Source: Wenzhouxiangella sp. XN79A
GTDB lineage: Bacteria; Pseudomonadota; Gammaproteobacteria; Xanthomonadales; Wenzhouxiangellaceae
Assembly (NCBI RefSeq): GCF_012272825.1
Contig: NZ_JAAWWS010000134.1
Span: 62,001 to 126,000 of the forward strand
Length of the DNA stretch: 64,000 bases
Direction: 5' to 3'
This document shows, piece by piece, positions 1-64,000 of the stretch. The notes beneath the pieces were generated by a model. That model ran no database searches, had not been told where the DNA came from, and was given only the letters and a program-made list of their open reading frames with translations. A program made the translations under genes and the position numbers. How positions within the stretch are numbered: position 1 is the stretch's first letter; each line of letters starts with the position of its first letter.

Positions 1-2
1 TC

Positions 3-338
3 TTCATGGACTACCTGACCAACGACCTGGCCCGGCTGCAGCGGATCAACCACACGCTGTCGCTGATGACCGAGGAGCAGCGTTCGCAGACCGAGTTACG
101 ACCGGTGAAGACCGTGCTGATCCAGCCCAGTCGCGACGTCCGCGAAGTCGCCACCCGCCACATGCACCGCATCCCGGCCAGCGTCAAGACCCTGCTCCGC
201 GGCATCGGCGCCTGGGGCCCGGGCCGCCTGCCCAGCTACCTGCTGTTCGAAGCCGAATTCTGTCGCGAACTCATCGACCTGGGTTACCGCGACGGCCTCG
301 CTGCCCGGGACGAAGTGCAGGCGGTGATGGGGCGTTAG
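3..338 (+). CDS. Patatin-like phospholipase, C-terminal part (5' end outside window)
   Basis: The reading frame is open from the left edge, so only the last ~111 residues are present. The visible part (SPSRDVREVATRHMHRIP, then LLRGIGAWG and SYLLFEAEFCRELIDLGY) resembles the conserved C-terminal region of bacterial patatin-like acyl hydrolases of the RssA/YlbK type, where a long helix with SYLLFE and CRELIxLGYxD closes the protein. The nucleophile-elbow GXSXG and the catalytic Asp would lie upstream and cannot be checked. The gene ends in TAG and is followed by a 0.7-kb gene-free repeat region. Family assignment is fairly good; substrate unknown. Confidence 0.7.
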   Translation, partial: FMDYLTNDLARLQRINHTLSLMTEEQRSQTELRPVKTVLIQPSRDVREVATRHMHRIPASVKTLLRGIGAWGPGRLPSYLLFEAEFCRELIDLGYRDGLAARDEVQAVMGR

Positions 339-589
339 CAGGGCTCATGTCCCCGTCCTCTGGATGATCGGCGCAAGGAGGACCACGGGACGAAGACCGC
401 AAGGAAGAAAAAGCCATGAAGCAGGGAACCCGCTCGAGGTCGGCACTTCGGCCATCCGAATCGGCGCTCCAGTGCACAGCGGCCTGCCCGTTCCCGGGGT
501 GGGAGAGGAAAACCCGCGTTTCCGGTTCTCCAGCAGGAATCGGATTTTCCTCGCGTTCTTCGCCCCTTGATCCTCTTCGCGTTGATCAG
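339..589. other. Gene-free stretch before the repeat cluster
   Basis: Short open frames occur on both strands, but none has a convincing ribosome binding site or recognisable protein. A purine-rich patch (GGAAGAAAAAGCC) lies near 400. I see no clear terminator for the patatin-like gene and no RNA gene. It directly abuts the CTAG-bounded element at 590. Confidence 0.4.
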
Positions 590-859
590 CTAGTGGGCCA
601 TGCGGATCGTTCGGTAACGCTCAGAGCCGCTGTGCCGGTGCGAATCAAGGCGCGTTTCGCAGGGAATGGCCGCTCCCTTGCCGGGAAACGCAACGCCGAG
701 TCGTGCCGGCACACTGACTCCCGAAGCGCCGTCGCACCCGCACCGAAGGCTGCGTTCCGCTCGCTCGACGGCCCGGCAAGGACGCCTGCACTCGCGCGCC
801 TTGCATACGACGCGGGTGCGACGGCCGAGCGTCACCTCATTTGCCGCATGGCCCACTAG
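590..859. repeat. 270-bp element with terminal inverted repeats (CTAG-ended, MITE-like)
   Basis: Left end CTAGTGGGCCATGCGG (590-605) is repeated exactly in inverted orientation at the right end (844-859), and the similarity continues imperfectly for about 33 bp to a shared ACGCTC. No transposase is encoded. Its interior (GGCGCGTTTCGCAGG...) recurs at 56187-56346 and, more diverged and inverted, at 3524-3775. The right-end CTAG overlaps the start of the next repeat. A non-autonomous transposable element is the most economical reading; the mobiliser is unknown. Confidence 0.65.
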
Positions 860-1022
860 CCCGCATTGTTCATGAATGCGCTCGCGCCCTTGCCTGGTCC
901 TTGTCCGCACAGCGAATCGTCCTCGCTCGGAAATACAGCAGGGTCTTCCGCTCGGTCGGAAAATCCCCTGTGCGAACAATTCCCGGCGCAATCATCGCGG
1001 CGATTCATGAACAATGCGGGCT
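858..1022 (+). repeat. 165-bp inverted-terminal repeat element, copy A (MITE-like)
   Basis: Begins AGCCCGCATTGTTCATG and ends with the inverted counterpart CATGAACAATGCGGGCT. A second copy of exactly 165 bp lies in opposite orientation at 56025-56189; by eye the copies differ at about six positions (roughly 96% identity). No coding capacity of its own. Equal length, near identity and matching terminal inverted repeats indicate a recently mobile, non-autonomous element rather than chance similarity. Confidence 0.75.
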
Positions 1023-1057
1023 GGAGATGGAGGCCCGAACCAGAAAAGAAGCCCGGA

Positions 1058-1360
1058 TCAGATACGAACGCGGCCGCGGAGGATGTCGTAGAACATGACC
1101 CAGTCGCCGGCCAGGCTGTAGAACGGGTATCGGAAGGTTGCCGGCCGGTTCTTCTCGAATACGAAGTGGCCGATCCAGGCGAAGCCGTAGCCGGCCAGCG
1201 GCATGGCCAGCAGCCACCACGGCGAGACGACGATGCCGGCGATCAGCGCGGCGATCACCAGCCAGGTGCCGATGAAATGCAGCAGCCGGCAGCGGCGGTC
1301 GGCGTGTTCGTCGAGGTAGTAGGGGTAGAACTCGCGGAAGCTGGAAAACGATCGGCTCAT
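1058..1360 (-). CDS. Mpo1-like/DUF962 membrane protein
   Basis: A 100-residue protein with two hydrophobic segments (about 26-45 and 48-68). It carries the family pattern: EHADRRCRLLHFIGT with His19 and His28, and GHFVFEKNRPATF with His65. In yeast Mpo1 such histidines bind iron for alpha-oxidation of 2-hydroxy fatty acids; the bacterial role is not established. The ATG at 1360 is chosen because GGAG lies about 9 bases upstream and the longer frame adds unrelated residues. It follows the Spy-like gene by 13 bases, so the two are probably co-transcribed. Confidence 0.85.
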   Translation of the reverse strand: MSRSFSSFREFYPYYLDEHADRRCRLLHFIGTWLVIAALIAGIVVSPWWLLAMPLAGYGFAWIGHFVFEKNRPATFRYPFYSLAGDWVMFYDILRGRVRI

Positions 1361-1373
1361 TCGAAGACTCCGG

Positions 1374-2270
1374 TCAGAGGTCGCCACCCCAGCCCACGGC
1401 CTGCTCGCGCAGCACCGGCGCAAGGTGGCCGATCAGGCCGAGCTGGTCGTCGGTCAGCACCTCGCGGATCTGCAGCGTGACGTCGACGCGCAGCAGGACC
1501 AGAATCTCGAACAGATCGGCCCGGGCCTGCAGCGCCGCGCCGATGGCCGCCTCATCGCGCGGTGTCGTGCGGGCCACTTCGCCGAGCGCCTGGCGGTTGG
1601 CGGCCAGGTCGGCGGCCAGGCCGAGAAACTCGCCAACCGCGGCCTCGACGATCGCGCGGACCGCCGCGCGCTGCTCCGGCGTCAGCCCCATCGCGGCGGC
1701 GGCGTCGGTCATCGCATCGCCGGTCTTCGGCCCGCCGCGCTGCAGCGCGGTCCGGCTCATCATGATGCGCTCGGCGGTCGCGCCGACCTGCCCCATCCAC
1801 TCGGTCAGTCGATCGCGGATCAGCGCGCGAAGCTCGTCGAGCAACAGCAGCTGCGATTCGTCCAGCACGGCGCGGACGGCGATGATCGTGTCGATTTCCA
1901 GCCCGGTCAGCTCGGCCGCCGCCCGGCCCTGGGCCTCGGCCAGGCGCTCGATGCGGTCGGTGTCGACCGGCTGCGCCTGCAGCGCGTCGTCGATCTCCGC
2001 GCGACGCAGGACGATCGGCTCGAACCGGCCGGCCAGGTCATCGGCGGCTCGCATCAGGATCACGCCGACCTGGACCTGCTGGGCCGGGGTCAGCTGGAAT
2101 TCTTCGGCCAGCGCGCGAACCTCGTCGACGAACTCGCTCAGCGCGGCCGCGTCGGGCCCGCTCGGCGAAGCCGCGGGCACGGCACGGAACTCGGCGGTCC
2201 GGGCGTCGACCCGTTGCGCGCCGACCAGCGCGAAGGCAAGGATCAGGAGAACAAGCAGGGCGAATCGCAT
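1374..2270 (-). CDS. Periplasmic Spy/CpxP-like (LTxxQ) protein with a duplicated module
   Basis: 298 residues with a signal peptide (MRFALLVLLILAFALVGA). The rest is almost wholly alpha-helical, rich in Ala, Arg, Glu and Leu. Two LTxxQ-type motifs, LTPAQQ near residue 61 and LTPEQR near 196, each open a similar helical module, and a third related sequence (LTDDQLG) lies near the C terminus. Spy and CpxP use such helices as periplasmic chaperones or stress sensors and are only ~160 residues long, so this looks like a tandem duplication. Neighbours are a MerC-like gene upstream and an Mpo1-like gene downstream, which suggests envelope or metal stress, but that is inference. Confidence 0.6.
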   Translation of the reverse strand: MRFALLVLLILAFALVGAQRVDARTAEFRAVPAASPSGPDAAALSEFVDEVRALAEEFQLTPAQQVQVGVILMRAADDLAGRFEPIVLRRAEIDDALQAQPVDTDRIERLAEAQGRAAAELTGLEIDTIIAVRAVLDESQLLLLDELRALIRDRLTEWMGQVGATAERIMMSRTALQRGGPKTGDAMTDAAAAMGLTPEQRAAVRAIVEAAVGEFLGLAADLAANRQALGEVARTTPRDEAAIGAALQARADLFEILVLLRVDVTLQIREVLTDDQLGLIGHLAPVLREQAVGWGGDL

Positions 2271-2333
2271 CGGGGACCCTCCCGGATCGGAGTCACGAAA
2301 TCGAACGTCGATCCCGAAAATACCACGCCGGGT

Positions 2334-2762
2334 TCAGCGCCGGCCAGTGCCTCGACTCTTCAGGTTCAGCAGGTGGCCGATGATCAGCAGGACGCCGCCG
2401 ACCGACGTGACCGCGGCGATGCCCAGCGGCGGCAGCGCGTGCTGAAGCTCCAACAGCAGCGCCAGCACCAGGAAGCCCAGGCCCAGCGCGGCGGGAATCC
2501 AGATTCGCGGATTGCGGTGTTTCAGGTAGCCCAGCGTGTAGGCCAGCCCGCTGACCGGAAGAATCACCGCCAGCAGCACCACATGGAAGACCTCGTGGGA
2601 CAGGAACCCGGCCGACAGCGACGGCGCGACCACCAGCAGAACCGGCAGTGCCAGGCACTGCAGCAGACAGAACGCGGACACGCCGATGCCGAGCCGGTCC
2701 AGCCAGGTGACGGGCAGGTCGGCCTTCTCGGCAGTGCGTTGCTGATTCAGTACGGCGGCCAT
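2334..2762 (-). CDS. MerC-domain membrane protein
   Basis: 142 residues with four predicted membrane helices (about 26-46, 54-76, 88-104, 112-130). The first helix carries Cys32 and Cys36 in FCLLQCLALP, the CxxxC form found in MerC-domain proteins outside mer operons, where metal-ion handling is presumed. There is no merR, merT or merA nearby, so mercury resistance is unlikely to be the main job. An AT-rich Zur-like palindrome lies 20-45 bases upstream of the start, suggesting zinc-responsive expression. The Spy-like gene follows 63 bases downstream on the same strand. Confidence 0.8.
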   Translation of the reverse strand: MAAVLNQQRTAEKADLPVTWLDRLGIGVSAFCLLQCLALPVLLVVAPSLSAGFLSHEVFHVVLLAVILPVSGLAYTLGYLKHRNPRIWIPAALGLGFLVLALLLELQHALPPLGIAAVTSVGGVLLIIGHLLNLKSRGTGRR

Positions 2763-2782
2763 GGGGTGGGCTCGGTGGATTC

Positions 2783-2805
2783 AAATGCAATGATATAACA
2801 TTTTT
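2783..2805 (-). promoter_or_regulatory. Possible Zur box upstream of the merC-like gene
   Basis: Read on the minus strand the site contains AATGTTATATCATTGCATT, an imperfect palindrome in otherwise GC-rich DNA. Its left half AATGTTATA matches the half-site of the gammaproteobacterial Zur operator; the right half (TTGCATT) is degenerate. Its position just upstream of a metal-handling membrane protein fits. It could instead simply be an AT-rich -10 region. Confidence 0.4.
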
Positions 2806-2971
2806 GTGGCCGGCTGCGGGCGGCTGAACGGGGCGGTCGCTGAAGCCGGTCCGGGCACGAGGCAGGCGGTCGCGGAGCGGCTCGGTTCCAAGCCGTTGTC
2901 GCGTCGGAGGGGGCGAATCCCGAAAGTAGCCAACGAAGGTGGCCGAACGCGGCAGGGTGAGCGAAGCAGGA

Positions 2972-3116
2972 ATGGTGCCGGCTGAGGGATGGCTGTCGCT
3001 GCGCGCCAGCGAACTCGCGGCGGAGCCGCTCGCTTCGAACCGTTCATTCGTCGGGGGTTCGAATCGTGCCCATGCCGAAGGTCGCGGTAAACCGAAACAA
3101 CGGATTCAAATGAACG
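2972..3116 (-). repeat. 145-bp tandem repeat, unit distal to tRNA-Thr
   Basis: Differs from the adjacent unit (3117-3261) at three positions. Bases 2973-2990 are an exact copy of the 18-base 3' end of tRNA-Thr including CCA, in the same orientation as the tRNA. Bases 3050-3065 hold GTCGGGGGTTCGAATC, the exact reverse complement of the strand reading across the T-arm. A weakly similar, decayed stretch lies further out (about 2875-2970). Confidence 0.85.
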
Positions 3117-3261
3117 ATGGTGCCGGCTGAGGGATGGCTGTCGCTGCGCGCCAGCGAACTCGCGGCTGCGCCGCTCGGTTCGAACCGTTCATTCGTCGGG
3201 GGTTCGAATCGTGCCCATGCCGAAGGTCGCGGTAAACCGAAACAACGGATTCAAATGAACG
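3117..3261 (-). repeat. 145-bp tandem repeat, unit proximal to tRNA-Thr
   Basis: Second unit of the array, with tRNA-Thr 3'-end copy at 3118-3135 and inverted T-arm copy at 3195-3210. The next period would start at 3262, exactly where the tRNA gene's own CCA end lies, so the tRNA is in register with the array. On the minus strand the array follows immediately after the tRNA, as the 178-bp repeats do at E. coli tyrT. Confidence 0.85.
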
Positions 3262-3262
3262 A

Positions 3263-3338
3263 TGGTGCCGGCTGAGGGATTCGAACCCCCGACCCTCTGA
3301 TTACAAATCAGATGCTCTACCACCTGAGCTAAGCCGGC
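3263..3338 (-). tRNA. tRNA-Thr (anticodon TGT)
   Basis: 76 nucleotides including an encoded CCA. The acceptor stem pairs GCCGGCT with its 3' counterpart, the D-arm reads TAGCTCAGGTGGTAGAGCA, the anticodon stem-loop is TCTGA-TTTGTAA-TCAGA, and the T-arm contains GGTTCGAATCC. The anticodon TGT reads ACA threonine codons. The gene sits downstream of the SPOR gene on the same strand and is followed by the 145-bp repeats. No U-tract terminator is seen directly after it. Confidence 0.95.
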
Positions 3339-3420
3339 GTCTTCCGGGAAGATTCTGAATTGTATCGGACACCAGGATGGCTGTCGCTGCGCGCCAGCGA
3401 GCTCGCGGCAGCGCCGCTCG

Positions 3421-3495
3421 GTTCGAACCCGGGACCCGCCGCTTGCCGTGACAATCGACAGATCGGATGCTCTAGCCACTGAGCCAAGGCATTTG
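3421..3495 (-). pseudogene. Degenerate tRNA-like sequence
   Basis: On the minus strand this reads GCCTTGGCTCAGTGGCTAGAGC (D-arm-like), then a stretch that does not fold into a proper anticodon arm, then GGGTCCCGGGTTCGAACC, which matches a T-arm. The acceptor stem does not pair. It is followed at 3373-3420 by another copy of the interior of the 145-bp repeat (GATGGCTGTCGCTGCGCG). I read it as a tRNA relic caught up in the rearrangements around tRNA-Thr. Confidence 0.45.
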
Positions 3496-3523
3496 GCCGC
3501 ACACGGACTTGCTTCCAGTGTAC

Positions 3524-3775
3524 CCCGCCACTCATTGTGTGACGTATGGCGTGCGCCTGAATCGACAGGGCAAGGCGCGGCCCGCAGTGAAGGGCCGGCC
3601 CTTGACAAGGGACGCAAGGCCGCACTGTCGGTTCGGGCGCGCTCCTCGAAGGGCGAGCCGGAGAGCCTTCATCCGCGGCGTTCCGTCGCCTGGAAGGACG
3701 CTGCCATTCCCTGCCAGACCGGCCTTGCAGCCAGACGCTCTCCGACTCGCGAGACGGTACACAACGAGTGGCGAG
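3524..3775. repeat. ~250-bp element with terminal inverted repeats (CGCCACTC-ended, MITE-like)
   Basis: Left end CGCCACTCATTGTGTGACGT and right end, inverted, CGCCACTCGTTGTGTACCGT match at 16 of 20 positions. The interior contains GCGTCCTTCCAGGCGACGG when read on the minus strand, recurring at 56256-56310, and the left terminus recurs inverted at 56320-56346. No open frame looks like a transposase. It is therefore a relative of the 590-859 element with different ends. Confidence 0.6.
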
Positions 3776-3804
3776 GGACGCAGGGGTCTGGACCAAACGC
3801 TCAC

Positions 3805-4431
3805 TCAGAAACACGGAATCGCGAAATGTTTCGCACCGGGGCTGGAGCGCAGGATGAAGCGCCAGGGGGAGCGTTCGCCGGGGTCGATGCGGTAGTCGAG
3901 CCAGAACTGGGGGATGTCTTCACGGCGCACCGCGAGCTGGGCGTCGAAGCCCATGGATCGAATCCGGGCCAGGCGGGCGCGGGCGTTCTCGCGGCGTTCG
4001 AACAGGCCCAGCGAGACGGCGTCGGGCAGGTCCTCGTCGGCGACGACGAAATAATCTTCGACACCCCGGCTGGCCAGTTCCTGGGCCAGCTCGATGGCAC
4101 TGGAGCGGCTGGGGGCCGCGACGAAGACCCACCAGCCGCGATCACGGTCGGCCTCGGTGCGTCGCGGCCGGATTTCGCTGGCGAAGGGGCGCAGGCGATC
4201 CTCGGCGCGGCTCTGCTGGACCAGCGTGGCGAACGGACCGATCGTGAAACAGCGCGGGCCCTGCGCCTGGCTTTCCTGCCAGTCCAGCGCAATCAGTTCC
4301 AGCTGGGGAATGTCGGGATCGGCGACCGGCGGCGGCAACCGGGGCGCCGGCGGGGGCTGCATCTGCCCGAGCACCAGCAGCGCCAGGTTCACCACCACCA
4401 GCAGCACCGCGGCAATGCGCCACGCCATCAT
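3805..4431 (-). CDS. SPOR-domain protein
   Basis: 208 residues: an N-terminal hydrophobic helix (about 4-23) acting as signal anchor, a Pro-rich linker (PPPAPRLPPP), then about 60-195 with the pattern of a SPOR domain (CFTIGPFATLVQQSRAEDRL, later WWVFVAAPSRSSAIELAQEL). SPOR domains bind peptidoglycan stripped of stem peptides, often at the division site. The start overlaps the coaX stop as ATGA, so translation is probably coupled. The same order birA-coaX-SPOR-tRNA is familiar in xanthomonads. A cell-wall role is expected; a specific one cannot be named. Confidence 0.8.
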   Translation of the reverse strand: MMAWRIAAVLLVVVNLALLVLGQMQPPPAPRLPPPVADPDIPQLELIALDWQESQAQGPRCFTIGPFATLVQQSRAEDRLRPFASEIRPRRTEADRDRGWWVFVAAPSRSSAIELAQELASRGVEDYFVVADEDLPDAVSLGLFERRENARARLARIRSMGFDAQLAVRREDIPQFWLDYRIDPGERSPWRFILRSSPGAKHFAIPCF

Positions 4432-5180
4432 CGCTCGGGGTCCATCCGCGTCACGGCAAGCGCCAGTCCGTGCAGCACCAGGTCGGGCTGCAGTTCATCG
4501 ATCTCCAGCGCGGATTGTACCGCCGCGGCCCCGCCCCCGGTCAGCACCACCCGGGGACGGGTGCCCAGGTCCCGCGTGCCGGCCTCGATCGCCCGGTCCA
4601 GCGCCCCGACCTGCTGCAGCACCAGCCCGCGCTCCAGCGCCAGGGCGGTGGTCAGGGCCGGGGCATCGAATCGTTCGACCGGCTGCCGCGGGCGCTCGAG
4701 GCCGGACGCGCGCTCCAGCAGGCCGCTGCGGGCCGCCTCGGGCCCGGGCAGGATCCAGCCGCCGCGGTGGCGACCCTCGGCATCGACCAGGTCCACCGTG
4801 GTGGCCGTGCCGACGTCGATGACGCACAGCGGGTCTGGCCGTTGCCGCCAGGCGGCATTGAACGCCAGCCAGCGATCGACGCCCAGCGTCGCGTAGCCGG
4901 GCGCGACGTCCAGCCGCGGCGCACCGAGGGCGATGCGGACCAGGGTCGCACCGGTGGCGGCCACGGCGTCGACCAGCGGCCGCACCGTCGCGTCGGGCGG
5001 CACGGCGGCCAGCACGATCGACGCGACCGCTTCGGCGGCCACCCGGTCCGGGAACGCCTCGGCGGTCGTCGTGTGCGCGTGGCCGAGCGTGCCGCCGGGC
5101 CGCAGTTCGGCCCACTTGACGCGGCTATGCCCCAGGTCGGCCAGCCAGCGCGGAGACGGGCTTCGTTCAGACGCGGGCAC
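4428..5180 (-). CDS. coaX: Type III pantothenate kinase
   Basis: Phosphorylates pantothenate in the first step of coenzyme A synthesis, in the cytoplasm. 250 residues, normal for the family. The ASKHA-fold phosphate-binding motif is DLGHSRVKW (15-23), the substrate loop GVDRWLAF (100-107) and the second Asp motif DVGTATTVD (122-130), followed by GGWILPGP. It overlaps birA by 14 bases and the SPOR gene by 4, in a compact operon. Type III enzymes are the acetyl-CoA-insensitive form, here replacing E. coli-type CoaA. Confidence 0.93.
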   Translation of the reverse strand: MPASERSPSPRWLADLGHSRVKWAELRPGGTLGHAHTTTAEAFPDRVAAEAVASIVLAAVPPDATVRPLVDAVAATGATLVRIALGAPRLDVAPGYATLGVDRWLAFNAAWRQRPDPLCVIDVGTATTVDLVDAEGRHRGGWILPGPEAARSGLLERASGLERPRQPVERFDAPALTTALALERGLVLQQVGALDRAIEAGTRDLGTRPRVVLTGGGAAAVQSALEIDELQPDLVLHGLALAVTRMDPER

Positions 5181-6123
5181 GGAGACTCACCTCCCCGGCA
5201 GCGAGCTCTTCGCGGCCGGCATCGGTCCGCAGCCACAGCCCGCCGCGTTCGCTGACGCCGTCGGCCACGCCGTGGCGCACACCGCCGGTCCCGTGGACAT
5301 CGACCGCCCGCCCGGCCAGCACGTCGCGCGCCGCCCAGGCCTCGGCGAACGGCGCGAAGCCGAGCTTCTCGAAGCGTTCGCAGGCCGCGTCCAGCGATGT
5401 GACCAGCGCCGCGGCCAGTTCGTTGCGACGGTCCGGCGCCACGCCGAGCGCGGCCAGGTCGGTGACCGGCTGGTCGATCCCGGCCCGGGCGGGCTCGGGC
5501 AGCCAGACGTTGATGCCGACGCCGACGACCACCGAACACGGGCCGTCCACGCTGCCCTGCAGTTCGACCAGCAGGCCGCCCAGCTTGGCCCCGCCGGCGA
5601 CCAGGTCGTTCGGCCATTTCAGTCCGACCCCTGAAACGCCCTGCCCGGCCAGCGCCTCGGCGCAGGCCAGGCCGGCAACCAGGCTCAGCGGACCGAGCCG
5701 CGGCAGGCCGACCTCGAAGCGGAACCCGAAGCTCAGCGCCATTGCGCCGCCGGGCGGCGCGATCCACGACCGACCCCGACGGCCCCGCCCGGCCTGCTGC
5801 CATTCGGCCAGCACCGCGCGCCGATGGCCGAAACCTCCGCCGGCGAGCTCGGCGTTGGTCGACGCACAGCGCTCCAGCACATCGAGTTCGATCCCGGCCG
5901 GAACCGCGGCCGCGATCCGCTCGGCCGACAACAGGGCGATCGGCCGGGCCAGCCGATACCCGCATGCGGGGTCGGACTCGATCGGCAATGCCGCGCCGCG
6001 CAGGACTTCGACCTGCTTCCAGATCGCGGCACGGCTGACGCCGAGGGCATCGGACAGCGCCGGGCCACCGTGCCACCGGCCGTCGGCCAGCCGAGCCAGG
6101 AGATGCAGGGCGGGATCGTTCAT
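5167..6123 (-). CDS. birA: Biotin-[acetyl-CoA-carboxylase] ligase / biotin repressor
   Basis: 318 residues in the two-domain BirA form. An N-terminal winged helix-turn-helix (about 1-62, SDALGVSRAAIWKQVEVLR) is followed by the ligase domain with the biotinyl-5'-AMP loop GRGRRGRSW (112-120) and KWPNDL (169-174), then a small C-terminal SH3-like domain. It attaches biotin to the acetyl-CoA carboxylase carrier protein; the helix-turn-helix suggests it may also repress biotin genes, though none lies nearby. It sits 25 bases after plsY and overlaps coaX. Confidence 0.95.
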   Translation of the reverse strand: MNDPALHLLARLADGRWHGGPALSDALGVSRAAIWKQVEVLRGAALPIESDPACGYRLARPIALLSAERIAAAVPAGIELDVLERCASTNAELAGGGFGHRRAVLAEWQQAGRGRRGRSWIAPPGGAMALSFGFRFEVGLPRLGPLSLVAGLACAEALAGQGVSGVGLKWPNDLVAGGAKLGGLLVELQGSVDGPCSVVVGVGINVWLPEPARAGIDQPVTDLAALGVAPDRRNELAAALVTSLDAACERFEKLGFAPFAEAWAARDVLAGRAVDVHGTGGVRHGVADGVSERGGLWLRTDAGREELAAGEVSLRARV

Positions 6124-6148
6124 CGGGGGCAGGACCGTCGCGGGCCGG

Positions 6149-6805
6149 CTACTTGCGGCGCTTCAGCACGCGCGCCTTCTCGAAGCGGTTCTCGGTACCG
6201 CTGGCCAACCGGGCGAGGTTGCTGCGGTGGGTGAACACCAGCAGCACGGCCAGCGCGATCGCGAACACGCCCAGCGCCAGGGGCAGCGGTTCCGGGCCGA
6301 GCAGGTACATCGACGGCACCAGGCTCAGGCCGGCCAGGATGGTCGCCAGGCCCACGTAGCCGGTGCCGAACAGGGTAATCAGCCAGACCAGCAGAAGCGG
6401 CAGGATGCACCACGGCGCGAGCACCGCGACCGCGCCGACCGCGGTGCCGGCCCCCTTGCCCCCGCGGAAGCCGAAATAGACCGGCCAGACGTGGCCGAGC
6501 ACGGCCGCGAAGCCGCAGGCGCAGGCCAGCCACAGCCGCGACGGCTCGCTGTCGGCAAGCAACGGGGCCAGCATCGGCAGCAGCCCGGCGGCGACCACGC
6601 CCTTGCCGAGATCGATCAGGACCACGCCCAGCGCGAACGACCAGCCGACCGTGCGCAGTGCGTTGGTGCCGCCGGCGTTGCCCGAGCCCTGGGTCCGGAT
6701 GTCGATTCCGCGCAGTCGGCCGAGCACCAGCGAGCCGGAAATCGAGCCGACCAGGTAACCGAGCAGGGCGAACAGCAGCAGATCGAGCAGTGCGGTGATC
6801 GGCAT
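6149..6805 (-). CDS. plsY: Acyl-phosphate:glycerol-3-phosphate acyltransferase
   Basis: Integral inner-membrane enzyme that makes lysophosphatidic acid from glycerol-3-phosphate and acyl-phosphate. 218 residues with about five membrane helices. The three catalytic motifs are visible: GSISGSLVLGR with the phosphate loop GSGNAGGTNALR (40-51), FRGGKGAGTAVG, and the late hydrophobic loop. It starts only four bases after the stop of the gene for a fused fatty acid kinase, which makes acyl-phosphate, its own donor substrate. Slightly longer than typical, with a basic C-terminal tail (RFEKARVLKRRK). Confidence 0.94.
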   Translation of the reverse strand: MPITALLDLLLFALLGYLVGSISGSLVLGRLRGIDIRTQGSGNAGGTNALRTVGWSFALGVVLIDLGKGVVAAGLLPMLAPLLADSEPSRLWLACACGFAAVLGHVWPVYFGFRGGKGAGTAVGAVAVLAPWCILPLLLVWLITLFGTGYVGLATILAGLSLVPSMYLLGPEPLPLALGVFAIALAVLLVFTHRSNLARLASGTENRFEKARVLKRRK

Positions 6806-6809
6806 GGCC

Positions 6810-8630
6810 TCAGTCCGGCGCGGTCCACGGCTGGAGGCCGACGATCAGGCAGCCCGGTCCGGCGTGGACGCCCACCGCCGGACTGGCGTCTTCGATCCAG
6901 CAGGCGTCGACTTCCGGATGCGCGGTCAGCAGCAGCTCGCGCAGCAGGCGGGCGTCGTCGACGCAATCGGCCTGGCTGATCAGGATGCGATAGGTCACGC
7001 CGGCGTCCATCCGCCGGACCAGGAACCGGGCAAAGCGTCGCACCGCCTGCTCGCCGCGGCCCCGGACCACGCCGCGTGCGGTCAGCCGCCCGTCGACCGA
7101 GTTGGCCAGCACCGGGTTCAGGCGCAGGTGACGGGCCACGCCCTCCATCCAGGGCTTCACGCGCCCGCCGCGCACGCCCCAGCTCAGGTCGCGCGCCAGC
7201 GCGAAGGTGCGGGTCTTCGGACCCAGTTCGTCGAGCCCGGAGACGATCTCGCGGCGCGACCATCCGGCCGCGGCTGCCTCGGCCGCCCACAGCGTCAGCA
7301 GGGCCTGGCCGCAGGCCGCGTTCAGCGAATCGTAGACCGTGATCGGCGCCTCGTCACCGAGCCGCCCGGCGGTCTGCTCGGCCGACTGCAGCGTACCGCT
7401 GAGCTTGCCGGAGATGTGGATCGAGATCACTTCGTGGCCGTGGCTGGTCAGCAGTTCGAACTGGCGACGGAAGTCGCGCGGCGGCGGCTGCGAGGTCTGC
7501 GGGTGGACATCGGAGCCGGCGATCTTCCGGTAGAACGCGCTCGGCTGCATCGACAGCTTGTCGAGGTATTCGGTATCGCCGAAGAACAGCCGCAGCGGCA
7601 CGCTGTGGATGCCGAGCCGGTCGATCTCGGCGGCCGGCAGGTCGGCCGCCGAATCGGTGACCACGGCAATCGTGCCGCGCTGGTTGATCAGCCCGTGCTG
7701 CCGGCTCATGTCGTCGGCCTTCTGCTGCCGGATCTCGCCGAACTCGGCGCAGACCCGGAACACGTCGCCGGGCTTGTTGGTGTGGATGTGGACGCGCGCC
7801 CGCCGGCCGCCGCCGGCCACGACCAGGCTGCTGGCCTCCATCGCGTCGAGCCGCTCGCGCAGACCGTCGACGTCCAGCTCGTCGCCGTCGATCAGGCACT
7901 CGGTGCAGAAGCGATGGTCGAGCGGACCGGCCTCGGCATGGGCCGGCGCGCCGGCGCCGGCGACGGGCTGGACGGTCTCCAGACCCTCGGGCAGGCGACC
8001 GCTGCGCAGGTAGCGCCAGATGCCGTCGATCAGGTCGACGAAGCCCTGGGCGCCGGCATCGACCACACCGGCCTCGCGCAGCACCGGCAGCTGGTCCGGG
8101 GTGCGCTCCAACGAGGCATGCGCGGCCTTCCGGGCACGCGCGAACAGGTCGCGGATGTCGTGGACACCGGCCTCGACGCCCTGGACCAGCGCATCGCCGA
8201 AATCCTCGAGCACGGTCGGCATGGTGCCGGCCACCGGCTTCGACATCGCCGACCAGGCCGAGACCGCGCCGGCCTTCGCCGAGCGGGCCAGCTGGTGGGC
8301 GTCGAAGCGATGGCAATCGCGACAGCTTTCGCTGACGCCGTGGAAGAACTGGGCCAGGATCGCGCCGGAGTTGCCGCGCGCGCCGTCGAGCGCGGCATCG
8401 GCGACGTCATCGAGCACCCGCGGTACGGCTTCGGCCGGCCGGCTGCTCAAGCGCTTGCGCACGCTCTGCAGGGTGAACAGCAGGTTGGTCCCGGTGTCGC
8501 CGTCGGGCACCGGGAAGACGTTGATCCGGTTCAGCAGATCACGGCGCGACTGGACATGCGCAATGCCGGCCAGTAGCGCGTTCTGCAGCTGCTCGGCCTC
8601 GATGTGCAGCAGACCGGACGGCGGGCTCAT
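6810..8630 (-). CDS. Fused DAK2 (FakA-like) and DegV (FakB-like) protein, putative fatty acid kinase
   Basis: 606 residues. The N-terminal half has the FakA/DAK2 kinase signature NVFPVPDGDTGTNL (37-50) and ARGNSGAILAQFF (84-96), then the FakA middle domain with FCTECLIDG (241-249) and VHIHTNKPG (280-288). From about 320 a DegV fatty-acid-binding domain begins (IAVVTDSAADLP) and continues with SQPPPRDF and HISGKLSGTLQSA. In Firmicutes FakA and FakB are separate: FakB presents a fatty acid that FakA phosphorylates to acyl-phosphate. Here one chain carries both, directly upstream of plsY. Activity is inferred from family and context. Confidence 0.88.
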   Translation of the reverse strand: MSPPSGLLHIEAEQLQNALLAGIAHVQSRRDLLNRINVFPVPDGDTGTNLLFTLQSVRKRLSSRPAEAVPRVLDDVADAALDGARGNSGAILAQFFHGVSESCRDCHRFDAHQLARSAKAGAVSAWSAMSKPVAGTMPTVLEDFGDALVQGVEAGVHDIRDLFARARKAAHASLERTPDQLPVLREAGVVDAGAQGFVDLIDGIWRYLRSGRLPEGLETVQPVAGAGAPAHAEAGPLDHRFCTECLIDGDELDVDGLRERLDAMEASSLVVAGGGRRARVHIHTNKPGDVFRVCAEFGEIRQQKADDMSRQHGLINQRGTIAVVTDSAADLPAAEIDRLGIHSVPLRLFFGDTEYLDKLSMQPSAFYRKIAGSDVHPQTSQPPPRDFRRQFELLTSHGHEVISIHISGKLSGTLQSAEQTAGRLGDEAPITVYDSLNAACGQALLTLWAAEAAAAGWSRREIVSGLDELGPKTRTFALARDLSWGVRGGRVKPWMEGVARHLRLNPVLANSVDGRLTARGVVRGRGEQAVRRFARFLVRRMDAGVTYRILISQADCVDDARLLRELLLTAHPEVDACWIEDASPAVGVHAGPGCLIVGLQPWTAPD

Positions 8631-8673
8631 GAGCCTTGGGCCGTCGGCCGGCCGATTCGGACTCTGCGGCCGG

Positions 8674-8910
8674 TCATCCGTCCTCCTCGACCAGGTCGCG
8701 GATCTGCGAGGCGGTAAACGGCCAGGTGATCTTCTCGCCGGTGTCTTCGTTCAGGATCACCGGCACCTGGTCGCCGTAGCGCTGGATCAGGTCCAGGTCG
8801 GCGTCGATATCGACCATCCGCACTCGATCGGCCAGCCCGCCGACATCGAGCAGGGCCCTGGCCTTGTCGCAGAGGCCGCAGTTTTCTCGCGTGTAGAACA
8901 CCAGTGACAT
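8674..8910 (-). CDS. Glutaredoxin-family thiol protein (DUF836 type)
   Basis: 78 residues forming a thioredoxin-like fold of the short DUF836 class. The redox motif is CGLC (residues 11-14) after the first beta strand (SLVFYTRENC), with a cis-Pro in QVPVIL and a C-terminal helix. It presumably reduces disulfides or handles a small thiol substrate in the cytoplasm; no partner is shown by the sequence. It lies 43 bases upstream of the fatty acid kinase fusion on the same strand and may head that operon. Confidence 0.8.
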   Translation of the reverse strand: MSLVFYTRENCGLCDKARALLDVGGLADRVRMVDIDADLDLIQRYGDQVPVILNEDTGEKITWPFTASQIRDLVEEDG

Positions 8911-8950
8911 CGTGGGGTCGTTCCGTCGTGCCGAATCGGCAAGTATTCCA

Positions 8951-9739
8951 TCAGCCGCTTCGCGCGTCCACCCGGCGCCGGGCCCGAACTGCGAGACCGA
9001 GCATCAGCACGATCAGCAGCGCGATGCCGGGCACGCCCAGCGCCGGCACCGGCGTCACGTTGCCCGGCAGGCGAAGCACGCTGGCCCGGATCATGAAATT
9101 CTGTTCGGTCGGCACCATGAATTCGATCCCGCGATCGGCGATCCAGCTGCGGCCGGCGGCCTTCGACGACTGGTCGGACTCCATGTTGAAGTCCTCGCCG
9201 GCATGGATCGGATCGCCCTGGGTCATGATCCAGAACACCGGCTCGTCGATCATCCACGGCGCGTCGAACTCCACCACCACCTGGCCGGTCCCGTCGCCGG
9301 TCGACACGGTCGCACGGCGGATCGGGTCGCCGAGCTGCGGAATGCCGTCGACGTCGCGGTAGACGAACACCTCGTTCGACCAGGGCCCGCCGAAGGCGGA
9401 AAAGTCCAGCGAATTGGAAATACAGAACCCGGTCAGCGCCGCGCTGCCGGGCACCAGATCGAAGTCGGCCAGCTCGAAGCGCACGCCGAGGAAGTGATCG
9501 GTCTCGCCGGCCTGGCCGCCGCCGAAGAAGATGCTGTCCTCGGCCGTGCCGTCGTCGTAGGCCAGATCGCCGCAGTCGAACGGCATCGTGCCGCGGATAC
9601 CGGCCTCGGCGCGCGGCATCGCCGAGCTGGGGCCGTCGGCGAGCAGCGACGCGGCCGCGGCCGCACCCGCATCCGGCGAACCCGACAAGGCGATCGAGAC
9701 CAGTGCCGCAACGGGCGCGATCCGGAACAGTGGATGCAT
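8951..9739 (-). CDS. Secreted protein with IPTL/VPxLG-type C-terminal sorting tail
   Basis: 262 residues. The ATG at 9739 is chosen because an excellent ribosome binding site (GGAGGAATTC) precedes it and a signal peptide follows at once ([20 protein letters not shown]). The middle contains no domain I recognise; it is acidic and beta-rich, with phrases such as [12 protein letters not shown] and [15 protein letters not shown]. The C terminus is [14 protein letters not shown]..., a transmembrane helix, then RARRR: the tripartite layout of IPTL-CTERM proteins, which are anchored or processed at the envelope. Similar tails end the proteins at 16263-17078 and 59860-60672. Confidence 0.7.
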
Positions 9740-10022
9740 GGCGAATTCCTCCGACGGTGAGCCGGCAGTATATGAAGTGCAGCCGGGTCCGGGTGCGAAG
9801 ATCGCGCGGCCCGGGGCAGACCTGCTGCCGGCTCGACGTTCGGCCGGGCAAGGTGGCCGACCTCCCGGCGGGTGCTGCTGCGCATCGACACCGCTCGGCT
9901 CGGAGCCGGCGCGCGGCCCCTGCCCGCCCGCGGCAACCGCCGCCCGAAGCCCTGTGACGGGCGGGCAGTCGCCGACGCCACGAGGCATAATTCCGGCCGG
10001 AGTTTCAACATCGGAGACGAGG

Positions 10023-11393
10023 ATGGCGGTCAGTGTGTTCGACCTGTTCAAGATCGGCATCGGGCCTTCGAGTTCGCATACGGTCGGACCGATGCGCGCG
10101 GCCTGCCTGTTCGCCCGGGCCCTCGAGCGGACGGGCGTACTGGAAACGGTGTCCGGACTGAAGCTGGAACTGTTCGGGTCGCTCGGCCACACCGGACGCG
10201 GCCACGGCACCGACCTGGCCGTGCTGATGGGGCTGGAAGGCCAGCTGCCCGACGAGATCGATCCCGATCACATCGCACCGCGCATGCTCGAAATCGCCGA
10301 GCAGGGCGAGGTCCGGCTGCTCGAGCGCCGACCCGTGAAACTGAACCCGAGGCGCGACCTGGTCTTCCACAAGCGCAAGACCCTGCCCTACCACTCCAAC
10401 GGCATGCGCTTCCAGGCCCTGGACGAGCACGGCGAGACGCTGCTGTCCCGTGAGTACTACTCGGTCGGCGGCGGCTTCGTGGTCAATCCCGACGAGGCTG
10501 CCGCCGACCGGATCGTGGCCGACACCACGCCGCAGCCCTACCCCTTCTCCAGCGGCGACGAACTGCTGGCGATCTGTCGCGAACACGACCTGCGGATCAG
10601 CGACGTGATGATGGCCAACGAGGGCGTGTGGCGCAGCGAGGCCGAGATCCGCGACGGCCTGCTGACCATCTGGCAGGCGATGCAGGACTGCGTCGAGCGC
10701 GGCGTGTCTCGCGAAGGGGTGCTGCCGGGCGGGTTGAAGGTGGGGCGACGCGCACCGCGCCTGTTCACGAAGCTCAAGGACCGGGCCCGGCGCGACGACC
10801 TCGACAGCCTGGACTGGATCAACCTCTACGCGCTGGCCGTCAACGAAGAGAATGCCGCCGGCGGCCGCGTGGTCACGGCACCGACCAACGGCGCGGCCGG
10901 CATCATTCCGGCGGTCCTGCACTACTACCGGCGCTTCGTCGAATCGGCCAGCGAGGACGGCGTGGTCGAGTTCCTGCTGACCGCCGGCGCGATCGGTATT
11001 CTCTACAAGGAAAACGCATCGATTTCCGGTGCCGAGGTCGGCTGCCAGGGCGAGGTCGGCGTGGCTTGTTCGATGGCCGCCGGCGGCCTGGCTGCAGCGC
11101 TGGGCGGTCGGATGGACCAGGTCGAGAACGCCGCCGAGATCGGCATGGAGCACAACCTGGGCCTGACCTGCGACCCGGTCGGCGGACTGGTCCAGATCCC
11201 CTGCATCGAGCGTAATGCGATGGGCGCGGTCAAGGCGGTCAACGCCACCCGCATGGCAATGGCCGGCGACGGCAAGCACCGCGTCTCGCTGGACAAGGTC
11301 ATCAAGACCATGCGCGACACCGGCCGCGACATGAAGACCCAGTACAAGGAAACCTCGCGCGGCGGGCTGGCCGTCAACGTCATCGAGTGCTGA
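10023..11393 (+). CDS. sdaA: L-serine dehydratase, single-chain iron-sulfur type
   Basis: Deaminates L-serine to pyruvate and ammonia. 456 residues containing both the beta-like domain (1-~155; [21 protein letters not shown]) and the alpha domain. The 4Fe-4S cysteines are visible in [18 protein letters not shown] and [14 protein letters not shown]. The start follows GGAGACGAGG; a plausible -10 (CATAAT at 9986-9991) lies upstream. It stands alone, convergent with the S9 peptidase gene. The alternative name is TdcG/SdaB; the paralogue cannot be told apart here. Confidence 0.95.
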
Positions 11394-11402
11394 GGCGATG
11401 AC

Positions 11403-11423
11403 CCGGGCCGGCAGCCGGCCCGG
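11403..11423. terminator. Inverted repeat between convergent genes
   Basis: A perfect 10-bp stem, CCGGGCCGGC and its complement, with a one-base centre, lies just after sdaA and before the end of the converging S9 peptidase gene. There is no U-tract, so it may act with Rho or only as an mRNA-end stabiliser. Confidence 0.4.
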
Positions 11424-11444
11424 ATCGATCCGGGCAACGCGAAT

Positions 11445-13448
11445 CTACGGCGCGTCGGTCGCCGCCGTCGCCTGGTCGGCGCCGTCGCCGATGTGCCTGT
11501 CGAAGAAGGCCAGCATCGAGGTGTACAGCTCGACCCGGTTGTCGACGTCGTAGAAGCCGTGGCCTTCCTCGTCCTTGACCATCCACTCGTAGTCCTTGCC
11601 GATCGCGTCCAGCGCAGCGCGCAGTCGTTCGGCGTGGCCGATCGGCACGCGCACGTCCGAGCCACCGTGGACGATGTACAGGTCGGCCTCGATCTTCTCG
11701 ACGTTGTGAACCGGTGAGACCGGGCGCAGCGATTCGGCGTTCTCGCCCACGGCCGAACTCATGAAACGCTCGAAATTCCGCCGCGCCTGGACACCCTGCC
11801 CCATCGAGAAGTCGGACCCATCGCCCTCGCGGAACCAGACCAGGTCGTAGACACCGACATAGCCGACCCCGCACCGGTACAGGTCCGGCGTCTTGATCAG
11901 CCCCATCAGCGTGGCGTAGCCGCCGTAGCTGCCGCCGTAGATGCAGATCCGGTCCGGGTCGGCGATGCCTTCGTCGATCGCCCACTGGACCGAATCGGTC
12001 AGATCGTCCTGCATCTTGCCGCCCCACTCGCGCCAGCCGGCGCGCTGGAAATCGGTTCCACGGTTGCCGGAACCGCGGAAATTGACCTGCAGCGTCGCAT
12101 AGCCGTGCTGAGCGAAGAACTGCGCTTCGGGATTGAAGCCCCAGAAATCGGCGATGCCGAACGGACCCCCGTGGACGTTGAGAATCAGCGGAAGATCCTT
12201 CTCGGCATCGGCCGGACGGGTCAGCAATGCATTGAGCATCAAGCCATCGCGGGCCTCGATGCGGACCGGCTCCATCTCGACCAGTTTTTCCTTGTCGAGG
12301 TTGGGGAACGAAGCCGAGAGGAACTGCAGCTGCATGTTCGCCGTATCGAACAGGTAGAAATCGCCCGGGTTCCGATCGCCGGTCACGTAGATGATGGCCT
12401 TGTCGCCGTCGCGGGTCGACGAGGTGACGAAGACGTTGTCGTCCGGAAACGCGTTGAGCAGGCCGGCCAGCATCCGGGCATCGTCCGGCAGGGCCTCGAC
12501 CTGGTCGTCGAACAGCGAGTAGTCGGCCGGGCCGAAGCTCGACCACGCACCGAGCACCTTGCCGCTCGGGGTCCGCAGCAGGCCGCGAGCGTCGACATGC
12601 TCGTGCCGGTACAGCAGCTCGGCCTTCCGGGTCCTGAGATCGAACCGGAATACGCCGTAGCGGTCGCCGCTGGGCATATCGTGATTCGACGAAAAATAGA
12701 TCTGTTCGTTGTCGGAGGAAAAACCGAGGAAATTGACCGACGGACGCGCTCGCTCGCTATCGAGCTCGATCTGCTCCCACTCGTCATCGATCTTGGCGTA
12801 CAGGCGTAGCTGGATGTCGCCGAGGGTGTCGCCGACCTTGACCGCCACCGCACCGCGCAGCTTGCCGTCATTGTCGGCGACCAGGCCGGCCATGTCGGGA
12901 TCGACCGGCTGATCGCCCAGGAAATCGAGATCGCCGTCGAACATGTCGAGCAGGTTGCCCTTCGGCTCACCGCCGTCGGCGGCGTGGTAGCGCGCGATCA
13001 GGATGTTCCGGTCGTCGTCCGGCAGCGGATCGAGGACCTGGAACCCGGACAGGTTCTGCCCGAAGATCTGCTGACGCCGGGTCCCGTCGATGTTGGCGGC
13101 GAACAGCATGGTCGCGCGGCCGAGGTTGTCCAGGTTGCCCGTCACCTCGCCCACCGACATCACCACCCGCGTATCGCTGCCCCACCAGAAGTTCAGTACG
13201 TGCATGTTGTCGCCGAACTCGAAGCCGCCGACGATGCGTTCGTTCGACAGGTTCATGACGGCGAGCTTGACCTCCGAGCCTTCTTCGTAGGTCAGCGCGA
13301 CGTGCTTGCCGTCGGGGGCGATCTTCATCGATTTGACCAGCGAGTTGGCGAACAGCTCGCGGGCCGAAAGCGGCTCGTCTGCAACGACGACGGCGTTCGC
13401 GCCCAGCAGCAGCACCAGGCACAGCAGGATTCGCAGGGCTTTGGTCAT
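11445..13448 (-). CDS. S9-family prolyl-oligopeptidase-like serine peptidase, exported
   Basis: 667 residues with a signal peptide (MTKALRILLCLVLLLGANAVVVA). The N-terminal ~400 residues resemble a beta-propeller (repeated strands ending near FFSSNHDMPSGDRYGVFRF-type sequences), and the C-terminal alpha/beta-hydrolase domain holds the nucleophile motif GGSYGGYAT, the acid in HGGSDVRVP and the catalytic His in EEGHGFYDVDNR. Such dipeptidyl- or acylaminoacyl-peptidases cleave short peptides in the periplasm. It is a single gene; the upstream gap is shared with the divergent M23 peptidase gene. Confidence 0.9.
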   Translation of the reverse strand: MTKALRILLCLVLLLGANAVVVADEPLSARELFANSLVKSMKIAPDGKHVALTYEEGSEVKLAVMNLSNERIVGGFEFGDNMHVLNFWWGSDTRVVMSVGEVTGNLDNLGRATMLFAANIDGTRRQQIFGQNLSGFQVLDPLPDDDRNILIARYHAADGGEPKGNLLDMFDGDLDFLGDQPVDPDMAGLVADNDGKLRGAVAVKVGDTLGDIQLRLYAKIDDEWEQIELDSERARPSVNFLGFSSDNEQIYFSSNHDMPSGDRYGVFRFDLRTRKAELLYRHEHVDARGLLRTPSGKVLGAWSSFGPADYSLFDDQVEALPDDARMLAGLLNAFPDDNVFVTSSTRDGDKAIIYVTGDRNPGDFYLFDTANMQLQFLSASFPNLDKEKLVEMEPVRIEARDGLMLNALLTRPADAEKDLPLILNVHGGPFGIADFWGFNPEAQFFAQHGYATLQVNFRGSGNRGTDFQRAGWREWGGKMQDDLTDSVQWAIDEGIADPDRICIYGGSYGGYATLMGLIKTPDLYRCGVGYVGVYDLVWFREGDGSDFSMGQGVQARRNFERFMSSAVGENAESLRPVSPVHNVEKIEADLYIVHGGSDVRVPIGHAERLRAALDAIGKDYEWMVKDEEGHGFYDVDNRVELYTSMLAFFDRHIGDGADQATAATDAP

Positions 13449-13574
13449 GGTTCAGGCTCGTTCGGTTCGAATAGAGACGAGGATTCTGTCAGATGCCGGT
13501 CGACGCTGCACGCCGGGCGAACCGCGCGCGCTTCGCGTAGTCTGAACACGCGCCGATGCTGCCCCGACCGAACC

Positions 13575-14513
13575 ATGCCCCTGCCCCGAACGCCTGACCC
13601 GCTGCCGATTCCGCGAACGATCGTCCTGCTGCTCGCCGGTCTGCTGGCTGCCGGATCGCTCACGGCCCAGCCGGTCTACCTCTGGACCGATGAGAACGGC
13701 GTCCAGCACCTGTCCGACCGGCGCCCCGACGGCGAGTACACGGTCACAGAGCAGCGCGCCGTGGCGACGCCGAAAGACCCGGTGACGATGCGCAATGTCG
13801 GCACCGAACGCGCGCCGGAATGGCGCTTCGAAAACCGGCTGCACGGCCCCGTGACCGTCGCGGTGGCGCTGACCAAGGCGGAGAACACGATCAGTGAACC
13901 CGCGCTGCCGGCGCTGCTCGAACTACCGGACCGGGGCCACCGCACGGTGCTGCTCGGCCCGCTGGACGATCGTCGTGGATGGCGGTACCGGATCGAGATG
14001 CGGGCCGTCCCGGGCGCGCTCGATTCAGGCAAGGCCGGTGATCCGGTCTACCGCGTGCCGCTGCGCGCCGACACGCCGATCCGGATCGGCCAGGGCTTCG
14101 GCGGCGCCTTCAGCCACAACGAACCCGGCAGCCACCACGCGGTGGATTTCTCCGTCCCGGTCGGCACCCCGATCGTCGCAGCGCGCGGCGGCGTGGTCAT
14201 GGACAGCGCGCGCAATTTCCACCGCAGCGGCGACGATCTCGCCCGCGACGGCCCGCGCGCCAACTTCGTGCGGATCCTGCACGACGACGGCAGCATGGCG
14301 GTCTATGCCCACCTCGACTATCGCGGCGTCAGCGTCCAGGACGGTCAGCGGGTCCGCGCCGGCCAGCTGATCGGGCGATCCGGCAACACCGGCTTCTCGA
14401 CCGGCCCGCACCTGCACTTCGCCGTCCAGGTCAACCGCGACATGCAGCTGGTCTCGATTCCGTTCCGGATGGTCGACACCAAGAACCGGCCGCTCGACCT
14501 GCAAGCGCCCTGA
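13575..14513 (+). CDS. M23 (LytM-type) peptidase with N-terminal DUF4124 domain
   Basis: 312 residues from the ATG at 13575, followed by a signal sequence ([21 protein letters not shown]). The DUF4124 motif [18 protein letters not shown] follows. A beta-rich middle leads to the LytM domain with the zinc ligands in [11 protein letters not shown] and HLHFAVQ, separated by the typical [10 protein letters not shown]. It probably cuts peptidoglycan cross-links or, if regulatory, activates amidases. All the expected metal residues appear present, so it is likely an active endopeptidase. prfC follows 61 bases downstream. Confidence 0.88.
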
Positions 14514-14538
14514 GCTGCGGTTCGCCGGCGGGCGGCGG

Positions 14539-14544
14539 TACAAT
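14539..14544 (+). promoter_or_regulatory. Possible -10 element for prfC
   Basis: TACAAT within GGTACAATGGCC, 31 bases before the prfC start codon, is a good -10 match in an otherwise GC-rich gap. No convincing -35 is visible. Confidence 0.3.
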
Positions 14545-14574
14545 GGCCGGCTGTTTTCGACCCGTGCCACCGCC

Positions 14575-16182
14575 ATGTCCCTCGCCGATGACGTCGCCCG
14601 CCGCCGCACCTTCGCGATCATTTCGCACCCCGACGCCGGCAAGACCACCCTGACCGAAAAGTTCCTGCTGTTCGGCGGCGCGATCCAGCTGGCCGGCTCG
14701 GTGAAGTCGCGCAAGGCCTCGCGCCACGCGACCTCGGACTGGATGGAGATGGAAAAGGAGCGCGGCATCTCGATCACCTCCTCGGTGATGCAGTTCCCGT
14801 ACCGCGATCGCGTCGTCAACCTGCTCGACACCCCCGGCCACGCCGATTTCTCCGAAGACACCTACCGCGTCCTGACCGCGGTGGATTCGGCGCTGATGGT
14901 CATCGACTGCGCCAAGGGCGTGGAAGAACGCACGATCAAGCTGATGGAGGTCTGCCGGCTGCGCGACACGCCGATCTTCACCTTCATCAACAAGCTCGAC
15001 CGCGAGGGCCGCGAACCGATCGAGCTGCTGGACGAGGTCGAAGACGTGCTCGGCATCGAGTGTGCGCCGATCACCTGGCCGATCGGCATGGGCCGACGCC
15101 TGAAGGGCATCTACCACATGCTGCGCGACGAGATCCAGATCTACGAAGCGGGCAGGAACTACCTGCGCCAGGAACCGAAGATCATCGCCGGCATCGACAG
15201 CGCCGAGGCCGACGCCGAACTGGGCGAGATGGCACAGGAGCTCAGGGACGAGATCGAGCTGGTCAAGGGCGCCAGCCACGACTTCGACGCCGAGGCCTAC
15301 CTCGCCGGCAGGCAGACGCCGGTGTTCTTCGGCTCGGCACTGAACAACTTCGGCATCATTCCGCTGCTCGACGAGTTCGTCGAATACGCACCCACGCCCC
15401 AGCCGCGCGCCACGCTCGGTCGGACCGTCGAGCCGACGGAACCGAAGCTGACCGGCTTCGTGTTCAAGGTCCAGGCCAACATGGACCCGGCCCACCGCGA
15501 CCGGATGGCCTTCATGCGCGTCTGCTCGGGCACCTTCACCAAGGGCATGAAACTGCACCACGTCCGGATCGGCAAGGAGCAGCGCACGCACGGCGCGCTG
15601 ACCTTCATGGCCGACGAGCGGGCCGAGGCCGAACAGGCCTTCCCGGGCGACATCGTCGGCCTGCACAACCACGGCACGATCGGGATCGGCGACACCTTCA
15701 CCGAGGGCGAGGAACTGCAGTTCGCCGGCATCCCGAGCTTCGCACCGGAACTGTTCCGCCGCGTCCGTCTGAAGGACCCGCTGAAGCTGAAGAGCCTGAC
15801 CAAGGGCCTGACCCAGCTGTCGGAGGAAGGCGCGACCCAGTTCTTCAAGCCGCTGATGGGCAACGACCTGGTCGTCGGCGCGGTCGGCATGCTGCAGTTC
15901 GACGTCGTCGCCTACCGGCTCCAGGACGAATACAACTGCGAGGCGATCTTCGAGAACGTGAATGTGGCCACCTGCCGCTGGGTCACGGCCGACAACGACC
16001 GCGAGCTCGAGAAATTCCGGGACAAGAACATCCAGCACCTGGCCGAAGACGGCGGCGGACGGCTGGTCTACCTGGCCCCGACCCGGGTCAACCTGCAGCT
16101 GGCCGAGGAGCGCCACCCGGAGATCACGTTCCGGGCCACCCGCGAGGTCAGCGTCTATGTCGAGACCGCCGAAACCGGCTGA
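14575..16182 (+). CDS. prfC: Peptide chain release factor 3
   Basis: GTPase that removes RF1/RF2 from the ribosome after termination. 535 residues, the normal length, with G1 [16 protein letters not shown]2/switch region [13 protein letters not shown]3 DTPGHADF and G4 NKLDR, followed by the RF3-specific C-terminal domains ending [18 protein letters not shown]. The gene is intact and ends in a hairpin shared with the convergent gene. A diverged copy of its last ~190 bases lies 2.8 kb downstream (18977-19167). Confidence 0.97.
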
Positions 16183-16213
16183 CCCGATCGCCCGGAACCT
16201 CGACCCGGACAAA

Positions 16214-16240
16214 CGAAAGGCGGCCCGGGGCCGCCTTTCG
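16214..16240. terminator. Bidirectional terminator between prfC and the convergent sorting-tail gene
   Basis: A perfect 11-bp stem CGAAAGGCGGC / GCCGCCTTTCG with a CCGGG loop. It is A-rich on the left and T-rich on the right of the stem, as in terminators that serve both strands, although the U-tract is short. Confidence 0.7.
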
Positions 16241-16262
16241 GATCACGCGATGGCCGGACGGG

Positions 16263-17078
16263 TCAGACGAATCGTCGTCCCACGGCCAGTCCACCAAGCA
16301 GCAGCATGCCGAGCGCCAGCACGCCAAGACCGATGTTGCCCATGGTGGGCACCGGCTCGGTGCTGAAGAACGCCGTGCCGCCGACCTGACCGCTCAACGC
16401 GAACAGACGGTCACGCGGATCGCCCGGAGAAGCGCCACCGACACCGCAGACACTGGCCGGCTGGAAGGTGGTGCAACCATTACCGAAGCCGTCTGCGGGG
16501 TTGACCCAGTGCGATTCGGCACCGGAAACCACGGAACGGCCGGACCAGAAGTGCTGGCCGCCGGCGCCGCCGGCGAAGTCCTGATTGGTCTGCTGCACGA
16601 GCCAGTACACCGTCGAACCGTCGCTCGGCAGCGCGCAGGGCGTCGGCAGCGTGATCGTGAAGGAACCGGCAGTTTCGACCGGCACCACACCGTCGTAACT
16701 GCAGACCGGATTGGACACGTCCGGTGCACCGCCGAGATCGGTGTGGAAGGCGATATCGACCGAAGCCGCGCTGCCACCGGCGCTCTGGGAGCCTAGGGTG
16801 TCGACGACCTCGATCGTCCAACCCGGGGCATCGGTGACCACGAAATCATCGGCGGCAAGCGAATCGTAGACGTCGAACGCAGCTTCGAAATCCTGGTCGG
16901 GAACCCCGTTACTATCGGGGCTGTCGGTCTGATCGTAAAGCACTGCCGTCCCTTCGATCACCGGCAAGGTCGGCGCAGCAGCATACTCCCCGACAAGCTG
17001 GGCCTCGGCAGTCACCGACGCGCCCAGCGCTGCTCCGATTGCGGCGACAAGCACGGAAGTCTTGAGCTTGGAATTCAC
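16263..17078 (-). CDS. Secreted protein with IPTL-like C-terminal sorting tail
   Basis: 271 residues: signal peptide (SVLVAAIGAALGASVTAEA), an acidic mature region with few lysines (LYDQTDSPDSNGVPDQDFE, DSLAADDFVVTDAPGW), and the C-terminal tail VPTMGNIGLGVLALGMLLLGG with RRFV at the end. The middle resembles the jelly-roll-like repeats often seen in choice-of-anchor proteins, and its four cysteines may pair outside the cytoplasm. Function unknown. It sits between prfC and the TPR-sulfotransferase, inside the segment flanked by the two prfC 3' ends. A long 5' gap (17079-17237) separates it from the next gene. Confidence 0.75.
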   Translation of the reverse strand: MNSKLKTSVLVAAIGAALGASVTAEAQLVGEYAAAPTLPVIEGTAVLYDQTDSPDSNGVPDQDFEAAFDVYDSLAADDFVVTDAPGWTIEVVDTLGSQSAGGSAASVDIAFHTDLGGAPDVSNPVCSYDGVVPVETAGSFTITLPTPCALPSDGSTVYWLVQQTNQDFAGGAGGQHFWSGRSVVSGAESHWVNPADGFGNGCTTFQPASVCGVGGASPGDPRDRLFALSGQVGGTAFFSTEPVPTMGNIGLGVLALGMLLLGGLAVGRRFV

Positions 17079-17237
17079 GAAGTTCTCCCTTTAGAGACTG
17101 AGTTAAAGACTGTTTCAGTTTTCCCGAGACCATCTCGGGTTCCATCCAGACCGTCAGCCCGCATCCCCAACGATCCGTCGAATGTCATCGTTGCCCTTGA
17201 AGAACACGCACGGGCGCCTGCGAGACGATGGGCGACG

Positions 17238-18833
17238 TTAGCAGAGTTCATCGTACAAGGCAATCAGCGGCCCGAGCCGATCCGCGTAGTGCTTCCAGCG
17301 TCCGACCGCGGCCCGATTCAGTTTCTGGCGGACCTGCCCGGCGCTGGCCGTCCGGACCGGCCGTCGATTTTCGTGGAATCGCAGGCACACCGGATCCCAC
17401 GGCAGGCCACAGAATTCGACCAGGCACCGGGCCTGTGCTTCGAAGTCGTCAAGCAGTTCCTCGTAGCGCACGGTCAGGAAACGGCCAGGAAGAACCTGCT
17501 CCCAGTGACTCGTCAGCGCACGAAAGTAACGGGTGTGGGCGGCGATGTCGTCGAGATCGTAGCTCCAGTGATGACCCCGGGCGAACAGCTGGCGATAGCA
17601 GCTCAGGCCCGTGTCGACCGGATCGCGCACGCAGTTCACGATCCGCGCGTTGGGCAGGATCAGGGCAATCAGGCCGGCGAGCGGAAAATTGTTCGGCATC
17701 TTGTCGGTGAACCGAGCGTGCCCCCGGCTCCAGCGAGCGGTGCGCTGGAGATAATCACGACCGAGCCCGGCAAGCGCATCGTCATCGAGTTCCCGCACCC
17801 GTTCAGGCGACCACCCGCCGGGCGTGCCGTCGCCGAGCGCCTTCAGCGCCAGGCGACCGAGATCGGGCAGCTCGCTGGCGCCGTTGCAGTCCGGATGGCT
17901 GGACAGGATCTGCTCGATCAGGGTCGAGCCCGACCGCGGAAGGCTGACGATGAAGATCGGCGCATCGGACCCCTCCCCGAGGGCACCGACCCGACCGACG
18001 TTCTCGAGCAGCTCGGGCGAGAACACCGAGCGGATTCTCGCTCCCTGCCTCGAGCGGGCCTCGGCGTCATACTGCACTTGACGACGCTTGATCCGATTGC
18101 CTGCTTCGAAGTGCCGGAACGCCTCGTCGTACTTCTCCTTCGATTCCAGAGCCGTTGCAAGCGCGAAGTGCAGGCCGATCCGGTCCACGTCGCTCGTCGA
18201 CAGCTCGATCTGCGCGCGGAGACGATCGATGTCATCGTCCTGGAACACCAGGACCTTCACGTTGGCCAACGCCCACCAGAGGTCACCGCTGCCCGGCCGG
18301 ATCGACACGCCGCGTCGGTACGCGGCCACGCTGCCATCGATGTCGGCCAGCGCCTTCAGGACATGCCCCAGGCACAACAGCGACTCCGCGTGATCACTCT
18401 TCAGACGTAGCGCCTGGCGGAACGCCGATGCAGCCTCGTCCAGCCGGGCCTGCGCGAGCAGCAGCCGTCCCAGGTTGAACCAGCCGGGTTGAAGGTCGCG
18501 CTCCAGCTTCAATGCATGACGAAAATCGGTCTCCGCCGCTTCCGGACGGTCGAGTGCACTCAAGCAGCTGCCTCGGTTCAGATAGAGGACGGCTCGCTTC
18601 GGCGCAAGTTCGAGCGCCGACTCGAACAATGGCAAGGCCGTTTCAGGCTGCCCTCGCCCCATCGCGACCACGCCGCGCAAGCGCCGGATCTCGTCGAGGC
18701 CGGCGGCCCCGGGCCGATCCAGCGGCGCCAGGACGGCCTCGGCCTCGGACCAGCGTCGCGCGCGGATGCAGGCACCGGCGCGGCGCAGGGCCGCCGCCGG
18801 TGCCGGCGGGCCGGAGGGGGGCGTCGGATGCAT
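17238..18833 (-). CDS. TPR-repeat sulfotransferase
   Basis: 531 residues from the ATG at 18833; upstream codons in this frame look non-coding. Residues about 10-250 are tetratricopeptide repeats (for example ALYLNRGSCLSALDRPEAA-type and WFNLGRLLLAQARLDEA units). From about 290 a sulfotransferase domain starts, with the PAPS 5'-phosphosulfate loop PRSGSTLIEQ (299-308) and a later 3'-phosphate-type motif (IVNCVRDPVDTGLSCYRQ). Such enzymes transfer sulfate from PAPS to a protein or small acceptor; the TPR part probably binds it. No secretion signal, so cytoplasmic. No PAPS synthesis genes nearby. Confidence 0.88.
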   Translation of the reverse strand: MHPTPPSGPPAPAAALRRAGACIRARRWSEAEAVLAPLDRPGAAGLDEIRRLRGVVAMGRGQPETALPLFESALELAPKRAVLYLNRGSCLSALDRPEAAETDFRHALKLERDLQPGWFNLGRLLLAQARLDEAASAFRQALRLKSDHAESLLCLGHVLKALADIDGSVAAYRRGVSIRPGSGDLWWALANVKVLVFQDDDIDRLRAQIELSTSDVDRIGLHFALATALESKEKYDEAFRHFEAGNRIKRRQVQYDAEARSRQGARIRSVFSPELLENVGRVGALGEGSDAPIFIVSLPRSGSTLIEQILSSHPDCNGASELPDLGRLALKALGDGTPGGWSPERVRELDDDALAGLGRDYLQRTARWSRGHARFTDKMPNNFPLAGLIALILPNARIVNCVRDPVDTGLSCYRQLFARGHHWSYDLDDIAAHTRYFRALTSHWEQVLPGRFLTVRYEELLDDFEAQARCLVEFCGLPWDPVCLRFHENRRPVRTASAGQVRQKLNRAAVGRWKHYADRLGPLIALYDELC

Positions 18834-18976
18834 CGATTCGTTACTGCGGTGACCAACGCCCGATTCTACGGGTCCGGCCGACGCAACGCCCCGGGTTCGA
18901 CGACGCGACGGGTCGATGTGGCCCGAGGCGCGCCGCGATGCCGGCGTATCGGAGCCCCTCGCAGGACACGACGCGG

Positions 18977-19167
18977 CCATGACCTCGGCCGACAACGGGG
19001 GGTGATCTCCAGACCTTTCCGGCCAGGAACGCGATGAAGACGGCGGCGGCCAACGGATCGACCCGGCCCCGCGCCGCGGCAACCTGCAACTGGCCGAAGA
19101 GCGCCACCCGGAAATCACCTTCCGGGCCACGCGCGAAGTCAGCGTCTACGTCGACGTCGAAGACTGA
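18977..19167 (+). pseudogene. Decayed duplicate of the prfC 3' end
   Basis: From about 19070 the strand reads [18 protein letters not shown], then EVSVYVDVED and TGA, almost the C terminus of the intact PrfC. Upstream, EDGGG (19049 region) and CGGCCGACAACG still align with the codons for AEDGGG and TADND of prfC, but there is frame disruption. Similarity is by eye about 75% at nucleotide level, and no start codon or N-terminal part remains. It may be a displaced original prfC end or the trace of an old paralogue. Confidence 0.8.
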
Positions 19168-19221
19168 ACCGCACTCCTCGCCAACGTTCGCTCGACCTCG
19201 GATGGCGCGGACCGCGCCGAG

Positions 19222-19962
19222 TCAGCCGGCTCGCTGCGGTGGGCCGGAGCGGGCTTCGAGGGCGCGCGTCCGCTTGCGCTCGTCACGCACGCACAGGACG
19301 AAAACGATCAGCAACATCACCAGCGTCAACACCATTTCCGGCGTCGCCTCGAAGGTCCACTGACGGTCCGTGGTCCACTCGGGTTCGACCCAGCCCTCCT
19401 CCCCGTCTCGATGCTGGACCCCTTCGCGTCGGTAGGACAGCCAGGGCCGATCCCAGAAGCCCAGGAACATTGTCTTCTCCACATGCAGACGGTGGTCGTC
19501 CATCGGCTGGCTGCGGTATTCCGTGGACGGAGCCACCAGGAGCACCAGCGAGACGCCGATCGCCAGGGCGATCAGTCCGTCCCACCCGGCCTTGCGATCC
19601 TGCGCCGAATCGCTGGCCCCGGATTCCGCCGCCGTCGATTCCGGCGCACCGGCGGACTGCAAATCGTGCCGCGGCAGGTCCACGCCGAGCACGCGCTGCG
19701 ACCCGGGAACCACGAGGAAGCTGACGATGAAGGTCAGCGGAAAGCCCAGGATGAACAGCACGAGGCGCCAGCCCAGGCTGGTTCGATCCTGGGCCAGGTG
19801 ACCGGCGTAGAGCAGCGCCATGACGATGGTGAACATCGACAGCCCCTGCCAGGGAAAGCCCTGCTGGAGGGTGATACCCAGCTCCCCGGAAACGGGCGCC
19901 GCCTGGACCGGACCGGCACCGGCCGTGAACAGCAGCACGAGAACGAAAACGGGACGGATCAT
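19222..19962 (-). CDS. Membrane protein of unknown function
   Basis: 246 residues. A signal peptide or first helix (PVFVLVLLFTAGAGPVQA), then helices at about 41-56, 66-86, 128-146 and 211-228, with a polar loop between the third and fourth (EYRSQPMDDHRLHVEKTMF, ending WTTDRQWTFEATPEM). The C terminus is basic and cytoplasmic-looking (RDERKRTRALEARS). I do not recognise the family. It lies alone between the prfC remnant and the divergent MATE transporter. Confidence 0.6.
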   Translation of the reverse strand: MIRPVFVLVLLFTAGAGPVQAAPVSGELGITLQQGFPWQGLSMFTIVMALLYAGHLAQDRTSLGWRLVLFILGFPLTFIVSFLVVPGSQRVLGVDLPRHDLQSAGAPESTAAESGASDSAQDRKAGWDGLIALAIGVSLVLLVAPSTEYRSQPMDDHRLHVEKTMFLGFWDRPWLSYRREGVQHRDGEEGWVEPEWTTDRQWTFEATPEMVLTLVMLLIVFVLCVRDERKRTRALEARSGPPQRAG

Positions 19963-20153
19963 CGCGGCGACCCCATGACGAAACCGGGCTCAGTATAGTC
20001 CGGGTCCGTCTTCCCGGTCATCGGGAAAATTCCTACAGCGACGCGCCCGGTCCGGCATCGACCCGGCGCGCGGCGCGGCGCTCGCCCCGGGGCGCCGGCG
20101 GACAGGCACAATGCGCGGATGACTGGCGACTCCTCCACGTCGATCGTTCCGGC

Positions 20154-21509
20154 ATGAACGCCCTGGCCGCCGCCCGGGCGCACTTTCCGAATCGCGACCG
20201 GCGGCGCGCGCTGCTGACGCTGGCGCTGCCGATCATCGGCGGGATGGCCTCGCAGAACATCCTGAACCTGGTCGACATCGCGATGGTCGGCCGGCTCGGC
20301 ACCACCGCGCTGGCCGCCACCGGGCTGGGGTCCTTCGCCAACTGGCTGTCGATGGCCTTCATCCTCGGGCTGGCCACCGGCGTCCAGGCGATCTGCGCAC
20401 GCCGCGTCGGCGAAGGCGCGCATGGAGAAATCGCCGTGCCGCTGAACGGCGGGCTGATGCTCGCGCTGATGCTCGGCACGCCGCTCGCCGCGGTCCTGAT
20501 CCTGTTCGCGCCCGAACTGCTGGCCCTGATCAACAACGATCCGGCGGTGGTCGAGGAGACCATCCCCTACCTGCAGGTCCGGCTGCTGGCGCTGGTCTTC
20601 GTCGGCATGAATTTCTCGTTCCGCGGCTACTGGTCGGCGGTCCATCGCACCGGCATCTACCTGGTCACGCTGCTGGTCATGCACGCGCTGAACATCGTCC
20701 TGAACTGGGTGCTGATCTTCGGCAATCTCGGCGCGCCGGCGATGGGCGTGACCGGCGCCGGGCTGGCCACCACGCTGTCGATCGTGGTCGGCTTCTTCAT
20801 CTACGTGGGCTTCGGATTGAAATATGCATGGTCGGAGGGTTTCCTGCACCACCGGCCGTCGGTCACGATGCTGAAGAAACAATTCAAGCTCAGCCTGCCG
20901 GCCAGCCTGCAGCAGTTGTTCTTCTCGGCCGGCATGCTGACGCTGATCGTGATCTTCGGCCTGATCGGCACCGACCAACTGGCCGCGGCCAACGTGCTGA
21001 TGACGCTGGGCCTGGTGATCATCCTGCCGGCGATCGGCCTCGGCATCGCCACCGCCACGCTGGTCGGCAATGCGCTGGGCCGCGGCGATGTCGACGATGC
21101 GCGCGCCTGGGGCTGGGATGCCGCGCTCTTCACTGCGCTGGTCGCTGCGACGATGGGACTGATCATCGCGCTGTTCGGCCGCCCCATCCTCGGGATGTTC
21201 CTGACCGACCCGGACGTCGTCGCGCTGGCCTGGCCGGCGTTGCTGGTCTCGTGCGTGGTCATCGGCATCGACGCCGCCGGCCTGGTCCTGCTGCACGCGC
21301 TGCTCGGCGCCGGCGACACCGGCCGGGTGATGAAGATCTCGCTGGTCGCGCAGTGGTTGCTGTTCCTGCCCGTCGCCGCGCTGGCCGGCCCGGTGCTCGG
21401 CGGAGGCCTGCTGCTGGTCTGGGTCCTGCAGGGGCTGTACCGCTGCGGCCAGACGCTCTGGTTCGCCCGGGCCTGGCAGCAGGGCCGTTGGCAGCACATC
21501 GAGGTGTAG
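20154..21509 (+). CDS. MATE-family efflux transporter
   Basis: 451 residues with twelve predicted membrane helices in two halves. The N-terminal MatE signature is clear ([27 protein letters not shown]) and the second half repeats it ([39 protein letters not shown]). Such proteins export cationic compounds or drugs in exchange for Na+ or H+. The start ATG follows a short gap divergent from the 19222-19962 gene. The nucleoside transporter gene follows 101 bases later on the same strand. Substrate not predictable. Confidence 0.9.
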
Positions 21510-21610
21510 GCGGGGCGCCAGACCCGCTGACTCGAGGCCGTTTCCTGAGGTACACGGGCAGCGGGACAAGCGGCTACACTGCCCGGCGACTTCCTGCGCC
21601 GGACCCGTCC

Positions 21611-22873
21611 ATGGCCAACCTGATCGGATTGCTCGGCATCGCGCTGCTGCTCGGCGTCGCGTGGGCCGTTTCCGAGCACCGCCGTCACATCCAGTGGCAG
21701 ACGATCATCATCGGACTGCTGCTGCAGCTCGCGCTGGCCGTTTTCGTGCTGTGGGTGCCGTTCGGGCGGGTCGTGTTCGAAACCCTGGGCTCGGGTTTCG
21801 TGACGCTGATCGGCTACACCCAGGCCGGCTCGGCCTTCATCTTCGGCGACCTGGCCAACGCCGAGAGCTACGGATTCATCTTCGCCTTCCAGGTGCTGCC
21901 GACGATCATCTTCTTCGCCTCGCTGATGGCCTGCCTCTACCACCTCGGCGTCATGCAGAAGATCGTCGAGTGGATGGCCGTGATCATGACCCGCTTCATG
22001 AAGGTCTCGGGTTCGGAATCGCTGGCCACGGCAGCCAATGTCTTCGTCGGCCAGACCGAGGCGCCGCTGGTGGTCCGGCCGTTCATCGCCGGCATGACCC
22101 GCTCGGAGCTGTTCGCGCTGATGACCGGCGGCATGGCGACGATCGCCGGCGGCGTGCTGGCCGCCTACGTACTGCTGCTCGGCGGCAGCGACCCGGAACA
22201 GCAGGCCTTCTACGCCAAGCACCTGATCTCGGCCTCGATCATGGCCGCGCCGGCGGCGCTGCTGGTGGCCAAGCTGATCCTGCCCGAACGCGAGGCCTCC
22301 GAAACCATGGGCCTGGTCCGGACGACCGTGGAACGCGAGCACACCAACCTGATCGAAGCCGCCGCCGGCGGGGCCGGCGAGGGGCTGAAGCTGGCCCTGA
22401 ACGTCGGCGCGATGCTGCTGGCCTTCCTTGCCCTGATCGCGCTGATCAACGGCCCGCTGACCTGGCTCGGTTCGGTCACCGGCCTCGAAGCCGTGGTCGG
22501 CCAGCCGATCGACCTGGCCCTGTTGCTCGGCTGGCTGTTCGCGCCGGTCGCGTTCCTGGTCGGTGTGCCGCTGGAGGAAGCCGTGACCGTGGGTGGACTG
22601 ATCGGCCAGAAGATCGTGGCCAACGAGTTCGTCGCCTACGTCGCACTGACCGAGATCCAGGGCGAGCTGTCCGAGCGCTCGGTGCTGATCGCGACCTACG
22701 CGCTGTGCGGCTTCGCCAACTTCGCCTCGATCGCCATCCAGCTCGGCGGCATCGGCGGCATCGCCCCATCACGAAGAGCCGACCTGGCCCAGCTGGGCCT
22801 GAAGGCGATCCTCGGCGGGACCATCGTCAGCCTGTTGAACGCGGCCTGGGCCGGCCTGCTGGTGTGGCACTGA
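21611..22873 (+). CDS. Concentrative nucleoside transporter (CNT/NupC family)
   Basis: 420 residues and about ten helices. It carries the CNT core sequences: [26 protein letters not shown], then [24 protein letters not shown] with the nucleoside-binding [17 protein letters not shown], and the C-terminal [23 protein letters not shown] proteins import nucleosides with Na+ or H+ across the inner membrane. The start ATG at 21611 gives the expected N-terminal hydrophobic helix. The next gene probably begins inside its last codons. Confidence 0.92.
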
Positions 22874-23934
22874 GCCGGGCGTTGCGACCTTCGATCCGTA
22901 CCGTGGCGGCGCTCGCCCTGCTGATCGCGGTCACGGCCTGCGCGGCGGGGTCGGCGGCCGATCCCGATGGGCCATCGTTCACCGAACTGTTGTTCGTCAC
23001 CGACCGGGCCGACCGCTCGGACGATCCAGAGACGCCTCGATTCGGCGGGCGCCGCGGTCCGGTCGTGCACGGCCGGTGCGAAGTGCGGTTCCGGAACATC
23101 CCGCTGACCGACGGGCTCGCCCGGGCCCTGGACACCCACATCCCGACCGAGATCCGCAACGTGCATCGAGTCGCAACGATGCCGGCCGCAGCCTTCGACA
23201 GCGAACTGCAGCAGCTTCCGCCCGAGCGCCCGATCGTGCTGTTCGTGCACGGCTACGCCTACGGCTTCGATCGGGCCTGCCGCCAGGGCGCCCAGCTGCA
23301 GCGGCGACTGGGCGAGGACGCCACGGTGCTGCTGTTCACCTGGCCGTCGGACGGCAACCCGATGGACTACGGCTCCGACCGCGGCGACGCGGAGTGGGCG
23401 GCGCTGGATTTCGCCGACCTGGTCGAACGACTGAACGCGGTCGTCGGACCGGACCGGCTGAAGATCGCCGCGCACTCGCTCGGCAGCCGGACCGTGCTCG
23501 ATGCGCTGGTCCGGCTGCAGCTGAAGAACGGGATCGAACGGCTGGCCGATCACCTGGTGCTGCTCGCGCCGGACTTCGACACCGCGCGGTTCCGCGCGCT
23601 GTGGCCACTGCTGGCGCCGATGGTTCGCGATGCAACGCTGTACGTGTCGGACAACGATCGACCGCTGGGGGTGTCGGAATCGCTGCACGACATGCCACGC
23701 CTCGGTCAGGCCGGTGGGGCGCCGACCGTGCTCGACGGCCTGCAGACCGTCGATGTCTCGCCGCTGGGCCGCTATCATCCCACGGGTCACGAGTACTACC
23801 GGTACCACCCGGCGGCGGGCGAGGATTTCATTGCGCTGCTGCTGGGCCGGGCCGACGCTGCCGAGCGGCCGAACACCGTGCGCCGGACGCAGGATGGCAA
23901 GACCTGGTACGAACTGGTCGATCGCGAGGACTGA
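22864..23934 (+). CDS. DUF900-type alpha/beta-hydrolase lipoprotein
   Basis: There is no ATG near the start of the protein. GTG at 22864 (10-base overlap with the nucleoside transporter) gives [21 protein letters not shown], followed by the lipobox VTAC; TTG at 22882 is an alternative. The domain has [29 protein letters not shown], the nucleophile motif AHSLGSR and a late His, as in the DUF900 esterase-like family. A periplasmic or outer-membrane-anchored esterase/lipase is plausible; substrate unknown. Confidence 0.85.
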
Positions 23935-23946
23935 CCGTTCTCCGGC

Positions 23947-24702
23947 TCAGCGCCGCAGCCGATGGCCGAGCATTTCCTTCAGTGCGCGCCGACTGCCGTC
24001 CAGCGCATCGCTGTCGGGCAGCCAGCGCAGCAGGCTCGGCGGATCGCCGCGGACTTCGTGGTCGGTCGGCACCGTGAGCACCTCCAGACCGGTGGACTCG
24101 AAGTGGGCCGATGCGCGGCGCATGTGCAGCGCCGAGGTCACCAGCAGGATGCGGTCCGCGCCCCGGGCCCGCAGCATCGTCGCACTGAAATCGGCGTTCT
24201 GGCGGGTGTCGAGGCTGGCCGGCTCGAGCAGGATCCGGTCGGCCGGCATGCCCAGGTCGGTCAGCAGCCGGACCGCGGCTTCGGCCTCGCTGCTGCCGGC
24301 GTCCCGCCACGGCTGGGCCCCGCCGGAGATCAGGATCTCGGGTGCCTTGCCGGCCCGCCACAGGCGGAACGCGTGCCAGTAGCGATCGGCGGCTGCGCCG
24401 AGATCGGGTTGCGGGTTGCGCGAGGTCGGCGGAGCGATGCCGCCGCCGAGCACGACGATCGCGTCGGCCTCCGGCACGCGCTCGATCGCGATCGGGGGGT
24501 GCATGGATTCGAGGTGGCCGCGCAGCGCGTCCGACACGGCCGGCGTGGCCATGAGCCACAGCGTGGCCAGCGCAACGAACACGATCGCCTTGCCGCCCCG
24601 CCGGTCGCGCCAGGCCAGCCACAACCCGAGCAGCGCCAGCACGATCAGCCCGCCGGGCGGCAGGACCAGGGCCTGGCCGACCTTTTCGACGAAATCACCC
24701 AT
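23947..24702 (-). CDS. YdcF/ElyC-family (DUF218) membrane protein
   Basis: 251 residues: two N-terminal helices (about 12-29 and 37-54) and then a DUF218 domain outside the membrane with ADAIVVLGGGIAPP, SGGAQPWRDAGSSEAEAA, LEPASLDTRQNA and LLVTSALHMRRA. E. coli ElyC with this architecture influences lipid-II carrier recycling and envelope integrity; that function is transferred only by family. The ATG at 24702 overlaps the stop of the DUF4239 gene by 8 bases, so the two are likely translated together. Confidence 0.9.
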   Translation of the reverse strand: MGDFVEKVGQALVLPPGGLIVLALLGLWLAWRDRRGGKAIVFVALATLWLMATPAVSDALRGHLESMHPPIAIERVPEADAIVVLGGGIAPPTSRNPQPDLGAAADRYWHAFRLWRAGKAPEILISGGAQPWRDAGSSEAEAAVRLLTDLGMPADRILLEPASLDTRQNADFSATMLRARGADRILLVTSALHMRRASAHFESTGLEVLTVPTDHEVRGDPPSLLRWLPDSDALDGSRRALKEMLGHRLRR

Positions 24703-25522
24703 CGACCGGTCCCGCCGGGCCCGAGCGTTCGATCGCAGCGTCGGTCGCGGGCTCCGGCGCAAGCGGAGCCTGTCGATCCAGCGGCGCCAGTCGTTCCAGA
24801 GGAGCTTGCGAAACCCGGATCAGCCCGATGCTGCCGTGATCCATGTCGACGGTGGCCAGCAGCGCCGAGGCGATCAGCAGCGCCAGCGCCCGGGTCATGA
24901 GGTTGCGCCGTTGGCCCTCGAGACGTCCGGCATAGCCGATCACCAGCAGTGTCAGCAGCGAGCAGGCCACCAGCAGGGCAAGAATCGCCCACGGCAGGTG
25001 CCGCTCGCTGGCAGCCGCGCGGTGCTCGGCCACGTCGATCAGTGCGCCGACCGCGTCGAGGACCTCGACGTGATACTCCGGCGCCAGCCCGTCGACCTCG
25101 AGTGCCCGGATCCAGATCGCTTCGAGCAGCCGATCGCTGCGCTGGCGTTCGGCCGCCGCCAGTCCGTCGCGCTCCATCGAATGGTCGCGCCGATGATCGA
25201 GAAAGGCCCGCAGCGCAGCCTGCACCGCCCGAGCGTCCTCGGCCGGCAGCAGTCCCGCCTCGAGCGCCACGGCATGCGCCGCGCTGGCCTCGGCGACGAC
25301 CAGGTCCTGGCGCTCGACGTACCGGCTGGCCGAGCCGCCGAAGCTGAAGCCCAGCAGCAGGGCGAGCAGCCCCAGCATGGCACCCTGGATGGCGCCGGCG
25401 TCGATCGCGCGGTCGCGGCCATGCGCAAGGTGCCGGTCGGCCAGCCAGCGTCCCGACTCGACCATCGCCAGCAGTGAGACCACGAACGTGATGGCCAGAA
25501 CGAATTCCATGGTCGTGGTCAT
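24695..25522 (-). CDS. DUF4239 (bestrophin-like) membrane protein
   Basis: 275 residues. Helices at about 5-22, 44-62, 176-194 and 203-220; the second is followed by FGGSASRYVERQDLVVAEASA, typical of DUF4239 proteins, which are distantly related to bestrophin channels. The long cytoplasmic helical segment (about 65-170) and the Pro-rich C terminus (APLDRQAPLAPEPATD) fit the family. No experimentally fixed function. The start at 25522 (MTTTMEF) removes an unrelated 14-residue extension. It is divergent from the sirtuin gene with a 98-base gap. Confidence 0.8.
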   Translation of the reverse strand: MTTTMEFVLAITFVVSLLAMVESGRWLADRHLAHGRDRAIDAGAIQGAMLGLLALLLGFSFGGSASRYVERQDLVVAEASAAHAVALEAGLLPAEDARAVQAALRAFLDHRRDHSMERDGLAAAERQRSDRLLEAIWIRALEVDGLAPEYHVEVLDAVGALIDVAEHRAAASERHLPWAILALLVACSLLTLLVIGYAGRLEGQRRNLMTRALALLIASALLATVDMDHGSIGLIRVSQAPLERLAPLDRQAPLAPEPATDAAIERSGPAGPVDG

Positions 25523-25620
25523 CGGCGGACGCTCCCTGTGTCGCGCTGGACGATCGGCGTGCAAGCGCGCACATCATAGCCAGCCACGCCCGTCCTGTTG
25601 CGCATGGCAGACTGCCGACC

Positions 25621-26370
25621 ATGACCGCCGCCGATCCACTGCACCAGGCCCGCCGCGCGCTGACTGCCGCCCGACGCGTTACCGTGCTGACCGGCGCCGG
25701 CATCTCGGCAGAGTCCGGCATCCCGACCTTCCGCGAGGCGCAGATTGGCCTCTGGGCGACGTTCGATCCACGCCAGCTGGCCTCGCCGGAGGGCTTCGCC
25801 GAGAACCCCGGCCGGGTCTGGGACTGGTACCAATGGCGGCGGACCCTGATCGGCAACAGCGCGCCGAACCCCGGTCATCGGGCGCTGGCGGAACTGCAGC
25901 GGCGCCGGCCGGACCTGGTGTTGATCACCCAGAACGTCGACGGCCTGCACCAGCGCGCCGGGTCGCGCGGCGTGCTCGAGCTGCACGGCAGCGTCCAGCG
26001 CACGGTCTGCTCGGTGACCCGGCGGGCGATCGACGCCGACTGGCTGGCCCGCCATGCCGACGATCATCCGCCGCCGTCGCCGCACCACCCCGACGGACTG
26101 GCCCGCCCCGACGTCGTCTGGTTCGGCGAGGCGCTGCCGGCCGACGTGCTGGAGGCCGCGTTCGAAGCCGCCGCGAACTGCGACCTGATGCTGGTCGTCG
26201 GCACCTCCGGCGAGGTCCACCCGGCGGCCGGTCTGCCGCGGATCGCTCGCGAGCAGGGCGCGACGATCATCGACGTCAACCCGCAAGCCGATGCGATCCG
26301 CGAGTTCGCCGATCTCGTCCTGGCCCGGCCCGGCGGCGAGGTCCTGCCGAAGCTGATCGGGCCGGACTGA
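25621..26370 (+). CDS. cobB: NAD-dependent protein deacylase (sirtuin) lacking zinc cysteines
   Basis: 249 residues. NAD-binding GAGISAESGIPTFR (25-38), TQNVDGLH (103-110), catalytic H122 in LELHGS and the late VGTSGEVHPA are intact. Tyr70 and Arg73 in WYQWRR correspond to the YxxR pair of SIRT5/CobB-type desuccinylases. The zinc-ribbon is altered: only Cys130 remains where CxxC is expected, and PPSPHHPDGL replaces the second CxxC. So the fold may be stabilised without zinc or by the paired histidines. The assignment as a deacylase is secure; the acyl preference is inferred. Confidence 0.9.
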   Translation: MTAADPLHQARRALTAARRVTVLTGAGISAESGIPTFREAQIGLWATFDPRQLASPEGFAENPGRVWDWYQWRRTLIGNSAPNPGHRALAELQRRRPDLVLITQNVDGLHQRAGSRGVLELHGSVQRTVCSVTRRAIDADWLARHADDHPPPSPHHPDGLARPDVVWFGEALPADVLEAAFEAAANCDLMLVVGTSGEVHPAAGLPRIAREQGATIIDVNPQADAIREFADLVLARPGGEVLPKLIGPD

Positions 26371-26525
26371 CCCGGGCGCGCCTGGACGTTTTGCCGGCCG
26401 GGGCGCTACGGCAATTGATTTCCGACGGCCGGTGGCCTAGGCTTCCCCGAGATCCGCGCACGGCCGAGTCACGATGGCGACACCGCCCCGAGTCGGCAGC
26501 CATCGATGAACAGGGGACGATTTCG

Positions 26526-27668
26526 ATGACACGCATTGACCGCCGGACCCTTTTCGGCGCCCTGGCCGCTGCCTTCCTGCTGAGCGGCTGCTCCGAGCCG
26601 TCCGATTCGCCGACGGCCCCCGGCGCGCGCCCGGTCGGCGTGATCGAGGTGGCCGCCGCTGACCGGCCGGTGACCTTCGACTACGCCGGACGCACCGCCA
26701 GTTCGCAGCGGGTGGAAATCCGGCCGCGCATCACCGGCTACCTGGATTCGATCGAGTACACCGAAGGCGGGTTCGTCGACCGGGGCGATGTGCTGTTCCG
26801 GATCGATCCGAAACCGTTCGAGTCCCGACTGCGCGGCGCGCGCGCCGAGCTGTCGCAGCAGCAGGCCCGGCTCGACAACGCCGAGGCCCTGCTGGCCCGG
26901 GTCGAACCGCTGGTCGAGGCTCGCGCCGTGGCCCAGAAGGAAGCCGACGACGCCCGCGCCCTGGTCGCGCAGTCGGCCGCGGCGGTCGAGGCGGCTTCGG
27001 CGCGGGTCTTCGAGGCCGAGCTCGAGCTCGGCTACGCGACGATCACGGCGCCGGTCACCGGCATTGCCGGCGCCGCCCGCTTCCGCCAGGGGGCGCTGGT
27101 CGGCGGCACGGCCGAGCCGCTGACCGAAGTCGCCCGCATCGACCCGGTCTGGGTCGAGTTCAGCATTGCCGAAGGCGCGCTGCTGGCCGCCCGGCACGGC
27201 ACCGAAACCCATCGCATCGAGCTGCCGACCGATGGCGCCTTCGACGTTCGCCTGACCCTGGCCGACGGCACCCCGCACCCGGACACCGGACGCATTTCCT
27301 TTGCCGATGCACAGATCAGCGAGCGCACCGGCACGCTGCTGCTGCGCGCCGAGGTGCCGAATCCCGACGCCCGCCTGCGGCCGGGCCAGTTCGTCACCGT
27401 GCACCTCGACGGCGCGCTGCGGCCGGATGCGATCGCGGTGCCGCAGGCGGCCGTGCAGCAGGGGCCCCGGGGGCCGTTCGTCTGGGTCGTCGACGGTGGG
27501 TCGAAGGCCGAGCGCCGGCCGGTGCGAGTCGGCCCCTGGGACGGCCGGGCCTGGATCGTCCACGAGGGCCTGTTCGATGGCGACCGGGTCATCGTCGAGG
27601 GCGTGGTCGGGCTGTCGCCGGGCACGCCGGTGCAGCCGCGTCCGACCGATCTCGCCGCTGCGGACTGA
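26526..27668 (+). CDS. RND efflux periplasmic adaptor lipoprotein (HlyD/AcrA family)
   Basis: 380 residues with a lipoprotein signal (LFGALAAAFLLSGC). Barrel-sandwich halves are visible around RPRITGYLDSIEYTEGGFVDRGDVLFRIDP, a coiled-coil hairpin spans ~105-180 (RGARAELSQQQARLDNAEALL), and the second lipoyl half is LGYATITAPVTG. It joins the inner-membrane pump at 27681 to the outer-membrane channel at 30802. It starts the three-gene operon, 155 bases after the sirtuin gene, with no regulator gene beside it. Confidence 0.93.
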   Translation: MTRIDRRTLFGALAAAFLLSGCSEPSDSPTAPGARPVGVIEVAAADRPVTFDYAGRTASSQRVEIRPRITGYLDSIEYTEGGFVDRGDVLFRIDPKPFESRLRGARAELSQQQARLDNAEALLARVEPLVEARAVAQKEADDARALVAQSAAAVEAASARVFEAELELGYATITAPVTGIAGAARFRQGALVGGTAEPLTEVARIDPVWVEFSIAEGALLAARHGTETHRIELPTDGAFDVRLTLADGTPHPDTGRISFADAQISERTGTLLLRAEVPNPDARLRPGQFVTVHLDGALRPDAIAVPQAAVQQGPRGPFVWVVDGGSKAERRPVRVGPWDGRAWIVHEGLFDGDRVIVEGVVGLSPGTPVQPRPTDLAAAD

Positions 27669-27680
27669 GGGCGCGCTCCG

Positions 27681-30600
27681 ATGCTGACCACGGTGTTCGT
27701 CCGGCGGCCGATCCTGGCCTCGGTGATGTCGATCGTGCTGGTCATCGCCGGCGCGGTGGCCGGGCTGAACCTGCCGATCAACATGTACCCGGACATCGCC
27801 CCGGTCCAGGTCACGGTCTCGGCCAACTATGCCGGTGCCGACGCCGAAACCGTGGCCAACACGGTGGCCGCGCCGCTGGAAACCGAGATCAACGGCGCCG
27901 ACGGCCTGATGTACATGCGCTCGGCCGCATCGCCGTCCGGCCTGATGACGCTGACCGCCTACTTCGAGCTCGGCACCGACCCCGACACCGCCGAAGTCCA
28001 GGTCCAGAACCGGGTCAGCCTGGCGCTGCCCAAGCTGCCGGACAGCGTGCGCAGCAGCGGCGTGCGGGTCCAGAAGCGCTCCAGCGGGTTCCTGATGCTG
28101 CTTGCGCTGTACTCGCCCGACGGCCGCTACAACGAGCAGTACATCGGCAACTACGCCAACCTCTACGTGCTCGACGCGCTCAAGCGGGTCGAGGGCGCCA
28201 ACCAGGCCGAGATCATGGGCCTGCCGGACCTGGCCATGCGGGTCTGGCTGGACCCCGACCGGCTGCGCGCGCTGGACCTGACCGCCGCGGAAGTGCAGAC
28301 CGCGATCGCCCGCCAGAACCGGCAGTTCGGCGCCGGCACGCTGGGCCAGGCGCCGACCGCCGGCCCGGTTCCGCTGACCGTGCCGCTGACCACCGAGCCG
28401 CGCTTCGCCAGCCCGGAGGAATTCGAGCGCCTGATCCTGCGCGCCGAGACCGAGGGCACCCGGGTGGTCCGGCTGGCCGATGTCGCGCGGGTCGAGGTCG
28501 GCACCCGGATGAGCCTGCTGCGCTCGGAGCTCAACGGCACGCCGGCGACCTTCATCGCGGTCTACCAGCAGCCCGGCTCCAATGCGCTGGCGGTGGCCGA
28601 GAACGTCACCGCGATGCTCGAGGAGATGGCGCCGACCTTCCCCGAGGGCATCGAGTACGCGGTGTCCTTCGACACCACCAAGGTCGTCCAGGCCTCGATC
28701 GACGAAGTCATCGAGACGCTGATCATCGCCGTGCTGCTGGTGATCCTGGTCACCTACCTGTTCCTGCAGAACGTCCGTGCCACGCTGGTCCCGACCGCGG
28801 CCATCCTGGTGGCGGTGGTCGGCACCTTCATCGGCATGCTGCTGCTCGGCTTCAGCCTGAACCTGATGACCCTGCTCGGGCTGGTCCTGGCGATCGGCAT
28901 CGTGGTCGACGACGCAATCGTGGTCGTCGAGAACGTCGAGCGCAACATGCAGGAACTGGGGCTGCAGGCAAAGGAGGCCACGGTTCGCGCGATGGACGAG
29001 GTGATCGGGCCGGTCATCGCCACCACGCTGGTGCTGATCGCGGTGTTCGTGCCGGTCGCCTTTCTCGGCGGATCCACCGGCGTGCTGTTCCAGCAGTTCG
29101 CGGTCACCATCGCGGTGTCGGTCGGCATCTCGAGCTTCGTCGCGCTGACCCTGACCCCGGCGCTGTGCGGCGTACTGCTCAAACCGCGCGGCGAACCGGC
29201 CCGGCCGTTCCGGATCTTCAACGCCGGACTCGACCGCATGACCGAGCTGTACGGCGAGGGCGTCGCGGTGGTGCTGCGGCGCAGCGTGCTCGGCGTGGTG
29301 CTGGTCGGCGTGATGTTCCTGGCCATCGCCGGCCTGTTCCGGATCCTGCCGTCCAGCTTCGTGCCCGAGGAGGACCAGGGCATCCTGTTCGCCGCCATCA
29401 TGCTGCCCGACGGCGCCAGCCTCGACCGCAGCGAAACCGCCGCCCGCGCCGCCGCGGACCTCCTGCGCGCGCAGCCGGCGGTCGAATACACCTCGGCGCT
29501 GACCGGCTACAGCCTGCTCGACGGCCAGTTCAAGACCAACGCCGCGACGGTGTTCGTCTCGCTGAAGGACTTCGACGACCGCAGCGACCGGGCGCTGTCG
29601 CTCGACGCGCTGCTGGCCGACGTCCGGCCCAAGCTGATGGGCGGGCTGGGCGAGGCCGTCGGCATTCCGATCAACCCGCCGGCGGTGCCCGGCCTGGGCA
29701 GCCAGGGCGGCTTCGAGCTCTGGGTGCAGAGCCGCGAGACCTCCGACCCGACGGTCATGGCCGAGGCCATCCAGCGCCTGATCGGGGCGGCCGGCGAAAG
29801 CCCGGTGCTGACCGGCGTGACCAGCACCTTCAACCCGAGCTCGCGGCAGCTGCAGGTCCAGGTCGATCGGACCCGGGCCGAAACGCTGGGGGTGCCGACC
29901 GAGGCCATCTACGATGCGCTGCAGACGATGTTCGGCGGCGCCTACGTCAGCCAGTACAGCCAGTACGGACGGGTCTGGAACGTCATCGTCCAGGGCGACG
30001 CGGTGTTCCGCGACGATCCCGGCGACTTCGACCGGGTCCACGTGCGCGGCCGCCAGGGCGACCTGGTTCCTCTGTCGGCGGTGATCACCACCGAGTGGCG
30101 CGCCGGTCCCGACCTGGTGACGCGGTTCAACGGCTTCCCGGCCGCGCGGGTCAATGGCGACGCCGCAGCCGGATATTCGTCGGGCCAGGCCATTGCCGAG
30201 ATGGAGCGGCTGGCCGCCGAGGTCCTTCCCGACGGCATGACGCTGGAGTGGGCCGGCCTGGCGCTGGAGGAAAAACAAGCCGGCTCGACCGCCGCGGTGG
30301 CCTTCGCGTTCGGACTGGTGCTGGTGTTCCTCATCCTCGCCGCCCAGTACGAGAAGTGGTCACTGCCGCTGGCCATCATCACGTCCGTGCCGTTCGGCCT
30401 GTTCGGCGCGTTGATGGCGATCTGGCTGGCCGGCATGGACAACGACGTCTACTTCCAGATCGGCCTGATCACGCTGATCGGGCTGTCGGCCAAGAACGCG
30501 ATCCTGATCGTCGAGTTCGCCCAGCTCAAGTTCAGCGAAGGCATGGCGCCGGCCGCCGCGGCACTCGAAGCGGCGAAGCTTCGTCTACGACCGATCCTGA

Positions 30601-30812
30601 TGACCTCGCTGTCGTTCATCCTCGGCACGCTGCCGCTGGTCATCGCCTCCGGCGCCGGCGCCAACGCGCGGCACTCGATCGGCACCGGCGTGATGGGCGG
30701 GATGATCGCCGCGACCACGCTGGCGCTGTTCTTCGTTCCGCTGTTCTACGTGCTGATCATGAAGGTATCGAACCGCGGCGACGCCGCGCCGGGAGGTCGC
30801 GATGTGGCGTAG
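27681..30812 (+). CDS. RND-family multidrug efflux pump (AcrB type, HAE1)
   Basis: 1043 residues, the usual length. N-terminal FVRRPILASVMSIVLVIAG and the internal repeat LIGLSAKNAILIVEFA define the RND fold. Proton-relay residues are present in IVVDDAIVVVENVER (two Asp) and in SAKNAILI (Lys). There are twelve helices and two large periplasmic loops. It pumps amphipathic drugs, solvents or bile-like compounds out using proton influx. It lies 12 bases after the adaptor gene and overlaps the channel gene by 11 bases. Confidence 0.96.
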   Translation: MLTTVFVRRPILASVMSIVLVIAGAVAGLNLPINMYPDIAPVQVTVSANYAGADAETVANTVAAPLETEINGADGLMYMRSAASPSGLMTLTAYFELGTDPDTAEVQVQNRVSLALPKLPDSVRSSGVRVQKRSSGFLMLLALYSPDGRYNEQYIGNYANLYVLDALKRVEGANQAEIMGLPDLAMRVWLDPDRLRALDLTAAEVQTAIARQNRQFGAGTLGQAPTAGPVPLTVPLTTEPRFASPEEFERLILRAETEGTRVVRLADVARVEVGTRMSLLRSELNGTPATFIAVYQQPGSNALAVAENVTAMLEEMAPTFPEGIEYAVSFDTTKVVQASIDEVIETLIIAVLLVILVTYLFLQNVRATLVPTAAILVAVVGTFIGMLLLGFSLNLMTLLGLVLAIGIVVDDAIVVVENVERNMQELGLQAKEATVRAMDEVIGPVIATTLVLIAVFVPVAFLGGSTGVLFQQFAVTIAVSVGISSFVALTLTPALCGVLLKPRGEPARPFRIFNAGLDRMTELYGEGVAVVLRRSVLGVVLVGVMFLAIAGLFRILPSSFVPEEDQGILFAAIMLPDGASLDRSETAARAAADLLRAQPAVEYTSALTGYSLLDGQFKTNAATVFVSLKDFDDRSDRALSLDALLADVRPKLMGGLGEAVGIPINPPAVPGLGSQGGFELWVQSRETSDPTVMAEAIQRLIGAAGESPVLTGVTSTFNPSSRQLQVQVDRTRAETLGVPTEAIYDALQTMFGGAYVSQYSQYGRVWNVIVQGDAVFRDDPGDFDRVHVRGRQGDLVPLSAVITTEWRAGPDLVTRFNGFPAARVNGDAAAGYSSGQAIAEMERLAAEVLPDGMTLEWAGLALEEKQAGSTAAVAFAFGLVLVFLILAAQYEKWSLPLAIITSVPFGLFGALMAIWLAGMDNDVYFQIGLITLIGLSAKNAILIVEFAQLKFSEGMAPAAAALEAAKLRLRPILMTSLSFILGTLPLVIASGAGANARHSIGTGVMGGMIAATTLALFFVPLFYVLIMKVSNRGDAAPGGRDVA

Positions 30813-32229
30813 CGCACGGCCGGCCCTGCTGGCCCTGGTCCTGACCGGCTGCGCGGTGGGCCCGAGCTACGAGCGCCCGGCGCTCGAGCTGCCCGAGACC
30901 TGGCGGATCGAACTGGACCACGCCGAGGCCGCGATCGACACGGCCTGGTGGCGGGCGTTCGACGACCCGGCGCTGGATGCCCTGATCGACCAGGCCGTGG
31001 CCCGCAACCTCGACCTGGCCGTGGCGCTGGAGCGAGTCCGCGAATTCGCCGCACGCGTCGGCATCACCGCTTCGGGTCGCTGGCCGCAGCTCGGCTACGA
31101 CGCATCGGCCGCTCGCGCCCGGCTGTCACGCGAGACCGGCATCGGCGCACTCGGCGGTTCGCGCACCGCCGACAGCTTCGAGGCCAACCTCAACGTGAGC
31201 TGGGAGCTGGACCTTTGGGGCCGGATCGCGCGCGCCGAGGACGCCGCCGAGGCCGACTTCCTTGCCGTGGAGGAAAACCGGCGCGCACTGGTCCTGGCGC
31301 TGGTCACCGCGGTGGCCGAGACCTACATCGAACTGCGCGGTCTGGACGCCCAGCTGCAGGTCGCGAAGGCTTCGCTGGACAGCCGCCGCCAGTCGCTGGA
31401 GCTGTTCGAACTGCAGCTCGAGCGCGGCGTGCTGTCCGAGCTCGAAGTCGCCCAGCTGCGCTCGGAGTTCGAGCGGACCGCCGCCACCCTGCCGGCGCTG
31501 GAACGGGCGATCGCGCTGACCGAAAACGCGCTGAGCGTGCTGCTCGGTCGGCCGCCCGGCGCGATCCCGCGCGGCCGGGCACTGACCGAACTGACCGGCC
31601 CGCCGATCCCGGCCGGCCTGCCGGCGACCCTGCTCGAGCGCCGCCCCGACCTGCGCGCGGCCGAGCAGCAGCTGGTCGCCGCCACCGCCAGGATCGGCGT
31701 GGCGCGCGCCGAACGCTTCCCGCGGATCGCGCTGACCGGGCTGTTCGGCCTGGCCAGCAGCGAGCTGTCGCGGCTGGCCGAGTCGTCGGCCGAACAGGCA
31801 GCGCTTGCCGCCGGGCTGAGCGGACCGCTGTTCACCGCCGGGCGCGTGCGCGGCGGCATCGAAGCCGCCGAGGCCGCGGCGGCCCAGGCCGACCTGCGCT
31901 ATCGCGCCGCGGTGTTGACGGCGCTGCGCGAGGCCGAGGACGCGCTGGTCGTCCACGCCACGACCCGGACCGAGCGCGATGCCCAGCTGCGGCGGGTGGC
32001 GGCGCTTCGCGACTATCGACGCTTCGCGGTGATGCGCTACGACACCGGCTACACCAGCTACCTGGCCGTGCTCGATGCCGAGCGCTCGCTGTTCGACGGC
32101 GAGCTGCAGGCGCTGCGCACCGCGGCCGACGCCTTGCGCGCCCTGATCGGCCTGTACAAGGCGCTCGGCGGCGGCTGGATCGACCGCGCGCTGGCGCCCC
32201 CGGCGGACGGCGAAGCGACGCCCGAATGA
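30802..32229 (+). CDS. RND efflux outer-membrane factor lipoprotein (NodT/OprM family)
   Basis: 475 residues, lipoprotein signal ARPALLALVLTGC followed by the family opening AVGPSYERPALELPETWR. Two structural repeats of TolC-type helices are visible, with ASAARARLSRETG, LNVSWELDLWGRIARAEDAAE in the first and RRPDLRAAEQQLVAATARIGVARAERFPRI in the second. It forms the trimeric exit channel for the pump encoded just upstream. The ATG at 30802 overlaps the pump stop by 11 bases. Confidence 0.94.
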   Translation: MWRSARPALLALVLTGCAVGPSYERPALELPETWRIELDHAEAAIDTAWWRAFDDPALDALIDQAVARNLDLAVALERVREFAARVGITASGRWPQLGYDASAARARLSRETGIGALGGSRTADSFEANLNVSWELDLWGRIARAEDAAEADFLAVEENRRALVLALVTAVAETYIELRGLDAQLQVAKASLDSRRQSLELFELQLERGVLSELEVAQLRSEFERTAATLPALERAIALTENALSVLLGRPPGAIPRGRALTELTGPPIPAGLPATLLERRPDLRAAEQQLVAATARIGVARAERFPRIALTGLFGLASSELSRLAESSAEQAALAAGLSGPLFTAGRVRGGIEAAEAAAAQADLRYRAAVLTALREAEDALVVHATTRTERDAQLRRVAALRDYRRFAVMRYDTGYTSYLAVLDAERSLFDGELQALRTAADALRALIGLYKALGGGWIDRALAPPADGEATPE

Positions 32230-32303
32230 CCGGCGGCGCGCTTGTGGCCGACCGATCCGCCGGGTAGAGTCGAACGCCGTTCCCGTCCTGGCGCCACGTA
32301 TCG

Positions 32304-34193
32304 ATGAACGCCCTTCGCCTGCTCCGCCAGCGCCGCTTCGGCGCCTTCTTCACCGTGCAGGCGCTCGGCGCGCTGAACGACAACGTGTTCCGCAACGCGC
32401 TGGCCACGCTGCTGGTGTTCGGCATCGGCGTCGAGGCCGGCTGGGACCCGGCCGGCCTGGTCAACCTCGCCGCGCTGCTGTTCATCCTGCCGTTCTTCCT
32501 GTTCTCGGCCGTGTTCGGACAGCTGGCCGACCGCTTCGAGAAGTCCGGCATGATCCGCTGGATCAAGCTGTTCGAGATCGTGATCTGTGCCTATGCCGGC
32601 CTCGCGCTGTACCTCGGCGACGTGGTGCTGCTGATGAGCGTGGTCTTCCTGCTCGGCTTCCAGTCGACGCTGTTCGGGCCGATCAAGTATTCGATCCTGC
32701 CGCAGCTGCTGCCGCCGGCGCAGCTGACCGCCGGCAACGGACTGGTCGCGGCCGGCACCTACATCGCGATCCTGGCCGGCACCATCCTCGGACCGCTGCT
32801 GGCCGGGCTGGAGCTCGGCTGGCCGTGGGCGGTGCTGGTCGGCACGCTGATCATCGCCGGGATCGGCTGGCTGGCGGCGCTGGCCCTGCCCCCGGTGCCG
32901 ATCGGCGACCCGTCGCTGAAGCTGAACCTCGACCCCGTGACCGCGTCCTGGGCCACGTTGCGCCGGCTGGGCCGCAACCGGAACCGCCTGCACAGCGTGC
33001 TCGGCGTGGCCTGGTTCTGGTTCTACGGCAGCATCTTCCTGGTCCAGATCCCGGCCTACACCCAGGGCGTGCTCGGCGGCGACGAACGCGCGCTGGCGGC
33101 GCTGCTGGCGCTGTTCATCGTCGGCATCAGCACCGGCGCCCTGCTCTGCGACAAGCTCTCGCGCGGCGCCATCGAGATCGGCCTGGTCCCGATCGGTGCG
33201 GTCGGCATGACCGTGTTCGGCCTGGACCTGATGCTGGCCAGTCCGTCCACGCCGCTGACCGAGGCATCGATCGCCGAGCTGCTGGCCCGCGACGGCAGCC
33301 TGCGGATCGTCGCCGACCTGGTCCTGATCGGGGTCTCCGGCGGACTGTTCATCGTGCCGCTGTATGCGCTGGTCCAGAGCCAGTCGGGCAACGACGAGCG
33401 GGCCCGGGTGATCGCCGGCATGAACATCATGAATGCGCTGTTCATGGTGCTGGCCAGCGCGCTGGCGATCCTGCTGCTCAGCGTGGCCGGACTGTCGATT
33501 CCGCAGCTGTTCGGCGTGGTCGCCCTGCTGAACCTCGCCGTGGGGGTCTACATCGTGCTGCTGGTGCCGGAGTTCGCGCTGCGCTTCCTGATGTGGGTGA
33601 TCTCGCGGCTGGTCTACCGGGTCCGGGTCGTCGGCACCGGCATCCAGCATCTGCCGGCCGAGGGTCCGGCACTGATCACCTGCAACCACCTGAGCTTCAT
33701 GGACCCGCTGATCATCGGCGGCACCATCCAGCGGCCGATCCGGTTCGTCATGACCCATCGCATCTACCACCTGCGCGGGCTGACCTGGCTGTTCCGGCTG
33801 GCCGGGGCGATCCCGGTCGCCCCGGCTCGCGAGAACCCGGCGTTGCTGCAGCGGGCCTTCGAGGCGGTCGACGACGCGCTGGCCCGCGGTGAGCTGGTCG
33901 GAATCTTCCCCGAAGGCGGGCTCAGTCCCGACGGCGACGTGCAGCCGTTCCGCGCCGGCATCAGCGAGATCCTCGCCCGGCGCCCGGTGCCGGTCATCCC
34001 GATGGCGCTGGAGGGGCTGTGGGGCGGTGTGTTCAGCCGCGCGCCCGGGCGCTGGCGACGGCGCGACCGCGGCTTCTTCTCGCGGGTCCAGCTGAAGATC
34101 CTCGACCCGGTCGCACCGGGCCAGGCGGACCGGCGCGAGCTCGAGGCCCTGACTCGCCATCACCACGACCAGCTGCGCAGCCACCCGACGTGA
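32304..34193 (+). CDS. MFS transporter fused to a PlsC-type acyltransferase
   Basis: 629 residues. The first ~410 form an MFS-type transporter with about eleven helices (ALNDNVFRNALATLLVF, FALADRFEK-like loop) related to LplT, which flips lysophospholipids inward. The C-terminal domain (about 430-620) is a lysophospholipid acyltransferase with the catalytic NHLSFMD (HX4D) and FPEGGLSPDG. The combination resembles LplT-Aas phospholipid repair fused into one protein but without the Aas acyl-ACP synthetase domain. A GTGA overlap couples it to the acetyltransferase gene after it. Confidence 0.9.
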   Translation: MNALRLLRQRRFGAFFTVQALGALNDNVFRNALATLLVFGIGVEAGWDPAGLVNLAALLFILPFFLFSAVFGQLADRFEKSGMIRWIKLFEIVICAYAGLALYLGDVVLLMSVVFLLGFQSTLFGPIKYSILPQLLPPAQLTAGNGLVAAGTYIAILAGTILGPLLAGLELGWPWAVLVGTLIIAGIGWLAALALPPVPIGDPSLKLNLDPVTASWATLRRLGRNRNRLHSVLGVAWFWFYGSIFLVQIPAYTQGVLGGDERALAALLALFIVGISTGALLCDKLSRGAIEIGLVPIGAVGMTVFGLDLMLASPSTPLTEASIAELLARDGSLRIVADLVLIGVSGGLFIVPLYALVQSQSGNDERARVIAGMNIMNALFMVLASALAILLLSVAGLSIPQLFGVVALLNLAVGVYIVLLVPEFALRFLMWVISRLVYRVRVVGTGIQHLPAEGPALITCNHLSFMDPLIIGGTIQRPIRFVMTHRIYHLRGLTWLFRLAGAIPVAPARENPALLQRAFEAVDDALARGELVGIFPEGGLSPDGDVQPFRAGISEILARRPVPVIPMALEGLWGGVFSRAPGRWRRRDRGFFSRVQLKILDPVAPGQADRRELEALTRHHHDQLRSHPT

Positions 34194-34759
34194 CGGTCCT
34201 GAGCACGCCGCGCCTGCAGATCCGACCCTGGCGTCCCGGCGACCGACCGGCGCTGGAGCGGATGGCGCTGGACCGCGACATGATGCGCTACGTGACCGGC
34301 GGTGAGCCATGGTCGGCCGAACGCATCGACGCGTTTCTCGAAGACCAGGCGGCAGGCTATCGACAGCACGGACTGGCCTTCGGCGCCGTCACCCACCGCG
34401 CTCGCGACCGGGTCATCGGCCTGGCCGGCATCCAGCCGCTGGACTCCGGCGCCTTCGAACTCGGCTGGTGGATCTGGAAGGACCACTGGGGCCAGGGCTA
34501 CGCCACCGAGGCCGCCGCCGCGGTGGTCGCCCACGCCCGCTACGCCCTCGAGCTGGATCGGCTGTACGCCGTGATCGATCCGCCCAACAGCGCGTCGATC
34601 CGGGTCGCCGAAAAACTGGGCATGGTGTTCGAGCAACGGATCAGCGCGCGCGCGACCCGCGCCGAGCGGCCGGACACCTCGATCGTGCTCTACGTGGTCC
34701 GGTTCGGCGGACCCGGGCCTGCGCCTACTCGCCGGCAGCCGGGGGCCGGCGGGCGATGA
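34190..34759 (+). CDS. GNAT acetyltransferase (RimJ/RimL-like)
   Basis: 189 residues from GTG 34190, which overlaps the upstream stop by four bases (GTGA). The GNAT fold is shown by LSTPRLQIRPWRPGD, LGWWIWKDHWGQGYATEAA (acetyl-CoA pyrophosphate loop, GQGYATEA) and VIDPPNSASIRVAEKLGM. These enzymes acetylate amino groups of proteins or small molecules; the substrate cannot be read from sequence. Its 3' end overlaps the convergent methyltransferase gene by 35 bases. Confidence 0.88.
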   Translation: MTVLSTPRLQIRPWRPGDRPALERMALDRDMMRYVTGGEPWSAERIDAFLEDQAAGYRQHGLAFGAVTHRARDRVIGLAGIQPLDSGAFELGWWIWKDHWGQGYATEAAAAVVAHARYALELDRLYAVIDPPNSASIRVAEKLGMVFEQRISARATRAERPDTSIVLYVVRFGGPGPAPTRRQPGAGGR

Positions 34760-35483
34760 CGATCAGTCGATCGCTGTCGAGCCCGTAGGGCGTGCCGTCG
34801 AAATCGCCGTCGACGGCCTCGACCGCAAAGCCGTGCGCCTCCAGCAGCCGGCTCAACTCGCCGGCCGACCAGACCCGGTGCGACCAGGCGCGGCGATGGA
34901 CCCGATCGCCGTCGATCAGCAGCCACTCGTTGTCGAGCCGGGTCGCGTGCTCGGTCAGGACCGGCCGCTCGATCAGCAGCGTGCCGTCGTCGTTCTCGGT
35001 GCAGTGGACCGGCTGCAGGTCGCGGATCAGCGTCTCGAGCCCGACCACGTCGAGCAGCAATCGCCCGCCCGGCTTCAGCGAGGCCAGGATCCGGTCCAGT
35101 ACCCGGCCGTGATCGTCCTCGGCCTCGAAGTAGCCGAACGAGGTCCACATCACCAGCACCGCATCGAAGGCCCCGGGGCGCTCGAAGCTGCGCATGTCGG
35201 CCTGGACGGTCTCGACCGCAACGCCCTCGATGCCGGCGCGGGTCTCGAGCCCGCCGAGCAGGTAGGCGCTGGTATCGACCGCGGTGACCGCCAGGCCGGC
35301 CCGGGCCAGCGGCAGGGCATGCCGGCCGGGACCGCAGCCCAGGTCGAGCACGGTGCCGTCGTCAAGGCCCAGCCGCTCGAGGATCCGGGACACCTGCTCG
35401 GCCGCCTCGGTAAACTGCGGTTCGGAAAACATCAGCGGCCCGAACCGCCGCCAGAACTCATCGTCGATGTACCAATCGCTCAC
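34725..35483 (-). CDS. Class I SAM-dependent methyltransferase
   Basis: 252 residues. The start is GTG at 35483 (VSDWYIDDEFWRRFGPLMF), because family members begin with this Trp/Tyr/Asp-rich segment. SAM-binding motif I is VLDLGCGPGRHALPLARAG, followed by VDTSAYLL and VQADMRSF, with WTSFGYFEAEDDH after. Small-molecule substrate is likely; not identified. Its start overlaps the start of the divergent aminopeptidase gene by 17 bases, so the two promoters would lie within each other's coding sequence. Confidence 0.85.
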   Translation of the reverse strand: MSDWYIDDEFWRRFGPLMFSEPQFTEAAEQVSRILERLGLDDGTVLDLGCGPGRHALPLARAGLAVTAVDTSAYLLGGLETRAGIEGVAVETVQADMRSFERPGAFDAVLVMWTSFGYFEAEDDHGRVLDRILASLKPGGRLLLDVVGLETLIRDLQPVHCTENDDGTLLIERPVLTEHATRLDNEWLLIDGDRVHRRAWSHRVWSAGELSRLLEAHGFAVEAVDGDFDGTPYGLDSDRLIVIARRPPAAGE

Positions 35484-36525
35484 GCGGATTCTCCTGGTCT
35501 CGTTGCTGCTGCTGGCCAGCGGTTGCGCCACGCTGGGCTGGTACGGACAGGCCGTGCGCGGCCAGCTGGAGCTGCTCGCCAACCGGACCGACGTCGAACG
35601 GCTGCTGGCCGACCCGATGCTGCCGGAGGACCGCCGCGCCAAGCTGGAACTGGCCCTCGACGTCCGTGATTTTGCCAGCCGCTCGCTGGCCCTGCCGGAC
35701 AACGACAGCTACCGCAGCTATGTCGAGCTCGACCGCGACGCGGTGCTCTGGAACGTGATCGCGGTGCCGGCCTTGTCGTTGGCGCCGAAGGCCTGGTGCT
35801 ATCCGTTCGTCGGCTGCCTGGCCTATCGTGGCTGGTTCCGGCGCGAGGCCGCCGAGCGCGCCGCGAAGCGCCTGGCCGACGACGGCTACGACGTGCGCGT
35901 CTCGCCGGTCGCGGCCTATTCCACGCTCGGCACCTTCGACGACCCGCTGACCACGCCGATGCTGGCCTGGGACCGCGAACGCCTGGCCGGGCTGATCATC
36001 CACGAGCTGGCCCACCAGCGGTTGTTCGTGGCCGGCGACACGGCATTCAGCGAAGCCTACGCGACGGCGGTCGAGCGGGCCGGTCTCGATCGCTGGCTGG
36101 CCGCGCGCGGCGACACCGCGGGCCGCCAGCGCGTGGCCGAACGGCGACAGCGGGCCGAGGCCTTCACCGCGCTGCTGCTGACCGCCCGCGACGACCTGGC
36201 CACCGTCTACGCGTCGCGCCGCAGCAACGAAGCCAAACGACTGGCCAAGGCCGCACGCTTCGAGCAGCTCCGGGCCGAGATCCTGGCCTTCGCCGAGCGC
36301 CCCGGCGCTCGAGCCTATGCCGGCTGGGCGCGGATCGAACTCAACAACGCCGATCTCGCGCTGCGCGCCACCTACGAGCAGGGCACGCGCGCATTCGGTG
36401 CGCTTCTGGCAGAATACGACGGCGATTTCGCGCGCTTCCATGCGGCGGCCGAAGCCCTGGCCGACCGGGGCCCCGAGGCGCGCGATGCATTCCTGAATTC
36501 ATGCCGGACCACAGCCTGCCCGTGA
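35467..36525 (+). CDS. Putative aminopeptidase lipoprotein (PF10023-like)
   Basis: 352 residues with a lipoprotein signal (MYQSLTRILLVSLLLLASGC). The body has the zinc-peptidase pattern LIIHELAHQRLFVAGDTAFSE, with HExxH and a downstream Glu, matching bacterial aminopeptidases annotated by Pfam as putative aminopeptidase. Two Cys in WCYPFVGC may form a disulfide. It would act at the periplasmic face. Its end overlaps the start of lptD, suggesting co-transcription with the outer-membrane assembly genes. Confidence 0.85.
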   Translation: MYQSLTRILLVSLLLLASGCATLGWYGQAVRGQLELLANRTDVERLLADPMLPEDRRAKLELALDVRDFASRSLALPDNDSYRSYVELDRDAVLWNVIAVPALSLAPKAWCYPFVGCLAYRGWFRREAAERAAKRLADDGYDVRVSPVAAYSTLGTFDDPLTTPMLAWDRERLAGLIIHELAHQRLFVAGDTAFSEAYATAVERAGLDRWLAARGDTAGRQRVAERRQRAEAFTALLLTARDDLATVYASRRSNEAKRLAKAARFEQLRAEILAFAERPGARAYAGWARIELNNADLALRATYEQGTRAFGALLAEYDGDFARFHAAAEALADRGPEARDAFLNSCRTTACP

Positions 36526-38771
36526 AGCCGATTCCGACACGCCGCGCGCGCGGCTGCAAGCAGACCTCGCGAGCGGCCGCCGGTGGTCTCGGGCTGACGC
36601 TGGGCATGACGCTGCTGCTGTCGCCCGGCCCGGCCCAGGCGCAGACCGACGATGGCCGACCAGCCACGGCCGGCGGCAGCCAGGCCGCGGCGCAGCAGTG
36701 CCGAGCGCCGGGCAGCGTCCCGCCCCGCGGCCGGCTCCAGCGCACCGGCCCGCTGCCGATGGACATCCAGGCCAATGACATGCAGGCACCGGCCGATGCG
36801 CCGATGCAGTTCCGCGACGACGTGCTGCTGGTCTACGGCGACCAGCAGCTGCGCACCGACGAGCTGATCTACGACCCGGAGACCGGCCAGGTCGAACTGC
36901 CCGGCTGGCTCGAGTACACCGACGCGGTGATCCGGATGCGCGCCGAATCGGCGGCCTACAACACCGAGACTTCGGCCGGGCGGTTCAGCGGCGTCGACTA
37001 CTACATCGCCGGCGCCGAAGGCGCAGGCCACGCCGGTGAAGTCCGGATGCTCGGCCCCGAGCGCGCCCGGGTCGAGACCTTCGATTTCACCACCTGCGAC
37101 ATCGAGGATCCGGACTGGCAGCTGAAGGCCGGCAAGGTCGAGCTGGACTTCGAGTCCGGCGTCGGCACGGCGCGTGACGCACGGCTGGAATTCAAGGGCG
37201 TGCCGCTGCTGTATTCGCCGTGGCTGAGCTTCCCGCTCGACAACCGCCGCAAGTCCGGCTTGCTGTATCCACAGATCGGCGCATCGAGCGACAATGGCAT
37301 CGATGTCGCGGTGCCGTGGTACTGGAACATCGCGCCGAACATGGACGCCACCTTTACCCCACGGCTGATCGGCGAGCGCGGCCTGTCGATGGGCGGCGAG
37401 TTCCGCTTCCTGACCCGCCGACAGGCCGGCACTCTGCAGCTCGACTACCTGCCCGACGATCGCGAGGCCGACCGCGACCGCTGGCTGGCCCGAGCGCGCT
37501 ACTCGGCCCGGCTGGCCGAGGACTGGACCGGTCGGGTGAACTTCAACCGGGTCAGCGACGCCGACTATTTCTTCGACCTCGGCAACGATCTCGACTCGAG
37601 CACGATCCAGTACCTGCGCTCGGATCTGCGGGTCCGTGGCCAGGGCCGCTTCTGGACGCTGACCACGACCTTCGACACCTTCCAGGTCCTCGACCGCGAC
37701 GTGGCCGACGAGCGCGAGCCCTACAACCGTCTTCCGCGCGTCGAGTTCGACGCCGACCTGCCGTTGCCCAACGGCTTCGCCTTCCGACTCGATTCCGAGG
37801 CGGTGTACTTCGATCGCTCGATCGGCGTCACCGGGCTGCGGCTGGACGCGCTGCCCGAGCTGTCGTGGCGGCTGGTCCGGCCCGGCGGCTTCCTCGAGCC
37901 TCGGGTCGGCCTGCGGGCCACGGCCTACAGCCTCGATCGCGACGATCCGGACGCCGAAGACGATCCCAGCCGGATCCAGCCCATCATCAGCCTCGACGGC
38001 GGTCTGGTGTTCGAGCGCGAAACCCCCTCGGGCCGGCTGCAGACGCTGGAGCCGCGAGCCTATTACCTGTACGTCCCGGGCCGCTCGCAGTCGGACTTTC
38101 CCGTCTTCGATACGCGCGAACTGACCTTCGGGTTCGCCCAGCTGTTCCGGACCAACCGCTACAGCGGCGCCGACCGCCAGACCGACGCCAACCAGCTCAC
38201 GCTGGCCGTGACCAGCCGCCTGCTGGCGCGCGACGACGGCCGCAGCCTGCTCGATGCCAGCCTCGGCCAGATCTTCTTCTTCGACGACCCCAGCGTTCGG
38301 CTGCCGGACGAGCCGGAGGACGACCGGGAGCTGTCGGCCACCGTCGGCGAGATCAACTGGCGACCGTCGGACCGGTTCCTGGTCAACGCCGGCCTGCAGT
38401 GGGATCCCGACGACACCGAGCTGGACGTCGCCGCGTTCGGGCTGCGCTGGAAGGGCAGCGACGCCCGCCAGGTCCAGGTCGGTTACCGGTTCCGGCGCGA
38501 CCGGGTCGACCAGTTCGACGTCCGCTTCCGCTATCCGCTGAGCGGTGAACTCAATCTGATCGGCCGGGTCAATTACTCACTGGAGGACGACGAGCCGCTG
38601 GAATTGCTGGCCGGCCTCGAATACGAAAGCTGCTGCTGGGCGCTGCGGACATCGATCCGCCGCTACGTCAGCGATCGCGACGCCGACCAGCGCACGGCGT
38701 TCTTCCTCGAACTCCATCTCAAGGGGCTGGGCAGCCTCGGCCGCCGCCCCTATGACCTGTTCACGTACTAG
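36501..38771 (+). CDS. lptD: LPS-assembly outer-membrane protein
   Basis: 756 residues from ATG 36501; GTG at 36522 (a GTGA overlap with the preceding stop) is an alternative. A signal peptide ends near PAQAQ. The periplasmic OstA/jelly-roll (FRDDVLLVYGDQQLRTDELIYDPETG) is followed by a large beta-barrel. The disulfide cysteines are where E. coli has them: one near the N terminus (QQCRAPG), one in FTTCDIEDPDWQ and the late pair ESCCW. With LptE it inserts lipopolysaccharide into the outer leaflet. surA follows 11 bases later; SurA helps fold LptD. Confidence 0.95.
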   Translation: MPDHSLPVKPIPTRRARGCKQTSRAAAGGLGLTLGMTLLLSPGPAQAQTDDGRPATAGGSQAAAQQCRAPGSVPPRGRLQRTGPLPMDIQANDMQAPADAPMQFRDDVLLVYGDQQLRTDELIYDPETGQVELPGWLEYTDAVIRMRAESAAYNTETSAGRFSGVDYYIAGAEGAGHAGEVRMLGPERARVETFDFTTCDIEDPDWQLKAGKVELDFESGVGTARDARLEFKGVPLLYSPWLSFPLDNRRKSGLLYPQIGASSDNGIDVAVPWYWNIAPNMDATFTPRLIGERGLSMGGEFRFLTRRQAGTLQLDYLPDDREADRDRWLARARYSARLAEDWTGRVNFNRVSDADYFFDLGNDLDSSTIQYLRSDLRVRGQGRFWTLTTTFDTFQVLDRDVADEREPYNRLPRVEFDADLPLPNGFAFRLDSEAVYFDRSIGVTGLRLDALPELSWRLVRPGGFLEPRVGLRATAYSLDRDDPDAEDDPSRIQPIISLDGGLVFERETPSGRLQTLEPRAYYLYVPGRSQSDFPVFDTRELTFGFAQLFRTNRYSGADRQTDANQLTLAVTSRLLARDDGRSLLDASLGQIFFFDDPSVRLPDEPEDDRELSATVGEINWRPSDRFLVNAGLQWDPDDTELDVAAFGLRWKGSDARQVQVGYRFRRDRVDQFDVRFRYPLSGELNLIGRVNYSLEDDEPLELLAGLEYESCCWALRTSIRRYVSDRDADQRTAFFLELHLKGLGSLGRRPYDLFTY

Positions 38772-38782
38772 CGAGTCTTCCC

Positions 38783-40069
38783 ATGGATCGAATCTTCCGA
38801 ATTCTTCCGTTGCTGCTGGCCCTGCTGCCATTGGCGGCCCTGGCCCAGGACGACGCGTCACCGCGCCAGCCGATCGACGAGATCGTGGCCGTGGTCGACG
38901 AAGAGGTGATCCTGCGCTCCGAACTGGAGGCGGCCATCACCGGCGTGGTGCGCCAGGTCGAGGCGCGCGGCGAGCGGCTGCCGCCGCGCAGCGTGCTCGA
39001 AGAACAGGTGCTCGAGCGGCTGATCATGAACCAGGTCCAGATCCAGCGCGCCGAGCAGACCGGAATCCGGATGTCCGACCAGGACGTCGACCGGGCGCTC
39101 GGCGACCTGGCCCGCCAGAACGGCCTGACCCTGACCCAGCTGCGCGCCGCGATCGAAGGCGACGGGCTGAGCTTCGACGAATTCCGCCAGGAAATCCGCT
39201 CCGAGCTGACGACCCAGGCCCTGCGCCGGCGGATCGTCGACGGCATGGACGAGATCACCGACACCGAGATCGACATCATGCTCGCCTCGGACAATTTCCG
39301 GGGCGACGAGTACAAGCTGTCGCAGATCCTGATCCAGGTGCCCGAGTCGGCCGGCCCGGACGAGCTCGACGAAGCCGCCGCGCGTGCCGACGAAGCCTAC
39401 CGCGAGCTGCAGGACGGGCTGGAGTTCGCCTCGGCCGCGATCGCCTATTCCGACGCGCCGGACGCGCTCGAGGGCGGCGACGTGGGCTGGCGCAACCTCA
39501 ACGCGCTGCCGCGCCAGATCGCCGACGTGATCCGCGACCTGGAACCGGGCCAGTACACCGAGCCGCTCCGGATCCAGTCCGGCTTCATCATCGCCCGGGT
39601 CGACGACCGGCGGGCCCAGCGCGAAGTGATCGTCACCGAGTACCGGATGCGCCACTTGATGGTTCGCCCGTCGGAGCTGCTGCCGGCCGAAGAGGCCCGC
39701 GAACTCATCGAATCGCTGCACGACCGGCTCGAAGCCGGCGAGGACTTCGGCGAAATCGCCCGCGAATTCTCCGATGACCAGGGCTCGGCCAACCTCGGCG
39801 GCATGATCGACTGGTTCCCCGAGGGCGCCTACGGCACCGGCTTCCAGAACGTCATCGACAGCCTCGCGATCGGCCAGATGAGCGAAGTGTTCCAGAGCCC
39901 GCAGGGTTGGCACGTGATCCGGCTGGAGGACCAGCGCGAGGCCGACCGCACGGTCGAATCGATGCGTAACGAGGCCCGCGAGATGATCATCCGCCAGAAG
40001 GCCGACGACGAGATCGAACGCGTGCTCCGGCGGATGCGCTCCGAGGCCTACGTCGACATCCGGCTCTGA
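38783..40069 (+). CDS. surA: Periplasmic chaperone and peptidyl-prolyl isomerase
   Basis: 428 residues with a signal peptide ([17 protein letters not shown]). The N-terminal SurA domain spans about 29-170 ([16 protein letters not shown]). Two parvulin-type PPIase domains follow at about 172-275 ([12 protein letters not shown]) and 285-385 ([30 protein letters not shown]). SurA escorts outer-membrane beta-barrels, LptD included. The classical order lptD-surA-pdxA-rsmA-apaH is kept. Confidence 0.96.
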
Positions 40070-40076
40070 TCCGGCC

Positions 40077-41081
40077 GTGACCGACGAGCGGGCCGGCCCG
40101 ATCCTGATCACGCCGGGCGAGCCGGCCGGGATCGGGCCGGAGCTGGCCGTCCGGATCGCGCTGGAGCGCGGCCGCGACGAACTGGTCCTGGTCGCCGACC
40201 CCGAGCTGCTCGAGGCCACCGCGCACCGGCTCGGCCGGCCGGCCCGGATCGTCGATGCCGACGCCCCACCGGGCCCGGGCCGACTCCGCTGCCTGCCGGT
40301 GGCGCTGGCGGCCCCGGCCGAACCCGGCCGACTCGATCCGGTCAACGCCGGGTACGTGCTCGAGACCCTGGCCGCGGCCTGCGACCGGGTCGCCGACGGC
40401 CGCGCCCGTGCCCTGGTCACCGGCCCGGTCCACAAGGGCGTGATCAACGATGCCGGCATTGCCTTCAGCGGCCACACCGAGTTCCTGGCCCGACGCGCCG
40501 GCGTCGACCGGGTCGTGATGATGCTGGCCGCCGATACGCTGCGCGTGGCCCTGGCCACCACCCACCTGGCACTGCGCGACGTGCCCGACGCGATCACGCA
40601 GGCCTCGCTGGAGCGCACCCTGCGGATCCTCCACGCCGACCTGGTCGACCGCTTCTCGATCGCCGCGCCGCGCATCGTGGTGCTGGGCCTGAACCCGCAT
40701 GCCGGTGAAGGTGGCCATCTGGGCCGGGAAGAGATCGAGATCATCGAGCCGCTGCTCGATCGCCTGCGCGCCGAGGGCCTGGACCTGGTCGGCCCGCTGC
40801 CGGCCGACACGGCCTTCGTTCCCGACCGCCTGACCGACGTCGACGCCGTGCTGGCCATGTACCACGACCAGGGGCTGCCGGTGCTCAAGTACGCCGGCTT
40901 CGGCCGGGCCGTCAACATCACCCTGGGCCTGCCCTTTATCCGCACCTCGGTCGACCACGGCACCGCCCTGGACCGCGCCGGCACCGACACCGCCGACCCG
41001 GGCAGCCTGAACGCCGCCGTCGACCTGGCGCGCGAGCTGGCGCTCGCGAGGGACGAGGGGAAAGGGGCGAGGGGCGAGTGA
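40077..41081 (+). CDS. pdxA: 4-hydroxythreonine-4-phosphate dehydrogenase
   Basis: NAD-dependent oxidation of 4-phosphohydroxy-L-threonine in pyridoxal phosphate synthesis. 334 residues from GTG 40077, seven bases after surA. The family features are [42 protein letters not shown] (metal His), [15 protein letters not shown] and [13 protein letters not shown]. The last ~10 residues ([10 protein letters not shown]) are encoded by a purine-rich run that forms half of a large inverted repeat with the following gap. Confidence 0.95.
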
Positions 41082-41132
41082 TCGCCATGGCACCCTTTCG
41101 ACTCGCCCGCGGCCCCTCGGCCCTCGTCCCCC
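41048..41132. repeat. Large imperfect inverted repeat at the pdxA end / rsmA leader
   Basis: A left arm of GGGACGAGGG-type purine runs (41048-41080, inside the last pdxA codons) is complementary to a right arm ending CCCTCGTCCC (41100-41132), directly before the rsmA start codon. Transcribed, it would put a long hairpin at the rsmA ribosome binding region. It may be a terminator-like attenuator or an expanded low-complexity sequence. Confidence 0.55.
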
Positions 41133-41133
41133 G

Positions 41134-41913
41134 ATGAATCACACGCCCCGCAAGCGCTTCGGCCAGAATTTTCTCGAAGACGCGAGCGTGATCGACCGGA
41201 TCGTCGGGGCGGTCGCGCCGGGGCGGAGCGATCGGGTGGTCGAGATCGGACCGGGGCTCGGGGCGCTGACGCGGCCCTTGCTCGAGCGACTGGACGAGCT
41301 GCACGTCGTCGAGCTCGATCGGGACCTGGTGGCGACACTGGCCGAGCGACTCGGTCATCCCGCCGGCCTGGTGATCCACCAGGCCGACGCGCTGGACTTC
41401 GACTTCGCATCGCTGGCCGCAGACGGTCCGATTCGCGTGGTCGGCAACCTGCCCTACAACATTTCCACGCCGCTGCTGTTCCACCTGCTCGACCAGGCCG
41501 AATCGATCCGCGACATGCACTTCATGCTGCAGAAGGAAGTGGTCGATCGGATCTGCGCCGCGCCGGGTGGCAAGACCTGGGGCCGGCTCGGCGTGATGAC
41601 CCAGCTGCGCGCCGATGCAACGCACCTGTTCACGGTGCCGCCCGGCGCGTTCCGGCCGCCGCCGAAGGTCGACTCGGCCATCGTACGGATCGTGCCCCGA
41701 GCGCAGAGCGAGGCCGACCGCGCCGCGCTGCCGCAGCTCGAGCGGGTCGTGCGCGCGGCCTTCTCGCAGCGCCGCAAGACGCTGCGAAACACCTTGAAGG
41801 GCATCGTCGATAGCGACGGGTTCGCCGCCGCGGGCATCGACCCGGGACGGCGCGCCGAGACCCTGACGCTGGACGACTTCCGGGCCCTGGCCGCGAGCGC
41901 CGGACCGGCATGA
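41134..41913 (+). CDS. rsmA: 16S rRNA dimethyladenosine transferase
   Basis: KsgA/RsmA dimethylates A1518 and A1519 of 16S rRNA in a late quality-control step of 30S assembly. 259 residues: [18 protein letters not shown] at the start, SAM motif [12 protein letters not shown], catalytic [15 protein letters not shown] and [13 protein letters not shown]. Intact. The ATG directly follows the inverted repeat and has no clear Shine-Dalgarno sequence, so expression may depend on that structure. apaH follows 40 bases downstream. Confidence 0.96.
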
Positions 41914-41953
41914 ACGCCCACTGCGGGCCCCGGCCTCAGTAGACTGATCGCCC

Positions 41954-42772
41954 ATGCGACGCCATATCTTCATCGGCGACATCCAGGGCTGTTGGGGTGC
42001 GCTCCAGCGACTACTGGATCGACTGAACTTCGACCCGGCCGGCGACCGACTCTGCCTGGCCGGCGACCTGGTCAACCGTGGCGGCAAGTCGCTGAAGGTG
42101 CTGCGCCAGGTCCGCCGGCTCGGCGAGCCGCACTTCAGCGTGCTCGGCAACCACGACCTGCACCTGCTGGCCTACTGGCAGAACCACCCGCGGGTGAAGA
42201 AGAAGAACCCCGAGTTCGAGAAGATCCTGAACCATGCCGAGGGGCCGGCCGTGCTCGAATGGCTCCGGCAGCAGCCGATCCTGTGGACCGACGCCGACCT
42301 CCGCGTCGCGCTGGTCCATGCCGGCATCGACCCGCGCTGGGACCGGGCCCGGGCGCGGGCCTGCGCCGACGAACTGCAGACGCTGATCCGCGGCCCGAAG
42401 TTCGGCAGGTTCATCGACAACATGTACGGCAACCGACCCGTGCGCTGGAAACCCGACCAGAAGCGCTACGTCCGGGCCCGCACGCTGACCAATGTCTTCA
42501 CCCGGATGCGCTTCGCCCGATCGGACGGCAAGCTGGAGCTGAAATCCTCGGGCGACCTGGAGCGCCGTCCGAAGGGCTACCAGCCATGGTTCGAACTGCT
42601 GCATCCCGACTGGTCGGACTGGACCCTCGTGTTCGGCCACTGGTCGATGCTCGGCTACTACGACGATGGCCAGGTCCTGTGCCTCGACTCCGGCTGCGTC
42701 TGGGGCGGCTGCCTGACCGCCTGGGTCGTCGACGGCGCGGACCGGAGCATCGTCCAGCAGGACTGCGGCTGA
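41954..42772 (+). CDS. apaH: Symmetrical bis(5'-nucleosyl)-tetraphosphatase
   Basis: Hydrolyses Ap4A to two ADP, a nucleotide-alarmone turnover step. 272 residues with the metallophosphatase motifs GDIQGCW, GDLVNRGG and GNHDLHLL, and later His in HAGIDPRWD and FGHWSMLGYY. The first motif has Gln-Gly where many enzymes have His-Gly, but this substitution is common in ApaH. It is the last gene of the lptD-surA-pdxA-rsmA-apaH group and is convergent with the following lipoprotein gene, with one base between stops. Confidence 0.95.
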   Translation: MRRHIFIGDIQGCWGALQRLLDRLNFDPAGDRLCLAGDLVNRGGKSLKVLRQVRRLGEPHFSVLGNHDLHLLAYWQNHPRVKKKNPEFEKILNHAEGPAVLEWLRQQPILWTDADLRVALVHAGIDPRWDRARARACADELQTLIRGPKFGRFIDNMYGNRPVRWKPDQKRYVRARTLTNVFTRMRFARSDGKLELKSSGDLERRPKGYQPWFELLHPDWSDWTLVFGHWSMLGYYDDGQVLCLDSGCVWGGCLTAWVVDGADRSIVQQDCG

Positions 42773-42773
42773 C

Positions 42774-43214
42774 TCAGCCCTCGCCGTGGCGCGGTGCCAG
42801 GGGTTCGACCTCCGGCCATTCACAGTCCTCGCCGCCGTTGCGGTCGAACGTGGTCATCAACCGCAGCCGAACCGGCGTCCGGTCCGGGTTGGTCTCGGCC
42901 GCTCGATAATCGAAGCCGGCGATGGCGCGCAGCGCGTCGCCGGCAAGGCGCTCGTCCGGGGCTGCCTCGAGCACTTCGTAGCCCCGGATCTCGCCGGCCG
43001 AATCGATGACGAACTGCTGGAGGACGTAGCCGCAGTCGACGCGCATGCCGTGGCCGGGAATGCGGACCGTTTCGTTGGACGGTACCCAGTAGCGCATCAG
43101 GTCGCCGGAATGGATGTTGCGGATCGGGCCGTCGAGGACGGGTTCGCTGCGCGGGGTCGTCGCACAGGCGGAAAGGACGAGCGCCAGCGCGCCCGCGATC
43201 AGGCATCGGATCAT
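42774..43214 (-). CDS. Lipoprotein with TonB C-terminal-like domain
   Basis: 146 residues from ATG 43214, preceded by GGAG. The lipobox is LVLSAC near residue 17. The C-terminal part (CGYVLQQFVIDSAGEIRGYEVLEAAPDERLA...) has the spacing of TonB C-terminal domains, with conserved Gly-Tyr and two Cys that could pair. TonB proteins are inner-membrane anchored by a transmembrane helix, so this lipoprotein probably does not energise receptors and is a related periplasmic protein. Role unknown. Confidence 0.65.
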   Translation of the reverse strand: MIRCLIAGALALVLSACATTPRSEPVLDGPIRNIHSGDLMRYWVPSNETVRIPGHGMRVDCGYVLQQFVIDSAGEIRGYEVLEAAPDERLAGDALRAIAGFDYRAAETNPDRTPVRLRLMTTFDRNGGEDCEWPEVEPLAPRHGEG

Positions 43215-43368
43215 CACGTTCTCCTACTGCTATGGAATCGTGCGCCGCCAACGGCGCAGGCCACAGGCTACAGGATCCGCGGCCGCGATGCAGCCGCGCG
43301 CTCCCTCACGCGATCGTGCCGCGCGATTGCGACCCTGAGTCCACTTTCGAACGTACGAGGAGGCGCAG

Positions 43369-43887
43369 ATGGCAATCTCCGACCGCACCGTGGCCGTTCT
43401 GGCCGAACACGATTACCAGGAACTCGAACTGCATTACCCTCGCCTGCGGCTGCTCGAGGCCGGCGCGACCGTGCACGTGCTCGGGACCGGCGAGGACCGC
43501 TATCTCAGCGAGAAGGGCTACGGCGTCCACGCCGACCGGAACGTGGCCGACGTCGATCCGGGCGACTACGATGCCGTGGTCATCCCCGGCGGCATGGCGC
43601 CCGACGCGATGCGCACCGACGAGCACCTGATCGACCTGGTCCGCGCCCTCGATGACGCGAAGAAGCCCGTGGCCTGGATCTGCCACGCCGGCTGGGTCGC
43701 CGCTTCGGCCGATATCGTCCGGGGCCGCCGGGTGACTTCGGTCGCGTCGATCAAGGACGACCTGGTCAACGCCGGTGCCGAGTGGGTCGACGAAGAGGTC
43801 GTCGTCGACGGCCACCTGATCAGCAGCCGCACGCCGCCCGACCTGCCGGCCTTCTGCCGCACGCTGATCGGCGCGCTCGGCGGCTGA
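43369..43887 (+). CDS. DJ-1/PfpI-family protein (intracellular protease/deglycase-like)
   Basis: 172 residues. The start ATG follows GAGGAGG. The alpha/beta flavodoxin-like fold carries the nucleophile elbow WICHAGW with the catalytic Cys and adjacent His, and a glutamate in the early strand (AEHDYQELELHYP). PfpI, YhbO and similar proteins act as stress-linked hydrolases or glyoxalases on damaged proteins; the exact reaction is debated. A single gene, convergent with the beta-lactamase. Confidence 0.88.
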   Translation: MAISDRTVAVLAEHDYQELELHYPRLRLLEAGATVHVLGTGEDRYLSEKGYGVHADRNVADVDPGDYDAVVIPGGMAPDAMRTDEHLIDLVRALDDAKKPVAWICHAGWVAASADIVRGRRVTSVASIKDDLVNAGAEWVDEEVVVDGHLISSRTPPDLPAFCRTLIGALGG

Positions 43888-43931
43888 ACATCGCGATCGC
43901 CGGCGGCCGGCGGCCCCGCCGGCCAGACACT

Positions 43932-44786
43932 TCAGTCCTCGCCGTGCCCCGGCCACAGGCCGGCGGCGGCCAGAAGCCGCTCCGCCTCTTCGCGCCGGAA
44001 TCGGGCGATCGACCGCCAGTCCGGGCCGACGACGAACAGGGCGTACACGGCAGGGGCGCGGTCCGGCGCTTCGATCCAGCCAACCAGCCATCCGCGGAAG
44101 GCGCCGTCGAAGTCGCCCGGCGCCACCGGGCCCGCGCCGGTCTTGCCGTACAGCCGGTATTCGCCGCGTTCGCCGAGCCGCGCGGCCTCGCGCAGGGCAT
44201 CGAACGCGTGGTCGGACACGGGAAGGTCACCGCGCAGCAGGGCGGCCAGGAAATCGACCTGCTCCCGTACGCTGATCCGCAGCGTCCCGTCGAGCCAGAA
44301 GGTGTCGGACCCGTCGGGCGCACTGGCATTGCCGTAGGCAAATGCGGCCAACCGCTCGCGGTAGCGCGGTCCCCCGACCTCCTCGGCAAGATCCTGGAAA
44401 TACCAGACCGCCGAGCGCCGGAACGCGCTGGCCAGGGTCTGGTCCCGGGCCCAGTCGTCGGGCCAGTGCGCCGCGGCCGGACGGCGCGCCGGATCCCAGG
44501 CGATTTCGTGGTCCAGCGCCCGCGCCGCGCCGGTGTCCAGCGCGATCAGCAGGTTCGGAATCTTGAAGGTGGAGAACGGCGGCCGGCGGACGTCGAGCGC
44601 GTCCTCGTCGCCGCCCATCGGCGTCCCGGTCCACTCGGTGCCCGAGTCCAGCGCGACGGCCAGGAACGCGACCTCGAGAATCGGGTCGTCGACGTCGAGC
44701 CGGTGCTCGGGCTGCGCCGCGGCGGTGGCCGCGATGGAGATTGCGAGCACGGCGGCGACGCTCCGCCGGCGCGGCCGTTCAGTCAC
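43932..44786 (-). CDS. Class D (OXA-type) beta-lactamase
   Basis: 284 residues with a signal peptide ending near ATAAAQ. All class D motifs are present in order: serine nucleophile S72-T-F-K75, S125-A-V127, Y151-G-N153, Trp164 with LDGTLRIS, and K215-T-G217. This should be a penicillinase hydrolysing beta-lactams by an acyl-serine; Lys75 is expected to be carboxylated. Its 5' end overlaps the stop of the upstream lipoprotein gene by 8 bases. No resistance island, integron or IS surrounds it, so it looks chromosomal and native. Spectrum cannot be predicted. Confidence 0.88.
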   Translation of the reverse strand: MTERPRRRSVAAVLAISIAATAAAQPEHRLDVDDPILEVAFLAVALDSGTEWTGTPMGGDEDALDVRRPPFSTFKIPNLLIALDTGAARALDHEIAWDPARRPAAAHWPDDWARDQTLASAFRRSAVWYFQDLAEEVGGPRYRERLAAFAYGNASAPDGSDTFWLDGTLRISVREQVDFLAALLRGDLPVSDHAFDALREAARLGERGEYRLYGKTGAGPVAPGDFDGAFRGWLVGWIEAPDRAPAVYALFVVGPDWRSIARFRREEAERLLAAAGLWPGHGED

Positions 44787-45222
44787 GTTCGAAGGACTGC
44801 ACCCGGTCGACCACGATGTCGTAGGGGTTGTCGCGGTCGGTGCGGTTGTAGCGGCCGCGAATCTCGTAGGCGTGGCGGGGCTTCAGTTCGAGCTCGATAT
44901 CGACGAAGTCCGGCCAGGTCTCGCGCTGCTGGTTGATCAGCGACTCGGTGAAGCGCCGCGGGATCTCGACCGTGATCGTGCGCGGGCCCGGCTCGACCCA
45001 CAGGATGTCGCGCGGCGAGATGTTGCGGCCGTCGATCGCGATGAAGCGGACCGCGAACAGGTCCCGGTTGGGGATGGCGGGGCGACCCGACAGCATCGCC
45101 TTGCCCTCGCGCTGCGACGCGGCCTGCCGTTCGCCCTCGGCCGGCGGTTCGACCGTGGCGCAGCCGGCAACGGCCAGCAGCACCATCGCGCAGAAAATCG
45201 ATGTCCGGTTCGTCTTGACCAT
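44779..45222 (-). CDS. Small lipoprotein of unknown function
   Basis: 147 residues from ATG 45222 with GGAGAACG upstream. Lipobox VAGC near residue 21. The mature part is a single beta-rich domain (FAVRFIAIDGRNISPRDILWVEPGPRTITVEIPRRF, then KPRHAYEIRGRYN) resembling PEGA/carboxypeptidase-like folds that dress up lipoproteins, but I do not recognise the family. It overlaps the beta-lactamase start and precedes it in the same operon. The 238 bases upstream are gene-free. Confidence 0.65.
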   Translation of the reverse strand: MVKTNRTSIFCAMVLLAVAGCATVEPPAEGERQAASQREGKAMLSGRPAIPNRDLFAVRFIAIDGRNISPRDILWVEPGPRTITVEIPRRFTESLINQQRETWPDFVDIELELKPRHAYEIRGRYNRTDRDNPYDIVVDRVQSFERD

Positions 45223-45460
45223 GCGTCGTTCTCCGGTTTCCAGGGTCCGGCCCGAGTCGCTCGGCGCGCGGCCATCGGGTGGGGATCGGGCCGCTCGGCT
45301 TCGACAAGGGTTCGGGTTCTGCCCGCTTCGACCGCCGGATGGGTAGGCCGTTCCCGGCATCCCGGTCCTGCAGCGCGACCGGGCACCCGCGTCGCATCGC
45401 CCGGCCCGGGCGCCGGAAGCGTCTAGAATGCGGCAGAACGTCGACCGAGAGCAGTGAGCC
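45223..45460. promoter_or_regulatory. Divergent gap between lipoprotein and hut operon
   Basis: Highly GC-rich. A possible -10 (TAGAAT, 45424-45429, within GTCTAGAATGCGG) lies about 30 bases before hutU. I find no HutC-type operator or catabolite site. Nothing else recognisable. Confidence 0.3.
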
Positions 45461-47131
45461 ATGAGTTCTCCCCGCACCGTGCGTGCGCCACGCGGCGCCG
45501 AGAAGACCTGCCGCACCTGGCAGGCCGAAGCCGCGATGCGCATGCTGATGAACAACCTCGACCCGGAAGTGGCCGAGGACCCGGACCGGTTGATCGTCTA
45601 CGGCGGCCGCGGCCAGGCCGCGCGCTCGTGGCCGGCCTTCGACGCGATCGTCGATACGCTGAAGCGGCTCGAAGCCGACGAGACGCTGCTGGTCCAGTCC
45701 GGCGAACCGGTCGGCGTGGTGAAGACGCACGAGGACGCGCCCCGCGTGCTGATCGCGAACTCCAACCTGGTGCCGGCCTGGGCCACGCAGGAGCACTTCG
45801 ACGAGCTGGCGAAGAAGGGCCTGATCATGTACGGCCAGATGACCGCCGGGTCGTGGATCTACATCGCCACCCAGGGGATTCTCCAGGGCACCTACGAGAC
45901 CTTCGCCGAGTGCGCCCGCCAGCACTTCGGCGGCGATCTCGCCGGCACGCTGAGCGTCACCGGCGGCTGCGGCGGCATGGGCGGCGCCCAGCCGCTGGCC
46001 ATCACCATGAACGGCGGCACCTGCCTGATCGCCGATGTCGACGAATCCCGGCTGCTGCGGCGCCAGGGCAAGCGCTACCTCGACGAGGTCCTGCACGACA
46101 TCGACGCGGCAATCGACCGCGCGCTGGAGCTGAAAGCCCGGCGCGCCGGCACCAGCGTCGGCGTGGTCGCCAACGCCGTCGACCTGCTCGAACGGATGAT
46201 CGAACGCGGCATCGTGCCCGACACGCTGACCGACCAGACCAGCGCCCACGACCCGCTGACGGGCTATGTGCCGGTCGGCTACGACTTCGACCGGGCCAAT
46301 GGCTACCGCGAACAGGACCCGGACGCCTACGTCCGCGATTCGCTGGCCACCATGAAGCGCCACGTCGAGGCCATGGTGGCGCTCCAGGACGCCGGCAGCA
46401 TCACCTTCGACTACGGCAACAACATCCGCCAGCGCGCCTTCGACGAGGGCTTCGAGCGCGCCTTCGACTTCCCCGGCTTCGTGCCGGCTTTCATCCGCCC
46501 GCAGTTCTGCGTCGGCCGCGGGCCGTTCCGCTGGTGTGCGCTTTCGGGCAACCCGGAAGACATCTACCGCACGGACCGCGCCCTGCTCGAGGCCTTCCCG
46601 GACCACGAAGGCCTGACCCGCTGGCTGACCCTGGCGCGCGACCGGATCGAGTTCGAGGGCCTGCCGGCGCGGATCTGCTGGCTGGGCCAGGGCGAACGGG
46701 CCAGGGCCGGGAAAATCTTCAACGACCTGGTCCGGACCGGCGAAGTCGAGGCCCCGATCGTCATCGGACGCGACCACCTCGACTGCGGCTCGGTCGCCTC
46801 GCCGAACCGCGAGACCGAGGGCATGAAGGACGGCTCGGATGCGATCTCCGACTGGGCGATCCTGAACGCACTGGTCAGCACCGCTTCCGGCGCGTCCTGG
46901 GTCAGCTTCCACCACGGCGGCGGCGTCGGCATCGGCTACTCGCAGCACGCCGGCCAGGTGATCGTCGCCGACGGCACCGACGCCGCCGAGCGGCGTCTCG
47001 AACGCGTGCTGACCAACGACCCGGCCATGGGCGTGTTCCGCCACGTCTCGGCCGGTTACGACGAGGCCCGGGCCTGCGCCGAAGCGCAGGGCCTCGACCT
47101 CCCGTTCGATCGACGCGCGCTCGGGGACTGA
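45461..47131 (+). CDS. hutU: Urocanate hydratase
   Basis: Converts urocanate to 4-imidazolone-5-propionate using tightly bound NAD. 556 residues, the normal length, with [24 protein letters not shown], the NAD-binding [19 protein letters not shown], and the C-terminal [30 protein letters not shown]. First gene of hutU-hutG-hutI; histidine ammonia-lyase (hutH) and a hutC regulator are not in the window. Confidence 0.97.
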
Positions 47132-47134
47132 GGC

Positions 47135-48100
47135 GTGGGCCAGGCCATCGACGCGCTGCGCGAGTTCACCGAGCCCGGCCGCTGGCCCGAGCGCCGGCCG
47201 GGTCGCTTTGCAGCACGCCTCGTCGAGGTCCACCGCGACGGCGACCCGCTGGCGTCGCTGCGCGACGCAGCGCTGAACGGCGCCGGCCATGAATTCCGCG
47301 CGATCGGCCTGCTCGGACTGGCCGACGACGAGGGCGTGCGCTTGAACGGAGGCCGGCCCGGCGCGGCCGAAGGCCCGGATGCGTTCCGGGCCGCGCTGGC
47401 CGGCTACGGCGCGGCGCATCCGGTCGCGCTGCACGGCCTGCCGGTGCCGGTCATCGATCTCGGCGATGTGGTTGCCGCCGACGATCTGCACGCCACCCAC
47501 GAGCGCGTTTCCGGGGCGGTGACGGCCGCGCTGGAGCTCGGCCTGCTGCCGGTCGCTATCGGCGGCGGCCATGACCTCACCTTTCCGGAAGTCCGCGCGG
47601 TGATCGATACGCTGATCCGCCCGACCGGACGGACCCTGCACGGCATCTATTTCGACGCCCACCTCGACGTGCGCGAAGACGACGGCTCGGGCATGCCGTT
47701 CCGCCGCCTGCTCGAATACGGTGGCATCGACCGGCTGTCGCTGTTCGGGTTCGACCCGCTGAGCAACACGCCGGCGCACCTCGACTGGTTCCGCGCCCAC
47801 GGCGGTGAGCTGGCCGAGTTCGCGCCCGGGAACTGGCCGCGTTCACCGGCCCAGTTCGTCTCGATCTGCCTCGACGTGATCGACATGGCCCAGGCCCCCG
47901 GCGTCAGCGCGCCCCACCCGGCCGGCTGGCCGGCGCAGCGGATCGCCGACTACGCCGAAGCCGCCGGACGCTCGTCGGCGGTGTGCTGCTTCGATCTGAT
48001 GGAGCTGTGCCCGGCGCACGACGAGCACGGCCGCACCGCGCGGCTGGCCGCTCACCTGTTCCTGCGCTTTCTCACCGGGGTCGCCCAGCGTGGCCGTTGA
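47135..48100 (+). CDS. hutG: Formimidoylglutamase
   Basis: Splits N-formimidoyl-glutamate into glutamate and formamide with a binuclear manganese centre, as in arginases. 321 residues from GTG 47135, three bases after hutU. Metal-binding segments: GGGHDLTF, FDAHLDVREDDG and CLDVIDMAQAPGVSAP. The arginase-family fold is certain; the hut context decides the substrate. Its last 11 bases overlap the start of hutI. Confidence 0.93.
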   Translation: MGQAIDALREFTEPGRWPERRPGRFAARLVEVHRDGDPLASLRDAALNGAGHEFRAIGLLGLADDEGVRLNGGRPGAAEGPDAFRAALAGYGAAHPVALHGLPVPVIDLGDVVAADDLHATHERVSGAVTAALELGLLPVAIGGGHDLTFPEVRAVIDTLIRPTGRTLHGIYFDAHLDVREDDGSGMPFRRLLEYGGIDRLSLFGFDPLSNTPAHLDWFRAHGGELAEFAPGNWPRSPAQFVSICLDVIDMAQAPGVSAPHPAGWPAQRIADYAEAAGRSSAVCCFDLMELCPAHDEHGRTARLAAHLFLRFLTGVAQRGR

Positions 48101-49271
48101 CCTGCGCATCGATCGCGCCTGCCTCCCGGGCCGGGACGGCGAGGTTGCGCTGACCATCGACGACGGCCGGATCGAGGCGGTGCTCGAACCCGGCGGCGCG
48201 GCGCTGCCGACGGCCCGCAGCGTGTTCGACGCCGCCGGCCGGGTGGTGCTGCCGGGCTTCGTCGACGCCCACACCCATGCCTGCTTCGCCGGCGCCCGGC
48301 TCGACGAATGGGAGAAAAAACTCGCCGGGGTGCCGTACCTTCGACTGCTCGAGGACGGCGGCGGCATCATGGCCACGGTCCGGGCCACGCGCGCGGCCGA
48401 CGAAGACGCGCTGGTCGATTCGCTGCGCGAGCGGCTGGAGCGCATGCTGCGCCACGGCACGACCACGGTCGAGGTCAAGTCGGGCTACGGCCTCGACACC
48501 GCCACCGAGCTGAAGATGCTGCGCGCGATCCGCCGGGCCGGCGAGGCCACCGCGATGACGGTGGTGCCGACCGCCTGCATCGGCCATGCCCTCGATCCCG
48601 ATCTCGATCGCGATGTCTTCATCCGGCGCACGATCGAGGAAACGCTGCCGGCCGTCAGCGCCGAGTTTCCCGGCATCGCGCTCGATGCCTACTGCGAAAC
48701 CGGGGCCTGGTCGCGCGACGACTGCCTGGCGCTGTTCGAGGCCGGCCAGGCCGCCGGGCATCCGATCCGCGTCCACGCCGACCAGTTCAACGCGCTGGGC
48801 ATGATCGAGGCCGCGGTCGAACGCGGTTACCGCAGCGTCGATCACCTCGAAGCCAGCGACGCCGACGGCCTGCGCCGGCTGGCCGACTCGACGGTCTTCG
48901 GGGTGATGCTGCCGGCCTCGGGCTTCCACCTCGACGAGCGCTACGGCGACGGCCGGACCTTCGTCGAGGCCGGCGGCCGGCTGGCCATCGCCAGCAACTA
49001 CAACCCGGGCTCGGCACCATGCTTTGCGATGCCGTTCGTGATCCAGCTGGCGGTGCGCAAGCTCGGCCTGACCGTGGCCGAGGCGGTCGAGGCCGCGACC
49101 GCGGCCGGGGCCGAACTGCTCGAGCTGCCCGACCGCGGCCGGATCGAGGCCGGCCTGCGCGCCGACCTGATCGTGCTCGACGCCACCGACCTGCGGACCC
49201 TGGCCTTCGAGTTCGGCGGCAACCCGGTGCTGCGCACGCTCGTCGGCGGCCGCTGGGCGACCGCGACATGA
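48090..49271 (+). CDS. hutI: Imidazolonepropionase
   Basis: Hydrolyses 4-imidazolone-5-propionate to N-formimidoyl-glutamate. 393 residues from GTG 48090. Amidohydrolase motifs: VLPGFVDAHTHACFAG with the metal HxH, KSGYGLD, VHADQFN and the late ATGLS-like ATAAGAELL. It lies between hutG and thiL, overlapping both (11 and 4 bases), which implies translational coupling through the whole block. Confidence 0.95.
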   Translation: MAVDLRIDRACLPGRDGEVALTIDDGRIEAVLEPGGAALPTARSVFDAAGRVVLPGFVDAHTHACFAGARLDEWEKKLAGVPYLRLLEDGGGIMATVRATRAADEDALVDSLRERLERMLRHGTTTVEVKSGYGLDTATELKMLRAIRRAGEATAMTVVPTACIGHALDPDLDRDVFIRRTIEETLPAVSAEFPGIALDAYCETGAWSRDDCLALFEAGQAAGHPIRVHADQFNALGMIEAAVERGYRSVDHLEASDADGLRRLADSTVFGVMLPASGFHLDERYGDGRTFVEAGGRLAIASNYNPGSAPCFAMPFVIQLAVRKLGLTVAEAVEAATAAGAELLELPDRGRIEAGLRADLIVLDATDLRTLAFEFGGNPVLRTLVGGRWATAT

Positions 49272-50212
49272 ACGAATTCGACCTGATCGAACGGATCCGC
49301 GCCCGCGTTCCCGAGCGCGACGATGTACGGCTGGGCATCGGCGACGACGCCGCGGTGGTCCAGCCCAGTCGAGGCATGCAGCTGGTCGCGACCACCGACC
49401 AGCTGGTCGAAGGCCGGCACTTCGATCAGCGCGCCACGCCGGCCGATCTCGGTCACCTGGCGCTGGCCGCCAACCTCAGCGACCTCGCGGCCATGGGCGC
49501 AACACCGCGCTGGCTGCTGCTCGCGCTGACCCTGCCCGAAGCCGATCCGGACTGGCTGGACGGCTTTCTCGACGGTTTCCTGGCGCTGGCCGATGCGTAC
49601 AGCTGCGTCCTGGTCGGCGGCAACCTGACCCGGGGACCGCTGAACGTCGCGATCACCGCGCTGGGCGAAGTGCCGGCCGGCCAGTTCGCGCGCCGCCGGG
49701 GCGCCCGGCCCGGTGACCGGGTCGTCGTGACCGGCTGGCCGGGCGATGCCGCTGCCGCGCTCGCCCTGAACCTGGACCGCGCCCACCCGCTGTGCGATCG
49801 CCTGCTCCGACCCCGCCCACGGATTGCCGCAGGACAGCGGCTGGCCGGACTGGCCCGCGGCCTGATCGATATTTCCGACGGGCTTGTGGCCGACCTCGGC
49901 CATGCGCTGGGCGAGTTCGGCGCCGAGCTTCGCGCCGAAGCGCTGCCTGCCTCCGAGGCGCTGCGCCAGGCGGTACCGGACGACGAGCAGCGGACCGCGC
50001 TGCAGCTGGGCGGGGGCGGCGACTACGAACTGCTGGCCATCCTGCCGCCGCACACCGACCTGCCCGAGGCACTGGACGGCGTGCCGGTGACCGTGATCGG
50101 CCGGGTGACCGAATCCGGACCGATCCGCTGCCTGGACGCGGCCGGCTGCGACCGGGTGCCGCAGGTGCGCGGCTGGGACCACTTCGCCGATGCCGACCGG
50201 GGGAAGGCATGA
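49268..50212 (+). CDS. thiL: Thiamine-monophosphate kinase
   Basis: Last step of thiamine diphosphate synthesis: phosphorylates thiamine monophosphate. 314 residues with the PurM/ThiL fold: RLGIGDDAAVVQPSRG, ATTDQLVEGRHFD, LAANLSDLAAMGATPRWLLLALTLP, GGNLTRGP and DISDGLVADLGHAL. Starts as ATGA on the hutI stop. Usually paired with nusB and ribE; here it is attached to a catabolic hut operon instead. Confidence 0.95.
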   Translation: MNEFDLIERIRARVPERDDVRLGIGDDAAVVQPSRGMQLVATTDQLVEGRHFDQRATPADLGHLALAANLSDLAAMGATPRWLLLALTLPEADPDWLDGFLDGFLALADAYSCVLVGGNLTRGPLNVAITALGEVPAGQFARRRGARPGDRVVVTGWPGDAAAALALNLDRAHPLCDRLLRPRPRIAAGQRLAGLARGLIDISDGLVADLGHALGEFGAELRAEALPASEALRQAVPDDEQRTALQLGGGGDYELLAILPPHTDLPEALDGVPVTVIGRVTESGPIRCLDAAGCDRVPQVRGWDHFADADRGKA

Positions 50213-50715
50213 CCGCGACTGCACCGAACGCGAAGACCACCCGCGCCGTCGCCCTCCACGACCCGATCGGCTTCCTGGCCTTCGGCTTCGGCAGCGGCCT
50301 GAGCCCGCGCGCGCCCGGCACCGCCGGCACCGCCGCGGGCCTGCTGCTGGCGCTGCCGCTGATCGGGCTGGACCCGGTGATCGCCGCGCTGGTCGTCGGC
50401 GCGACCTTCCTGGTCGGAATTCCGATCTGCGGCCACGCCACGCGCGCGCTCGGCGTGCACGATCACGGCGGCATCGTCTGGGACGAGTTCGTCGGCGTGT
50501 GGCTGGTGCTGCTGTTCGTGCCGACCACGCCGGCCGGATGGCTGGCCGCCTTCGTCGCCTTCCGGGTCTTCGACATCGCCAAGCCCTGGCCGATCGGCTG
50601 GCTCGACCGACGGGTGTCCGGCGGGCTCGGGATCATGATCGACGACCTGGTCGCCGCGCTCTATGCGATCGCGATCATCACGCTGATCGGCTACGGGCTG
50701 GAACGACTGGCCTGA
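50209..50715 (+). CDS. pgpA: Phosphatidylglycerophosphatase A
   Basis: Removes the phosphate from phosphatidylglycerophosphate to give phosphatidylglycerol. 168 residues with helices typical of PgpA and the opening LAFGFGSGLSPRAPGTAGTAAGLL, then HDHGGIVWDEFVGVWL, in which the conserved acidic residues bind Mg. The usual thiL-pgpA pairing is preserved with an ATGA overlap. Convergent with yraN, 25 bases apart. Confidence 0.93.
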   Translation: MTATAPNAKTTRAVALHDPIGFLAFGFGSGLSPRAPGTAGTAAGLLLALPLIGLDPVIAALVVGATFLVGIPICGHATRALGVHDHGGIVWDEFVGVWLVLLFVPTTPAGWLAAFVAFRVFDIAKPWPIGWLDRRVSGGLGIMIDDLVAALYAIAIITLIGYGLERLA

Positions 50716-50740
50716 GGCCCGGTGAGCGGTGCGGCCGCTC

Positions 50741-51106
50741 TCAGTACCCGCCGCTGGACTCGAACGCGTTCTGCAGCCAGTCGATCTCGGCGGAATCACC
50801 GTGGATGGCGATCACGTCGAAACGACACGGACGCTCCTGCCACTCGGGGTGGTCGGCAAGGAACATCGCCGCGGCGTTGGCCAGCCGCTGCTGTTTGCCG
50901 GCGTGGACGCTGTCGACGCCGTCGCCGAAGCCGCGCGGCGAGCGCATCCGGACCTCGACGAACACCAGCGTGTCGTCGTGGAGCATGACCAGGTCGAGTT
51001 CACCGTGCCGGCAGTGCCAGTTGCGCGCCACCGGGCGCAGGCCGTTCATCGCCAGGAAGCGCTCGGCCTGCCGCTCGCCGCGCTGACCGATCAGGCGCTT
51101 GAGCAC
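50741..51106 (-). CDS. yraN: UPF0102 family protein (YraN)
   Basis: 121 residues from a GTG start. The endonuclease-like core is intact: GERQAERFLAMNGLRPVARNWHCRHGELDLVMLHDDTLVFVEV, with the Glu-Asp-(x)-Glu-x-Lys-like pattern of Holliday-junction-resolvase folds (here EVRMR). The biochemical role of YraN is not established. It begins one base after the lpoA stop on the same strand, as in many gammaproteobacteria. Confidence 0.92.
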   Translation of the reverse strand: MLKRLIGQRGERQAERFLAMNGLRPVARNWHCRHGELDLVMLHDDTLVFVEVRMRSPRGFGDGVDSVHAGKQQRLANAAAMFLADHPEWQERPCRFDVIAIHGDSAEIDWLQNAFESSGGY

Positions 51107-51107
51107 G

Positions 51108-52958
51108 TCAGGGACGAACCGGCAGGCCGTCGCGGATCACCGCCCACGGCAGGTCGCGCTCGAGGGTCACGCCATCGGCCAGCCGCAGTCGACCGACCCG
51201 CGCCGACAGGCCGAGCCGGGGATCGCGCTTCATCGCGTCCAGCCACGGCAGCAGGGCCACCGCGTCGCGGCCCAGCGCGTGCAGCTGGCTGAGCGTGATC
51301 GAGCGCCCGACCCGGGGAAACGCCTGCGCGGCCGCCGCGCGCTGCTCGGCCAGCTCGCCGGTCGCCAGCAGCCACGGCGACAGCGGCAGCGCCAGGCCGT
51401 CGAGGTCGCGATCGCGCTCCGGCGTCAGCACGTGGGAGGTGGCCAGCGTCGGCAGCGGCGAAAGGTCCAGGAAGCGGAGCTGCGGCTGGACCTGGCTGGC
51501 CTCGTCACGGGCGGCAAGGAACACCAGGTCGATGTCGGTCCGCCGCTGCGGCTCGCCATCGACCGGCTCGCCGAGCAGCGCCGAGACGCGATCGATGCGC
51601 GCCGCCGAGGCATCCAGAAGCAGCGCCTGTTCCAGCCGATCGGTCACGTCGGATTCGCTCGGCGGAAAGTCGACCCGCTCGACGACCCGGCCTCCGCCGA
51701 GTTCGAAGGTTTCGACGAAGCGACCGGCCAGGCGGGCGCCGAAATCCGTGTCCTGGGCAATGACCAGTGCGCGCCGGCCGCCTTCGACCAGGCCGCGCAC
51801 CGCGGCCAGCTCGGCCTCCTCTTCCGGCGGCAGCGCCAGGATCGCCAGCGGCCGCGCCGGGGTCGGCAGATCCAGGCCGTCCGGTGGCCGGTTCAGCAGC
51901 AGCGTCGTCACGCTGGAATCCGGCAGCGCCAGCAGAGCCGGGATCTGGGCCCGGTCGAGCGGCCCGAGCACGAAGTCGGCGCCGCGCTCGCGGGCCTCGA
52001 ACCAGGCGCCGACCGCGGCGTCCGGGCCGCGGCCGACGGCAATGAAATCCAGCACCGGCCGGCGCGCTTCGGGCAGCGCCAGCCAGGCCGCGACGATGCC
52101 GTCGCGAAGCACCTCGCCGGCGGTTTCGAGCGGACCTTCGCCGGGCAGCAGCACCGCGACCCGCGCCGGCATCGGCTGCTGCGTGCGCCAGGCATCGACC
52201 CAGTCGATCACGTTGCCGGCATCGAGCCCGGCCGCCGGGTAGGCACGCGCCCAGGCGCCGACCGCCGAACGCAGCGCCGGCGGGTCGAGCAAGCTGCCGC
52301 GCACCGCCACCGCCAGGTCCATCCACGGCGCCAGCTCGGCATCGTCGGCGAACCGGTCGCGCATGTCCTCGAGGCCGCCCAGCGGGACGTCGATCAGCAG
52401 GGCCAGGGCCAGGGTCGGATCGAAGTCCCGCTCGGCCAGCGCACCGCGCAACGCTTCGACGCGCGCTTCCGGCGATTCCGGATCGACCGCTTCGAGCCGC
52501 TCGCGCAGCCGCTCGAGGCGCGGAACAAGCTCGGCCGGCACCCGGTCCGGCGCCAGCGCGACCACCCGTTCCGCGGCAGAAAAGTCGCCCCGGACCAGGG
52601 CCAGTTCGGCCTGGACCAGGTCGTAGCGGAAGCGCTGATCCCGCGTCAGTCCGGCCGGCTCGAGCGCATCGAGCAGGGCGACCGCGCGCTCGGAACGGCC
52701 AGCGGCCAGCCAGGCCTCGGCGGCGCGCAGGCGCGCATCGATGCCGGGTTCCGGACCGGCCAGCCAGGCCTCGGCGGCCTCGGCGAAGCGTCCGGCCTCG
52801 AACAGCGTCTGCGGATCGTCGAACTCGGAGGGACCGTCCGGACGCGGCGCGGGTGCGGCGCAGCCGTTCAGCACGGCGAGCACGAACAGAAGCGGCACGA
52901 CGGCGACCGGACCGAACCGGCCGAGTCGCGGAGTAGCGGAAATCCGGGGCATCGTCAT
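51108..52958 (-). CDS. lpoA: Penicillin-binding-protein activator LpoA/LppC
   Basis: 616 residues from ATG 52958; an ATG at 52952 is also possible. Lipoprotein signal (VVPLLFVLAVLNGC). The N-terminal half is helical TPR-like (FEAGRFAEAAEAWLAGPEPGIDARL), the C-terminal half a periplasmic-binding-protein fold (VAVLLPGEGPLETAGEVLRDGIVAAWLA, FVLGPLDRAQIPALLALP). It hangs from the outer membrane and switches on PBP1A. The start lies on top of the rsmI start on the other strand. yraN follows one base after its stop. Confidence 0.92.
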   Translation of the reverse strand: MTMPRISATPRLGRFGPVAVVPLLFVLAVLNGCAAPAPRPDGPSEFDDPQTLFEAGRFAEAAEAWLAGPEPGIDARLRAAEAWLAAGRSERAVALLDALEPAGLTRDQRFRYDLVQAELALVRGDFSAAERVVALAPDRVPAELVPRLERLRERLEAVDPESPEARVEALRGALAERDFDPTLALALLIDVPLGGLEDMRDRFADDAELAPWMDLAVAVRGSLLDPPALRSAVGAWARAYPAAGLDAGNVIDWVDAWRTQQPMPARVAVLLPGEGPLETAGEVLRDGIVAAWLALPEARRPVLDFIAVGRGPDAAVGAWFEARERGADFVLGPLDRAQIPALLALPDSSVTTLLLNRPPDGLDLPTPARPLAILALPPEEEAELAAVRGLVEGGRRALVIAQDTDFGARLAGRFVETFELGGGRVVERVDFPPSESDVTDRLEQALLLDASAARIDRVSALLGEPVDGEPQRRTDIDLVFLAARDEASQVQPQLRFLDLSPLPTLATSHVLTPERDRDLDGLALPLSPWLLATGELAEQRAAAAQAFPRVGRSITLSQLHALGRDAVALLPWLDAMKRDPRLGLSARVGRLRLADGVTLERDLPWAVIRDGLPVRP

Positions 52959-53874
52959 GGGTGCAATAATACCCGCCGATCCGCGCCGAGACCGCGCCGC
53001 CTTGCCTGCATCCGACGCTCCCGACTCGACCGGCACGCTGTACGTGATCGCCACGCCGATCGGCCATCTCGGCGACCTGTCGCCGCGCGCCGCCGAACTG
53101 CTCGGCCGGGTCCCGGTGATCGCCGCCGAGGACACCCGGACCAGCCAGAAGCTGGTGCCGTCCCGCGCCATCCCGCCGCACTGGATCGCCCTGCACGACC
53201 ACAACGAAGCGCGCGCCGCCGAGCGGGTGCTGGACCACCTCCGGGCCGGCGACGACGTGGCGCTGGTCTCCGACGCCGGCACCCCGCTGGTCTCCGATCC
53301 GGGCTATCGCCTGGTCGACGGCGCGCACGCCGCCGGCCTGGCGGTGCTGCCGGTGCCCGGACCGTGCGCGGCGATCGCTGCGCTCAGCGCGTCGGGGCTG
53401 GCCAGCGACCGGTTCGCGTTCGAGGGCTTCCTGCCTGCAAAGGCCGGCGCCCGCCGCAAGCGGCTGGCCGCGCTGGCCGAGGCGCCGCACACCCTGATCT
53501 TCTACGTCCCGGCGCGTGACCTGGTGGGCGTGCTCGGCGACCTGGCCGAGGCCTTCGGCGCCGAACGCCCGGGCTGCGTGGCGCGCGAGTTGACCAAGCG
53601 CTTCGAGCAGGTCCGCCGCGACGGACTGGCCGCACTGGCCGAGTGGACCGCCGCGGATCCCGATCGACAGCGCGGCGAAGCCGTGGTCCTGGTCGCCGGC
53701 GCGCCCGGGACCGACGGCGCGACCGCATCGAAGGTGACGGCCTCGGCGCTGGCCGATGCGCTGGCCGGCGAACTGCCGCCGGCCCGGGCCGCGCGGGTCA
53801 TCCGGGCCCTGACCGGCCTGCCCCGGGCCGACGCCTTCGCGCTGGTCGAGGCGCGCCGCGAGCGGGAGAGCTGA
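52957..53874 (+). CDS. rsmI: 16S rRNA (cytidine-1402-2'-O)-methyltransferase
   Basis: 305 residues from ATG 52957; TTG 53002 would remove 15 residues and free the gene from overlap with lpoA. The domain is unmistakable: GTLYVIATPIGHLGDLSPRAAELL, AAEDTRTSQKL, LVSDAGTPLVSDPGYRLVD and VPGPCAAIAALSASGLASDRFAFEGFLP. It methylates C1402 of 16S rRNA in the decoding centre. Position of the start is uncertain. Confidence 0.93.
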   Translation: MGAIIPADPRRDRAALPASDAPDSTGTLYVIATPIGHLGDLSPRAAELLGRVPVIAAEDTRTSQKLVPSRAIPPHWIALHDHNEARAAERVLDHLRAGDDVALVSDAGTPLVSDPGYRLVDGAHAAGLAVLPVPGPCAAIAALSASGLASDRFAFEGFLPAKAGARRKRLAALAEAPHTLIFYVPARDLVGVLGDLAEAFGAERPGCVARELTKRFEQVRRDGLAALAEWTAADPDRQRGEAVVLVAGAPGTDGATASKVTASALADALAGELPPARAARVIRALTGLPRADAFALVEARRERES

Positions 53875-53876
53875 GC

Positions 53877-54560
53877 GTGCCGATCGTGCTGGGTCTGGTG
53901 CTTCTGGCCGCGGTCGTGGTGCTGCCGGGGTGGTGGGTGAAGCGGGTGATGAAGCGCCACCACCAGCCGGCCGACCGCTATCCGGGCACCGGCGCCGAGC
54001 TTGCCCGTGACCTGCTCGACCGGGTCGGGCTGGACGCGGTTCCGATCGAACGCACCGACCAGGGCGACCACTACGACCCCGAAGCGCGTACCGTGCGGCT
54101 GAGCCCGGACAACCACGATGGGCGTTCGCTGACCGCGATCACCGTCGCCGCCCACGAGGTCGGCCACGCCATCCAGCACGCGGTCGGCTATGGCCCGCTG
54201 GTCTGGCGGACCCGGCTGGTCAAGACGGCCCAGCGGGTCCAGCGGATCGGCCTGCTGCTGATCGCCGCGATGCCGATCGTGCTGCTGGCGCTGCGCCTGC
54301 CCCGTGCCGGCCTGACCCTGCTGGTGTTCGGCCTGGCCGCCCTGGCCTCGGGCATCGTCGTCCACCTGGTCACGCTGCCGACCGAGTTCGATGCCTCGTT
54401 CCGGCGCGCGCTGCCGCTGCTCGACAAGGGCGGCTACCTGAAGCCCGAGGACCGCCGACCGGCCCGTCGCATCCTGACCGCCGCGGCACTGACCTACGTC
54501 GCCGCATCGCTGATGGGGCTGCTGAACTTCTGGTGGTGGCTGCGTATATTGCGACCCTGA
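53877..54560 (+). CDS. Zinc metallopeptidase of the PF04298 (YugP) type
   Basis: 227 residues from GTG 53877, two bases after rsmI. Helices at about 1-20, 125-145, 146-165 and 205-223. The zinc site is in AITVAAHEVGHAIQH (HExxH-like: HEVGH). A conserved E follows in the TEFDASFRRAL segment. Members sit in the inner membrane and are thought to cleave membrane or periplasmic substrates; the physiological target is unknown. Confidence 0.88.
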   Translation: MPIVLGLVLLAAVVVLPGWWVKRVMKRHHQPADRYPGTGAELARDLLDRVGLDAVPIERTDQGDHYDPEARTVRLSPDNHDGRSLTAITVAAHEVGHAIQHAVGYGPLVWRTRLVKTAQRVQRIGLLLIAAMPIVLLALRLPRAGLTLLVFGLAALASGIVVHLVTLPTEFDASFRRALPLLDKGGYLKPEDRRPARRILTAAALTYVAASLMGLLNFWWWLRILRP

Positions 54561-54567
54561 TCACGCC

Positions 54568-54582
54568 CGGGACCCGGTCCCG
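54568..54582. terminator. Inverted repeat after the zinc peptidase gene
   Basis: A 7-bp stem CGGGACC / GGTCCCG around one base, extended by CACG/CGTG on the outside. No U-run. It could help end the rsmI-peptidase transcript. Confidence 0.3.
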
Positions 54583-54622
54583 TGACGGCCACGACGCCGT
54601 TCAACAAACCCGCAACGTGACC

Positions 54623-54640
54623 GGCATGAAAGGGTCATGA
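54623..54640 (+). promoter_or_regulatory. Possible Pho-box-like direct repeat
   Basis: CGGCATG (54623-54629) and GGTCATG (54634-54640) start 11 bases apart, the spacing of two half-sites in a PhoB box, 55 bases before a gene for a PstS-like protein. The match to CTGTCAT is weak at the first three bases. Confidence 0.3.
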
Positions 54641-54694
54641 ACGACTCAGAAACTGCCCGACGGATCTTCACCATCCAGTCGAAGGGTCGTTCCC

Positions 54695-56026
54695 ATGCTT
54701 CGTCGCTTCTCGCTCCTCGTCGTTCTTTTCGCGGCGTTCGCCACGCCGGCCACCGCCCAGCTCCGCCTGCACGGCTCCAACACCGTCGGCGAGCAGCTGG
54801 CGCCGGCCCTGGTCCGTGCCTGGCTCGCCGAAAACGGCTTCGACCGCATCGAAACGGTCGAGGACGCGCCGCTGGAGCGCACCATCACCGGCACCAACGC
54901 GGCCGGCGACACGCGCTGGGTCGAAATCCACGCGCACGGCTCGTCGACCTCGTTCCGCGACCTGGACGCAGGCCTGGCCGACATCGGCATGTCGTCGCGC
55001 CGGATCCGCGACTCCGAGGTCGCGCGCCTGCAGCCGCTGGGCCGACTCGACCGACCGAGCAACGAATTCGTCGTCGGAATCGACGGCCTCGCGGTCATCG
55101 TCCACCCGGACAACCCGATCGCAGCACTGTCGATCGAGCAGATCCGCGACGCCTTCTCCGGCCGGGTCGAGAACTGGCGGACCTTCGGCGGCCCGGACCG
55201 TCGGATCACCCGCTACGCGCGCGACGAGAACTCCGGCACCTGGGACTCGTTCGAATCGATGGTGCTGCAGGACACTGCGCTGGCCGCGGGCAGCGCGCGC
55301 TTCGAATCGTCGTCGGCGCTGTCCGACCGCGTCGCCAGCGACCCGGGAGCGATCGGGTTCATCGGCCTGCCGTACATCGACCGGGCCCGGGCGCTGGCAG
55401 TGTCGGCCGGCGGCGAGGCGGTGCCGCCGGAGCGCTTCTCGTCGGCCACCGAAGACTATCCGCTGAGTCGCCGTCTCTATATCTACGTGCCCGATCGCGA
55501 GCTCGACGGGCTCGGCGGCGACCTGGCCCGCTTCGCGGTCCGTGCCGAAGGCCAGGAGATCGTCGACGAGATCGGCTTCGTCGGCCAGGAGATCCAGCTG
55601 CAGCGCGTGGCCATCCCGGCCAGCGCGCCGCGGACCTACCGCGAATTCGTCGACGGCGCGCTGCGCGCGTCGCTGAACTTCCGGTTCGAAGCCGGCCGTC
55701 CGGTGCTCGACAGCAAGTCCGAACGCGACCTCGATCGGCTGATCGACTTCCTCGGCTCCGAGCGCGGCCGCGACATGAACGTGATGCTGATGGGCTTCGC
55801 CGATCCGTCGGAAACCCTGCGCTACTTCAGCGTGACGCTGTCGATGGAACGCGCCGACTACGTCGCCGCGCTGCTGGCCCGGGCCGGCATTCCGGTCCGT
55901 CGCACCCGCGGCTTCGGTGATGCGCTGACGCTGGCCGAAGGTACCGGCTCGTCCAGCGCGGCAAAGAACCGACGGGTCGAGGTCTGGCTGATTGCCGATC
56001 GCGCCGGCGCCGCCGGCAGCCGCTAG
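54695..56026 (+). CDS. PstS-like substrate-binding domain fused to an OmpA peptidoglycan-binding domain
   Basis: 443 residues with a signal peptide (LLVVLFAAFATPATA). Residues about 22-290 are a PstS/PBP-like domain (LRLHGSNTVGEQLAPALVRAWL, DIGMSSRRIRDSE, GLAVIVHPDNPIAAL, DENSGTWDSFESMVLQ). Residues about 325-440 resemble an OmpA C-terminal domain (LNFRFEAGRPVLDSKSERDLDRLIDFL, GFADPSETLRYFSVTLSMERADYVAALL). The combination would hold a phosphate-binding protein on the cell wall. The TAG stop lies in the terminal repeat of the adjacent 165-bp element. Confidence 0.88.
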   Translation: MLRRFSLLVVLFAAFATPATAQLRLHGSNTVGEQLAPALVRAWLAENGFDRIETVEDAPLERTITGTNAAGDTRWVEIHAHGSSTSFRDLDAGLADIGMSSRRIRDSEVARLQPLGRLDRPSNEFVVGIDGLAVIVHPDNPIAALSIEQIRDAFSGRVENWRTFGGPDRRITRYARDENSGTWDSFESMVLQDTALAAGSARFESSSALSDRVASDPGAIGFIGLPYIDRARALAVSAGGEAVPPERFSSATEDYPLSRRLYIYVPDRELDGLGGDLARFAVRAEGQEIVDEIGFVGQEIQLQRVAIPASAPRTYREFVDGALRASLNFRFEAGRPVLDSKSERDLDRLIDFLGSERGRDMNVMLMGFADPSETLRYFSVTLSMERADYVAALLARAGIPVRRTRGFGDALTLAEGTGSSSAAKNRRVEVWLIADRAGAAGSR

Positions 56027-56189
56027 CCCGCATTATTCATGAATCGCCGCGATGATTGCGCCGGGAATTGTTCGCACAGGGGATGTTCCGACCGAGCGGA
56101 ATACCATGCTGTATGTCCGAGCGAGGACGATTCGCTGTGCGGACAAGGACCAGGCAAGGGCGCGAGCGCATTCATGAATAATGCGGGCT
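56025..56189 (-). repeat. 165-bp inverted-terminal repeat element, copy B (MITE-like)
   Basis: Begins AGCCCGCATTATTCATGAAT with the same sequence inverted at the end; these are perfect 20-bp terminal inverted repeats. It is the reverse complement of copy A at 858-1022, with about six differences. TA flanks both ends (CTAGCCC / GGGCTAG). Its first base pair overlaps the stop codon of the PstS-OmpA gene. Confidence 0.8.
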
Positions 56190-56346
56190 AGTGGGCTATG
56201 TGGATCGTTCGGTACCGCTCAGAGCCGCTGTGCCGGTGCGAATCCAAGGCGCGTTTCGCAGCGAATGGCAGCGTCCTTTCCAAAGTGACAGAACGCCGCG
56301 GATGAATGCTCCCCGGCTCGCCATACGTCACACAATGCGTGGCGGG
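56187..56346 (+). repeat. Hybrid repeat joining the two other element types
   Basis: Starts with CTAGTGGGCTATG, the left end of the 590-859 element, continues through the shared interior (CAGAACGCCGCGGATGAAT) and ends with CGCCATACGTCACACAATG, the inverted end of the 3524-3775 element. The CTAG is shared with the preceding 165-bp element. It is therefore a recombinant of the two families, with no coding potential. Confidence 0.65.
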
Positions 56347-56418
56347 GTCCACCAGGCCAGCGATGCACGCGCTCCGGGCCTCAGCGGCCCGGGGCGCGTG
56401 CCGGGCTGCGCCACCGAC

Positions 56419-56709
56419 TCAGTGGTGATCCATCACCTCGCCGTCCTTGAACAGGAAGGCGCGAAGCTGCTCGTCGAAATCCTTGTCGTTGCGGCGCAGC
56501 CACTCCAGGATCATGGCCGCGTGCTCGACCTCTTCGCGCATGTTGTGCAGCAGGATCTCGCGCAGCGCGTCGTCCTCGCAGTCGTCGGCGCGCTGACGGT
56601 ACCAGTCGGCCGCTTCCAGTTCTTCCATCAGTGAAACGATGGCCTGGTGCATCGACAGCGTCTTCTTGCTCAGCCGTTCGCGCGGCGCATGCAGTCCTTC
56701 ACTCGACAT
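56419..56709 (-). CDS. EncFtn-type ferritin-like protein without encapsulin tail
   Basis: 96 residues. The start follows AGGAGCCGAGA. The two-helix EncFtn core is clear: HQAIVSLMEELEAADWYRQR with the metal-binding Glu residues 29/32, then HNMREEVEHAAMILEWLRRND with Glu59, Glu62 and His63. Such proteins form an annular decamer with iron bound at subunit interfaces and oxidise Fe(II). Known EncFtn proteins carry a C-terminal encapsulin-targeting peptide; this one stops soon after the core (EVMDHH), and there is no encapsulin gene here. It may work without a shell. Confidence 0.85.
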   Translation of the reverse strand: MSSEGLHAPRERLSKKTLSMHQAIVSLMEELEAADWYRQRADDCEDDALREILLHNMREEVEHAAMILEWLRRNDKDFDEQLRAFLFKDGEVMDHH

Positions 56710-56975
56710 TCTCGGCTCCTCGAAAAGTTGGGTGGGTCGAATCGCGGAGCGCTTCAGCCGCGATTCAGCGACTTCGGCACATCCTGCATGCCCAGCATAG
56801 CCAATCCCGCGGCGGCATCGTGCGTGGAAACGGGAACCGCCAACTCCAAGACAGCGCGTCACGAAGTTACGGTAGAGCGCTGAGAATGAAAGGTTTTAGT
56901 GGCTTGAAATTCGAACCGATCCGGTGCATCATCGGGGTATATCGAGCAAACGTCCGGAGCCGCCGGCCAGCGATC

Positions 56976-58283
56976 ATGTCCAGATTCTTCGTCCTCGCAC
57001 TGCTGCTGACCGCATTCGCCGCGCCCGCGGGGGCCGGTGACGTGCAGAACGTGCGCATCTGGGCCGGACCGGACAAGACCCGCGTCGTTCTCGACCTCGA
57101 CGACCAGGTCGACTACCGCCTGTTCACGCTCGACGACCCCCACCGGCTGGTGGTCGACATCGACGGAGCGCGGATGACCGGCGCACCGGAACTCGATCCG
57201 GAGCACGCCGGCGTGGTCCAGCGCGTCCGCCACGGCATCCGCGACGGTGAGGACCTGCGCGTGGTGCTCGACCTCGGCGCCCGGGCCCGGGCCCAGAGTT
57301 TCCTGCTCGAACCAACCGGCCGCTACGGCCATCGCCTGGTGCTGGACCTGTTCCCCGAGGGCGCCGAGAGCGCCTCGGAGCGGGTCCGCCAGGTCGCGCG
57401 CACCCTGCCGGAGGACGACCGCGACATGATCGTGGCCATCGACGCCGGCCACGGCGGCGAGGATCCGGGCGCGATCGGCCCGGCCGGAACCCACGAGAAG
57501 AACGTGGTGATGGCGATCGCGCGGGAACTGGCGCGCCAGATCGACGAGGCGCCCGGCATGAGCGCGGTGATGATCCGGACCGGCGATTACTACGTGCCGC
57601 TGAAGGAACGCTACCAGCGTGCCCGCGACGCCCGCGCCGACCTGTTCGTGTCGATCCACGCCGACGCCTTCCGCGACTTCCGGGTCCGGGGCAGCTCCGT
57701 CTACGTCCTGTCGCGCCGCGGTGCCTCGTCGGAAGCCGCCCGACTGCTGGCCCAGAGCGAGAACGCGGCCGACCGGGCCGGCGGCGTCAGCCTCGAGCAG
57801 AGCGACGACATGCTGCGCTCGGTGCTGCTCGACCTGTCGCAGAACGCCTCGATGGAATACAGCAACGCCGCCGCCCAGACCATCCTCGACGAGCTCGGCC
57901 GGGTCGGCAAGACCCATCGCCGCCAGGTCGAACGCGCCAATTTCGTGGTGCTGCGCTCGCACGACGTTCCCAGCGTGCTGATCGAGACCGGCTTCATCAG
58001 CAATCCGGACGACGAGAAGAACCTCGGCTCGCCGCGCTATCGCGCGCGGATCGCCTCGGCCATTCTCGGCGGCATCGAGGACCATTTCCGCCAGACCGCA
58101 CCGCGCGGCACCTGGTTCGCCGCCAACCGGGACAATGGGGCGGAATACGTGGTCCGGCGCGGCGACACCCTCGGCACCATCGCCCAGCGATACTCGGTCA
58201 GCCTGGCCCAGCTGCGGCGAGCGAACCGGCTCGACAGCGACATGATCCACCCGGGCGCCGTGCTGGTGATCCCCTCGAGCTGA
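56976..58283 (+). CDS. amiC: N-acetylmuramoyl-L-alanine amidase (AmiC-type) with AMIN and LysM domains
   Basis: 435 residues with a signal peptide (RFFVLALLLTAFAAPAGA). Domains in order: AMIN (about 25-125, septal targeting), Amidase_3 (about 155-375) with zinc ligands in IDAGHGGEDPGAIG, HEKN and SIHADAF and a Glu in VLIETGFISNPDD, and a C-terminal LysM (about 388-433, YVVRRGDTLGTIAQRYSVS). It cleaves amide bonds between MurNAc and peptide when daughter cells separate. AmiB/AmiC naming is by architecture. Divergent from the ferritin gene. Confidence 0.93.
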   Translation: MSRFFVLALLLTAFAAPAGAGDVQNVRIWAGPDKTRVVLDLDDQVDYRLFTLDDPHRLVVDIDGARMTGAPELDPEHAGVVQRVRHGIRDGEDLRVVLDLGARARAQSFLLEPTGRYGHRLVLDLFPEGAESASERVRQVARTLPEDDRDMIVAIDAGHGGEDPGAIGPAGTHEKNVVMAIARELARQIDEAPGMSAVMIRTGDYYVPLKERYQRARDARADLFVSIHADAFRDFRVRGSSVYVLSRRGASSEAARLLAQSENAADRAGGVSLEQSDDMLRSVLLDLSQNASMEYSNAAAQTILDELGRVGKTHRRQVERANFVVLRSHDVPSVLIETGFISNPDDEKNLGSPRYRARIASAILGGIEDHFRQTAPRGTWFAANRDNGAEYVVRRGDTLGTIAQRYSVSLAQLRRANRLDSDMIHPGAVLVIPSS

Positions 58284-58310
58284 ATCCGGGCACGCAATCG
58301 CGCTCGGGCC

Positions 58311-58339
58311 TTGCCTCGCCGGAGGAATTCTAGTAACAT
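58311..58339 (+). promoter_or_regulatory. Probable sigma-70 promoter for rplM-rpsI
   Basis: TTGCCT (58311-58316) and TAACAT (58334-58339) with a 17-base spacer, about 50 bases before rplM. This is a good fit for a ribosomal-protein operon, although neither hexamer is perfect. Confidence 0.5.
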
Positions 58340-58387
58340 CCCCGCTCTTTACTGAATCGCGTTCCAAATTCGGAGCCCACGCTTTCC

Positions 58388-58816
58388 ATGAAAACGTTCA
58401 GCGCCAAGCCGCACGAAGTGCGCCGCGAGTGGCTGCTGGTCGACGCCGAAGGCAAGACCCTCGGACGACTGGCCAGTGAAATCGCCCGCCGGCTGCGCGG
58501 CAAGCACAAGCCGGAATTCACGCCGCACGTCGACACCGGCGACTACGTGGTGGTCGTCAATGCCGAGAAGGTCGCGGTCACCGGCCGCAAGATGACCGAC
58601 AAGGTCTACTACCGCCACACCGGCTACATCGGCAACATGAAGTCGATCACGCTGGAAAAGCAGCTGGCCTCGCATCCGGAGCGCGTCATCCAGGCCGCGG
58701 TCAAGGGCATGATGCCGAAGAACACGCTGGGCCGCGCGATGATCAAGAAGCTCAAGATCTACGCCGGTACCGAGCACCCGCACACCGCTCAGCAGCCGCG
58801 CGCGCTGGACCTGTAA
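58388..58816 (+). CDS. rplM: 50S ribosomal protein L13
   Basis: 142 residues, the normal length. Conserved sequence starts [19 protein letters not shown], followed by [18 protein letters not shown] and the C-terminal [22 protein letters not shown]13 is an early-assembling protein of the large subunit. Part of the standard rplM-rpsI pair, 19 bases upstream of rpsI. In E. coli L13 represses its own operon through the leader; the 100-base leader here could do the same. Confidence 0.98.
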
Positions 58817-58835
58817 GCAACGGACGAAATACGAC

Positions 58836-59228
58836 ATGGCAACCGAACAGTTTTACGGCACCGGCCGTCGCAAGACCTCGACCGCGCGGGTGTTCCTGCG
58901 CCGCGGCACCGGCCAGATCGTGGTCAACCAGAAGCCGATCGACCAGTTCTTCGGCCGCGAGACCGCGCGCATGATCGCCCGCCAGCCGCTCGAGCTGGTC
59001 GAACTGGCCGACAAGTTCGACATCTATGCCACCGTCTCCGGCGGCGGCACCACCGGGCAGGCCGGTGCGCTGCGCCTGGGCCTGGCCCGCGCGCTGACCG
59101 AGTACGACGAAAGCCTGCGCGGCCAGCTGCGCATCGCCGGCTACCTGACCCGCGACGCGCGCGCCGTGGAGCGGAAGAAGATCGGTCTGCACAAGGCACG
59201 AAAGGCCACCCAGTACTCCAAGCGCTGA
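58836..59228 (+). CDS. rpsI: 30S ribosomal protein S9
   Basis: 130 residues: [22 protein letters not shown] at the start and the basic C-terminal tail ending [11 protein letters not shown], which reaches the P-site tRNA. Complete. Followed by a 155-base gap and the tRNA-Gln gene. Confidence 0.98.
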
Positions 59229-59383
59229 TTCTGGCGGCACTTCGCCGACCTGCCCGGCGTCGTGCGGTGCTCGGATTCCTCATGGGCTCCAATGCCCACT
59301 CCGGATCCTCCGCTCCGCGCGCCACCGATCAGATCGGCGAATCACTCGCCAGACTCGTGAGCTTGACGAGTCAACGATCCAAA

Positions 59384-59457
59384 TGGGGGATCGTCTAGTG
59401 GTAGGACTACGGACTCTGACTCCGTCAGCGGGGGTTCGAATCCCTCTCCCCCAGCCA
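59384..59457 (+). tRNA. tRNA-Gln (anticodon CTG)
   Basis: 74 nucleotides including encoded CCA. Acceptor TGGGGGA / TCCCCCA, D-arm TCGTCTAGTGGTAGGAC, anticodon stem-loop ACGGA-CTCTGAC-TCCGT giving CTG (CAG codons), T-arm GGGGGTTCGAATCC. It is followed by a strong terminator and by inverted partial copies of its own 3' end. Confidence 0.95.
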
Positions 59458-59464
59458 ACTCGCG

Positions 59465-59493
59465 AATGCCCGGCTCTGCCGGGCATTTTTTTT
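59465..59493 (+). terminator. Rho-independent terminator of tRNA-Gln
   Basis: Stem AATGCCCGGC / GCCGGGCATT with a TCT loop and a run of eight T. A further weak CTCGC/GCGAG pairing extends the stem. Confidence 0.9.
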
Positions 59494-59500
59494 GCGAGTC

Positions 59501-59657
59501 GGCCGGGGGAGAGGGATCGATGCAAGGCCGCGCAGCGGCCGCCGCAACCCGAGTAAAGCGAGGGCAAGCCGCACAGCGGCGCAGTCCATCCCACCCGCGA
59601 CGCTGCCTCTCTTCCAGGCCGAGCCCGCCGGGCTTTTTTTCCGGCTGGGGGAGAGGG
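59501..59657. repeat. Inverted copies of the tRNA-Gln 3' end
   Basis: GGCCGGGGGAGAGGGAT (59501-59517) and GGCTGGGGGAGAGGG (59643-59657) are reverse complements of the 3' end of tRNA-Gln (one mismatch in the first). They lie 142 bases apart, with a second terminator-like hairpin between them. A looser analogue of the tRNA-Thr array. Confidence 0.65.
59622..59640 (+). terminator. Second hairpin-and-T-run below tRNA-Gln
   Basis: AGCCC-GCC-GGGCT followed by seven T. It resembles a shortened copy of the terminator at 59465-59493 and lies in the repeated segment. Confidence 0.6.
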
Positions 59658-59859
59658 CGGGATGAACGCGAGTGCAGATCGGCACGGCCAGTATCACCCC
59701 GCGACTCCGTCGTGCCGGGGTCGGCGAAGCCGGAACCCGGAATCTCCGGCCGCCGGCGCCTCGCCACCGACAGCGCTCCATCAGGAGATGCCGGATCTCC
59801 GCTCCGCTGTGTCCGGAATCACGGTGAGCGCCGGAACGCGCGACTCACCGACAGCGGTG
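59658..59859. other. Gene-free stretch after the tRNA-Gln repeats
   Basis: GC-rich, with no plausible gene, tRNA or further repeat that I could recognise. It contains the 3' flank of the minus-strand sorting-tail gene. Confidence 0.4.
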
Positions 59860-60672
59860 TCAGGCCGGCCGGATCCGCAAGCTGCTCGCCAGAGCGGCCA
59901 GTGCCAGCACGGCGAGGACCAGCAGCACGATGCCCCAGCCCCCAAGGGCCGGCACCGCCCGCGCCTCGGGCAGCAGCAACGGTTCGAAGTCCACCGTCAG
60001 CACCGGCGCCAGCGCCGTATTCTCGCGGCTACCGACGCGGCGGGCATTCTGCGGGTTGGTTTCCTCGCCGAGAATCACCCAGCCGAAATTCTGGCTCGGA
60101 TCGTCGACCCAGGCCTGGACATCGGCCAGCAGGCCGGGTGAGGACGGAAAGGTGATCGGCCCGGTACCGGCCCCGACCGCGGCGAGTCCGCTCGGTACCG
60201 CCTGGAAATCGCCGCCGGGCGAGGTCCACAGCACGGTATCGAACTCGCGGTGCAACCAGGTCGCATCGGGCGCCACCGCCGGGGCACCGCCGCCGCCGGC
60301 GCCGAGCGCGACCGAGGCCCCTTCGCCCCAGTCGGCGTCGACCCGATGGATCGAGGCATCGAACCCGGTCGCCGTCGGCGGCACCAGGTCCACCTGCAGC
60401 GTCAACTCCACGCTGTTGACCGTCGAGCCGGGCGGGATCGACGAGAGGTCGAAGCGGATCAGCGTCCGCCGCAACAACTCGCCGGCATTTGCGCCCGTTC
60501 GACCGAAGAACAGGCCGGTCCCCGAGCCATTGGACAGGTCCCCGGCGGGTCGCTCGAACAAGGTGTTGTCGCGATCGGGCGCGAGCTGGATCGTATCGGC
60601 AACGGCCGACCCGGCGGCCAGCAGCAGCGAGGCGAGGAAAACGGTGCGACGAAGGGGCAACGGAGACGACAT
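59860..60672 (-). CDS. DNRLRE-domain secreted protein with VPxLG sorting tail
   Basis: 270 residues, signal peptide (FLASLLLAAGSAVA). The central part is the DNRLRE jelly-roll pattern: DTIQLAPDRDNTLFE, NGSGTGLFFGRTGANAG, LIRFDLSSIPPGSTV and SVELTLQVDLV. The tail is VPALGGWGIVLLVLAVLAL then SSLRIRPA. So this is a surface or secreted protein whose C terminus is probably processed by the same system as the two other tailed proteins. Ligand unknown. Promoter region (60673-60830) is shared with the divergent DUF1800 gene. Confidence 0.82.
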   Translation of the reverse strand: MSSPLPLRRTVFLASLLLAAGSAVADTIQLAPDRDNTLFERPAGDLSNGSGTGLFFGRTGANAGELLRRTLIRFDLSSIPPGSTVNSVELTLQVDLVPPTATGFDASIHRVDADWGEGASVALGAGGGGAPAVAPDATWLHREFDTVLWTSPGGDFQAVPSGLAAVGAGTGPITFPSSPGLLADVQAWVDDPSQNFGWVILGEETNPQNARRVGSRENTALAPVLTVDFEPLLLPEARAVPALGGWGIVLLVLAVLALAALASSLRIRPA

Positions 60673-60830
60673 GTGATGGACCTCGAGATTCGGGCGGGAA
60701 TTTGCGAAGTGCCGACGAAAACCCAGGGGATCTTCAGCAAGAACAACGTTGAACAGCCACCCCCCACAGAGTATGTTAGACGACTCAGGACCGATGCGAA
60801 CTGCGCATCGGATGCAAGGGGAAATGATGC

Positions 60831-62678
60831 ATGGAACGGGACACCATGAACAGCACCCCGAGCAGCACCCAGGATTCTCCTCGACCCGACGCTGCAGGCG
60901 CTGACTCGCGCCGACGATTCCTGCTGGGCTCGGGCACGCTCGGCCTGGCTGTGGCCGGCATCGGCGCGGGCCTGATTCCGATCACCGCGCTGGCCGAACA
61001 GGTCCGCCTGACCTCGCTGTGGCCGGCCCGGCTGCCGAGCGCCGGTCGCGGCGCCGCGCTGCCTTCGCTGGCCTACCGCGTCTACTCCAAGCTGGCCTTC
61101 GGGCCGCGCCCGGCCAACCCGGCCAACCCCGGCGACGTCGACGACCTGACCTGGTTCCAGGGCCTGGGCACGAGCGATGCGCAACGGCTCGACGCCTGGC
61201 TGAACGAGCAGATGAGCCCGGGCCCGGACCCGGCCGTCGATGCCCGACTGTCCGCCAATCCGCACTGGCGCACGCTCGGACAATCACTGCAGCAACTCTG
61301 GACCGAGCATCACCGCTACTCCGGTCCCGACGGCTGGCCGATGCGCAACCGGCCGTACTGGGAAATGCAGATGCTGGCCCTGACCCGCATGGTGCATTCG
61401 CGCTGGCAGCTACGCGAGGTGCTGGCCGACTTCTGGCACAACCACTTCAATGTCGACGGCGGCGAAGAGGTGGTTCGCTCGACGCTGACCAGCTACGACC
61501 GGGATGTGATCCGCCCGCAGATCTTCGGCAACTTCCGGGTGATGCTCGAGGGCGTGGTCAAGCACGCCGCGATGATGTACTACCTCGACAACCGCCGGAA
61601 TTCCACGCCCAACCCGAACGAGAACTACGCGCGCGAGCTGCTCGAACTTCACACCCTCGGCGCGGTGGAGAACTACTACGGGTTCGTTCCGCCGGGCCAG
61701 GTCCCGACCAATGTCGACGGCGAGCCGGCCGGCTATGTCGAGGCCGACGTGCTCGAGACCGCCCGTCTGCTGACCGGCTTCGGCGTGGCCGACGGCGACG
61801 ACAGCGCGCCGGACACCGGGGCCTTCCTGTTCCGTTCGGACTGGCACGACTGGACGTCCAAGACCATCCTCGGCCGGACCTACCCGGGCACCGGCGAACA
61901 GGAACTGAGCGACCTGCTGGACGACCTCGCCCGGCACCGCGGCACCGCCGAGTACGTGTGCTGGAAGCTCGCCGTGCGGCTGATCGGCGACGGCTTCAGC
62001 GCGTCCTCGCCGGTGGTCCAGGCCGCCGCCGACCTGTTCCAGGCCGGCTGGGACCAGCCCGACCAGCTGCAGCAGGTCTATCGCGCACTGATCCTGTCGA
62101 GCGAGTTCCAGTCGACCTGGTCCGACAAGGTCAAGCGCCCGACCGAGATCATCGCCTCGGCGCTCCGGGCTGCCAACGCGCCGTACGACTTCGAACTCAA
62201 CAGCGCCGCCGACAACGCCGGCTTCCCCGGCTTCTACTGGACCTGGCGGCTGACCGGCCAGCTGCCGTTCAACTGCGAACCGCCGACCGGCTACCCCGAG
62301 GACGCCGCGTTCTGGAAGGGTTCCGGTCCGCTGGTCATGTCGTGGCGCACGGTCACCCGGATGCTTCGCGACGTCGCCTCGGCCAACGCGCCGACGTGGA
62401 TCAACTTCGCCGAACGGACCAACGCCGCCGGCATTGCGCTGACGCCCGATGCCATCGCCGACTACTGGCTGAACCGGATCCAGGGGGCAGGCCACGCGAC
62501 CTCGGCGGCCAAGCGCGCGGAGCTGGTGGCGTTTCTGCGCGAGCAGGGCAACGCCGCGGGCAACGATCAACCGCTGGCGATCGACACGAGCAACACCGCG
62601 GAGTGGAGCACCTACCAGCACCTGATGCGCGGGCTGTTCACATTGATCGCGCTGCTGCCCGAACGCATGGCCCGTTGA
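60831..62678 (+). CDS. DUF1800 family protein, Tat-exported
   Basis: 615 residues; ATG 60831 chosen, with ATG 60846 as alternative. A twin-arginine signal is visible near residue 25 (SRRRFLLGSGTLGLAVAG). The family pattern follows: ALPSLAYRVYSKLAFGP, WLNEQMSPGPDP, LADFWHNHFNVDGGEEV, NRRNSTPNPNENYARELLELHTLG, YVCWKLAVRLIGDGF. DUF1800 proteins of unknown function are almost always encoded next to DUF1501 proteins, as here (gap of 10 bases). Confidence 0.92.
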   Translation: MERDTMNSTPSSTQDSPRPDAAGADSRRRFLLGSGTLGLAVAGIGAGLIPITALAEQVRLTSLWPARLPSAGRGAALPSLAYRVYSKLAFGPRPANPANPGDVDDLTWFQGLGTSDAQRLDAWLNEQMSPGPDPAVDARLSANPHWRTLGQSLQQLWTEHHRYSGPDGWPMRNRPYWEMQMLALTRMVHSRWQLREVLADFWHNHFNVDGGEEVVRSTLTSYDRDVIRPQIFGNFRVMLEGVVKHAAMMYYLDNRRNSTPNPNENYARELLELHTLGAVENYYGFVPPGQVPTNVDGEPAGYVEADVLETARLLTGFGVADGDDSAPDTGAFLFRSDWHDWTSKTILGRTYPGTGEQELSDLLDDLARHRGTAEYVCWKLAVRLIGDGFSASSPVVQAAADLFQAGWDQPDQLQQVYRALILSSEFQSTWSDKVKRPTEIIASALRAANAPYDFELNSAADNAGFPGFYWTWRLTGQLPFNCEPPTGYPEDAAFWKGSGPLVMSWRTVTRMLRDVASANAPTWINFAERTNAAGIALTPDAIADYWLNRIQGAGHATSAAKRAELVAFLREQGNAAGNDQPLAIDTSNTAEWSTYQHLMRGLFTLIALLPERMAR

Positions 62679-62688
62679 GCGGAGAACG

Positions 62689-64000
62689 ATGATGAACCGA
62701 ATCAAACGACGCACGTTCCTGGCCGGCGGCGCTGCCGGTGCCGCGACCTCCCTGCTCCCGGGCCTGAGCATGGCCACGGGCACGCGCGGCGACAACGACC
62801 AAGTCCTGATCTACGTGTTCCTGCGCGGCGGGATCGACGGCCTGAGTCTGTATGCACCCGGCAGCGGCCACCCCGATCGCGGCTTCTACGAGAGCCTGCG
62901 GCCGAGCTTGAGCGTCCGGCTGCCGATCTCCGGCGGCAACGCCATGCTGCCGCTGGCCGACGGCTTCGGGATCAATTCCGCCGCGGCGGCGCTGCGCGAA
63001 CTGTGGACCGAGGGCGACCTGGCCATCGTCCACGCCACCGGCCTGCCGATCGTCAACCGCAGCCACTTCGAGGCCGAGCGCTTCATCGAGCTCGGCACCC
63101 CGGGCGCCACCGTCGGACTGCCGCCGGACCAGCCGCAGATCGACGGCGTTCGGACCACCTCGACCGGCTGGTTGACCCGCCACCTGGCCAGCGCGACCAA
63201 CCTGCCGTCGACCATGACGATGCCGGTGGTCGCCACCGAAACCCAGGTCACGCTGTCGCTGACCAACGAACCGGCCGCGACCACCCTGCGCTACCCGGAC
63301 GATTTCGACCTGGCGCTGAACACCTTCGAAGAACAGGTCGAGGACCGACTGACCAGCATCTACGCCGCCGACGGCTCCGACATCGGGATTGCCGGCGAGC
63401 AGGCCATGATCGCGCAGTCGCTGATCGAAGAAGTATTCGACGTCAGCAACAAGGACTACAACATTGCCTTGGGCCGGCCCTACCCGATCCGCGATCCGGC
63501 CGACCCCGACAGCAACCTCGAGACCATCAGCGACAAGCTGATCACCCTGGCCCGCCTGATCAAGGCCGAACCGAGCCTCGGGCTGCGCATCGCCCAGGTC
63601 GACTACGGCGGCTGGGACGATCACACCGTCCAGGGCTCCCTACCGCAGGGCACGAGCGGATCCTCGGGCAATTACTACAACCGACTCGAGCGCCTCTCGC
63701 TGGCCGTCAACGCCTTCTGGGCCGACATGGCCGGCCAGTTCGACGCCGGGCAGGATCGCCGGTCCAGGGTCACCGTGATCTTCCACAGCGAGTTCGGCCG
63801 GCGCGCCTACAACAACGCCGACAACGGCACCGATCACGGTTCCGGCAACCCGATGCTGCTGCTCGGCGGCAACGTCAACGGCGGGCAGTTCCACGGCGAA
63901 TGGCCCGGAATGAGCCCGGGCGAGCTCTTCCAGGGCAACGACCTGAGAACCACCAACGACTTCCGCCGCGTGCTCAGCGAGGTGTTGATCCGGCGCCAGG
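62689..64000 (+). CDS. DUF1501 family protein, Tat-exported (3' end outside window)
   Basis: 437 residues are visible; the frame is open to the right edge. A GGAG ribosome site precedes ATGATG at 62689. The twin-arginine signal is IKRRTFLAGGAAGAATSLL. The sulfatase-like/alkaline-phosphatase-like core shows in VLIYVFLRGGIDGLSLYAPGSG, DYGGWDDHT, VIFHSEFGRRAYNNADNGTDHGSGNPMLLLGG, with potential metal-binding Asp and His. The biochemical activity of DUF1501 is not established; the fold suggests a phosphatase-superfamily hydrolase. Confidence 0.92.
   Translation, partial: MMNRIKRRTFLAGGAAGAATSLLPGLSMATGTRGDNDQVLIYVFLRGGIDGLSLYAPGSGHPDRGFYESLRPSLSVRLPISGGNAMLPLADGFGINSAAAALRELWTEGDLAIVHATGLPIVNRSHFEAERFIELGTPGATVGLPPDQPQIDGVRTTSTGWLTRHLASATNLPSTMTMPVVATETQVTLSLTNEPAATTLRYPDDFDLALNTFEEQVEDRLTSIYAADGSDIGIAGEQAMIAQSLIEEVFDVSNKDYNIALGRPYPIRDPADPDSNLETISDKLITLARLIKAEPSLGLRIAQVDYGGWDDHTVQGSLPQGTSGSSGNYYNRLERLSLAVNAFWADMAGQFDAGQDRRSRVTVIFHSEFGRRAYNNADNGTDHGSGNPMLLLGGNVNGGQFHGEWPGMSPGELFQGNDLRTTNDFRRVLSEVLIRRQ

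Follow-up and report, generated by a model that had tools for sequence, protein, structure and literature searches.

Why should a tRNA gene be followed by tandem copies of its own 3′ end, and why should each copy be 18 nt long? The question is raised by a tRNA-Thr gene in the window analysed here (the whole stretch of 64,000 nucleotides from Wenzhouxiangella sp. XN79A). The locus is a tRNA-linked repeat (TLR) with features that are not described in the accessible literature. According to the accessible part of PMC8144298, the first description of TLRs dates from 1978, in E. coli, a species for which 22 have been reported; the phrase 'tRNA-linked repeat' is used there and in the available text of an editorial (PMC9245011). 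An explanation for the repetition of 18–19 nt of the tRNA end was not found in the accessible literature, and a literature search largely confined to papers available without subscription showed, by titles and opening lines of abstracts, nothing on T-loop inserts in bacterial tRNA copies.

The preliminary description of this DNA had reported two 145-bp units with three differences on the strand of tRNA-Thr, each including the exact 18-base tRNA 3′ end with CCA and an exact 16-base reverse complement of the T-arm. All of these were confirmed, and the features of the locus are as follows.

3263–3338, minus strand: intact tRNA-Thr(TGT) gene (Rfam tRNA, 73.5 bits)
3117–3261, minus strand: downstream tRNA-linked repeat unit 1, 145 bp
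2972–3116, minus strand: downstream tRNA-linked repeat unit 2, 145 bp
3118–3135, minus strand: copy of tRNA-Thr nucleotides 59–76 in unit 1, 18 nt with CCA
2973–2990, minus strand: copy of tRNA-Thr nucleotides 59–76 in unit 2, 18 nt with CCA
3136–3179, minus strand: hairpin element of unit 1, 44 nt, 3′ of A58
2991–3034, minus strand: hairpin element of unit 2
3187–3194, minus strand: short linker from antisense arm to GGTTCGA in unit 1
3195–3210, minus strand: antisense T-arm of unit 1, exact 16-nt reverse complement
3050–3065, minus strand: antisense T-arm of unit 2, exact 16-nt reverse complement
3379–3422 (match 3375–3429), minus strand: third element copy, upstream of tRNA-Thr (class U), in the T-loop context of a remnant
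3423–3500, minus strand: degenerate tRNA-like remnant, 5′ part to GGTTCGA, carrying the upstream element (recognised by eye)
3359–3387, minus strand: promoter-like site ahead of tRNA-Thr, GCGACA-17-TACAAT (consensus match only)

The two units share 98% identity, and the repeated tRNA-Thr 3′ end (ATCCCTCAGCCGGCACCA) is exact at 18 of 18 nt in both. Each unit is arranged in the order antisense T-arm, linker, GGTTCGA, 44-nt insert, and ATCC with the rest of the tail, the antisense T-arm covering the end of the variable loop, the 5′ strand of the T-stem and the T-loop as their reverse complement. The insert has the form ACCGAG-hp1-CGAGTTCGC-hp2-CC, with two mini-hairpins, and splits the T-loop sequence as GGTTCGA^element^ATCC, followed by the remaining tail. 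The T-loop of tRNA-Thr(TGT) is TTCGAAT, in which A58, A59 and T60 were assigned in standard numbering from the standard T-loop. As the insert lies directly after A58, the repeated tRNA end consists of nucleotides 59–76, which are 18 nt, and the 18–19-nt length of the repeats is thus explained simply by a T-loop break that follows A58. No terminator was found between tRNA-Thr and its repeat in the window.

The remnant that carries the upstream element copy was reported by no tRNA finder. The −35 hexamer of the only promoter-like site before tRNA-Thr falls inside this upstream copy. The neighbouring genes examined (seven frames, 1–6.1 kb) are ordinary ones, with matches to biotin ligase, type III pantothenate kinase, a SPOR protein and MerC.

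The window includes a second tRNA gene, which is followed by a probable relic of the same type.

59384–59457, plus strand: tRNA-Gln(CTG) (tRNA search and Rfam)
59505–59596, plus strand: probable decayed tRNA-linked repeat after tRNA-Gln

This putative decayed unit has an inverted tail (GGGGGAGAGGGAT), mini-hairpins and a degenerate tail (ATCCCACCC), and model R3 gave a match at 59476–59549 (E 0.0067 in 91 kb). At the level of 15 of 18 positions, no copy of the tail was found behind tRNA-Gln.

A 501-bp blastn query gave 20 matches in the window's genome, including the query itself and a few plain tRNA genes, and a hairpin-blind pattern (CCGAG-N-CGAGYTCGC) was found 37 times in that genome versus 10 times for the reversed control, indicating that the repeats are not due to chance. 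On reading, the first hairpin was self-complementary or nearly so in 16 of the 37 pattern matches, and these 16 are located in the tRNA clusters of contigs C14, C17, C33 and C35 or at the start of contig C5. A comparison with related genomes, as proposed in the preliminary description, was made using a covariance model of the insert (R2), which matched 34 of 43 genomes of Wenzhouxiangellaceae, the family of the window's genome. When 398 genomes were drawn from the whole order under stricter filters, 35 matched R2 at E ≤ 1e-5, and 33 of them belong to this family. Single weak R2 matches were seen in two genomes from other families of the same order (G229 and G275; E 2.3e-6 and 4.0e-6).

An exact-pattern scan of the genome collection identified 63 stretches, many of them from Wenzhouxiangella records, and the element is present on two contigs of Wenzhouxiangella sp. 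15190. A tRNA gene on the same strand lies within 800 nt in 40 of the 63. Ten others are near the end of the stretch, eight of which were repeat-like on reading and two (L064 and L105) were judged to be chance matches. Among the 13 with no same-strand tRNA, 12 were judged to be chance and one (L049) has a Glu-type tail. No viral contig matched the exact pattern. In four loci assigned to Bacteroidia, a tRNA-Cys copy whose T-loop contains the insert precedes an intact tRNA-Cys, in a fifth the insert follows tRNA-Arg, and a bin titled Gemmatimonadota contains an array of three units behind tRNA-Met, the Bacteroidia and Gemmatimonadota names being those of metagenome bins, in which binning errors occur. 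The design thus occurs outside the Enterobacterales, in Wenzhouxiangellaceae and in Bacteroidia and Gemmatimonadota bins, suggesting that TLRs are no enterobacterial oddity. One Bacteroidales bin (G046) includes an upstream tRNA-Arg(ccg) copy whose T-loop holds the insert (L192), and also a further insert locus with no recognised tRNA (L185).

Rfam contains an RtT family, and a covariance search for it had been suggested as a check on the locus. No RtT match was obtained, either in the window at the gathering score, where the repeats match no Rfam family, or in seven related loci at E ≤ 0.5, where only tRNAs and sub-threshold matches were seen. A sub-threshold match to sX4, a proteobacterial sRNA family, was found at L039:2814–2973 (32.7 bits; gathering 70; tRNA-Ser and terminator).

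The position of the element was examined in six genomes, in which R2 gave 94 matches, 63 of them scoring at least 40 bits. Of these strong copies, 56 are within 1 kb of a tRNA gene on the same strand (43 downstream and 13 upstream). By a rough expectation, the surroundings of 44 tRNAs, at 1 kb on each side and on one strand, amount to ~1.4% of a genome, so fewer than one of the 63 strong copies would be expected there. The remaining seven are four members of an Arg array on contig C33 of the window's genome and three copies that have a tRNA-like tail and are located close to a contig end. Among the 31 matches that scored below 40 bits, 21 have a tRNA gene nearby on their own strand; one, at 31.2 bits, lies on the other strand, and several of the rest appear to be false.

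Two classes of copy were distinguished. In the downstream class, the typical order is terminator, inverted tRNA segment, GGTTCGA, insert and tail with CCA, while the upstream class consists of tRNA copies that carry the insert within the T-loop and have a 3′ end truncated ahead of CCA. Near-complete tRNA copies with the element in the T-loop were found for Ser, Arg and Cys, and some tRNA-Ser copies have an additional insert in the D-loop, at TCGAA^T (GGTCGAA^TG). In stretch L072, one element is nested inside another. Measured from the tRNA end, the first insert downstream lies at a characteristic 70–74 nt for Ser (166 at one Ser of G014), 74–87 nt for Thr and Arg, and 141–147 nt for Glu (68 in G014). 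Between one and four downstream copies lie within 1 kb at 25 tRNAs of the six genomes. Location in a tRNA operon with one to five copies per locus is a TLR trait that the window shares, with two downstream copies; the Arg array of the window's genome, with eight R2 matches over 6.7 kb, exceeds that range. This Arg(acg) array (L038; C33:28000–40500) is interrupted by genes, one of which encodes a subtilase, and its units may have served as recombination sites.

Host tRNAs were compared at position 59 using 94 tRNA rows, from which six Ala(ggc) rows were set aside (these precede Glu in one operon, in which the units follow Glu), leaving 22 hosts. A59 is present in 21 of these 22, in a set in which rows are non-independent and, apart from those of the window's genome, were drawn from element neighbourhoods. 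Two tRNAs depart from the A59 rule, namely Arg(cct) in G014, which has C59, and an intact tRNA-Arg in L079, which has G59. In the other 66 rows, some of which are hosts by R2 with a motif missed by the regular expression, position 59 is A in 33, G in 23, C in 6 and T in 4.

The E. coli tyrT repeats had been named in the preliminary description as an established parallel, and this was borne out by the common break point, the inverted tRNA segment, the mini-hairpin insert and the 18–19-nt tail. The K-12 tyrT/V repeats comprise the tRNA tail, a spacer, GGGGAAGGATGAGAAGCTTCGA, which is an altered inverted T-arm, then GGTTCGA, a mini-hairpin insert, and AATCC with the tail. In eight K-12 stretches, Tyr (4), Arg(ACG) (3) and Lys (1) were the only tRNAs with copies of their end; the eight copies are of 18–19 nt and from A59 tRNAs, and presumably belong to the 22 TLRs of PMC8144298. 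The Lys unit includes a 13-nt T-arm antisense match, and in the three Arg units the match is no longer than 8 nt. When 26.9 kb of E. coli sequence was searched with model R1, trained on Wenzhouxiangellaceae, the four tyrT/V inserts were the top-ranking matches (E 0.00031, 0.00066, 0.0037 and 0.035), and the Arg and Lys copies were not found. R2 matched two of the four tyrT/V inserts (E 0.0018 and 0.018), found the Lys copy at E 0.097 only and did not find the Arg copies. The matches of both models to the tyrT/V inserts start at model position 1. R3 gave no match at E ≤ 10 in the 1.3-kb tyrTV stretch (L193).

Like the window units, the E. coli TLRs (tyrT/V, rtT/RttR) form tandem copies with a break 3′ of A58, and at Tyr and Lys an inverted tRNA segment precedes the insert. 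However, the tyrT TLRs are linked to another tRNA and have a mostly different insert sequence. For Wenzhouxiangellaceae, upstream copies and D-loop inserts in tRNA-Ser were recorded as well. The E. coli repeats RrA, RrB and RrF belong to the same class by virtue of a 3′-end repeat but have 5S rRNA as the host. The E. coli thrU gene for tRNA-Thr(UGU), next to birA and coaA, resembles the tRNA-Thr of the window in its location near biotin ligase and pantothenate kinase genes; it has T59 and no repeat.

It is probable that tRNA-linked repeats are due to a tRNA-specific, non-autonomous hairpin element at the T-loop break, possibly also giving rise to read-through RNA. In its anatomy, each unit is a 3′ fragment of a tRNA gene with a mini-hairpin element lodged 3′ of A58, preceded by an antisense copy of the T-arm. 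The element would be a non-autonomous mobile repeat that acts as single-stranded DNA, perhaps of the non-template strand, and enters the T-loops, and in tRNA-Ser also the D-loops, of duplicated tRNA genes. One intact tRNA gene would be retained by selection, and copy number would change via recombination between tandem units. The units would sit in the transcription unit of the tRNA, and read-through RNAs would carry the tRNA 3′ end together with an antisense arm able to pair with the tRNA T-arm. The fixed break, the unpaired motif found in bins of three phyla, the use of two loops and the nesting in L072 favour an element entering at TCGA^A, and the tRNA-sense orientation of all 56 strong near-tRNA copies, together with stems of DNA type, suggests that single-stranded DNA is involved. 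Mean element identity was 0.793 for the same genome and another tRNA, 0.774 for another genome and the same tRNA, and 0.760 where both differ; with so small an excess within genomes, support for recent spread is weak.

An alternative that is possible, though doubtful, is that the repeats are regulatory or processing RNAs, in which a read-through antisense arm pairs with the T-arm of the preceding tRNA and blocks or delays its maturation, or that they act as sponge RNAs like E. coli 3′ETS-leuZ or as protein-binding RNAs like RrB. Evidence in favour comes from the antisense arms. When first downstream units (47 distinct ones) were compared with the final 46 nt of their own tRNA, the longest exact antisense match had a mean of 11.8 nt, compared with 7.2 nt for other tRNAs and 5.75 nt for shuffled spacers (floor 5), and it reached at least 10 nt in 32 units. 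All 13 Thr units have an antisense match over 15–17 nt, and three of them, on tRNAs with a changed T-stem, carry the matching change in the antisense arm. At least 13 nt was reached in 11 of 14 Arg units, one of them against the acceptor stem, and the single Gln unit has a 12-nt match. At the sequence level, the antisense arm follows its host tRNA in the Thr units and in most Arg units. Against a regulatory RNA, most Ser and Glu units lack a good arm (at least 10 nt in 3 of 12 and 3 of 7, respectively), the arms there being mostly imperfect.

Among the 24 Thr and Arg units in which the antisense match reaches 13 nt or more, 22 have a predicted minimum-energy fold with the arm paired to the tRNA, at 2.0–34.3 kcal/mol below separate folding, although these energies are for unmodified RNA and ignore tRNA modification and co-transcriptional folding. 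The tRNA together with both window units folds with a z of −3.26. The earlier proposal that a read-through RNA could pair with the tRNA T-arm is therefore supported as a predicted pairing, with an arm that is tRNA-specific in Thr and most Arg units. In the accessible part of PMC8144298, the TLR class is said to have had 'no known function' before the study of three 5S rRNA-linked repeats in E. coli (RrA, RrB and RrF), which are transcribed by read-through and bind Hfq and CsrA in vitro. However, the other 19 E. coli TLRs were below 0.01 as CsrA binders, and a starvation-recovery claim for an E. coli tyrT repeat was withdrawn, according to the same text. In the available part of PMC4606813, a table of E. 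coli sRNAs assayed for effects on biofilm and motility shows none for RttR. A demonstrated tRNA-processing or regulatory role, towards which the preliminary description had leaned, is not supported, given the withdrawn claim, the result for RttR, the lack of an Rfam family match and the scarcity of G-U steps in the stems.

These stems were examined in three alignments. A3 and A4, with 18 and 19 sequences from 68 distinct elements, left out the Bacteroidia, Gemmatimonadota, truncated and irregular elements, and A5 included 29 of 37 long forms. Paired cells make up 92.5% (A3), 99.6% (A4) and 99.0% (A5), percentages that are inflated because sequences with clean hairpins were chosen for the alignments. 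Counting sequences and not events, double-sided pair changes numbered 28, 36 and 51 (115 in total) and one-sided changes 0, 1 and 2 (3 in total), with 14 of 186, 1 of 242 and 3 of 290 cells unpaired (18 in total). The stems thus covary: where a change preserves pairing, it is nearly always a double Watson-Crick swap, and G-U steps are nearly absent, a feature that is less affected by the choice of clean hairpins. The scarcity of G-U steps suits DNA hairpins, or stems perfected by copying, at least as well as RNA, and counts against a regulatory RNA. Unusual stability as single-stranded DNA was not seen for elements or units (z −1.09 and −1.99 for two elements; −0.43 for two units).

It is unlikely that there is no mobile element and that fold-back template switching at tRNA genes makes the repeats and keeps them self-complementary. 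Stems that change almost only by Watson-Crick swaps would be consistent with such a process, as would the inverted tRNA tails across the terminator and the palindromic make-up seen in many units. However, an unpaired motif (ACCGAG...CGAGCTCGC) is common to Gammaproteobacteria and the Bacteroidia and Gemmatimonadota bins, and many tRNAs carry the same element, which also occurs nested within itself.

Movement of a REP element by a RAYT (Y1) transposase appears quite improbable. Like REP/RAYT elements, the T-loop element is a short, palindromic, non-autonomous repeat with a hairpin make-up, the window's genome encodes one Y1 transposase, and RepRanger criteria place E. coli rttR among the REP-containing sRNAs (PMC12306157, in the part available). 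However, the site here is tRNA-specific, and the Y1 gene of the window's genome is flanked by a different, unrelated repeat (TGTTGGAGGCCGC...GCAAGCTCCCTCCAACAG). A Y1 transposase occurs in 15 of the 34 genomes that have elements and in 4 of the 9 that lack them; for reverse transcriptase, the counts are 11 of 34 and 1 of 9. As their presence does not follow that of the elements, neither enzyme explains the distribution. Both RAYT and reverse transcriptase were rejected as the mobiliser, with no association across the 43 genomes. The Y1 (RAYT-like) gene lies on contig C31 (L112), among many copies of its REP. Rickettsia palindromic elements are also hairpin elements within genes, RNA genes included, but have a different sequence and are not known to be confined to one tRNA position.

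Direct repeats of a tRNA 3′ end are a hallmark of integrase attachment sites, and these repeats and the several kb, including the subtilase gene, that interrupt the Arg array would fit tandem attL/attR sites of a tRNA-targeting integrase, but this is hardly credible as the window units are 145 bp with no protein of their own, the hairpin insert separates two T-loop halves, and copies are found in D-loops and upstream as well.

The hairpin element at the T-loop break may be part of something wider. A plausible reading, to which we give somewhat less than an even chance, is that there is a family of non-autonomous DNA hairpins in at least three phyla, which enters at one position (in the T-loop directly after A58, or at an identical TCGA^A of the tRNA-Ser D-loop) and in the tRNA sense only, with a downstream form that has a host-tracking antisense T-arm, and that the E. 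coli TLRs, including rtT, are members or relics of this family. If true, these elements would be parasites specific to tRNA genes, and their target might be the non-template strand, single-stranded where such genes are heavily transcribed. The decades-old TLR puzzle gains a clear and testable anatomy from the T-loop break and its recurrence in unrelated bacteria. This points to an enzymatic or mutational process directed at a single position in tRNA genes, and the many natural variants can be used to ask whether the antisense arm affects tRNA expression.

Truncated units in L054, L066 and L095 were considered as candidates for an autonomous version of the element and rejected. The frames tested there encode Fic, FMN reductase, Usp and Lon-like proteins, and hence no recombinase was seen between the hairpins. 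Stretch L104 ends at the break. In L054 (6931–7998), a Fic-domain gene directly follows the truncated unit behind tRNA-Thr, and in genome G037 (C1:3792391–3820990) nine RVT_1 matches, four of them with identical scores, were found within ~29 kb.
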